Part shown: positions 1 to 36,711 of the stretch, in pieces
Layout: every line of letters starts with the position of its first letter
How positions within the stretch are numbered: the first letter of the stretch is position 1
Assembly: GCA_903901045.1 (NCBI GenBank)
Contig: CAIUPP010000133.1
Location: 1-36,711, forward strand
Length of the DNA stretch: 36,711 bases
Source: an uncultured Planctomycetota bacterium
GTDB taxonomy: Bacteria; Planctomycetota; Brocadiia; CAIUPP01
Reading direction: 5' to 3'
The notes under the pieces: generated by a model
The model's input: the letters and a program-made list of their open reading frames with translations, nothing else
What the model was told of the DNA's origin: nothing
Databases searched by the model: none
Program-made: the position numbers and the translations under genes

Positions 1-257
1 CACGCGGCGTCCTGGGCATCGGCGCCGGATAACCCTTCACGGGAGAGTATATCCAGCGCCTCCCTCGTTATCCAGTCAATTACCTCCTTTCGTTTGGGTC
101 TGGTGTAGGCCTTCATCAGCTCGTGTCGCGACTCAAACACCGCACAGGCGGTCTGTCCATTGAGGCAGGGGCGGCGGCGGTGGTTGAGCGTATGCGCCGC
201 GGCGGAGTGGCTCATCAGCGCCACGCCGATAAGCTCAGATTCCGCGCCCGGCACGGG
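1..257 (-). pseudogene. IS transposase C-terminal remnant, cut by window edge
   Basis: Reading the minus strand leftward from an in-frame stop at 260-258, the frame stays open to the window edge. The translation contains LNHRRRPCLNGQTACAVFES followed by a basic helix (RHELMKAYTRPKRKEVIDWI). The pattern H-x-L-N-H-R-x-R-P-x-L-x-G-x-T-A-x-x-V-F resembles the segment after the catalytic Glu in integrase-core (DDE) transposases, which usually reads N-x-R-P-x-x-x-L-x-G-x-T-P. No catalytic DDE core is visible upstream because the frame is stopped at 260, so inside the window this looks like a decayed 3' portion of an insertion sequence. The family assignment rests on remembered motif shape only. The remainder lies outside the window, so whether the element is wholly dead cannot be judged. 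Confidence 0.42.
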
Positions 258-276
258 TCAGAATGCAGAACGACGG

Positions 277-301
277 AGGGCGCAGCATGCTGCGCCCCTA
301 C
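277..301. repeat. 25-bp palindrome, GCA/TGC version
   Basis: A near-perfect palindrome centred on CATG with arms GGGCGCAG and CTGCGCCC, followed by CCTAC. The identical 25-mer recurs at 11691-11715, and a version with different but still complementary arms occurs at 1128, 29637 and 34481. It is intergenic here. Confidence 0.8.
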
Positions 302-963
302 GAGAACGAGAAAAGGGGCAGAATTAAATATTGAGGGTTTGGGGCGGGAATGACAAGGGGGTCCGCGATTTCGTGGTGTACGAACCCTGATAGGTATGGA
401 AGGATGAAGACAAACGGCGAGAACTTAAAACTGAGAACTGAAGACTGAAAACTGAGAGAAAGAGGAGGATAGGCTTGTCGCCCATTTCCTGATATAGGTG
501 AAGGGCAAGGTGAGTGCAGAATGCGGAATGAACGAAAGTACGGGCTGAGAAGATAACGTCCCTCAGGCCGCGGCGGCGTTGAGGGCGATTACATATGACG
601 CAAGCGCGCCGGGCGGTGCGCACTGCGCACCTGGGACAGCGCGATATGACGAGCGTGCTGAGCGGTGCGCACGGCGCACCTGGGACAGCCCGCTCCACCA
701 TGGTTTATTGGAGGGAATGGCGCAGGGCAGTTGTCTGTTCTTTGTCGTGCCCGTCGCACCGTCGCACCGTCTTGCCAGACGCCCCCGACGCATGGGCGCA
801 CCCCGTCGCACCCGACGCACCCAATTATCGTGTCCTACGGGATACGGAACAGACAACTGCCGGCGTGAGCGCCGGAAGCGCAGGGGGAAAGTCTGCCCGT
901 CATGTACGGGGGGAGCCACTCCCGATGTCCTGTCACGGTCCGAGCGTTGTGTTACGGAAGAGG
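302..963. other. Non-coding, repeat-rich tract
   Basis: About 660 bp without a convincing gene. Open frames exist on both strands but they overlap each other, are rich in Arg/Ala/Pro, lack plausible ribosome binding sites and run through repeats. At about 424-458 there is a run of degenerate ten-base words (variants of AACTGAGAACTGAAGACTGA), the same style of microrepeat found between other genes here. Runs of CGTCGCACC-type words occur at about 750-820. No RNA gene was recognised. Confidence 0.6.
614..689. repeat. Two 27-bp direct copies with internal palindrome
   Basis: The 27 bases at 614-640 recur at 663-689 with one mismatch, 49 bp apart. Each copy contains GGTGCGCAC facing GCGCACC, so each could form a small hairpin, and each ends in TGGGACAGC. 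The second copy runs into CCGCTCCACCATGG, which resembles the arm of the inverted repeat at 8034-8105. Confidence 0.75.
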
Positions 964-1095
964 GGGTCAGGCATCTTTTCGAACGCGAAAAGCAGCCAGA
1001 CCCCTGGTTCTGTCGCGGTCCGGGCGTTGAGAGCGGGGGGGCTACGGAAAAGCGGGTCAGGCATCTTTTCGAACGCGAAAAGCAGCCTGACCCCT
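964..1095. repeat. Tandem pair of ~42-bp hairpin elements
   Basis: Copies at 964-1005 and 1054-1095 share GGGTCAGGCATCTTTTCG, then AACGCGAAAAGCAGCC and GACCCC. Each folds with outer arms GGGTCAGGC / GCCTGACCC and an inner stem CTTTTCG / CGAAAAG. The sequence before each copy is also related (CGGTCCG, GCGTTG, CTACGGAA), so the duplicated unit is about 80-90 bp. There is a compensating difference in the outer stem: the first copy has AGCCAGACCCC and the second AGCCTGACCCC. Confidence 0.75.
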
Positions 1096-1127
1096 TTTCC
1101 TCCGGGGGTTGAAAGGCGAAGTGGCTC

Positions 1128-1152
1128 AGGGCAAGGCATGCCTTGCCCCTAC
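1128..1152. repeat. 25-bp palindrome, AAG/CTT version
   Basis: A palindrome with arms GGGCAAGG and CCTTGCCC around CATG, followed by CCTAC. The same 25-mer occurs at 34481-34505 and a near copy at 29637. Length and flanks match the GCGCAG version at 277 and 11691, and both arms differ together. Confidence 0.8.
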
Positions 1153-1227
1153 AGGCCCGCTAAACGGGCGGAGGCGGATAGGTGCTGCGCCGCTGCTGGT
1201 TCCAAAACGGGCCCCGAACTGTCTGCG

Positions 1228-1567
1228 CTACTTCTTCGCCGCTGGGGGGTGTCCCGTCTTCTTGCCTGCCGCGATCAGTTCCAGCCTGATTTTGTCCCCT
1301 GAGCGGACGCGCGCGAAGAGCTTCGCATCTCCCTCCAGAACGCCGAGGAGGTTCACGGGGCTGTATGGCTCCTGCCCGAAGAAGATGCAGAAGGCGTGGC
1401 CGGGGGACCAATAGGCAATCGTGTTCGAAGTAGACTTCTTCCCCCCAGATTTGCGCGTGCGATTCCACCGGGAGGGTCTTCACCAGCTTCTTTGCGGTCT
1501 CCGAGTCGTTCAGATCAGCCGTCATGGTGATTCCGGCATCTTCGGCGACGATTCGCAGCTTGTGCAT
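1228..1567 (-). pseudogene. Cyclophilin-like fold protein (PF04126/TM1367-like), frameshifted
   Basis: The start ATG at 1567 has a good ribosome binding site (GGGAGGCGG, spacing about 5) and lies 35 bp downstream of the ribBA stop. The first part, MHKLRIVAEDAGITMTADLN through GEEVYFE, matches the start of the small cyclophilin-like family that carries WGEEIYF. The expected continuation is present but in another frame: TIAYWSPGHAFCIFFGQEPY, then SPVNLLGVLEGD, SGDKIRLEL and a TAG stop at 1230-1228. The join is near 1421-1426. Family members have about 15-20 extra residues between these blocks, so a small deletion changed the frame. The 340-bp span is not a multiple of three. Function in the family is poorly known. 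A sequencing error could explain one lost base but not the missing residues. Confidence 0.72.
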
Positions 1568-1602
1568 TGTTCCGCCTCCCGCCTGTTGGTGAATGGCTGC
1601 GG

Positions 1603-2826
1603 CTAAATGAGATGCCCGAGCTTCTGGCGCTTCGTGTCGAGATAGCGTTCGTTTTCCGGGTTTGATGCGATGACGATCGGCATGCGCTCGACGATCTCGA
1701 GGCCGTACGCGGTGAGCGCTTTGTACTTGCGCGGGTTGTTCGTCAGGAGCCGCAATTTCCGCAATCCAAGGTCCGACAGAATCTGGGAGCCGATGCCGTA
1801 ATCCCGTTCGTCCGCGCCGAAGCCGAGATACTCGTTGGCCTGCACGGTGTCCATCCCCTGCTCCTGGAGCGTATACGCGCGCAGCTTGTTCTCCAGGCCG
1901 ATGCCGCGCCCTTCCTGGTGCATGTACAGGACGACGCCCGTGCCGGCCTGCTCGATCATCTGCATCGCATGGTGAAGCTGCGCGCCGCAGTCGCAGCGCA
2001 TGGAGCCGAGGGTGTCTCCCGTGAGGCATTCGGAATGAACGCGCACGAGCACCGGCTCATTGTGAATTTTGGCTGTCTTGCTGCCCGACGGCCCGATATC
2101 CCCCTTGCACATCGCGAGGTGGAGATCGTCGTCCACGGTGGTGCCATAGAGGTGGCACATGAAATCCCCCCACAGGGTGGGGAGGCGGCAAGAGACGCGA
2201 TGCTCCACGAGCCGCTCATTATGCCGGCGGTAGCTGATGATGTCCGCCGTGGAGCACATCTTCATGTTGTGCTTCTTGCAGAACTCCTCCAGTTGGGGCA
2301 CGCGCGCCATGGTGCCATCTTCGTTCATGATCTCGCAGATCACCGCGACGGGCTTGAGGCCGGCCATGCGGCAGAGGTCCACGGAGCCTTCGGTCTGGCC
2401 TGCGCGGACGAGGCTGCCTCCCTTGCGCGCGCGCAGAGGGAAGATGTGGCCGGGGCGCGCGAGATCCTCCGGGCGGGTGTTGTCGTCCGCCAGGGCCAGG
2501 ATGGTGTGGGCGCGGTCGGCGGCGGAGACGCCGGTCGTGGTGCCGATGCGCGAGTCCACCGTTACGGTGAAGCCCGTGCCGAGCGCGGAGGTGTTCTCCG
2601 TAGTCTGCATGGTCAGCCCCAGATGCGCGGCGCGCTCCGGCGGCATGGGGACGCAGATGAGCCCGCGCGCCTCTTTGAGCATGAAGTTGACCGTCTCCGG
2701 CGTGATGAACTCCGCCGCCATGGTCAGGTCGCCTTCATTTTCGCGGCGCGCGTCGTCCACCAGAATGACCATGCGCCCCGCGCGGAGCTCCTCGAAGATT
2801 TCCTCGATCGGACTGAAGTTGTTCAT
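1603..2826 (-). CDS. ribBA: Bifunctional 3,4-DHBP synthase / GTP cyclohydrolase II
   Basis: Catalyses the two entry steps of riboflavin synthesis: ribulose 5-phosphate to 3,4-dihydroxy-2-butanone 4-phosphate, and GTP to the diaminopyrimidine precursor. The 407-residue protein has the RibB domain at about 1-205, with DDARRENEGDL (24-34) and HIFPLRA (127-133). The RibA domain follows at about 206-405, with RVHSECLTGD (262-271), zinc cysteines 267, 278 and 280, and MHQEGRGIGLENKLRAY (302-318). Both halves look complete and the length is normal. A strong promoter lies 48 bp upstream. I see no FMN riboswitch in the short leader. The partner ribD is about 30 kb away in this window, so the pathway genes are dispersed. 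Confidence 0.97.
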   Translation of the reverse strand: MNNFSPIEEIFEELRAGRMVILVDDARRENEGDLTMAAEFITPETVNFMLKEARGLICVPMPPERAAHLGLTMQTTENTSALGTGFTVTVDSRIGTTTGVSAADRAHTILALADDNTRPEDLARPGHIFPLRARKGGSLVRAGQTEGSVDLCRMAGLKPVAVICEIMNEDGTMARVPQLEEFCKKHNMKMCSTADIISYRRHNERLVEHRVSCRLPTLWGDFMCHLYGTTVDDDLHLAMCKGDIGPSGSKTAKIHNEPVLVRVHSECLTGDTLGSMRCDCGAQLHHAMQMIEQAGTGVVLYMHQEGRGIGLENKLRAYTLQEQGMDTVQANEYLGFGADERDYGIGSQILSDLGLRKLRLLTNNPRKYKALTAYGLEIVERMPIVIASNPENERYLDTKRQKLGHLI

Positions 2827-2873
2827 GATGAAGCACCACTGGCAAAACCGTGTGAACCGTAATCACTTAGGCG

Positions 2874-2902
2874 AGTATATAGCAAGAGGTTGCGGCAAGC
2901 AA
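2874..2902 (-). promoter_or_regulatory. Sigma-70-like promoter for ribBA
   Basis: On the minus strand: TTGCTT (2902-2897), a 17-bp spacer, then TATACT (2879-2874). The start codon of ribBA is at 2826, giving a leader of about 40 nt. Confidence 0.65.
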
Positions 2903-2976
2903 CGGGGAAGGGGCGGGGGAGATCCGGTCGTTGCCTGGCTCTGCGGCGTTGTCCGTCCGCGTTTGTCCCTGTTCCG

Positions 2977-4335
2977 CTATTCCCCGCCTCGTCCCATCAG
3001 CGCAGGCAGACGGTCCTTCACTTCCTCATCGGCTGAGGCTTTCCCGGCCAGCCGGATCAAGTTCCCGCCGGAGAGCCTGGCCAGTTCCTCGGCCTGAGTG
3101 GAGGACTCCCTGTCATCCCGCACCAGGAACAGCCCCCGTATCCCTTTTTCCTTCATAGTGCGCGCTTCGTCGAGAAGGGCGGGTTCCGGCCGCCAGCCCT
3201 CGCTGGACAGGATAATGATGCGGCAGCTGCCGGGGAACTGATCCAGCGCGCGGATGGCCATCCCGAGCGAATCGCGCAGGTCGCCACCGAAGCGGCGCCC
3301 GTTCGGCATCTTCCCGCCCTCAGCGTCGTTGACCGCGGTGATGAACTGGAGGGAGAATCCGCGCAGATGGTTCGGAGCTTCCGATTCGCAATACGCCATC
3401 GCGTCGAACGGCTTCAGCACGCCCCGCAGGGCATCCTGCGAGACGATGAGCGATGCCGCGCCGTGCATGGGCTCAATGACGACGACCGCCGTGGCCGGCG
3501 GCAGGGCCGGGGAACCGGCCTGCTTCCAGGCCGCCGCCCAGAAGGAAGCCAGCGCGGTCGTGGCAAGCTCCATTCGCTTCTGGAGCACGTCGCCGCAGCC
3601 GGCTTCCAATTCGGCGTAGTACAATTCGCTGTCCAGCGGCGCGGCCTTGCGCGCCGCCGTGTCGGCTTTCAGCACGGTGGGGCACAGCGCCCAACTCTCT
3701 TCGATCGTTTTGAACGCCCACTCCACCGGGGAGTCGATGGCAAAGTTCTTCCCCGCCAGGATATGCGACGTGGGATGGTATCGGGGGACCAACTCGATTT
3801 CGATCCGAAGGTGAATTCCCTTATTCCCGGTCTCCTGTCCGTCGTAGTTCTCCGTCGCGTGAAGCGGCATGGTGGCGTCGCCGACGAAGTGGGCCAGATG
3901 CGCCGCCGCTAGACGTGCCTCCCCATAATCTTTCCTGCTCAGTGCCGTGACCAGCCTGTTGTACTCGCGCTCGATGGCCCACGGGAGCAGACCGCGTTGC
4001 GCAATGACTTCCGCGCCGAACTTCGCCTCCGCCTGCTTGCGGCTGTGTGGCAATGCCGAGAAGGGGGGCTGGCCGAACGAGTCGATGTCCAGGAAGTGCT
4101 CCGCTTTCTGCTCCTGGGTGCGGTTCGGGATGTAGTCCGGGTCGGTGGCGTGGCAGGCGATGTAGTCGGCGTTCGCCAGAAAGAACGGGCGCAGTGCATC
4201 GGGGATGGCCGCCACCGCGCCACGCGCAACGGCGCGGTGCGTCTCATCCCCCCATGCCATTCCCGCGCGGGCAGGGAGCAGGGCCAGGAGGGAGGCGAGA
4301 AGAAAGGCGCAATAACGCAGCAGGGGTTGTTTCAT
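2977..4335 (-). CDS. Secreted S1/P1-nuclease / phospholipase C-fold protein with VWA-like C-terminal domain
   Basis: A 452-residue exported protein. Residues 1-26 form a signal peptide (basic start, LLASLLALLPARA). The mature protein begins MAWGDETHRAVA, typical of zinc-dependent phospholipase C and S1/P1 nucleases, where Trp1 and His bind metal. Further candidate zinc ligands are D65, H80, D83 (HFLDID), H146, H149 and D153 in HLAHFVGDATMPLHATENYD, plus H159 and H175. Residues about 283-450 resemble a von Willebrand factor A domain (strand TAVVVIE, later CRIIILSSEG), but the metal-binding DxSxS is absent (EPMHGAAS at the expected place). The substrate is unknown; a periplasmic or extracellular phosphoesterase is likely. 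The gene is alone on its strand, downstream of STAS and upstream of ribBA. The binding site before the ATG is weak. Confidence 0.8.
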   Translation of the reverse strand: MKQPLLRYCAFLLASLLALLPARAGMAWGDETHRAVARGAVAAIPDALRPFFLANADYIACHATDPDYIPNRTQEQKAEHFLDIDSFGQPPFSALPHSRKQAEAKFGAEVIAQRGLLPWAIEREYNRLVTALSRKDYGEARLAAAHLAHFVGDATMPLHATENYDGQETGNKGIHLRIEIELVPRYHPTSHILAGKNFAIDSPVEWAFKTIEESWALCPTVLKADTAARKAAPLDSELYYAELEAGCGDVLQKRMELATTALASFWAAAWKQAGSPALPPATAVVVIEPMHGAASLIVSQDALRGVLKPFDAMAYCESEAPNHLRGFSLQFITAVNDAEGGKMPNGRRFGGDLRDSLGMAIRALDQFPGSCRIIILSSEGWRPEPALLDEARTMKEKGIRGLFLVRDDRESSTQAEELARLSGGNLIRLAGKASADEEVKDRLPALMGRGGE

Positions 4336-4368
4336 GGTTGTGTCTTTGCACAGGGGAGGGGACGTTCA

Positions 4369-4434
4369 AATGACGAATGACGAGGGGATGTCCTGATTAT
4401 CGAATAACCCGATTTCTTCCGTCATTCGTCACTT
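4369..4434. repeat. Inverted repeat built of TGACGAA words
   Basis: The arm at 4369-4382 (TGACGAATGACG core) pairs perfectly over 12 bp with 4420-4434 (CGTCATTCGTCA). The loop contains further related words (ATTATCGAATAACCCGAT). It lies between the STAS gene and the secreted hydrolase gene. Confidence 0.7.
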
Positions 4435-4441
4435 ACAGCGG

Positions 4442-4828
4442 TTATCGGTAGCGCCCGAACAGCCCCGGCTTGCTGACGCCCTTGACTGCCGCATCTTCAT
4501 CATCGTAGATGTCAATGAGCTTGTCGAGCCGGGTGATCTTGAAGACCTGCATGATATCCGGGTTGATGGCGCAGAAGGCCATGCGCCCCTTCAGCGAGGT
4601 CATTTTCTTGTTCAGCGAGATCAGTTTTCCAAGCACGGCGCTGCTGAGGAATTTGATTTTGGAGAAGTTGACGACCAGCCGCGTTTTCCCCTCTTTGTCG
4701 ATGAGGTCATTCAGCTCCTGTCCCAACTGCTGGACGTTCATTTCGTCGAGAACTTGCGAGGTCAGGAAGTTGACGACGCAGACATCGCCAATCTGGGAGG
4801 CCATGATGAGAGAATTGCGTTGCTCCAT
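4442..4828 (-). CDS. STAS-domain protein (anti-sigma factor antagonist type)
   Basis: A 128-residue single-domain protein of the SpoIIAA/RsbV class. Partner-switching proteins of this family are controlled by phosphorylation of one Ser/Thr. The strand-loop-helix VVNFSKIKFLSSAVLGKLIS (residues about 52-71) is the diagnostic segment, and Ser62 or Ser63 is the likely phosphoacceptor. The end (GVSKPGLFGRYR) is a short tail beyond the fold. No anti-sigma kinase or phosphatase is adjacent, so the partner must be elsewhere. An internal Met9 is an alternative start. The gene is transcribed from the left-facing member of a divergent promoter pair. Confidence 0.88.
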   Translation of the reverse strand: MEQRNSLIMASQIGDVCVVNFLTSQVLDEMNVQQLGQELNDLIDKEGKTRLVVNFSKIKFLSSAVLGKLISLNKKMTSLKGRMAFCAINPDIMQVFKITRLDKLIDIYDDEDAAVKGVSKPGLFGRYR

Positions 4829-4899
4829 TGCGCTGTCTCCAGTGCAGCTGCTTGCGTAGGGGCCGTGCCGTGAGCATTTCCGCTTGTCGGACGGAAAGT

Positions 4900-4928
4900 A
4901 TAATACCAGTCACCCTAAAGCCTGTCAA
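4900..4928 (-). promoter_or_regulatory. Sigma-70 promoter for the STAS gene
   Basis: TTGACA (4928-4923), a 17-bp spacer, then TATTAT (4905-4900) on the minus strand. The leader to the ATG at 4828 is about 65 nt. It is back to back with the ricT promoter, the two -35 boxes only 11 bp apart. Confidence 0.85.
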
Positions 4929-4939
4929 TCAACCAATTC

Positions 4940-4968
4940 TTGACAGTTCCAGCCCCCACTGGTATCAT
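4940..4968 (+). promoter_or_regulatory. Sigma-70 promoter for ricT-metG
   Basis: TTGACA (4940-4945), exactly 17 bp, then TATCAT (4963-4968). The ricT start is at 5077, so the leader is about 100 nt. A second possible -10, TATAAT at 5034-5039, lacks a convincing -35. Confidence 0.8.
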
Positions 4969-5076
4969 CAGTTTAACAGTCCACGTCGGGGGATGCGCTC
5001 GCCGGCCTCCAGAAGGAGCGGCGAGCGTTGTGCTTATAATGCGCAACCTCTCCCGGCGCGGCCGGAGAACCTTCCC

Positions 5077-5925
5077 ATGAAGTACCGAGCCATCATCCGA
5101 CACGGCGCAATGAGCCATGTGGATAACTTCCGCGCCGATTTCAGCGGCCTGCGGATGTCGGACCACTGCGTTATCCGCACCGAGCGCGGCATCGAACATG
5201 GCCGAATCCTAAGCCCTGTCGAGGCTTACACCGAAGAGGACAAGGATGCGGCGATCGTGGGCGAGATCGTCCGCCGCATGAGCCCCGAAGACCTCAAGAA
5301 GCTCGCGGAAATCCAGGATGTGCTGCAGCCGCGCGAGTTCGATTTCTGCAAGAAGCAGATCATCCAGCGCCAGTTGCCCATGAAACTGGCGAGCGTCGAG
5401 CATCTTTTCGGCGGCTCCAAGGTCATTTTCTATTTCCTGGCCGAGGGGCGCGTGGACTTCCGCGAGTTGGTCAAGGACCTCGCGCAGGAATACCATACCC
5501 GCATCGAGATGCGCCAGATCGGCGTGCGCGACGAAGCGCGCCTGCTGGCCGACTACGAGCATTGCGGACGCGAGCTCTGCTGCAAGACCTTCATCAAGAA
5601 CCTCGAACCGGTGACGATGAAGATGGCGAAGAACCAGAAGGCCACGCTGGACCCCACCAAGATTTCCGGCCGCTGCGGGCGGCTGATGTGCTGCCTGCGC
5701 TTCGAGGACCGCACCTATGACGACCTTCGCGCCAACCTGCCGGAATGCGGTTGCCGCGTCTGCACCTGCTCAGGCGAAGGGTGCGTCGTCGGACAGGACC
5801 CGGCCAGCCAGCAGGTGACCGTGGAAATGGCCGACAAGCAGCGCATCACGCTTCCCGCCGCAGAGGTGAAAGTCGTCTCGCAGGCGCCCGCGAAGAAACA
5901 ACAGGATACCGAACCCGATGAGTAG
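5077..5925 (+). CDS. ricT: PSP1/RicT (YaaT) family protein
   Basis: A 282-residue PSP1-domain protein. In Bacillus the RicT/YaaT homologue forms an iron-sulfur-containing complex with RicA and RicF that affects RNase Y activity; the role in other phyla is less clear. Diagnostic segments are EHCGRELCCKTFI (161-173) and KISGRCGRLMCCLRFE (195-210), with paired cysteines C168/C169 and C205/C206. A further cluster, ECGCRVCTCSGEGC (223-236), is unusually cysteine-rich and could extend metal binding. I chose the ATG at 5077 because family members begin with a short strand like MKYRAIIRHG; the longer frame to 4828 runs through the promoter. The 3' end overlaps metG by 8 bp, indicating translational coupling, and ricT next to a tRNA synthetase or DNA polymerase genes is a known arrangement. 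Confidence 0.9.
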   Translation: MKYRAIIRHGAMSHVDNFRADFSGLRMSDHCVIRTERGIEHGRILSPVEAYTEEDKDAAIVGEIVRRMSPEDLKKLAEIQDVLQPREFDFCKKQIIQRQLPMKLASVEHLFGGSKVIFYFLAEGRVDFRELVKDLAQEYHTRIEMRQIGVRDEARLLADYEHCGRELCCKTFIKNLEPVTMKMAKNQKATLDPTKISGRCGRLMCCLRFEDRTYDDLRANLPECGCRVCTCSGEGCVVGQDPASQQVTVEMADKQRITLPAAEVKVVSQAPAKKQQDTEPDE

Positions 5926-7435
5926 GCCAAACTACTACGTTACGACCCCCATTTATTACGTCACCGACCAGCCGCACATCGGTAATTCGTATCCGACGAT
6001 TGCCGCCGATATCCTCGCGCGGTACCATCGCCAGTGCGGCTACGATGTGCATTTCCTGACCGGCACCGACGAGCATGGGCTGAAGGTCCAGCGCGCCGCG
6101 CAGGAGCATGGCGTCACCCCGCAGGAGCATGCCGACAACGTCGTCCAGCGCTATCACGACGCCTGGAAGCTGCTCAATATCTCCCATGACGACTTCATCC
6201 GCACCACCGAGCCGCGCCACGAGCGGGTTGTGCAGATGATTTTCAAGAAGCTGTTCGAAAGCGGCGACCTCTACCTAGGGGAATACCGCGGCTGGTACTG
6301 CGTCCCGTGCGAGACTTTCCTGGCGGGGGGGGAAGAGCAGAAGCCCAAGTGCCCGGACTGCGGCCGCCCGACGGAGTGGTACTCCGAGCCCACTTATTTC
6401 TTCCGCCTGAGCAAGTACCAGGAGCCGCTCCTCAAACTGTACGAGGAGCATCCGAACTTCGTCCGCCCGGAGTTCCGCCTCAACGAGGTCAAGTCCCGCG
6501 TGCGCGAGGGGCTGCGCGACTTGAGCGTCACCCGCACCTCGCTGGAGTGGGCCGTGCCGCTGCCGTTCGACCCGAAGCACCGCTCCTACGTCTGGATCGA
6601 CGCGCTGACCAACTATATCTCCGCCGTCGGCTACGGCGCGGATGAGGAGCAGTTCCGCAAGCGCTGGCCCGCGGATGTCCACGTGGTCGGCAAGGACATC
6701 ATCTGGTTCCACGCCGTCATCTGGCCCGCGCTGCTCATGGCCATCGGCGTGGAGCAGCCCAAGATGGTGTTCGCCCACGGCTGGTGGACTCACAACGGCA
6801 AGAAGATGAGCAAGAGCAAGGGGAACTTCGTCAAGCCGGATGAAGTCGCCTCGCAGTACGGGGTGGATGCCGTGCGCTACTTCGTCATGCGCGAGCTTAC
6901 GTTTGGCCTCGATGGCGACTATCGCGACGCCGCGATGCTCCAGCGCTACAACTCCGAATTGGCCGGCGACCTCGGCAACTTGGTCTTCCGCACCCTGTCC
7001 ATGATCGAGCGCTACTTCGAGGGGGTCATTCCCGACCCGGCCTCCGAGCCGACCTGCCCGCTGGCCGATGGGGCGACGACTCTGTACGCCGACGTGAACG
7101 ACTGCATGACCTCGCTCCAGTTCAGCCGCGCTCTGGAGCGCATCTGGGAATTCGTCCGCCGCGCCAATACGTACGTGGAGGAGCGGAAGCCCTGGCAACT
7201 CAACAAGGAAGGGGCGCGCGAGAAGCTTGGCGCGACGATGTACCATCTGGCCGAAGCGGTGCGCATCCTCGGCTTGCTGATCGAGCCGTACATGCCGGCT
7301 TCCGCCGGGGCGATCCGCCGGCAACTCGGCCTGCCCCCGGAGACCCGCCCGCTTCAGGAAGCGCTGCAATGGGGCGGCCTGCCCAAGGGCATCCGCGTCC
7401 AGCGCGGCGATCCGCTCTTCCCGAAGAAGGAATAG
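5918..7435 (+). CDS. metG: Methionyl-tRNA synthetase
   Basis: Charges tRNA-Met with methionine. The 505-residue class I synthetase has the HIGH-type motif HIGN at 20-23, a zinc knuckle with C128, C131, C145 and C148, and KMSKSKGN at 296-303, followed by the anticodon-binding helices. There is no C-terminal tRNA-binding (TRBP111) extension, as in the short bacterial forms. The ATG overlaps the ricT stop by 8 bp. No terminator was seen after the gene; a microrepeat element follows at 7449. Confidence 0.97.
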   Translation: MSRPNYYVTTPIYYVTDQPHIGNSYPTIAADILARYHRQCGYDVHFLTGTDEHGLKVQRAAQEHGVTPQEHADNVVQRYHDAWKLLNISHDDFIRTTEPRHERVVQMIFKKLFESGDLYLGEYRGWYCVPCETFLAGGEEQKPKCPDCGRPTEWYSEPTYFFRLSKYQEPLLKLYEEHPNFVRPEFRLNEVKSRVREGLRDLSVTRTSLEWAVPLPFDPKHRSYVWIDALTNYISAVGYGADEEQFRKRWPADVHVVGKDIIWFHAVIWPALLMAIGVEQPKMVFAHGWWTHNGKKMSKSKGNFVKPDEVASQYGVDAVRYFVMRELTFGLDGDYRDAAMLQRYNSELAGDLGNLVFRTLSMIERYFEGVIPDPASEPTCPLADGATTLYADVNDCMTSLQFSRALERIWEFVRRANTYVEERKPWQLNKEGAREKLGATMYHLAEAVRILGLLIEPYMPASAGAIRRQLGLPPETRPLQEALQWGGLPKGIRVQRGDPLFPKKE

Positions 7436-7448
7436 ATATGCCCTGTTG

Positions 7449-7550
7449 CACCGCAGAGACGCAGAGGTCGCAGAGAACGGCATTTGGATTCCATGCTGCC
7501 AGTTCGTTGATCTGAGTTCCTTTCTCTGCGTTCTCCGTGTCTCTGTGGTG
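7449..7550. repeat. Inverted microrepeat element, no cargo
   Basis: Left arm 7449-7479 consists of CGCAGAGA-type words (CACCGCAGAGACGCAGAGG...). Right arm 7521-7550 is the inverted counterpart (TCTCTGCGTTCTCCGTGTCT...GTGGTG). About 41 bp lie between, with no gene. A single right arm of the same family lies at 10718-10748. Confidence 0.75.
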
Positions 7551-7584
7551 GACGCCGTTGCTGTTAAGAGGAGACGTAATCCGC

Positions 7585-8025
7585 ATGGGCGAACACGCGA
7601 ACGAAAGCGCCGCCTCCGCCCCCCAGGAAGCGGTGGACCTCGAAACGGCCATTCGCCGGCGCATCCTGCCCAAGGACCCGCGCTACCAGCTGGCCGCGTA
7701 CCTTTTCATGTACGAGGCGCTGGCCTACACTCAGAAGAAGCTGGGCCGGGACGATCCCGCCCTGGAACCGGCCGCGCGGCACCTGACAGGCCAGGAGTTG
7801 CTGGAGGGGATCCGCCAGTACGCGCATCAGGCGTTCGGCCCGCTCGCGCCCACCGTCTTTCGCAGTTGGGGGGTGCGCAACACGACGGACTTCGGCGAGA
7901 TCGTCTTCAATCTCGTTGACCACGAACTGCTCGGCAAGACCGATGAAGACCGCCGCGAGGATTTCGCGGGGGGCTTCGACTTCGACACCGCTTTCGAGGG
8001 CCCGCTCGAGGCGGAGCCGGAATGA
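7585..8025 (+). CDS. Minf_1886 family conserved protein
   Basis: A 146-residue protein of unknown function. It shows the block pattern of the Minf_1886 family: ILPKDPRYQLAAYLFMYEAL, then HLTGQELLEGIRQYAHQAFG, then SWGVRNTTDFGEIVFNLVD, and an acidic end with DF-x-DF. I recall the family mainly from Planctomycetota, Verrucomicrobiota and related phyla. No signal peptide or membrane segment is visible, so it is probably cytoplasmic. The ATG at 7585 is preceded by AAGAGGAG about 12 bp upstream. The longer frame from 7537 runs through the repeat element and is rejected. The next gene, 110 bp downstream, is separated by a palindromic repeat. Confidence 0.82.
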   Translation: MGEHANESAASAPQEAVDLETAIRRRILPKDPRYQLAAYLFMYEALAYTQKKLGRDDPALEPAARHLTGQELLEGIRQYAHQAFGPLAPTVFRSWGVRNTTDFGEIVFNLVDHELLGKTDEDRREDFAGGFDFDTAFEGPLEAEPE

Positions 8026-8033
8026 TCAGGCAA

Positions 8034-8105
8034 CATGGTGGAGCGCGGTGTCCTCACCGCGATTTGGCATTAATAAGCGCGCTGAGGACAGCGCGCTCCA
8101 CCATG
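8034..8105. repeat. Inverted repeat with 23-bp arms
   Basis: Arm 8034-8056 (CATGGTGGAGCGCGGTGTCC...) matches the reverse complement of 8083-8105 at 22 of 23 positions. The 26-bp middle itself contains CACCGCG/GCGCGCT words. It lies exactly between two same-strand genes, ending 30 bp before the next start codon, and could act as a transcript hairpin. Confidence 0.85.
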
Positions 8106-8134
8106 GATACGACACGGTACCCGAAGGGAACTCC

Positions 8135-9232
8135 ATGCACGCGGAACACAAAGGACTCGTCCTCTCCGTCCCCTGGCCGCTGAGGCTCTTCGGCGACTAC
8201 CAGGACTTCCTTGAGCTTCCGTGCGTCGTCATGGCGGCTGACCTGCGCACGGCCATCGTCGCGACCCCCGCTGAAGGGGAGTTCAGTAGCATCGCCGCCC
8301 CGGGCCTCCCCAAGCCGCTATCCGTCAAGCTGGACGCCTCGACGAGCCTCCCCGCGCTGCCGGGATTCTCCGCCGCATTGCAGGCCGTCGCCGCCCGCGG
8401 CTTCCCCCTGACCGGCGCGCACAACTTCCGCGTCGTGACCAACGCCCCCTGGTTCGATCGGTTGCCGGACAGCCCGGCGCTGCTGGTCGGCTGGATCGCG
8501 GCCTTCCTTGCGATCAATGACGGCCTCGCGAAGTTCAGCGGGCAGGATCTCGCGGAAATCGCCATCGCGGCGCGAAGCGCCGAACCGGTCTTCCGCCGCC
8601 AGATTCCCGAACTCTACGCCACTACCCTGGGCGGCACGCTCCGGATGCAGCCGGGCGATGCGCTGGCCGCGAAACCGCTTGAGCGCAATATGCCGGGCAT
8701 CGTCATCGGCAGCATCCCGGCCACCACCGGCGACTCGAAAGCCGCGCCCATCGCGGAAATGCTCAAGGCGCTGCTGGCGCTGAAGCAGTCCGGCGCGGCG
8801 TTCGACGTCCGCAAATCCACGCTGGAGGAGGTCGTGCCGCTGCTTCGCAAAATAAGCGACGCGGAGGCGGGGCTGGTGTACGCGCAGGTGCGCCTGCGCG
8901 ATATCTGCCGCGAGGCGATCGAGACGCTGGAGTTCGAGGAAGGGTTCGACGACGACAAGCTGGGGGAGTTGCTGGAGGAATCGCACGCGGTGCTTGGGGA
9001 CTACCTGGGGCTGCGCGACGAGCGCACGGAGGAATTGATGGCCGCCGCGGTGGCAGGGGGGGCGCTCGGCTGCAAGGTCATCCCCGGCTGCGCTTCATTC
9101 ATCGCTTTTGCCGGCGGCCGCGCGGATGAAGTGCTCAAAGCCATCCGCGTCACCGGCGCGCAGGCCCGCCTCGCCAACGCGACCGACGGGATACGCATCG
9201 AAGAACACGGCTGCGGGTGCGCATCGCACTAA
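8135..9232 (+). CDS. GHMP-kinase-like protein with degenerate ATP loop
   Basis: A 365-residue protein with the architecture of sugar GHMP kinases (galactokinase/mevalonate kinase). Motif 1 is PWPLRLFGDYQDF (13-25), comparable to P-G-R-x-x-L-x-G-E-H-x-D-Y. The middle has AEPVFRRQIPELYATTLGG, in the place of the segment before the catalytic Asp. The C-terminal part has LLEESHAVLGDYLGL and GALGCKVIPGCASFIAF, resembling motif 3. The central P-x-G-x-G-L-S-S-S-A loop is not present: at 103-118 the sequence reads NAPWFDRLPDSPALLV. It may be an inactive kinase or one with altered nucleotide binding. The start is chosen for GAAGGGA six bases upstream; the frame extends to 7916 but runs through the previous gene and the repeat. 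Confidence 0.7.
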   Translation: MHAEHKGLVLSVPWPLRLFGDYQDFLELPCVVMAADLRTAIVATPAEGEFSSIAAPGLPKPLSVKLDASTSLPALPGFSAALQAVAARGFPLTGAHNFRVVTNAPWFDRLPDSPALLVGWIAAFLAINDGLAKFSGQDLAEIAIAARSAEPVFRRQIPELYATTLGGTLRMQPGDALAAKPLERNMPGIVIGSIPATTGDSKAAPIAEMLKALLALKQSGAAFDVRKSTLEEVVPLLRKISDAEAGLVYAQVRLRDICREAIETLEFEEGFDDDKLGELLEESHAVLGDYLGLRDERTEELMAAAVAGGALGCKVIPGCASFIAFAGGRADEVLKAIRVTGAQARLANATDGIRIEEHGCGCASH

Positions 9233-9249
9233 TCGTCGTCATCGCGAGC

Positions 9250-9292
9250 CGTTCGACGTTGCTCACGGCCCTGAGTTCATCGAAGGGTGAGC
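9250..9292. repeat. Small imperfect palindrome
   Basis: GTTCGACGTTGCTCACGGCC is followed by CTGAGTTCATCGAAGGGTGA. GCTCAC (9261-9266) pairs with GTGAGC (9287-9292) and CCCT pairs with AGGG inside. It resembles dispersed elements I recall from environmental genomes. The rest of 9233-9500 shows nothing recognisable. Confidence 0.5.
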
Positions 9293-9500
9293 GCCGAGGA
9301 GAACTGCGTTGGCTCACGAACGGTTATCGGCGCGAACGTGGCGATCTACCGCTTTTCCCAACCACCCAAGGCACGTGGGCGTTCGCGGCGAGCGGGTGAG
9401 AAGACGGGAAGATTGCCACGGCCGGCGCGGTGACGGTGCAGAGCAATAGGGGATTCGCGGCGCGCCGACCTCGCAATGACGTTATTTCACCCGTTGCCAG

Positions 9501-9794
9501 TCACTGCCCCGCCCAGACTTCCCGATGATCATTCTTGTACACGCGGCAGTTCTGCCCCACGCCAACGGCGGACAGGGAAGTCTTCACCAAAAAGAACCTC
9601 TCGCCGTCGATCTCGATGAAGCTGTACTCGCCCGGTGCTGCACGTTCGTAAAACCTGCGACAGTCGGCGACCGGTTCCATCCTGGTGACGACTCCGCAGT
9701 CCACGACTTCGACGCGCCCCTTGGACGACAATATCTGGAAGCCCACCCACAGAAACGCGAGGACCATGACGGTCTTGTACAGGTTCGGAAACAT
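9501..9794 (-). CDS. Small membrane-anchored hypothetical protein
   Basis: 97 residues. I do not recognise the family. Residues 7-23 (TVMVLAFLWVGFQILSS) form one membrane segment or signal anchor. The remaining ~75 residues would lie outside the membrane and carry three cysteines (in VVDCGVV, ADCRRF and GQNCRVY). GGGGAG sits about 10 bases before the ATG, and a possible promoter is at 9955-9982. The gene stands alone in accessory DNA. Confidence 0.55.
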   Translation of the reverse strand: MFPNLYKTVMVLAFLWVGFQILSSKGRVEVVDCGVVTRMEPVADCRRFYERAAPGEYSFIEIDGERFFLVKTSLSAVGVGQNCRVYKNDHREVWAGQ

Positions 9795-9954
9795 ATCGTG
9801 ACTGCTCCCCAGGGACGATGCATGTTTCGGAGGCGGAGGGGCCGACGAGAGGATGCGTATCCGCCAGCCAGTGCCCCGCGTGCCTCCTGCGCCAGGGGCT
9901 CCCCTGAGCCACCACTCGGCGGAAATGATACTGCGCCCAATACCAGTGGCGGCT

Positions 9955-9982
9955 ATTATCCTTCTTGACGCTGAAAAGTCAA
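9955..9982 (-). promoter_or_regulatory. Possible promoter for the 97-residue protein gene
   Basis: TTGACT (9982-9977), a 16-bp spacer, then GATAAT (9960-9955) on the minus strand, about 155 nt before the ATG. The rest of the 9795-10064 interval holds nothing else I can name. Confidence 0.4.
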
Positions 9983-10064
9983 GCCATCCGGAGGGTTTCT
10001 GCTGGGTCCGGAGGCGGCGCGAGCCGGTTGATGCGGTTCGTCGCGCGGGTGGGGGAAAAGAGGC

Positions 10065-10594
10065 TCACGCAAAGACGCAAAGGCGCAAAGAACGGCGAGG
10101 CAACGTGTTTCATTCACGCAGGCTGTCGTCTGATTTACTCTTTGTCTTGCGCCCAGACCACCCAAGCAGGAACAAATTCAGAACCACAGCCCAGAGCAGC
10201 ATTCTGCGCGCCATCTCACCGCAATCGAGAATCATGCTGCCGAAGCCGAATACGACCACCACTTCAGCCACGAACAGGGTCTTGAACGTCGCTGACAGGC
10301 ATGCTGCGGCTGAGCCGTCGAATGATCTTCTCTGGCGGAGCTTGCAGAAGGTCGCAATGGCTGCACCTGCGAGAACCGCCAAGATGGAACCTGCTACTGC
10401 CGGGTAGATGCGCCACCGGAGTGTTCCGCAGGGGTGTTTGAGATAATCACGTGAAACTGCGAATAGTTGGAGGCCTATTAAGAACACCAGGATGCCATGC
10501 ACGAACAGCGCCCCCGTTACCCCGCGCGTTATGTGATCGCTGAATCTCTTCATCCACCCTCTCCTCTCGTTCTTTGCGCCTTTGCGGCTTTGCG
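10065..10594. mobile_element. Putative single-gene cassette with 30-bp terminal inverted repeats
   Basis: Left arm 10065-10094 (TCACGCAAAGACGCAAAGG...) and right arm 10565-10594 are inverted copies with 29 of 30 positions identical. They enclose exactly one ORF (10110-10553), with 15 bp and 11 bp between the arms and the gene. The arms are built of degenerate GCAAAG words. No transposase is inside, so if mobile it is non-autonomous. Calling it mobile is inference. Confidence 0.5.
10110..10553 (-). CDS. Hypothetical four-helix membrane protein
   Basis: 147 residues with about four membrane segments: near 13-33 (GALFVHGILVFLIGLQLFAV), 50-68 (YPAVAGSILAVLAGAAIAT), 91-110 (TLFVAEVVVVFGFGSMIL) and 119-133 (LLWAVVLNLFLLGWS). 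The C-terminus is charged. The family is not recognised. GAGGAGAGGG lies just upstream of the ATG. It is the only gene between the 30-bp inverted repeats at 10065 and 10565, and its codon use looks less GC-biased than neighbouring core genes, suggesting acquisition. Confidence 0.6.
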   Translation of the reverse strand: MKRFSDHITRGVTGALFVHGILVFLIGLQLFAVSRDYLKHPCGTLRWRIYPAVAGSILAVLAGAAIATFCKLRQRRSFDGSAAACLSATFKTLFVAEVVVVFGFGSMILDCGEMARRMLLWAVVLNLFLLGWSGRKTKSKSDDSLRE

Positions 10595-10717
10595 TGACCC
10601 CGACGTTTCATTAAATCAAGCGAGCCGACTTCAGCTGTACCGGCGCAAGAGGGGCTCATGCGCCGGCCATGGGGTATGCTGAAGCCGGCTCAACTTAATC
10701 AGTTACGAAGAACCGTT

Positions 10718-10748
10718 GTTCTCTGCGTCCTCCGCGTCTCCGCGGTGA
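10718..10748. repeat. Solo microrepeat arm
   Basis: GTTCTCTGCGTCCTCCGCGT followed by CTCCGCGGTGA, the same family as the right arm at 7521-7550. No inverted partner was found nearby. Confidence 0.6.
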
Positions 10749-10757
10749 ACACTCCCG

Positions 10758-11660
10758 TCAGGCGTTCTTCCAGTGCGGCGTTTCGGGCAGAAGCTTGTCA
10801 AAGGCCGCGATCAGCTTCTGCTCATAGGCTCCAGCGTACGTGCCGGCGAGGAATTTGTCCAGCGCTTCTTCAAAGAATAATTGCCAGGAGGTGTCCTCGG
10901 CGCCCGGGTTGATCGGGAAGAAGAGCGCGTTGTTCGCGCGCGCGGCCTTGAAGTCTCCCGGCGCGTCGCCGATCATCAGAATCTTGCTCTTGTCGTATTT
11001 GCCTTCGGTGGCAAACTTTATATGCTCCGTCTTGCTTCCCATCTCCTGCCCGGCGATGAGGCTGACGAAGCCGTCGATGCTGTGTTCTTTCCACTCGCGG
11101 ACCAGCGCTTCGGTGGGGGTCTGGCTGACGACGATCATGTCCGCCTTCGGCTTCGCCTTCACCAGCGACTCGCGGACGAACGGGAAGGGGGGCACGTCGT
11201 GGACCATCTGGGCGATGCTGTCGTTGACCGCCTTCGACCAGACCAGCGCCTCCTCCAGTTCCTTCTTGGCCGGGCCGGTCGCCTGCGCGATGGCCGCTTT
11301 GAGGGTGTCGTTGCTCAGCACCTTGTTGTTCTTGACGAACTCTTTGATGTACTTCCCCTCGGTGACTTTCGCGCCACGGCGCTTGACCTCTTCGCGGTCA
11401 TGGAGCAGGTCGATCACGCGCACGACCGCCTCCCAGCGGTTGCAGCCGCGCCACTTCGAGTACAGGTTCACGAAGTCCCACGCTTCGCGCGTGTACTTGC
11501 TGATCGCCTGGCAATGGAACTTGTCGATGAAGTTGGGGCAGAAGCATTCCTTGTGCTTGATCTCCATCGTGTCGAACGCGCAGCCGTCCGAGTCGATGCC
11601 GATGAAGAAGTCGTGCTTCTTGGGGAGCGCCTGAAGCGCTTCGTGGTGCGCAGCAGCCAT
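10758..11660 (-). CDS. HAD-superfamily hydrolase
   Basis: 300 residues. Motif I is FFIGIDSDGCAFDTME, with D23 as nucleophile and D25 as general acid. Motif II is MIVVSQTPT (Ser/Thr), and motifs III/IV are KILMIGDAPGDFKAA. A long helical cap of about 130 residues, including KHKECFCPNFIDKFHC, lies between motifs I and II. The substrate is unknown, but the adjacent SDR and gnd genes on the same strand suggest a sugar phosphate. The ATG at 11660 is preceded by AGGAGGAA at good spacing; the frame extension to 11702 has no binding site and enters the palindrome at 11691. Confidence 0.85.
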   Translation of the reverse strand: MAAAHHEALQALPKKHDFFIGIDSDGCAFDTMEIKHKECFCPNFIDKFHCQAISKYTREAWDFVNLYSKWRGCNRWEAVVRVIDLLHDREEVKRRGAKVTEGKYIKEFVKNNKVLSNDTLKAAIAQATGPAKKELEEALVWSKAVNDSIAQMVHDVPPFPFVRESLVKAKPKADMIVVSQTPTEALVREWKEHSIDGFVSLIAGQEMGSKTEHIKFATEGKYDKSKILMIGDAPGDFKAARANNALFFPINPGAEDTSWQLFFEEALDKFLAGTYAGAYEQKLIAAFDKLLPETPHWKNA

Positions 11661-11690
11661 GTGGTGTTCCTCCTTTGTGAGTGATGTGAC

Positions 11691-11715
11691 AGGGCGCAGC
11701 ATGCTGCGCCCCTAC
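11691..11715. repeat. 25-bp palindrome, GCA/TGC version
   Basis: Identical to 277-301. It sits in the 67-bp gap between the SDR stop and the HAD start, on the transcript of the same-strand genes. Confidence 0.8.
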
Positions 11716-11727
11716 AGGCAATTCGCC

Positions 11728-12546
11728 TTAGATGTTAAACGCCAGATACCCGCCATCCACCGGCAGGGTAATGCCGGACACGAACCCCGCCGCCTGGTTC
11801 GACATGAGGAAGATCACCGCGCCGCAGAGCTCGTGCGCTTCGCCGAAGCGTCCGTACGGCGTGTGTGCGATGACGGCCTGCCCGCGCGCGGTGAGCGACC
11901 CGTCCGGGTTCAGCAGCAATGCGCGGTTCTGGTCGGCGATGAGGAACCCCGGCGCGATGGCGTTGACGCGAATGCCGAAGGGGGCCAGTTCTTTGGCCTG
12001 CGCCACGGTCTGATTCATCACCGCCGCCTTGGCTGCGCTGTACGCATAGACCCCGGACAGCGGGTTGTATGAGGACATGGAGGCGATGTTGATGACGCTG
12101 GCCTTGATTTTCTTCTCGATCCAGTACTTGGAGAAGTGCTTGATCGGAAGGATGCAGCCGGCGAGCAGGTTCAGTTTGAGGACGAATTCAACATCCTCCG
12201 CCTTGACCTCCTGGAGGGTGCTTTTGCCGCGGTTGCCTCCCGCGCCGTTGATCAGGATGTCCACCTGGCCGTACAGTTTGACTGATTTTTCGATCGCGGC
12301 CTTGATGGACTCTTCGTCCATGAGGTTCACCTGGACGGAGTTGACGCGCTCGTCATTCTTGATCGCCTTGCGGATCTTGGCGACCTTCTCGTCGAGCGCT
12401 TCCTGGCGGATGTCCCAGAGGATGACATTGGCGCCGGCCGCCGCGAGCGCTTCGCCCATCAGGCTGCACAGCACGCCGCCGCCGCCGGTCACAACCGCCG
12501 TGCGGCCTTCGAGAGAGAACATGTTCATCAGGTATGAATTACACAT
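11728..12546 (-). CDS. SDR-family oxidoreductase, sugar-acid type
   Basis: 272 residues, short-chain dehydrogenase/reductase. The NAD(P)-binding region is TAVVTGGGGVLCSLMGEAL (the glycine-rich motif departs from the usual TGxxxGxG), followed by DILINGAGGN. The catalytic Ser lies in VINIASMSSYNPLSG and Tyr-x-x-x-Lys in YAYSAAKAAV. The C-terminus ends in GITLPVDGGYLAF. Overall it is most like D-mannonate oxidoreductase (fructuronate reductase-like SDR) proteins, and with gnd upstream and a HAD gene downstream on the same strand a role in hexuronate or aldonate metabolism is plausible. GAGGAG lies about 7 bases before the ATG at 12546. Met7 or Met9 are alternative starts. Confidence 0.87.
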   Translation of the reverse strand: MCNSYLMNMFSLEGRTAVVTGGGGVLCSLMGEALAAAGANVILWDIRQEALDEKVAKIRKAIKNDERVNSVQVNLMDEESIKAAIEKSVKLYGQVDILINGAGGNRGKSTLQEVKAEDVEFVLKLNLLAGCILPIKHFSKYWIEKKIKASVINIASMSSYNPLSGVYAYSAAKAAVMNQTVAQAKELAPFGIRVNAIAPGFLIADQNRALLLNPDGSLTARGQAVIAHTPYGRFGEAHELCGAVIFLMSNQAAGFVSGITLPVDGGYLAFNI

Positions 12547-12560
12547 GCCGGGCTCCTCAT

Positions 12561-13022
12561 TAACGAATCAATGGCGAATGAAGAATAGCGAATTGCCAAT
12601 TGCGAATGTCACGCTTTTTCAAAGCCGCGCACTCTCGCGGTCTTGATGCTGCTGCCGAATATCTTGCTCAGTTCCTCGGCCTCCTTCAACAGTGGTTCCA
12701 CTCGTTCAGGAGCTACCAACTCGGCTCGATGAATAAAACGAAGCCAGAACCGCGCTTCCTTCACTTCCTTCCATACGACGCCCATCTTGTGAACAAAGTC
12801 GTCCCGTGATTCGGCTCCGCGGGCTTCCTCGTAGTTCGCGCCTGCGGATGTGGATGCTCTGAATAGCTGCTGGCCCACGTGGCGGCTGTGTACGTCTTTG
12901 CGCAGCGCCTTTGTCAACCTGAAGACGCGCGTGGCGAAGACCAGCATCCGTTCCGAGAGATCGTCACCGGGCGCCGTTCGCAATTCGCTATTGGCCATTC
13001 GCTATTCGCAATTCCTTCGTTA
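12561..13022. mobile_element. Putative single-gene cassette with 48-bp imperfect terminal inverted repeats
   Basis: Left arm 12561-12608 and right arm 12975-13022 align as inverted copies without gaps at 37 of 48 positions. Both begin TAACGAA from the outside and consist of GCGAATTGC/GCGAATAGC words. The unit abuts the gnd stop codon (13025-13023) on the right and stops just before the SDR ribosome binding site on the left. It contains one gene, whose stop codon abuts the left arm and whose start codon lies inside the right arm. No transposase is present. Mobility is inferred. Confidence 0.52.
12609..12998 (-). CDS. Four-helix-bundle protein (23S rRNA intervening-sequence/S23 type)
   Basis: 129 residues. 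It carries the family pattern: DLSERMLVFATRVFRLTKAL, then VGQQLFRASTSAGANYEEAR, then DFVHKMGVVWKEVKEARFWL and LLKEAEELSKIFGSSIKTAR. These proteins were first noticed inside intervening sequences of 23S rRNA genes and form homo-oligomeric helical bundles; their function is unresolved. Here there is no rRNA nearby. The first residues MANSELRT are encoded by the right inverted repeat of the cassette, so the true start could be later, although no better ribosome binding site exists. It lies in the gnd-SDR-HAD transcript direction. Confidence 0.85.
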   Translation of the reverse strand: MANSELRTAPGDDLSERMLVFATRVFRLTKALRKDVHSRHVGQQLFRASTSAGANYEEARGAESRDDFVHKMGVVWKEVKEARFWLRFIHRAELVAPERVEPLLKEAEELSKIFGSSIKTARVRGFEKA

Positions 13023-14474
13023 TCACACCGTATACGTCGACGCGCTGGTCGTGCCGCCATGTCCGGTCCAGTTCGTGTGGAACACCTCGCCGCGTTTCTT
13101 GTCGACGCGTTCGTAGGTGTGGGCGCCGAAGTAGTCGCGCTGCGCCTGGAGCAGGTTCGCGGGCAGGCGCTTGCAGCGATAGCCGTCGAAGAACGCCAGC
13201 GCGGAGCTCATCGTCGGCACCGGCACGCCGTACTTCGTGGCTTTGACCACCACGCTGCGCCAGGACTTGTCGGCCTTGAGGACGGCGTCGGCGAAGAACG
13301 GGTCGAGCAGCAGGTTGGTGAGGTCCGGCTTCCGGACGTACGCTTCCTTGATCTTCCCGAGGAACATGGAGCGGATGATGCAGCCGCCGCGCCACATCAG
13401 CGCGATCCCGCCGTAGTTCAGGTTCCATTTGTACGTCTTTGCCGCCGAGCGCATGAGCTGGAAGCCCTGCGCGTAGCTGATGATCTTGGAGGCGTAGAGA
13501 GCGCGGCGAAGGTCTTCGAGCATCGCCTGCTTGTCGCCGCGGATCTTCTTGGGCCGGCCCTTGAGCACCTTGGAGGCCGCCACGCGCTCTTCCTTGATCG
13601 CGGAGAGGCAGCGGGCGAAGACCGCTTCGCCGATCAGCGTCAGCGGCTGGCCTTCATCCAGAGCCGCCAGCACCGTCCACTTGCCCGTTCCCTTCTGCCC
13701 GGCGGTGTCGAGGATCAGGTCGACCACGGCCTGGCCCTGCTCATCCTTGTACGCGAGGATGTCGCGGGTGATCTCGATGAGGTAGGACTTCAACTCCGCC
13801 TCGTTCCAGGCCTTGAAGACCTCGTGCATCTCCTCGTTGGTCATTCCGAGGCCCTGCTTCATGATCTGGTAGACCTCGCAGATCATCTGCATGTCGCCAT
13901 ACTCGATGCCGTTGTGGACCATCTTGACGAAATGCCCCGCGCCGTTCTCACCCACCCACTCGCAGCAGGGCTCGCCTTCTTCGGTCTGAGCGCAGATTTT
14001 CTGGAAGATGTTCTTGACGTGCGGCCAGGCGGCGGGGCTGCCGCCGGGCATCATCGAGGGGCCCTTGAGCGCGCCCTCTTCGCCGCCGGAGACGCCGGTG
14101 CCGATGTAGAGCAGTCCCTTGCTTTCGACCAGCGCCGTGCGGCGGATGGTGTCCGGGAAGTGGCTGTTGCCGCCGTCGATGATGATGTCGCCCGGTTCGA
14201 GCAAGGGGATCAACTGATTGATGAAATCATCCACCGCCTCGCCCGCCTTGACCAGCATGATAACCTTGCGGGGGCGGTTCAGCGCCGCCACGAACTCCTG
14301 CAAGCTGTGGTAGCCGGCGATATTCTTCCCCTTGGCGCGACCATTCACGAACGCGTCCACCTTCTCGATGGTGCGGTTGAACACCGCCACGGAGAACCCC
14401 TTGCTCTCCATATTCAGCACCAGGTTCTCTCCCATCACCGCCAGGCCGATAAGGCCGACATCCTGCTTTGCCAT
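13023..14474 (-). CDS. gnd: 6-phosphogluconate dehydrogenase, decarboxylating
   Basis: 483 residues, full length for the long (dimeric) form. It converts 6-phosphogluconate to ribulose 5-phosphate with NADP+ in the pentose phosphate pathway. The Rossmann start is VGLIGLAVMGENL, followed by FNRT. Substrate and catalytic segments are IIIDGGNSHFPDT, GTGVSGGEEGALKGPSMMPG, KMVHNGIEYGDMQ and AGQKGTGKWT. The C-terminal swapped tail includes DYFGAHTYER and FHTNWTGHGG. The binding site GGAGAG is about 10 bases before the ATG, with a promoter at 14542-14570. The ribulose 5-phosphate produced is also the substrate of RibB and the precursor pool for KdsD, both in this window. Confidence 0.97.
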   Translation of the reverse strand: MAKQDVGLIGLAVMGENLVLNMESKGFSVAVFNRTIEKVDAFVNGRAKGKNIAGYHSLQEFVAALNRPRKVIMLVKAGEAVDDFINQLIPLLEPGDIIIDGGNSHFPDTIRRTALVESKGLLYIGTGVSGGEEGALKGPSMMPGGSPAAWPHVKNIFQKICAQTEEGEPCCEWVGENGAGHFVKMVHNGIEYGDMQMICEVYQIMKQGLGMTNEEMHEVFKAWNEAELKSYLIEITRDILAYKDEQGQAVVDLILDTAGQKGTGKWTVLAALDEGQPLTLIGEAVFARCLSAIKEERVAASKVLKGRPKKIRGDKQAMLEDLRRALYASKIISYAQGFQLMRSAAKTYKWNLNYGGIALMWRGGCIIRSMFLGKIKEAYVRKPDLTNLLLDPFFADAVLKADKSWRSVVVKATKYGVPVPTMSSALAFFDGYRCKRLPANLLQAQRDYFGAHTYERVDKKRGEVFHTNWTGHGGTTSASTYTV

Positions 14475-14541
14475 TTTGATGACTCTCCGGTAGAAAAAGG
14501 GTCATTGGATCGCTGCGGACCATATGCGCCTCAGACCGAGT

Positions 14542-14570
14542 AATATGACGGAGGAGCGGCGCTAAGTCAA
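14542..14570 (-). promoter_or_regulatory. Promoter for gnd
   Basis: TTGACT (14570-14565), a 17-bp spacer, then CATATT (14547-14542) on the minus strand, about 68 bp before the gnd ATG. Confidence 0.5.
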
Positions 14571-14629
14571 GCGAAGGAAGGAGCAGGGCGGGCGAACGTC
14601 AGTTGTTCATGGCAGTTGTACACTGAACG

Positions 14630-14658
14630 TTGAGTCCATTCCTGCGTTCTGTTATCCT
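14630..14658 (+). promoter_or_regulatory. Promoter for the mannosyltransferase gene, probably leaderless
   Basis: TTGAGT (14630-14635), a 17-bp spacer, then TATCCT (14653-14658). The ATG follows only 7 bases after the -10 box, so transcription would start at or next to the start codon. Confidence 0.6.
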
Positions 14659-14665
14659 ACCCCGC

Positions 14666-15382
14666 ATGAACTGCACCGTCGTCATGCCCACTTACAACGA
14701 GCGCCCGAACATCGCCGCCGTCATCGCCGGCGTCCTGGCGAACGGCCCGGAATGGCGCGTCCTGGTGGTGGATGACAACTCCCCCGATGGCACCGGCGAA
14801 GTCGTCGATCAACTCGCCGCCTCGAACCCGCGCATCCGCATCCTGCACCGGGCGGGCAAGCTGGGCCTCGGCACGGCGTATCGCGATGGACTCTCGCTGG
14901 CGCTGAAGGAGGGGGCTGATTACGCCTGCACAATGGACAGCGACTTTTCCCACAACCCCGCTGTCCTGCCGCAGCTTCGGCGGCTAGCCGAGGCGCAGGG
15001 GGCGGCGCATGGCTCGCGCTACGTGGCGGGGGGGGCGGTTCAGGACTGGGGGCTGATGCGCAAGTTCAACAGCGCGATGGCCAATATCCTCACGCGCCTC
15101 ATCTTCGGCGTCAATCTGCGCGACTGCACCTCCGGCTTCCGCTGCTACCGGCGTGACATTCTGGAGCGATTGGAGCCGGTCACCCTCACCGCCCGCGGCT
15201 ACGCCGTCCTGGAGGAACTTCTCTACCGCTGCTCCCGGCTCGGCATCCAACCCGCCGAATTCCCCATCACGTTCGTCGACCGGAAGGCGGGGGAGTCCAA
15301 GATCAACCCCGGCGAATCATTCCGCGGATTGACGATGCTGCTGAAGCTGAAGGTGCGGGGGTGGCGGGCGAAGGGGGGCTAA
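14666..15382 (+). CDS. Polyprenol-phosphate mannose synthase-like glycosyltransferase (GT2)
   Basis: 238 residues, single catalytic domain, cytoplasmic face of the membrane. It is expected to transfer a sugar (usually mannose from GDP-mannose) to a polyprenyl phosphate. The sequence starts MNCTVVMPTYNERPNI, has VVDDNSPDGTGEVV (34-47), RILHRAGKLGLGTAYRDG, the metal-binding DSD in CTMDSDFSHNP (88-98), and the Dpm1-type NLRDCTSGFRCYRRDILE and FVDRKAGESK. There is no C-terminal membrane domain, as in short DPM1-type enzymes. No Shine-Dalgarno is visible before the ATG at 14666, consistent with a leaderless transcript. Donor sugar and acceptor are inferred from the family. Confidence 0.9.
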   Translation: MNCTVVMPTYNERPNIAAVIAGVLANGPEWRVLVVDDNSPDGTGEVVDQLAASNPRIRILHRAGKLGLGTAYRDGLSLALKEGADYACTMDSDFSHNPAVLPQLRRLAEAQGAAHGSRYVAGGAVQDWGLMRKFNSAMANILTRLIFGVNLRDCTSGFRCYRRDILERLEPVTLTARGYAVLEELLYRCSRLGIQPAEFPITFVDRKAGESKINPGESFRGLTMLLKLKVRGWRAKGG

Positions 15383-15423
15383 GCAAACGGCTGATTTCTG
15401 AGAGCGAGGTGAGAGGAAAAGAC

Positions 15424-15825
15424 ATGGATGACAATAATGAACAGACAACCGATAACGTTCTTCAGGAACACCTTTGGTTCACAGCAACGACTCTCGGGGC
15501 AAACGTGCTTCTCATGTCGGGTTCCGCGCAGACCAACTTCCACTGGCTGGCACGCATGGTTTCAGTGATTCTCTCGCTATTCGCCGTATATCTCATTCTG
15601 GAACGTTCGGCAGGCAAAGCGAAGAAAGTCAAGTATCCCGAAGGCTTGCTGGAAAAGGAAGACAAAAGTTGGCGAGACAAACGGTGTGAAACATGGGCAC
15701 GGTGGAAGGCAATGCCTGAGCATTCCCGTTGGGTGCTGTTTGAGTGCAGCGGGTCGCTCTTCTATTCACTTTTGGTTGTTGGCTCGTGTGTGGCAGTTTG
15801 GCTAAGCGGACCCAAGTGCCCCTGA
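15424..15825 (+). CDS. Hypothetical membrane protein
   Basis: 133 residues, not recognised. Predicted membrane segments lie at about 15-33 (LWFTATTLGANVLLMSG), 38-58 (WLARMVSVILSLFAVYLIL) and 106-127 (LFYSLLVVGSCVAVWLSG), with a charged middle containing KKVKYPEGLLEKEDKSW. The ATG at 15424 is preceded by GAGAGGAAAA. The coding sequence is visibly less GC-rich than dpm1 upstream and the TPR gene downstream, which suggests horizontal acquisition, though no repeat brackets it. Confidence 0.6.
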   Translation: MDDNNEQTTDNVLQEHLWFTATTLGANVLLMSGSAQTNFHWLARMVSVILSLFAVYLILERSAGKAKKVKYPEGLLEKEDKSWRDKRCETWARWKAMPEHSRWVLFECSGSLFYSLLVVGSCVAVWLSGPKCP

Positions 15826-15896
15826 GCAATATGTATCCGTACGGAAGAGCGCCATCCAAAGCACAAGGCCATGTGTACAACTATCCGTCCTTATGT

Positions 15897-15926
15897 TTGC
15901 GTCTCCCCAGTTGCTAGAGCTATAAT
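15897..15926 (+). promoter_or_regulatory. Promoter for the exported TPR-like protein
   Basis: TTGCGT (15897-15902), an 18-bp spacer, then a perfect TATAAT (15921-15926). The gene starts 47 bases downstream. Confidence 0.55.
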
Positions 15927-15972
15927 CCCTTTGTACTTGGCCCCGGTCTGCTCGATGCTAAAGGAGATTCCG

Positions 15973-16836
15973 ATGAAAGCGCGCGTGGTGGCGATGGCGG
16001 TGATTGGCTTGTTCATCTCGGCGGCGATGGCGTTGGCGGCGTTCTGCCCGATCTGCTTCCAGGCGATCCCCGACGGCGAGAAATATTGCAGCCGCCACAA
16101 GCAGGAAATGGTTGCCAAGAGCATCTCCACCACCGATGAGGCCAAGGTCGTCGCCGGCCTCGATCAGGCCCGCGCACAGTACCGGCAGCAACTGGAAACG
16201 CTCAAGGCGTTCTATGAGCAGCGCGGCAATGCCGCCAATCTCAAGAAGGTCGAAGCCGAGATCAAGGATTACGACGCTGCGCGTCACGTGGCTTTCGTCA
16301 ACTGGGAAGATTCCATCCCCGCGCCCGAGGCGAAGGAGGCTAACGCCGACGCCGACAAGCTCCTGGCCGATGCTGATGCGATGAAGAAGGGGACCGGTCT
16401 GCTGGGCATCGTCAAGTCCAAGCGCATGGGAGAGGCGGCGGGGGTGTACCGCGAGATCCTCACGAAGTACCCCACCAGCACCGCCGTCGAGCCGGCCGCC
16501 TACGCGCTGGGTGATTACTATTCCAGCGGCGACGACAAGCACTATGCGCGCGCCGTGAAGTTCTATGAAATGTGCTATCTCTCCAATCCCGCCACCACGC
16601 GCGACGCGCTCATGCGCGCCGCTTCGGTGTGCGAGGATGACCTCGGTGACCGCGAGAACGCCGCCCGCTACTACTGGATGGTCGCCTACGGCAAGACGGC
16701 CGCTTCCGCCATCGACGGGAAGAAGGCCGAACTCCACTTGAAAGGTCTCCAGAAGGGCGGGTTCGGCGCTTCCTACAAGCTGGAGGAAAAGACCGAGGAG
16801 GCGAAGCCTCTGCCGCCCGTCGTGCCGCCGAAGTAA
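15973..16836 (+). CDS. Exported tetratricopeptide-like protein with zinc-finger-like N-terminus
   Basis: 287 residues. Residues 1-23 form a signal peptide (VVAMAVIGLFISAAMALAA). Just after it, CPICFQAIPDGEKYCSRH gives a C-x2-C...C-x2-H arrangement like a zinc-ribbon. A helical region follows with coiled-coil character (about 50-110), then repeated helix pairs AAGVYREILTKYPTSTAVEP, AYALGDYYSSGDDKHYARAV and KFYEMCYLSNPATTRDALMR, typical of TPR/outer-membrane assembly scaffolds. The end is proline-rich (LPPVVPPK). The role is unknown. The ATG at 15973 has AAGGAG six bases upstream. Confidence 0.72.
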   Translation: MKARVVAMAVIGLFISAAMALAAFCPICFQAIPDGEKYCSRHKQEMVAKSISTTDEAKVVAGLDQARAQYRQQLETLKAFYEQRGNAANLKKVEAEIKDYDAARHVAFVNWEDSIPAPEAKEANADADKLLADADAMKKGTGLLGIVKSKRMGEAAGVYREILTKYPTSTAVEPAAYALGDYYSSGDDKHYARAVKFYEMCYLSNPATTRDALMRAASVCEDDLGDRENAARYYWMVAYGKTAASAIDGKKAELHLKGLQKGGFGASYKLEEKTEEAKPLPPVVPPK

Positions 16837-16838
16837 CT

Positions 16839-16902
16839 CAATGGGCAATGGGGAATTGTCAATGGTCAATGAACATTGGCAATTGACCGTTGCCCATTGA
16901 CC
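16839..16902. repeat. Inverted microrepeat (CAATGGGCAATG words)
   Basis: Left arm 16839-16871 and right arm 16874-16902 consist of words such as CAATGG, CAATTG and GGTCAATG in opposite orientation, almost without a loop. It follows the TPR gene stop and precedes the por promoter, so it may double as a terminator-like hairpin. Confidence 0.7.
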
Positions 16903-16917
16903 ATTTCCATCCAATGC

Positions 16918-16946
16918 TTGACAGTTCTTCTCACCCGAGCTAAACT
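16918..16946 (+). promoter_or_regulatory. Sigma-70 promoter for porGDAB
   Basis: TTGACA (16918-16923), a 17-bp spacer, then TAAACT (16941-16946). The leader to porG is about 175 nt. It includes a GCGATTGCGAGGAGCGTAGC segment (17013-17032) that resembles a dispersed intergenic repeat I recall from other genomes. Confidence 0.72.
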
Positions 16947-17126
16947 GATTCTTTCCGCGTTCGTCGCATTTTAAACGCTATGCGAAAACGTAATACGTTG
17001 GTTACGTTGCCGCGATTGCGAGGAGCGTAGCGACGAAGAGCCTTTGTTCGCTCGCAGTGCTGAGACTCCACGTAGGCGCAACCATTTGCCGCCGCTCGAT
17101 TTATTCTTGAAGTTGGAGTGACATTC

Positions 17127-17699
17127 ATGCCTGAAAAGATGGTGGAAATTCGTTGGCACGCCCGAGGCGGGCAGGGGGCCAAGACGGCCGCCACGCTGGT
17201 CGCCGCGGTCGCGCTGGAGGAAGGAAAGTACAGCCAGGGCTTCCCCGACTACGGCCCGGAGCGCGAAGGCGCGCCCATCCGCGGCTACACCCGGATCAGC
17301 GATACGCCGATCTATGTCCACAGCGCGATCTACGCCCCGGACATCGTCGTGGTCCTCGACCCGACGCTGCTCGATTCCGTGGACGTCAGCGACGGCCTCA
17401 AGGAGGGGGGGATGATCCTGATCAACTCCGCCAAGGCCCCCGCCGAACTGCGCAAGCAGCTCAAGATCAAGAACGCGAAGGTGTACACCGTGGACGCGAC
17501 GCAGATTTCCATCGAGGAGATCGGCCGCTCCATTCCGAACACCCCGATGATGGGCGCGCTGATGAAGGTGATGCCGATCCTCAAGCTCGAGACGATCCTC
17601 GCGGACGTCGAGAAGAAGTTCAAGTCCAAGGGTGACCGGATTGTGCAGGGGAACTTCCGCGCCATCCGCCGCGCCTTTGAGGAGGTTAAAGAAGGATGA
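17127..17699 (+). CDS. porG: Pyruvate:ferredoxin oxidoreductase, gamma subunit
   Basis: 190 residues. First gene of a four-gene 2-oxoacid:ferredoxin oxidoreductase operon; the complex oxidatively decarboxylates a 2-oxoacid to acyl-CoA and reduces ferredoxin, or runs in reverse. The gamma domain signature is WHARGGQGAKTAATLVA (about 9-25), followed by SQGFPDYGPEREGAPIRGYT and ILINSAKAP. GGAG lies 8 bases upstream of the ATG at 17127; a GTG three codons earlier is possible. It overlaps porD by 4 bp. Confidence 0.93.
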   Translation: MPEKMVEIRWHARGGQGAKTAATLVAAVALEEGKYSQGFPDYGPEREGAPIRGYTRISDTPIYVHSAIYAPDIVVVLDPTLLDSVDVSDGLKEGGMILINSAKAPAELRKQLKIKNAKVYTVDATQISIEEIGRSIPNTPMMGALMKVMPILKLETILADVEKKFKSKGDRIVQGNFRAIRRAFEEVKEG

Positions 17700-17998
17700 G
17701 CAAGCTGCCCAACTGGAGAGAGCTGGCCACCGGCGGGATCGTCCCGAAGGGGGGCAACAGCGACGAGAAGGACGTATCGGGCTGGCGTACGTATCGCCCG
17801 ATCCATGACAAGCAGAAGTGCATCAACTGCCTGCGCTGCTGGATTTTCTGCCCCGACTCGGCCATTCAGGCCAAGGATGGGAAGATCACCGGCATCGACT
17901 ACAAGCACTGCAAGGGGTGCGGCATCTGCGCCGCGGAGTGCCCCAAGAAAGTCACCGCAATCACCATGAAACTCGAGAGCGAAATCAAGAAGGACTAA
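17696..17998 (+). CDS. porD: Pyruvate:ferredoxin oxidoreductase, delta (2[4Fe-4S]) subunit
   Basis: 100 residues. It carries two intact C-x2-C-x2-C-x3-C motifs: KCINCLRCWIFCPD (C42, C45, C48, C52) and HCKGCGICAAECPK (C72, C75, C78, C82). These bind two [4Fe-4S] clusters that pass electrons from the TPP/FeS centre in PorB to ferredoxin. The N-terminal ~35 residues, containing NWRELATGG, are typical of delta subunits. ATGA overlaps with porG, and porA follows after 5 bp. Confidence 0.95.
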   Translation: MSKLPNWRELATGGIVPKGGNSDEKDVSGWRTYRPIHDKQKCINCLRCWIFCPDSAIQAKDGKITGIDYKHCKGCGICAAECPKKVTAITMKLESEIKKD

Positions 17999-18003
17999 CG
18001 GCA

Positions 18004-19179
18004 ATGGCGAAATTCGAATCCCTCACCGGCAATGACGCGGCCGCCCATGCCCTCCGGCAATGCAAGCCCGACGTCGCCGCCGCGTACCCGATCACCCCGC
18101 AGACGGAACTGATGCACAAGTTCGCCGAGTTCGTGGCGAACGGCAAGGTGGACACGGAAGTCATCCTGGTGGAATCCGAGCACAGCGCGATGAGCGCGGC
18201 CATTGGCTCCTCCGCCGCCGGCGCGCGCACTTTCACCGCCACCTCCGCGAACGGCCTCGCGCTGATGTGGGAAGTGGTGTACATCGCCGCCTCCAACCGG
18301 CTCCCCATCGTCATGCCGGAAGTGAACCGCGCCCTGAGCGGCCCCATCAACATCCATTGCGACCACTCCGACAGCATGGGCTGCCGCGACAGCGGCTGGA
18401 TTCAGCTTTTCTGCGAGAACGGCCAGGAAGCGTACGACACCGTCATCCAGGCGTTCCGGATCTCGGAGAACCCGAAGGTCCTTCTCCCCACGATGATCTG
18501 CTTCGACGGTTTCATCATCAGCCACACCAACGAGCCGGTGGCCATGCTGAAGGACGAGGCGGTGTCGCAGTTCGTCGGCGTGTACAAGCCCGACCGCGCG
18601 CTGCTGGACGTGGAGAACCCGTACACTTTCGGCCCGCTGGACTTGCCGGAGTGGTACTTCGAGCACAAGCGGCAGCAGGTCGAAGCCATGCGCAACTCCT
18701 TCGAGGTCATTGAATCGGTCGGCGCGGAGTTCGGCAAGCTCTCCGGGCGGCCGTACGGGCTGATGGATGGATACCGCATGGAGGACGCCGAGGTGGTGCT
18801 CGTCGCGCTGGGCAGCACCTGCGGCACGGCCCGCGTGGCCGTGGACGTCGCCCGCGAGCAGGGGGTCAAGGCCGGCCTGCTCAAGCTGCGGGCGTTCCGC
18901 CCCTTCCCGATCAAGCAGCTTCGCCAGGCGCTTTCCAAGGCCAAGGTGGTCGGCGTGTTCGACCGCTCGATCTCCTTCGGCATCGAAGGCGGCCCGCTCT
19001 TCCATGAAGTGCGCTCCAGCCTGTATGGCGGCAAGCAGCCGGTGATCCCGTTCGTGTACGGGCTCGGCGGCCGCGACATCCGAGTCGAGCAGATTGCAGA
19101 AGCATTCAAGACCCTTCAGCAGGTTGGCAAGTCCGGCGCCATGGACCGCGACGTGGAATTCATCGGCCTTCGGGACTAG
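18004..19179 (+). CDS. porA: Pyruvate:ferredoxin oxidoreductase, alpha subunit
   Basis: 391 residues. The N-terminal pyrimidine-binding region reads TGNDAAAHALRQCKPDVAAA then YPITPQTELMHKFAE and VESEHSAMSAAIGSSAAGAR. It is followed by SANGLALMWEVVYIAA and LSGPINIHCDHSDSMG. The transketolase-C-like domain starts near 255 (VVLVALGSTCGTARVAVD) and includes LRAFRPFPIKQLRQAL. Length and motifs fit pyruvate- or 2-oxoisovalerate-type enzymes; substrate choice cannot be settled by eye, though the pattern favours pyruvate. It starts 5 bp after the porD stop. The longer frame to 17818 overlaps porD and is rejected. Confidence 0.93.
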   Translation: MAKFESLTGNDAAAHALRQCKPDVAAAYPITPQTELMHKFAEFVANGKVDTEVILVESEHSAMSAAIGSSAAGARTFTATSANGLALMWEVVYIAASNRLPIVMPEVNRALSGPINIHCDHSDSMGCRDSGWIQLFCENGQEAYDTVIQAFRISENPKVLLPTMICFDGFIISHTNEPVAMLKDEAVSQFVGVYKPDRALLDVENPYTFGPLDLPEWYFEHKRQQVEAMRNSFEVIESVGAEFGKLSGRPYGLMDGYRMEDAEVVLVALGSTCGTARVAVDVAREQGVKAGLLKLRAFRPFPIKQLRQALSKAKVVGVFDRSISFGIEGGPLFHEVRSSLYGGKQPVIPFVYGLGGRDIRVEQIAEAFKTLQQVGKSGAMDRDVEFIGLRD

Positions 19180-19216
19180 ACGCACCCTCCCGGACGCCGG
19201 ATTAGAGGATAGGACA

Positions 19217-20167
19217 ATGGCAATCAATCTCAAGACGCTCTCCGCGAAGCCGGAACTTCTCGCCGGCGGGCATGCCGCCTGCGCCGGCTGCACCGGCCCC
19301 ACCGTCCTGCGCCAGGCGCTTCTGGCCGCCGAGACCCCGCTGGTCTGCGGCAGCGCGACGGGCTGCATGGAAGTGGTGACCACGCTCTATCCGCACACGG
19401 CGTGGCGCACGCCGTTCATTCACAACGCTTTCGAGAACAGCGCCGCCACGATGAGCGGCGTCGAGACCGCTTTCCGCGCGCTTCGCAAGAAGGGGCGCAT
19501 CCCCGACCGCGAGATCGGCTTCATCGCGTTCGGCGGCGACGGCGGCACGTACGACATCGGCCTTCAGTCGCTCTCCGGAATGCTCGAGCGCGGCCACAAG
19601 ATGCTCTACATCTGCTACGACAACGAAGCATACATGAACACCGGCATTCAGCGCTCCAGCTCGACCCCGAAGGGGGCCGACACCACCACCGCCCCGGCCG
19701 GCTCGGTCAAGGCGGGCAAGGAACAGAACCGCAAGGACCTCACCGCCATCGTGATCGCTCACAACCCCGCCTACGTCGCTCAGGCGACGCCGTCGGACCC
19801 GCGCGATTTCATGGCCAAGGTGCAGAAGGCGCTCAAGGCCGACGGCCCCTCGTTCATCAACTGCATCGCCCCGTGCCATCGCGGCTGGCGCTGCAAGCCG
19901 GATAGCGGCATCGCCATCGCGCAGTTGGCCGTCGAGACCTGCTTCTGGCCGCTCTTCGAGTGGGAGCGCCCGGGCAAGTTCACCGTCAATTACAAGCCGA
20001 AGGAGAAGAAGCCGCTGGAGGAGTGGCTCAAGCTTCAGGGCCGCTTCAAGCACCTCTTCGAGCCGAAGAACAAGCCGATACTCGATGAGCTTCAGCGCGA
20101 CGTGGACAGCCGCTGGGTGGAACTGCTCGCCGCGGAGGAGCGCACGAAGGATGTTCAGGTGAAGTAG
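19217..20167 (+). CDS. porB: Pyruvate:ferredoxin oxidoreductase, beta subunit
   Basis: 316 residues, TPP-binding subunit with a [4Fe-4S] cluster. Cluster cysteines are C22 and C25 (ACAGCTGP), C50 (SATGCMEV) and one in CIAPCHRGWRC. The TPP/Mg site is FGGDGGTYDIGLQSLSGMLE, followed by ICYDNEAYMNTGIQRSSSTP and GADTTTAP, which are characteristic of PorB. The C-terminal helix region contains EWLKLQGRFKHLF. GAGGATAGGA precedes the ATG at 19217. It is the last gene of the operon, closed by the hairpin at 20195-20225. Confidence 0.95.
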   Translation: MAINLKTLSAKPELLAGGHAACAGCTGPTVLRQALLAAETPLVCGSATGCMEVVTTLYPHTAWRTPFIHNAFENSAATMSGVETAFRALRKKGRIPDREIGFIAFGGDGGTYDIGLQSLSGMLERGHKMLYICYDNEAYMNTGIQRSSSTPKGADTTTAPAGSVKAGKEQNRKDLTAIVIAHNPAYVAQATPSDPRDFMAKVQKALKADGPSFINCIAPCHRGWRCKPDSGIAIAQLAVETCFWPLFEWERPGKFTVNYKPKEKKPLEEWLKLQGRFKHLFEPKNKPILDELQRDVDSRWVELLAAEERTKDVQVK

Positions 20168-20194
20168 AGCTTCGCCGAACGGATGAAACGTTAC

Positions 20195-20225
20195 CGGGCC
20201 GGAGGGAGCGTAACCCTCCGGCCCG
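20195..20225 (+). terminator. Rho-independent-type terminator after porB
   Basis: A perfect 12-bp GC-rich stem (CGGGCCGGAGGG with its complement at 20214-20225), a 7-base loop and a short downstream TTTT at 20231-20234. It lies 27 bp after the porB stop. Confidence 0.8.
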
Positions 20226-20262
20226 CGTCGTTTTGGGACTGGAAATGGGGGGAAATTTCCTA

Positions 20263-20291
20263 TTGATTAGGATGGGGGGGCGTACTACAAT
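20263..20291 (+). promoter_or_regulatory. Promoter for the zinc-ribbon lipoprotein
   Basis: TTGATT (20263-20268), a 17-bp spacer, then TACAAT (20286-20291). The gene begins about 100 nt downstream. Confidence 0.65.
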
Positions 20292-20392
20292 CAGCCTCGT
20301 GAGGATTCCCATCGGGGAGATGAAGCAACGAGCATGGGCGGGCAGCATGGGCTGGCATCAGAGCTTGTGCGCCAATGATCGGAGGGCGTGAA

Positions 20393-20737
20393 ATGAGTCG
20401 GAAAGTGGCCGGGATGTGCGCGCTGTCGATGGTCGCGGTTGCGGTCGCCTGTCTTCTCCTGCTGACGGTTGGAGCGGGTTGCCAGACGGCGGGTAAACAG
20501 GTCTCGGACAAGCCGGATGCGCTGTGCCCGGACTGCCATGTCGTGACCGTCACCAGCAGCATCAAGGGAGTCAACTTCACGACGTACAAGTGCCCGACCT
20601 GCGGCAAGACCTATGAGTTGGATACCAGCGGCGGCTACCTGCCCCCGAAGGAAGTGCTCGTTTGCCCGCATTGCGGCGCTGTGGTCATGGAATGCCCCAC
20701 TTGCAGGGCCAAGCATGGGGTGGATATCCGGCAGTAG
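20393..20737 (+). CDS. Small exported protein with four CxxC zinc-ribbon knuckles
   Basis: 114 residues, not a family I can name. A hydrophobic signal (LSMVAVAVACLLLLTVGAGC) ends at Cys30, which may be lipidated, although the residue three before it is Gly rather than Leu. The mature part has four C-x2-C pairs: C45/C48 (CPDC), C67/C70 (CPTC), C91/C94 (CPHC) and C101/C104 (CPTC), arranged as two zinc ribbons separated by a Gly/Pro linker. GGAGG is a clear binding site before the ATG at 20393. Zinc ribbons are rare outside the cytoplasm, so either this is a metal-binding or metal-sensing envelope protein or the cysteines have another role. Confidence 0.68.
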   Translation: MSRKVAGMCALSMVAVAVACLLLLTVGAGCQTAGKQVSDKPDALCPDCHVVTVTSSIKGVNFTTYKCPTCGKTYELDTSGGYLPPKEVLVCPHCGAVVMECPTCRAKHGVDIRQ

Positions 20738-20840
20738 CGTTCGATGCGGTGAGATATGTCGCGCATTCGGGGACAAGCCACTGGCTTGTCCCCGAGTGTT
20801 TAATAGGACGTCGCGCGCCGCGAGACTCTTGCTCGCGCCG

Positions 20841-21551
20841 TCAACCGCACTTCGGCGAGCGGGCATCCGCCAGCCAGCAGAAGAGCTTCATCTGCTGCGG
20901 GCTGTCCAGCATCTCTTCGGGATGCCATTGGACGCCGATCACGGGCAGATCGTCCAGCGGCTCGATCGCCTCGATTACCCCGTCATCGCTGATGGCGCTT
21001 ATGCGTATTCCCGTCGCCGTCTGGTCGACGGCCTGATGGTGCGAGGAGTTCACTTCCAGCGGGCCGGTCCCCAGAATGGAGGCGAGACGTGTTCCATGCG
21101 AGATGTTCACGATATGCCGCAGACGCGGCCGCCCCGTGCGCTGGTGATGATGCGCCGTAGGCAGGTGCTGGATGAGCGTCCCGCCGAAGTAGACGTTGAG
21201 CAACTGGCATCCATGGCAGATTCCGAGGATCGGCATCCGCCGTTTCAGCGCGGCCTGAATCAGCCGCTGGTCGAAGAGATCGCGCCGCGGGTGGACGGGG
21301 TGGGTCTCCGCCCGCGCCGCCTGACCGTACCGCCAGGGGGGGGTGTCCGGACCGCCGGACAGAATCAGGCCGTCCATCCGGTCCAGCGCCGCTTCCAGCG
21401 TCTCTTCGTGGTTTACCGGCGGGAGCAGCAGTGGCACCGCCCCGATCGACTCCACGCCGTCGAAGTACTCGGAATTCAGGTAGAATTCGTCCGTATGCTC
21501 ATCCGCCACCTGCCGGAAGCCGCCGGCAATCCCTATCACCTTCCGCGCCAT
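20841..21551 (-). CDS. Class I glutamine amidotransferase, gamma-glutamyl-GABA hydrolase (peptidase C26) family
   Basis: 236 residues. It starts MARKVIGIAGGFRQ, has DGLILSGGPDTPPWRYG (the C26 family loop), the catalytic Cys in LGICHGCQLLNVYFGG, VNSSHHQAVD, and the catalytic His/Glu in GVQWHPEEM. These are the PuuD-like features. The enzyme hydrolyses gamma-glutamyl amides; the exact substrate is unknown and no polyamine genes are nearby. The ATG at 21551 has AAGGAGAA upstream, and a strong promoter at 21580-21608 rules out the longer frame. Confidence 0.9.
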   Translation of the reverse strand: MARKVIGIAGGFRQVADEHTDEFYLNSEYFDGVESIGAVPLLLPPVNHEETLEAALDRMDGLILSGGPDTPPWRYGQAARAETHPVHPRRDLFDQRLIQAALKRRMPILGICHGCQLLNVYFGGTLIQHLPTAHHHQRTGRPRLRHIVNISHGTRLASILGTGPLEVNSSHHQAVDQTATGIRISAISDDGVIEAIEPLDDLPVIGVQWHPEEMLDSPQQMKLFCWLADARSPKCG

Positions 21552-21579
21552 CGCGCTTCTCCTTGCTGGAACCGACTGC

Positions 21580-21608
21580 ATCGTAAAGGCATCGGCCAGC
21601 CGTGTCAA
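21580..21608 (-). promoter_or_regulatory. Sigma-70 promoter for the amidotransferase gene
   Basis: TTGACA (21608-21603), a 17-bp spacer, then TACGAT (21585-21580) on the minus strand. The leader is about 22-25 nt and ends in the Shine-Dalgarno. Confidence 0.75.
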
Positions 21609-21669
21609 CGGGGAGCTACTTCCCGTTTGTGTGCTCCGACTGTCTGTGTTTATCTGTGGACAAAATCCG

Positions 21670-21675
21670 TATAAT
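21670..21675 (+). promoter_or_regulatory. Consensus -10 box directly before the methyltransferase ATG
   Basis: A perfect TATAAT ends 7 bases before the ATG at 21683. No good -35 is seen (TGTTTA at 21647) and there is no Shine-Dalgarno. The preceding 21640-21660 contains words of the CTGTGTTTATCTGTGGA microrepeat family. A leaderless transcript is likely. Confidence 0.5.
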
Positions 21676-21682
21676 ATCCCGC

Positions 21683-22972
21683 ATGGAATATCTCGACGAA
21701 ATCATCGCCGCCGTGCAATCGCCGGAGCGCTTCATTCGCGCGACCTTTTCCGACTTCGAGCGCGTTAGTTTCGCGTCGGAGAGTGCTGCCTCGCCGCGCT
21801 TCAATCCGCAGCAAGCCCAAGCGGAAACTCCCTGGCTCAAAGTCACCATCCGCCCGATCCTCCTCGCCCAGGGTCGCGCCCTCCAAGCCATCTTTCAGGG
21901 CGACCGCCGACAGGAGGCGCACAACTTCCCTCCCGAGGAAGCGCCCGCGCAGGTCGCCGCCATCCTCGCCCTGGGCTTCCGCCGCATCAGTCTGCAATGC
22001 GCCGACGGCGACCTTCATGTGCGGATTACGCGCAAGGGAAAGACGCTGCTCTCCCGCGGCAGGCCCTCCGCCACGCTGGCGCCGCCCGAGCCGCACGACC
22101 GCGAGAAGGAGCGCCCGCTGCCGGCGGGGGAGCCGGATGATTTTCTCGAGAGCGCCGGCGTTATGCGCAAGGGGAAGGTGCTTCCCTCCATGTTCGACAA
22201 GTACCGCCAGATCAACCAGTTCCTCACGCTGCTGGGGCATGCGGAGGTGTTTAACACTGTAGGGGCGCAGCACTTGTCCGCCGAAGCTTTGGCAAAGGCG
22301 GATGCTGCGCCCTTGCCGGGGGGCGTTTCCCCCAAGAGGCTGGACGCCCCCATCCACATCGTCGACTGCGGCTGCGGCCGCGCCTTGCTCACCTTCGCCG
22401 CCTATCATTTTCTGAAGGAGAAGCGCGGCCTGCCTGTGCGCCTCACGGGGGTGGACTACGACGCCGACGTGATCCGCGCCGCCGGGCAATTGCGCGACAG
22501 GCTGGGGTGGGGGGAAGTCGAGTTGGTCCAATCGCGCGTGAGCGACTACCAGCCCGCGATCCCCCCGCGCGTGGTGCTGAGCCTCCATGCCTGCGATACC
22601 GCCACCGACGAGGCCATCGCGCAGGGGGTGAAGTGGGGGGCGGAACTGATCCTGTGCGCTCCCTGCTGCCAGCATGAACTTCACAAGAAAATCGAGCGCC
22701 CCGAACTTCGCGCCATCCTGCGCCACGGCATCCTGCGCGAGCGGACGGCGGATATCGTCACCGACGCCTTCCGCGCCGCCGCCCTGCGCGTGATGGGGTA
22801 CAGCGCCGAGGTGATCGAGTTCATCGATCCTGATCACACCGCCAAGAACCTCCTGATCCGCGCCGAAAAAGGGCGCGGCCCGCGACATGCGGAGGCCCTC
22901 GCCGAGTACGCCGCTTTGAAGAAGTTCTGGAGCATCAAGCCCAGCATAGAGGTCATGCTGGGCTTAACGTAA
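21683..22972 (+). CDS. Class I SAM-dependent methyltransferase (METTL25/RRNAD1-like)
   Basis: 429 residues. The N-terminal ~175 residues form a separate domain (PWLKVTIRPILLAQGRALQA, FRRISLQCADGDLHVRITRK). The methyltransferase part begins near 177 (FDKYRQINQFLTLLGHAE), with SAM motif I HIVDCGCGRALLTFAAYHFL, the acidic residue in TGVDYDADVI and the family-specific SLHACDTATDEAI with LILCAPCCQHEL. The target (RNA or protein) is unknown. A ~55-bp palindromic repeat is inserted in frame at about residue 193-211. The 3' end overlaps the converging gene by 9 bp and contains a terminator hairpin. Confidence 0.82.
   Translation: MEYLDEIIAAVQSPERFIRATFSDFERVSFASESAASPRFNPQQAQAETPWLKVTIRPILLAQGRALQAIFQGDRRQEAHNFPPEEAPAQVAAILALGFRRISLQCADGDLHVRITRKGKTLLSRGRPSATLAPPEPHDREKERPLPAGEPDDFLESAGVMRKGKVLPSMFDKYRQINQFLTLLGHAEVFNTVGAQHLSAEALAKADAAPLPGGVSPKRLDAPIHIVDCGCGRALLTFAAYHFLKEKRGLPVRLTGVDYDADVIRAAGQLRDRLGWGEVELVQSRVSDYQPAIPPRVVLSLHACDTATDEAIAQGVKWGAELILCAPCCQHELHKKIERPELRAILRHGILRERTADIVTDAFRAAALRVMGYSAEVIEFIDPDHTAKNLLIRAEKGRGPRHAEALAEYAALKKFWSIKPSIEVMLGLT
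22259..22313. repeat. Palindromic element inserted inside a coding sequence
   Basis: Left arm GTAGGGGCGCAGCA (22259-22272) and right arm TGCTGCGCCCT (22303-22313) are the two halves of the 25-bp palindrome seen intact at 277 and 11691. They are split at the central CA/TG by 30 bases that are themselves imperfectly palindromic (TCCGCC ... GGCGGA). It is translated as VGAQHLSAEALAKADAAPL without breaking the frame. Confidence 0.78.
22937..22965. terminator. Bidirectional hairpin within overlapping gene ends
   Basis: A perfect 11-bp stem (AAGCCCAGCAT with ATGCTGGGCTT) and a 7-base loop. It lies within the last codons of the methyltransferase gene and touches the stop of the converging minus-strand gene. 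Confidence 0.6.
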
Positions 22973-23683
22973 TTGGGTTAGAGCGCCCGGGGAAGATTTC
23001 TTCAGTATGCGACTCAATTTTCCTACGAGCGTATCGACACAATGCACATTCATTCGACAGTGAGCCTGTTCAGTGCCACATGGAACTGGGAGCCCCATGT
23101 AACCAGTCGTGCGCTCGGTGGTGTTGCGCGGATGATAGATTGTGTAATCGATTTGTGGTAGCAAGAAGAACACGTCGTCGGCCAATGCCATAATCTCGAT
23201 ATCCCCAACGTTCTTATGCTTCTGAATCAGTTCCATGCCCCTGGCTTCGGCCTCAAGTGAGCGAGGAATGAAATATCTATAGCGAACACCTTTCTTGAGG
23301 TTCGCGTGAACGACATCGTAAAAGAGCGCACCTGGGACATCCTCGGCAAGGTCGCTCGTGACCAACCACACTTCACTGAGCGCCATATTCCTTTCTAATT
23401 CCGCCAATTGTGGGCTTGTCATGCACCATGTGATGCTTGTTCTATCAACGTGCCGATCAATGTGCTCTTTGATGTCGTTAAGTAAGTCCGTCGAAAGCGG
23501 CTTGACGCGTGTAAGTACGTAAAATGCAAGACAAAAAATGAGGAGGCAGATTCCGACGGCGATGAGGAGAGGCCAGAGTCCGATCTTGTTCTGAACGTCC
23601 GAAATTATTAAGCTCAGTCCGAGCGTGAGGAGCGTCGCGACAAGACCGAGCCACGCCCATATGCTCTCTAACTTGAGATTCAT
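22964..23683 (-). CDS. Hypothetical membrane protein with soluble C-terminal domain
   Basis: 239 residues. There are two membrane segments, about 10-28 (WLGLVATLLTLGLSLIIS) and 36-57 (PLLIAVGICLLIFCLAFYVL), then a cytoplasmic domain. That domain contains EVWLVTSDLAEDVPGALFYD, VVHANLKKGVRYRYFIPRS and DDVFFLLPQIDYTIYHP, a layout that faintly resembles phospholipase-D-like sensor domains, but no HxK motif is visible. I do not recognise the family. The sequence is less GC-rich than the surrounding core genes, suggesting acquisition. It has its own promoter (23730-23758) and converges on the methyltransferase gene with a 9-bp overlap. The Shine-Dalgarno is weak. Confidence 0.65.
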   Translation of the reverse strand: MNLKLESIWAWLGLVATLLTLGLSLIISDVQNKIGLWPLLIAVGICLLIFCLAFYVLTRVKPLSTDLLNDIKEHIDRHVDRTSITWCMTSPQLAELERNMALSEVWLVTSDLAEDVPGALFYDVVHANLKKGVRYRYFIPRSLEAEARGMELIQKHKNVGDIEIMALADDVFFLLPQIDYTIYHPRNTTERTTGYMGLPVPCGTEQAHCRMNVHCVDTLVGKLSRILKKSSPGALTQLR

Positions 23684-23729
23684 GTTGGCTCATTCCCTGC
23701 TGAACCGCGCATTTTACAATTTTGCAGGA

Positions 23730-23758
23730 ATGCTACACTCTTACCGCATTCATGTCAA
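23730..23758 (-). promoter_or_regulatory. Sigma-70 promoter for the minus-strand membrane protein
   Basis: TTGACA (23758-23753), a 17-bp spacer, then TAGCAT (23735-23730) on the minus strand, about 47 bp before the ATG. Confidence 0.7.
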
Positions 23759-23808
23759 CGAACGGTCCCTGCACGGTTATCGATTTGCCAGCCTCAACCT
23801 CCGCCTCC

Positions 23809-23837
23809 TTGCTCTTTCTTCCCTCCGGGGCTAGAAT
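23809..23837 (+). promoter_or_regulatory. Promoter for the parA-kdsD-kdsC-lptC-like operon
   Basis: TTGCTC (23809-23814), a 17-bp spacer, then TAGAAT (23832-23837). The parA ATG is 40 bp downstream, with GAGAGGAG in the leader. Confidence 0.62.
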
Positions 23838-23876
23838 AATCAAGTCGTAAAACGACCATCCACCGAGAGGAGATGC

Positions 23877-24725
23877 ATGAGGTCCATTGCGCTGACGAAC
23901 CAGAAGGGGGGGGTGGGGAAAACCACTTCCGTCGCCAATCTCGGCGCCTGCCTGGCGCTGTTGGAGCGCAAGGTCCTTATGATCGACGTGGACCCCCAGG
24001 CCAATCTGAGCATCCACTACGGCGTGGATATCTACGGCGACCGCAAGTCCCTGTACGACCTCATGATCGGCGAAGCGAAGGTGGAGGAAATCCTCTGCCG
24101 CACCAATTTTGAGAACCTCGACCTGATCCCCAGCAACATCAACCTCGCCGGGGCGGAGATCGAGATGGTGGGGGTGGTGGGGCGCGAGACGATCCTGAAA
24201 GAGGCGCTCGACCATATCATGGAGCGCTACGATTACGTGCTGGTGGATTGCCCTCCCTCGCTGGGACTGCTCACTCTGAACGCGCTGACGACGGTCCGCG
24301 AGGTGGTGATCCCGGTCCAGACGGAGTTCTTCGCCCTTCAGGGGATGAGCAAGCTGATCGACACCATCCGCCTCGTGCGCCGCCGTTTGAACCCGGATTT
24401 GCAGGTGACGGGCATCGTCGCCTGCATGTACGACGGGCGCACCCGCCTCGCGCAGGAGGTGCGCGCTAACATCGAGCAGTATTTCCCGGACAAGCTCTAC
24501 AAGAGCATGATCCGCAAGAATATCAAACTGGCCGAATCCCCCAGCCACGGCAAGCCGATCAGTTCGTACGACCGCAATTCCCTCGGCTGCAAGGATTACA
24601 TGGCGCTGGCGCGCGAGGTGATCGCGCAGGAGGCGGTTCTCCGCAGGGCCGCGATGCCCGCGGCCCCGTCCGACTCGGCCCCCCAGGAAGGAAAGCAAAC
24701 GAGTGTCGCAGGTGGAAACGGATGA
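23877..24725 (+). CDS. parA: ParA/Soj-family ATPase
   Basis: 282 residues. A deviant Walker A motif, KGGVGKTT (10-17), follows MRSIALTNQ; then LMIDVDPQANLS (Walker A' region) and DYVLVDCPPSLGLLTLNAL (Walker B), and VIPVQTEFFALQGMSKL. This is close to chromosome-partitioning Soj rather than MinD: there is no C-terminal amphipathic membrane helix. The tail after ~265 is disordered. No parB follows; the gene instead overlaps kdsD by 23 bp and heads an LPS operon. It could be the main ParA with parB elsewhere, or an orphan positioning ATPase. Confidence 0.93.
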   Translation: MRSIALTNQKGGVGKTTSVANLGACLALLERKVLMIDVDPQANLSIHYGVDIYGDRKSLYDLMIGEAKVEEILCRTNFENLDLIPSNINLAGAEIEMVGVVGRETILKEALDHIMERYDYVLVDCPPSLGLLTLNALTTVREVVIPVQTEFFALQGMSKLIDTIRLVRRRLNPDLQVTGIVACMYDGRTRLAQEVRANIEQYFPDKLYKSMIRKNIKLAESPSHGKPISSYDRNSLGCKDYMALAREVIAQEAVLRRAAMPAAPSDSAPQEGKQTSVAGGNG

Positions 24726-25686
24726 TTTGGCGTTCGCCCGCAAGGTGATCGACGCGGAGGTCTGCGCGCTCCAGAGCGTGCGAGATCGGCTGGGGAAGCC
24801 CTTCTCCGACGCGATCGAGGCGCTGCTGGGCTGCACGGGCCGCGTGGTGGTCACCGGCATCGGCAAAGCGGGGATCATCGGCCAGAAGGTCAGCGCCACC
24901 CTGGCCAGCACCGGCACCCCCTCGCACTCCATCCACGCGGTCGATGCCGTCCATGGCGACCTGGGCCGCATTGTGGAAGGGGACGTCGTCCTGGTGTTGT
25001 CCAACAGCGGCGAGACGGAGGTGGTGGAGCTTCTTCCCGCCGTCAAGCGCATTGGCGCGCGCATTATCGCCATCACCGGCAACGCGCAGAGCACCCTCGG
25101 GAAGCACGCCGACGTGCTCCTGGACATCGGCGTCATCGCCGAGGCTTGTCCGCTGGGGCTGGCCCCCTCGGCGAGCACCACGGCGATGCTGGCGCTGGGG
25201 GACGCGCTGGCGCTGGCGGTCGCCAACCGGCGCAAGTTCAATAAAGAGGATTACGCGCTCTACCATCCCGGCGGCGAGTTGGGGCGCCGCCTGCTGAAGG
25301 TGGAGGATGTCATGCGCGGCCTCGACCAATGCGCGCACGTGGGGGAAGAGGCCACCGTGATTCAGGCGCTCGAACGGATTGACGCCACGCCCGGGCGGGC
25401 CGGCGCCGTCTGCGTGACGGATGGCGCGGGCGCGCTGATCGGCATCTTCACCGACGGCGACCTTCGGCGCCGCGTGCGCCAGGACCCCGCGTTCCTCAAG
25501 GGGCCCATCAGCGCCGTCATCACCCGCCGCCCCAAGTGCATCCGCACCGGCAGCCTCGCGCAGGAGGCCGCCAAGATTCTCAAAGAAAACCGGATTGACG
25601 AGCTGCCCGTGGTTGACAATCAGGGGCGCCTCTGCGGAATCGTGGATGTCCAGGACCTGCTTGCGGTGCGATTGATCGCCCCATGA
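24703..25686 (+). CDS. kdsD: D-arabinose 5-phosphate isomerase
   Basis: 327 residues. It interconverts ribulose 5-phosphate and arabinose 5-phosphate, the first step of KDO synthesis. The SIS domain (about 35-180) has GIGKAG (52-57), DAVHGDLG (81-88), SNSGETEE-type SNSGETEV (100-107) and APSASTTAMLALGDALA; HPGGELG (188-194) precedes two CBS domains (about 205-325, ending VVDVQDLLAVRL). The start is a GTG at 24703 with AGGAAGGA ten bases upstream, inside the end of parA. It overlaps kdsC by 4 bp. Confidence 0.95.
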   Translation: MSQVETDDLAFARKVIDAEVCALQSVRDRLGKPFSDAIEALLGCTGRVVVTGIGKAGIIGQKVSATLASTGTPSHSIHAVDAVHGDLGRIVEGDVVLVLSNSGETEVVELLPAVKRIGARIIAITGNAQSTLGKHADVLLDIGVIAEACPLGLAPSASTTAMLALGDALALAVANRRKFNKEDYALYHPGGELGRRLLKVEDVMRGLDQCAHVGEEATVIQALERIDATPGRAGAVCVTDGAGALIGIFTDGDLRRRVRQDPAFLKGPISAVITRRPKCIRTGSLAQEAAKILKENRIDELPVVDNQGRLCGIVDVQDLLAVRLIAP

Positions 25687-26243
25687 AAACCAACTCGAAG
25701 CGCAGTAATCTCAAGAACATTCAACTGGTCATCTTTGATGTGGACGGCGTCCTCACCGACGGCTCCCTCTTGATATCGGGCGCCGGAATTGAGATGAAAT
25801 CCTTCCATGTCCATGATGGCACCGGCATCAATTACCTCCAGCGCGGCGGTCTGCAAGTGGCCATTCTCTCCGGCCGGCGCTCGCGCGCCACGACGAGCCG
25901 CGCCGCGGAACTGGAGATCCGCCACGTCCTGCAGGGGTACAAGCGCAAGCTGGACGGACTGGAGCGGATACTCAAGGCCACGAAAGTCCCGCTCAGGAAC
26001 ATCTGCTACGTGGGGGATGACCTGCCGGACGTCCCGGTCATGCTCAAGGTCGGCTTCGCCGTCGCCGTGGCCAATGCGCGCCCGGAAGTGCTTCGCTGCG
26101 CGGATTGGGTGACCCGCGTCCGCGGCGGCTCCGGCGCGGCGCGCGAGGTGGCCGAGAAGCTGCTGAAGGCTCAAGGGAAATGGCAGGGCATCCTGGGCCG
26201 TTACGGCCTCGCCGGTGGCGCCGCGACGGGAGCGCATTCATGA
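25683..26243 (+). CDS. kdsC: KDO-8-phosphate phosphatase (HAD, C0 type)
   Basis: 186 residues. It removes phosphate from KDO 8-phosphate in the KDO pathway. HAD motif I is VIFDVDGVLTDG (D19 and D21), motif II has S63 in ILSGRRS, the Lys region is VLQGYKRKLDGLE and motif IV is YVGDDLPDVPVM (D112, D113, D116). There is no cap domain, as expected for this tetrameric family. ATGA overlaps occur at both ends (kdsD upstream, the LptC-like gene downstream). Confidence 0.95.
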   Translation: MKTNSKRSNLKNIQLVIFDVDGVLTDGSLLISGAGIEMKSFHVHDGTGINYLQRGGLQVAILSGRRSRATTSRAAELEIRHVLQGYKRKLDGLERILKATKVPLRNICYVGDDLPDVPVMLKVGFAVAVANARPEVLRCADWVTRVRGGSGAAREVAEKLLKAQGKWQGILGRYGLAGGAATGAHS

Positions 26244-28219
26244 AGCTCCGCCGTGCCATATTCGCGGCCATCATCTTCGGCGGTGTGCTCGTGCTGCTCC
26301 TCGGATGGATCGGGGTCTTCTCCTCTCGAGCGCCGGTCGCGTCGGTTGTGGACAAGAACCTCGGGGGCAAGGGGCAGGACATCGTCGGCAAAGCGTTCCG
26401 CACCGAAGGCCCCAACTGGACGCTGAGCGCCCCCGCGGCCGCCGTCAGCCTCGACGGCGACAGCGTGACCCTCACCAGTCCCGTTCTCGATGTCTCCAAT
26501 CTGGGGGGCAAGCCGGACCAACTCCTCCATCTGGTGGCCGACAGCGGCACCTTCGCCCGCACCGCCGAGGAAACGGCCGAGTTGAAGGGGCACATCGTCA
26601 TCACCCTTTCGGGCCCCCAGAACGCGGTGCTGAAGACCGATGCGCTCCAGCTCAATATGACCGACAATACCGGCCGGACCGACGCGCCGCTGGACGTGAT
26701 CGTGTCCACCAAGGACGGGATGCAGACGCTTCACGGGCGCGGCGCGGAGTTCAACATCAAGCAGCGCACGATAAAGATCCTGTCCGAAATCACGATGGAC
26801 GTGACCGGCGCAAGCATTCTGCCCGGAACCGACGCGCCCGGCCAGAAGCCCGCCATTGCACCGAAGCCAGATCCCGTTCCCTCAAAAAGCCAGAAGCCGC
26901 CCGCCGAGCCGATCCACGTGACCTGCGACGGCCCCGCCATGGCGGATGGGTTCGGACGCACGGTCGAGCTCAACGGGCACGTCTCCATCGAACAGGGAGA
27001 CCGCAAACTGGCCGGCCAGCGCGTGAACCTGCAATTCCCCGAGGCCGGCGTGGAACCGGACCGGCTGGAGGCGCATGACAACGTCGTCTTCAAGGCGGGC
27101 GACGCCACGGGCACCGGCGACCTGCTGGTCCGCACACGCGCCGAGGGGCTGATGCTGCTGAGCGGATCTCCGGCGGTCGTCACGCAGGACACCGGCGAAA
27201 TCCGCGCCGACCGGATTGAGCTCAATGCCACAAGCAACGGCATCTCGGTGCCGGTCAAAGGCTCCCTGTTCATGACGGCGAAGACCGAGGGGGCGTCGAA
27301 GATGTCCGTCCGATGGACCACCCGCCTGCAGTTCGACCCTGTCGGGCATGCCGCAGTCTTTCGGGGCAACGTCGTCTTTGTCCGCGATGACCTGATGCTC
27401 GAAAGCCAGACGCTGCGCATCCTGCTGGACGAGTCCAACCGGCAGGTGAGACAGTGCTTCGCCGAAGGGGACGTGCGTGTCACCGGCCAGATCGCTTCGT
27501 ATGCAAAGGGAGGGCAGGCCAAGCTGGCTTCCTCGCGCAAGTCGCCGACCGGCGGCGAGCCGCAGCACATGAAAGCCAGGACGTTGAACATCCTCTTCAC
27601 CGACCAGAACCAGTTGCAGGGGTTCGAGGCGAACGGCGACGTGGCCGTGGATCACGAGGCTCAACGGCTCACGTGCGATAAACTCACCGGGGAAGCAGGT
27701 CCGGACGGCCACGTCACGCAACTCGTCTCTGCCGGGCATGTCCTGATCCACGAAGTGCCGGCGGAAGGCCAGATCGAGCGGACGATGTCGGCGCAGAAAG
27801 CCATCTCCAGCGTGGATGCAGAAGGCAACATCACCGGCTTCGTGGCGACGGGTCGCGTCGTGGTGACTGAGGTCACGCGCAAGACACACTCGGGGCAGGA
27901 TGTGGCGACCGAGCGCAAGATGCGCTCGGAACGCATGACGGTAACCATTGGGCCGGACCAGAAGATGAAGACGTTGGAGGCCACAGGCGGCATAGTGACG
28001 ATTGAGGAGGATGGGCGCACGGCGAGGGGGGATGTTCTGAATTGGAACGTGACCACCGGACTGGGCGTCCTCACCGGCTCCCCCGTGGAGTTGCGCCAGG
28101 GCCGCAGCAGGCTCTATGGAGACCAGATCGATTTTTCGCAGGAGCAGGGGAGCATGCGCATTCGCAGCGCGGTGCGCGTCGAGGGGTCGGTCGAAAAGAG
28201 GCAACCGAAGGATCTCTGA
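26240..28219 (+). CDS. Very long LptC/OstA-like LPS-transport protein
   Basis: 659 residues. The N-terminal anchor (about 7-27, FAAIIFGGVLVLLLGWIGVF) is followed by a periplasmic part composed of repeated beta-jellyroll segments. Examples are VDVSNLGG-type LDVSNLGGKPDQLLHLVADS, LHGRGAEFNIKQRTIKILSE, ELNGHVSIEQGDRKLAG, ANGDVAVDHEAQRLTCDKLT and MKTLEATGGIVTIEEDGRTA. Such OstA/LptA-like strands form the hydrophobic groove that carries LPS. Ordinary LptC is ~190 and LptA ~180 residues, so this may combine LptC with several LptA-like modules. A Pro-rich linker lies at about 200-228 (PKPDPVPSKSQKPPAEP). It begins in the kdsC stop (ATGA), ends the operon and is closed by the hairpin at 28225. No lptB ATPase gene follows. 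Confidence 0.78.
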   Translation: MKLRRAIFAAIIFGGVLVLLLGWIGVFSSRAPVASVVDKNLGGKGQDIVGKAFRTEGPNWTLSAPAAAVSLDGDSVTLTSPVLDVSNLGGKPDQLLHLVADSGTFARTAEETAELKGHIVITLSGPQNAVLKTDALQLNMTDNTGRTDAPLDVIVSTKDGMQTLHGRGAEFNIKQRTIKILSEITMDVTGASILPGTDAPGQKPAIAPKPDPVPSKSQKPPAEPIHVTCDGPAMADGFGRTVELNGHVSIEQGDRKLAGQRVNLQFPEAGVEPDRLEAHDNVVFKAGDATGTGDLLVRTRAEGLMLLSGSPAVVTQDTGEIRADRIELNATSNGISVPVKGSLFMTAKTEGASKMSVRWTTRLQFDPVGHAAVFRGNVVFVRDDLMLESQTLRILLDESNRQVRQCFAEGDVRVTGQIASYAKGGQAKLASSRKSPTGGEPQHMKARTLNILFTDQNQLQGFEANGDVAVDHEAQRLTCDKLTGEAGPDGHVTQLVSAGHVLIHEVPAEGQIERTMSAQKAISSVDAEGNITGFVATGRVVVTEVTRKTHSGQDVATERKMRSERMTVTIGPDQKMKTLEATGGIVTIEEDGRTARGDVLNWNVTTGLGVLTGSPVELRQGRSRLYGDQIDFSQEQGSMRIRSAVRVEGSVEKRQPKDL

Positions 28220-28224
28220 GGAAG

Positions 28225-28278
28225 GAAAAGGGATCGGGCGGCTCTTCCAACGCTGGAATAGCCGCCCGATCCCTTTTC
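28225..28278. terminator. Bidirectional terminator between converging genes
   Basis: A perfect 19-bp stem (GAAAAGGGATCGGGCGGCT at 28225-28243 with its complement at 28260-28278). The middle (TTCCA acgc TGGAA) adds a further 5-bp stem, giving one long hairpin. The A-run before and T-run after it suit termination in both directions. It lies 6 bp after the LptC-like stop and 20 bp from the stop of the BamB-like gene. Confidence 0.88.
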
Positions 28279-28298
28279 GCTATGAGGGAAAATGCGCC

Positions 28299-29423
28299 TT
28301 ACGGCTTCTGTATCTTGCCCTCTGCGCGCGCTTCCATGACCGCCCTGTCCGCCGCTGCGATGATCTCGCCGTTCGGGGCGATGGCGTAGAAGATGCCGCT
28401 CTCCGGCTCCGCCCTGAAGATCGTATAGTGCATGGCCGTGGCGGAGGCCAGGACGGCGCCGGTCGCGGCGTTCGCGATCACCAGCGTGTTCCCCTCCGCA
28501 GCCCGGTTCACCCAGATGAGGTGGTCTTTGGTCGCCGTCAGCACTTCGCCGCCGTGTGGGATGGTCCAGATTTCCTTCTGCGTGGCAATGTCGATCGCAT
28601 GCAGAATGCCCTCCGATGTCCGGACGTAGACCCGGCCGAATGCGGCAAACGGGGCGTCGAGCGCCGGCGCGCTCACTGAAATGCGCCAATGCTCCTCGCC
28701 GCTCTTTGCATCGATGGCGTACAGGAAGAAGTCCTGGCAGCCGACGAATACCAACCCCCCGGAGACCACCGGCGGCGAGCAGTAGGGCTTGCGGAATTTG
28801 AATTCCCACGCCTGCGACCGGGTGGATATGGAAACGGCGTACAGGGTCCCGCTTGTGGTGAGGAAGTAGGCGACGTCTCCGCCGGCCCAGGTGCTGCTCA
28901 GCGCGGCGTTGTCCATCGTGACGTGCCCCGCCTTGAGGCCGCTGCCGGGGGTCACGGCCAGGACCTGGTCATCCCCGGAAGCGAAGATCCAGGAACTTTC
29001 GGTGGCATAGACCGGGCTGATGATCCCCAAGCGCGTCGGCACCCGCATCAGTTCAGCGCCGCTCTTCCGGTCGCGGCTCACAAGCCGCCCTCCTTCGGGA
29101 TAGACCACCGTGCCGCCCTGCACCGTCACGTCGGCGTCCACCACGTAGCGTCCCGTCTGCACCCAGCGTGGAATCCCCGTCTCGACATCGAGCGCCTCGA
29201 TCCCGCGAGGGGTGCCGGCCACGTAGAGCGTGTCCCCGGAGAGCGTGGCGACGCGCGTCTGCTCGAACAACCCCGGGCTGTGCCAGAGGCGCACGATGAA
29301 CCGCGAGATCTGGGTCTGTTCCTCGAGTGCAGCGGGCTTCTGCGCCACGCTCTGGCAGCCGGTCAGAACAGTCGTCAGCAGGAGGCAGGAGAGCAGGGGG
29401 GCAAGAGGCGTCGCATTGCGCAT
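28299..29423 (-). CDS. PQQ/beta-propeller lipoprotein, BamB-like
   Basis: 374 residues. The signal peptide ends in a good lipobox, LTGC (20-23), so it is an outer- or inner-membrane lipoprotein facing the periplasm. The rest is a beta-propeller with PQQ-type blades: LDVETGIPRWVQTG, LVSRDRKSGAELM, LYAVSISTRSQAWEFKF, FLYAIDAKSGEEHWRISVSA and LHAIDIATQKEIWTIPHGG. BamB of the outer-membrane assembly machine shares this plan, but without bamA nearby the role stays open. It is transcribed from a consensus promoter at 29470-29498. Confidence 0.82.
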   Translation of the reverse strand: MRNATPLAPLLSCLLLTTVLTGCQSVAQKPAALEEQTQISRFIVRLWHSPGLFEQTRVATLSGDTLYVAGTPRGIEALDVETGIPRWVQTGRYVVDADVTVQGGTVVYPEGGRLVSRDRKSGAELMRVPTRLGIISPVYATESSWIFASGDDQVLAVTPGSGLKAGHVTMDNAALSSTWAGGDVAYFLTTSGTLYAVSISTRSQAWEFKFRKPYCSPPVVSGGLVFVGCQDFFLYAIDAKSGEEHWRISVSAPALDAPFAAFGRVYVRTSEGILHAIDIATQKEIWTIPHGGEVLTATKDHLIWVNRAAEGNTLVIANAATGAVLASATAMHYTIFRAEPESGIFYAIAPNGEIIAAADRAVMEARAEGKIQKP

Positions 29424-29469
29424 GGTGACTCCGTTTCACAGCGTGGTTCGGTCGAACGCCAGCGCAAGC

Positions 29470-29498
29470 ATTATAGACGGGCGGCGACGGCGCTTCAA
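29470..29498 (-). promoter_or_regulatory. Sigma-70 promoter for the BamB-like gene
   Basis: TTGAAG (29498-29493), a 17-bp spacer, then a perfect TATAAT (29475-29470) on the minus strand. The ATG is at 29423. Confidence 0.75.
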
Positions 29499-29636
29499 GC
29501 GGTGGGGGGTGTTATGAACTCCCGGAGCCATCGCGGCGAATGCGGTTGTTCCCTGTTTGACAACCTTCAACCCCCGCTGATATTCTGATGAGGCGCTGAA
29601 ATGCATCGCTTTGCGGATTGGCGCTTGCCTGGTTGC

Positions 29637-29660
29637 AGGGGCAAGGCATGCCTTGTCCTG
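29637..29660. repeat. 25-bp palindrome family, divergent copy
   Basis: AGGGGCAAGGCATGCCTTGT followed by CCTG. It carries the AAG/CTT core and one arm change compared with 1128 and 34481. It lies about 20 bp before the -35 box of the HEAT gene. Confidence 0.7.
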
Positions 29661-29680
29661 CGGACGAAGGGCCATTGGCG

Positions 29681-29710
29681 TTGGTTTGGACGGATGTGAA
29701 ACACTACACT
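29681..29710 (+). promoter_or_regulatory. Promoter for the HEAT-repeat gene, very short leader
   Basis: TTGGTT (29681-29686), an 18-bp spacer, then TACACT (29705-29710). The ATG is 10 bases after the -10, so the leader would be only about 4 nt. Confidence 0.5.
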
Positions 29711-29720
29711 AGAGTCCACG

Positions 29721-30572
29721 ATGATCAACCCGGATGACGTGCTGCTGATGACTGAACAGGAAAAGCTCGACCTGCTCCGCCAGATTTCCGACGCGGATGA
29801 ATGGCAGAGTTGCTTTGAGCCGCTCTACTTCAGCCTGATGGAGGATGACAGCCCGAAGGTGCGCCAGGAGGCGATCGGCGCGCTCTGGGAGGTGGCCGAC
29901 CAGCGCCACATCGAGCCGCTGATGCAAAAGGCGGAGAAAGACCCCGATGTGGGGGTGCGCGCGAAAGCCGCCAGCGTCCTGGGCATCTACGTATACGACG
30001 GCGTGGTCGAGGGGCTGTTGCCGGAGTCGGACCTGGTGACGGTGCGCTCCTTCCTGCTCGACCTCGCGCAGAACCCCAGCGAGGAACTGCTCGTGCGGCG
30101 CATGGCGATTGAGGCGCTGAGCTTCGATGCGGATGACGTGGTGCAGGACCTGATCGAATGGGCGTACCACCACGCGCAGCCGGAAATGCGGATGACGGCG
30201 ATTTTCGCCATGGGCCGTTCCCGCAATCCGCGCTGGACCGACGCCATCATCGCGGAACTGGACTCCCCGGACCACGCGGTCCAATTGGAGGCGGTGAACG
30301 CGGCCGGAGAGGCCGGGCTGGCGCGCGCCACGCCCCGCCTGCGCATTCTGGCCGCCGCGAAGGACCGCGAACTGGCCAGCGCCGCCATCTGGGCCCTGGC
30401 GCACACCGGCGGCCCCGGCGCCATCGAGACCATCGAGATGCTCACGCAGTCCGACGACGAGGAAGTCCGCCACGTCGCGAACGAGGCGATCGAGGAGTTC
30501 TACCAGACCAGCCGCGACGCGGAAGAGGAGATGGACGAGGATCGCGATGAAGAGGCGGATGATTATCGGTAG
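29721..30572 (+). CDS. HEAT-repeat protein
   Basis: 283 residues built almost wholly of ~30-residue alpha-alpha repeats. Examples are DDSPKVRQEAIGALWEVADQ, KDPDVGVRAKAASVLGIYVY, AQPEMRMTAIFAMGRSRNP, SPDHAVQLEAVNAAGEAGLA and SDDEEVRHVANEAIEEFYQ. The C-terminal tail is strongly acidic (DAEEEMDEDRDEEADD). HEAT scaffolds bind proteins; no catalytic motif or signal peptide is visible, so it is probably a cytoplasmic adaptor. The partner is unknown. No real Shine-Dalgarno is present, in line with a near-leaderless transcript. Confidence 0.82.
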   Translation: MINPDDVLLMTEQEKLDLLRQISDADEWQSCFEPLYFSLMEDDSPKVRQEAIGALWEVADQRHIEPLMQKAEKDPDVGVRAKAASVLGIYVYDGVVEGLLPESDLVTVRSFLLDLAQNPSEELLVRRMAIEALSFDADDVVQDLIEWAYHHAQPEMRMTAIFAMGRSRNPRWTDAIIAELDSPDHAVQLEAVNAAGEAGLARATPRLRILAAAKDRELASAAIWALAHTGGPGAIETIEMLTQSDDEEVRHVANEAIEEFYQTSRDAEEEMDEDRDEEADDYR

Positions 30573-30595
30573 GGATACATGACGAAGAAATCTCT

Positions 30596-30653
30596 TAATC
30601 ACCCAGTCTCCCAGTGGCCAGCAGTTCGGAGATTCGGTGATTGGGAGACTCGG
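30596..30653. repeat. Inverted microrepeat upstream of proS
   Basis: TAATCACCCAGTCTCCCAGT on the left faces GGTGATTGGGAGACTCGG on the right, around a centre GGCCAGCAGTTCGGAGATT. The larger element at 32170-32280 has almost the same centre (GCCGGCAGTTCGGAGATT), so one family lies on both sides of proS. Confidence 0.75.
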
Positions 30654-30696
30654 CTGTTCTTTCGAACTTCGTAAGTCATCGTTTTCGTTTCCTTGA

Positions 30697-32148
<1,452 letters not shown>

Positions 32149-32169
32149 GTCGAAGCGGAGGATGAAGTA

Positions 32170-32280
32170 ATCTCCTGATTACCCAGTCTCCCAATTTCCC
32201 AATCTCCCAGTTGCCGGCAGTTCGGAGATTGGGAGATTAGGAGATTGGGTAATTGGGCGATTAGGTGACAGGGTGATTGG
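32170..32280. repeat. Long inverted microrepeat after proS
   Basis: The left half (about 32170-32213) is built of words like CTCCCAATTTCCCAATCTCC. The right half (about 32224-32280) consists of GGAGATTGGGAGATTAGGAG-type words in the opposite sense. It is the same family as 30596-30653, with more word copies. Confidence 0.8.
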
Positions 32281-32295
32281 GTGAGAGGAGTTGGC

Positions 32296-32682
32296 ATGGA
32301 TTGTCCTCGCGGCCACGGTTCTCTGGGTGAAGCGAAATTGGACGAATTGGTGCTGGACCGCTGCGTCACCTGCGGCGGCATCTGGCTGGACTTCGCCCAG
32401 CTTGAGCGCGTGCTTAGCCGCGACGCGCGGACGCTGCAAAAGCTGATGCCTCACGGGCCGTCGGCCAAACCGGAGGACCCGGAAGGGGAGGATCAGCGAA
32501 CGATCCCCTGCCCCCGCTGCACCGGCACGCTCCTGCGCATGCGTCTCATGCCGGAGATGCTCCACTACTACTCCTGCGTCACCTGCTACGGCCGATGGCT
32601 CGACGGCGAGGAACTCCGCCGGATCGTCGGCCAACCCCTCACGGCGAAATTCGAGAGCCTCTTCCGACAACTGTTGGATTGA
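32296..32682 (+). CDS. Double TFIIB-type zinc-ribbon protein
   Basis: 128 residues with two zf-TFIIB domains. The first is MDCPRGHGSLGEAKLDEL ... DRCVTCGGIWLDFAQLERVL, the second IPCPRCTGTLLRMRL ... YYSCVTCYGRWLDGEELRRI. The first zinc site uses C-x3-H in place of C-x2-C (CPRGH). Both keep the family's G-x-W-L-D signature. Function is unknown, and the fold name does not imply transcription. The ATG at 32296 has GAGAGGAG upstream and is preferred to the GTG at 32281. Confidence 0.8.
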   Translation: MDCPRGHGSLGEAKLDELVLDRCVTCGGIWLDFAQLERVLSRDARTLQKLMPHGPSAKPEDPEGEDQRTIPCPRCTGTLLRMRLMPEMLHYYSCVTCYGRWLDGEELRRIVGQPLTAKFESLFRQLLD

Positions 32683-32692
32683 CAACGGCTTT

Positions 32693-33289
32693 CCACAGAT
32701 GACACCGATGTACACTGATTGCATCGACGAAGATTGAGGGGATCAATGAAGAGGGGGCTATTTGACCGCGCTTGGCTGGCCGTATTGTGCGGTTACATCA
32801 TTCTCTTGTGCTTCACAATCGGATACTGCTATTGGTGTGAAACGCCGCAATCGGCAAGCCCTCTTCTGCTGTTCATTCTGCTCGTGGTAGTGGGTGGCTT
32901 TGTCGCAACCACGGCAATGGGAGCATTGGGAATAGCTGCCAAAGCGTATTGGCGTGGCGCTTTGCTTCTGAGCTTTGTCTTGGCAAGTGTCGTGCTGCTT
33001 CTCGCGATCCTAGGTGCGATCAACAGGGAACGCTCTGGGCTTGCCTTGGCCGCTGCTGTGACTGCCGTGAAGGCTAAAGATGCCAGCGGATTGCAGACGG
33101 TTCAAGCGCACAACATCGAAGTATATACCCACTTCATTGTACTACGCATGAAGGACGGTCGTTCGTTCAGCGTCACACTCGACGAAAAAGGTCGCACGTT
33201 CCATCCACACGCTGTCGTCGAACGTGAGAGCCGGTGATTGGGGAATCCTGTTCCTTCTTGAATCTGCGTCCATCTGCGTTCATCGGCGG
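32693..33289. mobile_element. Putative single-gene cassette with divergent inverted ends
   Basis: Left arm 32693-32720 (CCACAGATGACACCGATGTA...) and right arm 33261-33289 (inverse of CCGCCGATGAACGCAGATGG...) match at roughly three quarters of positions. They enclose only the membrane protein gene 32746-33237, with about 25 bp on either side. Same layout as 10065-10594 and 12561-13022, but the arms are more diverged. Mobility is inferred. Confidence 0.42.
32746..33237 (+). CDS. Hypothetical membrane protein
   Basis: 163 residues, not recognised. Three membrane segments: about 8-28 (AWLAVLCGYIILLCFTIGYC), 38-62 (LLLFILLVVVGGFVATTAMG) and 70-92 (GALLLSFVLASVVLLLAILG). The ~70-residue soluble end contains NIEVYTHFIVLRMKDGRSFS. 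GAGGGG lies about 5 bases before the ATG at 32746. It has lower GC than neighbouring core genes and is the sole gene between the inverted ends at 32693 and 33289. Confidence 0.6.
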   Translation: MKRGLFDRAWLAVLCGYIILLCFTIGYCYWCETPQSASPLLLFILLVVVGGFVATTAMGALGIAAKAYWRGALLLSFVLASVVLLLAILGAINRERSGLALAAAVTAVKAKDASGLQTVQAHNIEVYTHFIVLRMKDGRSFSVTLDEKGRTFHPHAVVERESR

Positions 33290-33302
33290 TTCCCCCGCGT
33301 TC

Positions 33303-34397
33303 TTACTTCCGCAGCAGCCCCGTGAGCAGCATATCCGGCCCGACTTGCCTCCAGTCGGTCTCCCGCAACACCAGCGCGTCGGCCATCTTCGCGATGCCCT
33401 CGCCCGCGATGGGTGAGAGCGCCAAGCGGCCCCCGACCAGTTTCGGCGCGATGAAAACCCTCACCTCGTCCACCAGCCCCTGTTCGATGAACCCGGCGAG
33501 CACTTCGCCGCCTCCCTCGATCATCAGGTTGGTAAGGCTCTCCTGGCCGAGCGCGCGCAGCAGCGCCTCTGCGCTGGGCCTGCCATGCTTTTCAGGAAGG
33601 CGCAGCACCTGGCAGCCCACCGCGGTCAGCGCCGCTACCGCCGCGGCGGGGGCGGTGTCCAGGCAGGCGACCATCAGGGGGGCCTGCTCGATGGTCTGCA
33701 CCAGGCGGCTTGTCAGCGGGAGCCGCGCGTGGCTGTCCAGGACGATCCTCAGCGGATTGCGCCCCTCCGGAAGCCGGCAGGTCAATTCCGGATCATCTTT
33801 TAGAGCGGTCTTCAATCCGACCAGAACCGCATCCACCTCGTTGCGCCATTGGTGCGCCAGGAGGCGCGCCTCCTCGGAACTGACCCAGCGCGAGTCTCCC
33901 GTGGCGGTGGCGATCCGGCCATCCGACGTCATCGCCCATTTCGCAATCACGAAGGGCATCCCGCGCTGCTTCAGCTTGAGGAAGGGCGCGATCATGCGCA
34001 GGCAGCGGTCGCGCTGGATTCCTTCGGTCACCTCCAGCCCCGCCGCGCGCAGCTTGGGAAGGGCGCTCTCCTGCGTGGGGTCCTCCGCGCCGATCACGAC
34101 GGAGCGGAAGCCCGCACGGATTACAGCCTCGGCGCAGGGAGGGGTCTTCTTGTTCAGTCCCGTGCAGGGGGAGAGGGTCACATAAAGCGTCGCGCCCTGG
34201 CAATTCCCCGCGGCGGCGATGGCGTTCACTTCGGCATGGGGAGCGCCGAAGCGCTGATGCCACCCCTCGCCCAGGAGTTGGCCGTCGCGCACGACGACGG
34301 CCCCGACGGGGGGGTTCGGCTCGACGCGTCCCCGGCCGCGCGCCGCCAGTTCCAGCGCCCGCGCCATCCAGCTTTCATGCTCGTTCACAGGGCTCAT
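33303..34397 (-). CDS. ribD: Riboflavin deaminase/reductase
   Basis: 364 residues, bifunctional: deaminates the RibA product and then reduces the ribosyl side chain. The deaminase half (1-145) has PNPPVGAVVV, the zinc/catalytic HAEVNAI (54-60) and Cys78 and Cys88 as further zinc ligands. The reductase half (about 150-360) has VIAKWAMTSDGRIATATGDS, VDAVLVGLKTALKDDPEL and LMIEGGGEVLAGFIEQGLVD. The usual T-L-E-P-C-x-H-x-G-x-T-P-P-C is altered to TLSPCTGLNKKTPPC, so the Glu and His of that loop are changed while both Cys remain. It is transcribed alone from the promoter at 34423-34451. Confidence 0.95.
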   Translation of the reverse strand: MSPVNEHESWMARALELAARGRGRVEPNPPVGAVVVRDGQLLGEGWHQRFGAPHAEVNAIAAAGNCQGATLYVTLSPCTGLNKKTPPCAEAVIRAGFRSVVIGAEDPTQESALPKLRAAGLEVTEGIQRDRCLRMIAPFLKLKQRGMPFVIAKWAMTSDGRIATATGDSRWVSSEEARLLAHQWRNEVDAVLVGLKTALKDDPELTCRLPEGRNPLRIVLDSHARLPLTSRLVQTIEQAPLMVACLDTAPAAAVAALTAVGCQVLRLPEKHGRPSAEALLRALGQESLTNLMIEGGGEVLAGFIEQGLVDEVRVFIAPKLVGGRLALSPIAGEGIAKMADALVLRETDWRQVGPDMLLTGLLRK

Positions 34398-34422
34398 CTC
34401 GTTGTCCTCATTTCACAAGCGC

Positions 34423-34451
34423 ATTATCGGCATGAAAGGGGAGGGAGTCAA
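34423..34451 (-). promoter_or_regulatory. Sigma-70 promoter for ribD
   Basis: TTGACT (34451-34446), a 17-bp spacer, then GATAAT (34428-34423) on the minus strand. The leader is about 20 nt and contains GAGGA. No FMN riboswitch fits in it. Confidence 0.72.
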
Positions 34452-34480
34452 CTTACTTCTCGCGCGCTGCCAGTTGTTGC

Positions 34481-34505
34481 AGGGCAAGGCATGCCTTGCC
34501 CCTAC
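34481..34505. repeat. 25-bp palindrome, AAG/CTT version
   Basis: Identical to the 25-mer at 1128-1152. It lies between the divergent ribD and fhs promoters. Confidence 0.8.
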
Positions 34506-34544
34506 GTCCGGCACAGCGCAATATCCGACCCAACGTAAAGTGAA

Positions 34545-34573
34545 TTTACACCCCAGGGAGCGGATGGTATAAT
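34545..34573 (+). promoter_or_regulatory. Sigma-70 promoter for fhs
   Basis: TTTACA (34545-34550), a 17-bp spacer, then a perfect TATAAT (34568-34573). The start codon is at 34641. Confidence 0.78.
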
Positions 34574-34640
34574 TCCGGGCTATTGCTCGTGGCAAATGGT
34601 TCAGTACGAATACAAGGGACATCAGGAAGGAGAGAAACGT

Positions 34641-36494
34641 ATGGCGTCGATCGTTCCAAGCGACATTGACATCGCTCAAGCGTGCAAGTTGAAGCCCATC
34701 CGCCAGATCGCGGACGAGGCCGGCATTCTCCCCGAAGAACTGGAACTGTACGGCAATTACAAGGCCAAGGTGCATCTCGAAGTGCGCGAGCGCCTGGCGA
34801 AGCGTCCGCAGGGGAAATACATCGACGTGACCGCCATCACCCCCACGCCGCTGGGTGAGGGCAAGACCACCACCACCGTCGGCCTGTCGCAGGCCATCGG
34901 CGCGCACCTGAAGAAGAAGGTCTTCACCTGCATTCGCCAGCCCTCCATGGGCCCGACGTTCGGGATCAAGGGCGGCGCGGCCGGCGGCGGCTACAGCCAG
35001 ATCGTCCCGATGGAGGATTTCAATCTTCACCTCACCGGCGACATCCACGCGGTGAGCATCGCCCACAACCTGCTCGGCGCGGCGATCGACGCGCGCATGA
35101 TGCACGAGCGCAATATGAGCGATAAGGGGCTCTTCAAGGCGCTCTTCCCGAAGGACGAATGGGCTCCCTCACTCCTGCGCCGCGCGCGCCGTCTGGGCAT
35201 CAAGGCCAGCAAGCCTTCCAAGATTTCAGCGGAGGACCGCTCCCGCCTGGTGCGCTTGAACATCAACCCGTTCAGCATCACCTGGAACCGCGTGGTGGAC
35301 GTCAGCGACCGCAGCCTCCGCCAGATCGTGCTGGGGATCGGCAACAAGGACAATGGCTATCCGCGCGAGACCGGCTTCGATATCTCCGTCGCCTCTGAAG
35401 TCATGGCCATCTTCGCCCTGGCCACGAGCATCGAAGACCTGCGCGAGCGCCTGAGCCGCGTGGTCATCGGAATGGACTTCGACGGGAACGCGGTCACCGC
35501 CGAGGACCTCGGCGTCGCCGGAGCGATGACGGTGCTGATGAAGGACGCGATGCTCCCGAACCTGATGCAGACGCTCGAAGGCACCCCCGCGTTCGTCCAC
35601 GCCGGGCCGTTCGCGAACATCGCCCACGGCAACAACTCCATCGTCGCCGACCAGATCGCCGTCAAGCTGGCCGACTACGTCGTCACCGAGTCGGGCTTCG
35701 GCGCGGACATCGGAATGGAGAAGTTCATGGACATCAAGTGCCGCCTGAGCGGCCTGATTCCGAACTGCGTCGTGCTGGTGGCGACCATCCGCGCGCTCAA
35801 GATGCACGGCGGGCTGGGCAAGGTCGTGGCCGGCAAGCCGCTGCCGACGGAGCTTTGCGAGGAGAACCTGCCGGCGCTGGAGAAGGGCGCGGCCAACATG
35901 ATCCGCCACATCGAGATTGCCCGCCAGTTCGGCGTGCCGGTCGTCGTGGCCGTCAACACGTTCACCACCGACACGGCCAACGAGGTCAACCTGCTCAAGA
36001 AGATCGCCGTCAAGGCCGGCGCCGAGGGCGCTTTCAAGGCCGACCACTGGGCGCGCGGCGGCGCGGGCGCGGTGGAGTTGGCCGAGGCGGTCGTTGCGGC
36101 CACCAAGAAGACGGCCAACTTCAAGTTCCTCTACCCGCTCGACATGCCGATCAAGAAGAAGATCGAGACGATCGCGACCAAGGTCTACGGAGCCGACGGG
36201 GTGGATTACCTGCCGGAAGCCGAAGCCAAGATCGCCCTCTACGAGAAACTCGGCTACGACAAGCTCCCGATCTGCATGGCCAAGACGCACCTGTCGCTCA
36301 GCCACCTCCCCGCGCTGAAGGGAGTGCCGAAAGGCTTCCGCATCCCCGTCCGAGACATCCGCGCTTCCGTGGGCGCCGGCTTCCTCTACCCGCTGCTCGG
36401 CGACATGCGCACCATGCCCGGGCTGCCCAGCCGGCCGGTGTTCTACGATGTGGATCTGGACCTCAAGACAGGGAAGATCGTCGGGCTGTTCTAA
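34641..36494 (+). CDS. fhs: Formate-tetrahydrofolate ligase
   Basis: 617 residues. It makes 10-formyl-THF from formate, THF and ATP, the entry to the methyl branch of one-carbon metabolism. It starts [20 protein letters not shown]; the ATP-binding loop is [19 protein letters not shown] (67-85), followed by [72 protein letters not shown] and [19 protein letters not shown]. It is longer than the ~557-residue clostridial enzyme, partly from an extended [20 protein letters not shown] region. AAGGAGAG precedes the ATG at 34641; the frame extension to 34596 is rejected. With porGDAB it fits acetyl-CoA/C1 metabolism, but no other Wood-Ljungdahl gene is present here. Confidence 0.96.
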
Positions 36495-36517
36495 GACGCA
36501 CCTGATGACGAAAAAGA

Positions 36518-36547
36518 AGCGGGGCCGCTCAATGGAGCGGCCCCGCT
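36518..36547 (+). terminator. Rho-independent terminator after fhs
   Basis: A perfect 13-bp stem (AGCGGGGCCGCTC, loop AATG, complement 36535-36547) followed by TTATTT, 23 bp after the fhs stop. Confidence 0.88.
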
Positions 36548-36570
36548 TTATTTCGTTGCGCGCAAGGTGG

Positions 36571-36658
36571 AAGCTGTTTCAAAACTCGGCAGGTGGCGCG
36601 GACTACCCCCTCGACTGGCTCGGGGCAAGTGACCCACGCCACAGTTGTGAAACAGCTT
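36571..36658. repeat. Inverted repeat near the right edge
   Basis: AAGCTGTTTCAAAAC (36571-36585) pairs with 36644-36658 at 14 of 15 positions across about 58 bp. A small hairpin (ACCCCC gta GGGGGT, 36683-36697) follows. No gene was seen in 36550-36711. Confidence 0.6.
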
Positions 36659-36711
36659 TGCTCTGTTGAAATCATCCAGCGAACCCCCGTAGGGGGTGAT
36701 GGATAGTAGCC

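Follow-up and report, generated by a model that had tools for sequence, protein, structure and literature searches.

The DNA between gnd and a downstream SDR-family gene carries what is, in our judgement, probably a mobile unit: an S23 (four-helix-bundle) gene set between inverted arrays of a 7-bp repeat and inserted in the sense direction. That the S23 protein recognises and spreads these arrays is an inference, for which there is no experiment. We read the unit as a general, non-ribosomal form of the S23-carrying intervening sequence of 23S rRNA genes, and units of this kind as mobile without a recognisable transposase; how they move is not shown. To our knowledge, the mobile origin suspected for rRNA intervening sequences remains unproven, S23 proteins have no known function although structures have been solved since 2006-07, and intergenic heptamer arrays are common with no known maker.

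Anatomy of the unit between gnd and the SDR gene

Within the window (the whole stretch of 36,711 nucleotides that was analysed), the unit is bounded by two arms that match without a gap at 37 of 48 positions (Table 1). Their local inverted-repeat score was 42, and none of 2000 dinucleotide-block shuffles came near it (maximum 25), which upholds the 48-bp arms described in an earlier note on this DNA. The limits given there, from the gnd stop codon to the SDR ribosome-binding site, also hold: the unit begins directly after the gnd stop, at 13022, and its other end lies a few bases short of the GAGGAG of the SDR gene. Equally, the stop codon of the S23 gene touches one arm and its first codons, eight of them, lie inside the other, as had been claimed. 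The S23, gnd and SDR genes are all read from the minus strand. The earlier note missed that each arm consists of tandem copies of a single 7-bp unit, ATTCGCN, in opposite directions in the two arms, and that further copies of the array are found all over the genome.

The termini of the unit read TAACGAA...TTCGTTA, and it is hence without the CAT...ATG ends of an IS231-type mobile insertion cassette (MIC). No target duplication was found at the window copy, the 10–12 bp type included, and IS-like outer ends were found neither here nor at the loci L116 and L119. A search with Rfam detected no rRNA in the window; the unit lies between two protein genes and not inside a 23S rRNA gene. The earlier note had also proposed an RNA hairpin that possibly acts on the transcript. 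The arms do pair in the predicted RNA of the unit. The fold of the whole unit was not exceptional (z -1.5), so unusual stability of the whole RNA was dropped, and action on the transcript is not shown.

Table 1. Features of the S23 unit and its neighbours in the window
Feature	Position	Strand	Remarks
5' arm (upstream of the S23 gene, gene's own strand)	12975..13022	-	GAATTGC GAATAGC GAATGGC CAATAGC GAATTGC GAA; outer end TAACGAAG
3' arm, inverted heptamer array	12561..12608	-	...CATTCGC AATTGGC AATTCGC TATTCTT CATTCGC...; outer end TTCGTTA
S23 / four-helix-bundle gene, 129 aa	12609..12998	-	PF05635, TIGR02436
gnd (6-phosphogluconate dehydrogenase), upstream context	13023..14474	-	co-directional
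SDR-family gene, downstream context	11728..12546	-	co-directional; adjoins gnd without an insert in G001

The cargo protein

The window protein is a member of PF05635 (E 2e-16, 60.5 bits, curated cut-off 33.8) and of TIGR02436, 'four helix bundle protein' (E 4e-23, 81.6 bits, cut-off 24). Its AlphaFold model has four helices (pLDDT 90), and Foldseek ranked the S23 structures 2RLD and 2GSC at the top (E 3e-6, TMt 0.89), so that the model has the four-helix-bundle fold. The identity of the cargo, which had been proposed from the letters alone, was thus borne out by both profiles, the model and the structure search. Next in rank came Avd, the accessory protein of diversity-generating retroelements (DGRs; 4DWL, TMq 0.70; 8UB7, TMq 0.67); the matches to this shared fold therefore comprise S23 structures and Avd, including a DGR reverse-transcriptase complex. 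The S23p of X. campestris is reported to be a homopentamer (PMC4990558).

A transposase-like active site was not recognisable in the 129-aa bundle. Neither a reverse transcriptase, sought by eye among the open reading frames without a reverse-transcriptase profile, nor a template/variable repeat was identified in the window. The feature had no match in a defence-system library and no DNA match in plasmids; two distant protein matches in phages both fell in unannotated faecal phage records.

Heptamer arrays in the genome of the window

The ATTCGC array was matched 101 times as 21-mers in the whole genome (47 forward and 54 reverse, overlapping matches within one array being counted apart), and the reversed control pattern was not matched there at all. 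The sister genus G001, of the same family and the closest genome compared, gave 0 matches against these 101. A search for the arm, with and without its cargo, had been suggested in the earlier note, and the arm is indeed repeated genome-wide, also without the gene: some ATTCGC arrays are paired in inverted orientation around a loop of some tens of bases that holds no gene. All six full-length S23 genes of this genome have inverted-repeat arms, with differing heptamers. S23 copies on another contig (C61) have AACTGA and GTAGAGT heptamers, and AACTGA gave 71 matches.

Several further arrays were observed. A single AACTGAN array, of the same heptamer as the AACTGA-framed S23 copy on C61, lies at 416–461 of the window, and a hairpin of a CAATGGN-type heptamer, of the same anatomy and with no gene inside, lies at 16836–16899. 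At 32182–32287 there is an inverted array pair with period 8 (CCCAATCT / GATTGGGA), so the array period is not always 7. The genome also has six Y1_Tnp genes, only one of which was seen near heptamer arrays; a RAYT-driven REPIN was accordingly rejected for the window copy. At L061 (3967–4959, contig C94 of the same genome) a Y1_Tnp (RAYT-like) gene stands between two heptamer arrays.

S23 genes are generally framed by heptamer arms

The anatomy was examined at 173 S23 loci, taken from the genome of the window and its relatives and from 80 named contigs, with two contigs in both sets. The named contigs belong to Planctomycetota, Cloacimonadota, Deltaproteobacteria-type bacteria, Nitrospinae, WOR-3, Bacteroidetes, Chloroflexi, Acidobacteriota, Armatimonadetes and archaea. 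Of the 173 S23 genes, 90.8% had inverted-repeat framing above every shuffle; among 142 control ORFs at these loci the figure was 5.6% (p 1e-46). How closely a protein resembled that of the window made no difference, with 88–94% framed in each identity band. Chance likeness of the arms is excluded by these control ORFs together with the shuffles.

Self-identity of the S23 arms was 0.66 at lag 7, 0.64 at lag 14, 0.60 at lag 21 and 0.53 at lag 28, against 0.25–0.30 in controls at those lags (0.28 at lag 7). The best lag was 7 or 14 in 141 of 145 arms, whose median length was 36 bp. The heptamers themselves are diverse, with 88 distinct consensus units among 139. A common form, approximately [GC]AANNNN when the upstream arm is read in the sense direction, is partly a matter of construction, since the rotation was chosen to place AA. 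A 23S motif scan was negative at every S23 locus examined, and no 23S location was thus found for the other S23 copies.

Three further observations were made. L007, L008 and L010 encode longer proteins (219–285 aa) with a partial PF05635 domain, and their flanking inverted repeats are above shuffles. At L374 (G045:C38), GAATATC-type heptamer arms surround a different, non-S23 palindromic insert. A group II intron domain lies at 4919–4993 of L204, an archaeal contig, close to an S23 locus.

Occupied and empty sites

The gnd-SDR junction was compared in a relative, as the earlier note had proposed. In G001 the two genes (85% and 83% identity) are adjacent, the spacer is unrelated and neither an S23 gene nor arms are present. 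Because G001 lacks both the unit at this place and ATTCGC arrays, occupation of the junction by the window unit is specific to its lineage, and vertical inheritance of the unit is excluded.

Elsewhere, S23 genes that are 90–98% identical and have the same heptamers and arms occur in unrelated flanks in different species; at L116, L118 and L119 the similarity stops at the heptamers. Empty sites in relatives were found for two loci, L128 and L116, while a search at L143 gave no clean answer. At the L128 site, G031 and G058 have the flanks (86–97% identity) without the S23 unit, and their spacers differ from a simple excision product. The L116 junction (family f7) has flanking genes 87–91% identical and a varied content: a plain 40-bp spacer in G032, which is empty, a full S23 unit in G051, a bare hairpin with the same heptamers as the full unit in G045, decayed S23 genes with other heptamers in G057 and G050, and another hairpin in G054. 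This series implies that the spot, from a stop codon to the next start, was filled several times independently; it resembles the place that the window unit takes between gnd and SDR. No target duplication was seen in the heptamer-only alignment at this junction. Two marks of a mobile element are thus present: one unit recurs at sites that are unrelated, and relatives have such sites empty. Comparison of genomes shows that the gene and its arms occur as a unit, that units occupy places which are vacant in relatives, and that the arms spread without the S23 gene as well.

Coupling of S23 type and heptamer

Within a family of 33 genomes, the heptamer pair of L128 had a median of 26 matches in the ten genomes with the L128 S23 type, as assigned from L128 locus matches, and of 2 in the rest (p 1.6e-5). 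The genomes are related and not phylogenetically independent, the counts take in the arms that belong to the S23 copies, and arrays may occur in genomes without that S23 type. Across 9996 non-syntenic pairs, more identical proteins had more similar heptamers, with a partial rho of 0.25 against a highest value of 0.13 in 300 GC-stratified null sets. The relation was weaker below 50% identity (0.12 vs null 0.11). The coupling shows that the S23 gene and its arms travel together; it suggests recognition of the arrays by S23 and is not proof of it.

Orientation in transcribed spacers

The upstream neighbour was co-directional for 127 of 141 S23 genes and for 64 of 92 control genes (p 1e-4), and for the downstream neighbour the difference from controls was small. 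The S23 unit thus lies mostly sense in transcribed spacers. rRNA intervening sequences are likewise sense-oriented in their transcript. Selection for read-through expression would lead one to expect the sense bias equally.

A group of units with IS231-like ends

Longer ends, CATAAGCGCTAACTTG and its complement (CAT...ATG), enclose the heptamer unit in one group of loci (L102-L129). Exact 11-bp duplications flank 8 of 20 copies, with a near match in 3% of controls, and the targets are GGG-N5-CCC-like. Many copies are internally deleted and keep the ends alone. In the IS231 subgroup of IS4, the ends start with CAT and the direct repeats are 10–12 bp (PMC2266710). The likeness to IS4/IS231 MICs was seen in L102-L129, with its CAT...ATG ends and 11-bp duplications; the window copy and heptamer-only copies such as L116/L119 are without such ends. 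These loci are best read as mobile insertion cassettes with the S23 unit inside, and their copies were probably moved by an IS4-type transposase. The 11-bp duplications cannot be credited to the heptamers or to S23, because they go with the IS231-like outer ends, and 11-bp target duplication as a general property of S23 units is withdrawn. Nine loci (L102, L105, L129, L302, L305, L307, L329, L334 and L335) were recorded as IS231-like cassettes with 11-bp duplications and GGG-N5-CCC-like targets; their contents are S23 units or deleted derivatives.

Comparison with known systems

The intervening sequence of Coxiella has an S23 ORF between complementary ends, its terminal inverted repeat being 28 bp long; GACAGAT heptamers, two or three in tandem, precede the S23 start codon, and the sequence is excised by RNase III (PMC4990558). 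Its heptamers were regarded by the authors as a local detail (PMC4990558). This rRNA insert has the same anatomy as units of the window type, heptamers included (PMC4990558), and an S23 gene within complementary ends is common to the 23S rRNA intervening sequences of Coxiella and Leptospira and to the window unit. The window unit differs in lying between protein genes and in having arms that are arrays, of a kind whose heptamer varies by locus and which also occurs without cargo. The proposal of the earlier note, that an insert of the 23S intervening-sequence type lives between protein genes with its own bundle protein, is supported by the framing, the empty sites and the Coxiella anatomy.

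REP/REPIN elements are GTAG-type palindromes, and their RAYT is a Y1 transposase. S23 units resemble the REP/REPIN-RAYT system in that short inverted repeats flank a small gene and many copies of the repeat in the genome have no cargo. They differ in that an S23 bundle stands in place of the Y1 transposase, and arrays of 7-bp period in place of the GTAG-type palindromes.

Arrays of the heptamer TAACTGA occur in Beggiatoaceae, Cyanobacteria and Bacteroidetes, with no maker described; in Beggiatoaceae they stand directly before start codons, and a regulatory role was proposed (PMC4679880). Like the S23 arms they are intergenic 7-bp direct arrays with a patchy spread, but inverted pairs are almost absent and S23 is unmentioned (PMC4679880). 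A paper on CRISPR-linked genes names the 23S IVP in a figure legend only. In open-licence PubMed Central, without preprints, we found no literature that links S23 genes generally with heptamer arrays.

Discussion

We infer that heptamer arrays are recognised by their own S23 protein, an Avd-like bundle from a family in which pentamers are known, and that this protein would drive their spread, gene-bearing copies being autonomous and bare arrays non-autonomous, much as RAYT stands to REP. Most speculatively, S23 may borrow an enzyme, a reverse transcriptase or another, to act on the hairpin once this is transcribed. The moving form could then be RNA or a single-strand hairpin copied by a borrowed polymerase, a speculation for which the Avd fold offers a hint. 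Action on a transcribed hairpin would explain both why the units lie in sense and why they are placed, harmlessly, after stop codons. Carried furthest, and offered only as a tentative idea that we would not ourselves call probable, S23 proteins would give specificity and mobility to a class of elements of their own, without a transposase, in bacteria and archaea; each S23 lineage would recognise its own 7-bp array and spread hairpins bounded by it through transcribed spacers, probably through an RNA intermediate; rRNA intervening sequences and scattered heptamer repeats would be special cases and relics of this class.

The main rival holds that ordinary transposases, IS4/IS231-like or of the Y1/RAYT type, move the hairpins, and that S23 is captured cargo, perhaps to its own benefit. 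It is a live rival because one group of loci has IS231-like ends and 11-bp duplications. There the CATAAGCGCTAACTTG ends, the duplications at 8 of 20 copies, the GGG-N5-CCC-like targets and the resemblance to IS231 (PMC2266710) all speak for it, as do the many internally deleted copies that retain the ends alone and the Y1_Tnp gene between heptamer arrays on C94. That gene is, however, the only one of six seen near such arrays, and neither the window copy nor L116/L119 yielded outer IS-like ends. A single enzyme family would moreover need to have chosen S23 together with many different heptamers in different phyla and in archaea, yet framing is almost never found around control genes. On balance we think this explanation unlikely, without setting it aside.

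Still less probable to us is that the arrays are regulatory: S23 or a host factor would bind them, with an effect on termination, RNase III processing or translation at gene junctions, S23 being autoregulated and mobility incidental. Their place in spacers downstream of co-directional genes and the pairing of the arms in predicted RNA would suit this, and so would the Beggiatoaceae TAACTGA arrays before start codons, for which regulation was proposed (PMC4679880). Against it, occupancy is unstable among close relatives, one junction has different heptamers in different species, and the counts run from 101 to 0 between sister genera. To an ordinary, vertically inherited gene whose flanks are alike by accident we give next to no credence: it has only the low complexity of AT-rich heptamers to recommend it, and is refuted by the shuffles, the control genes, the empty sites and the period-7 signal.

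On our preferred reading, that of a mobile unit made of an S23 gene and its heptamer arms, one anatomy ties together the function of S23, the origin of rRNA intervening sequences and the heptamer arrays without a maker. The L116 junction series (G032, G045, G051, G057 and G050) is a ready natural control set for presence and absence. The puzzle of S23 and the rRNA inserts becomes testable: the protein would bind its own heptamer, and bare arrays would spread only with S23.
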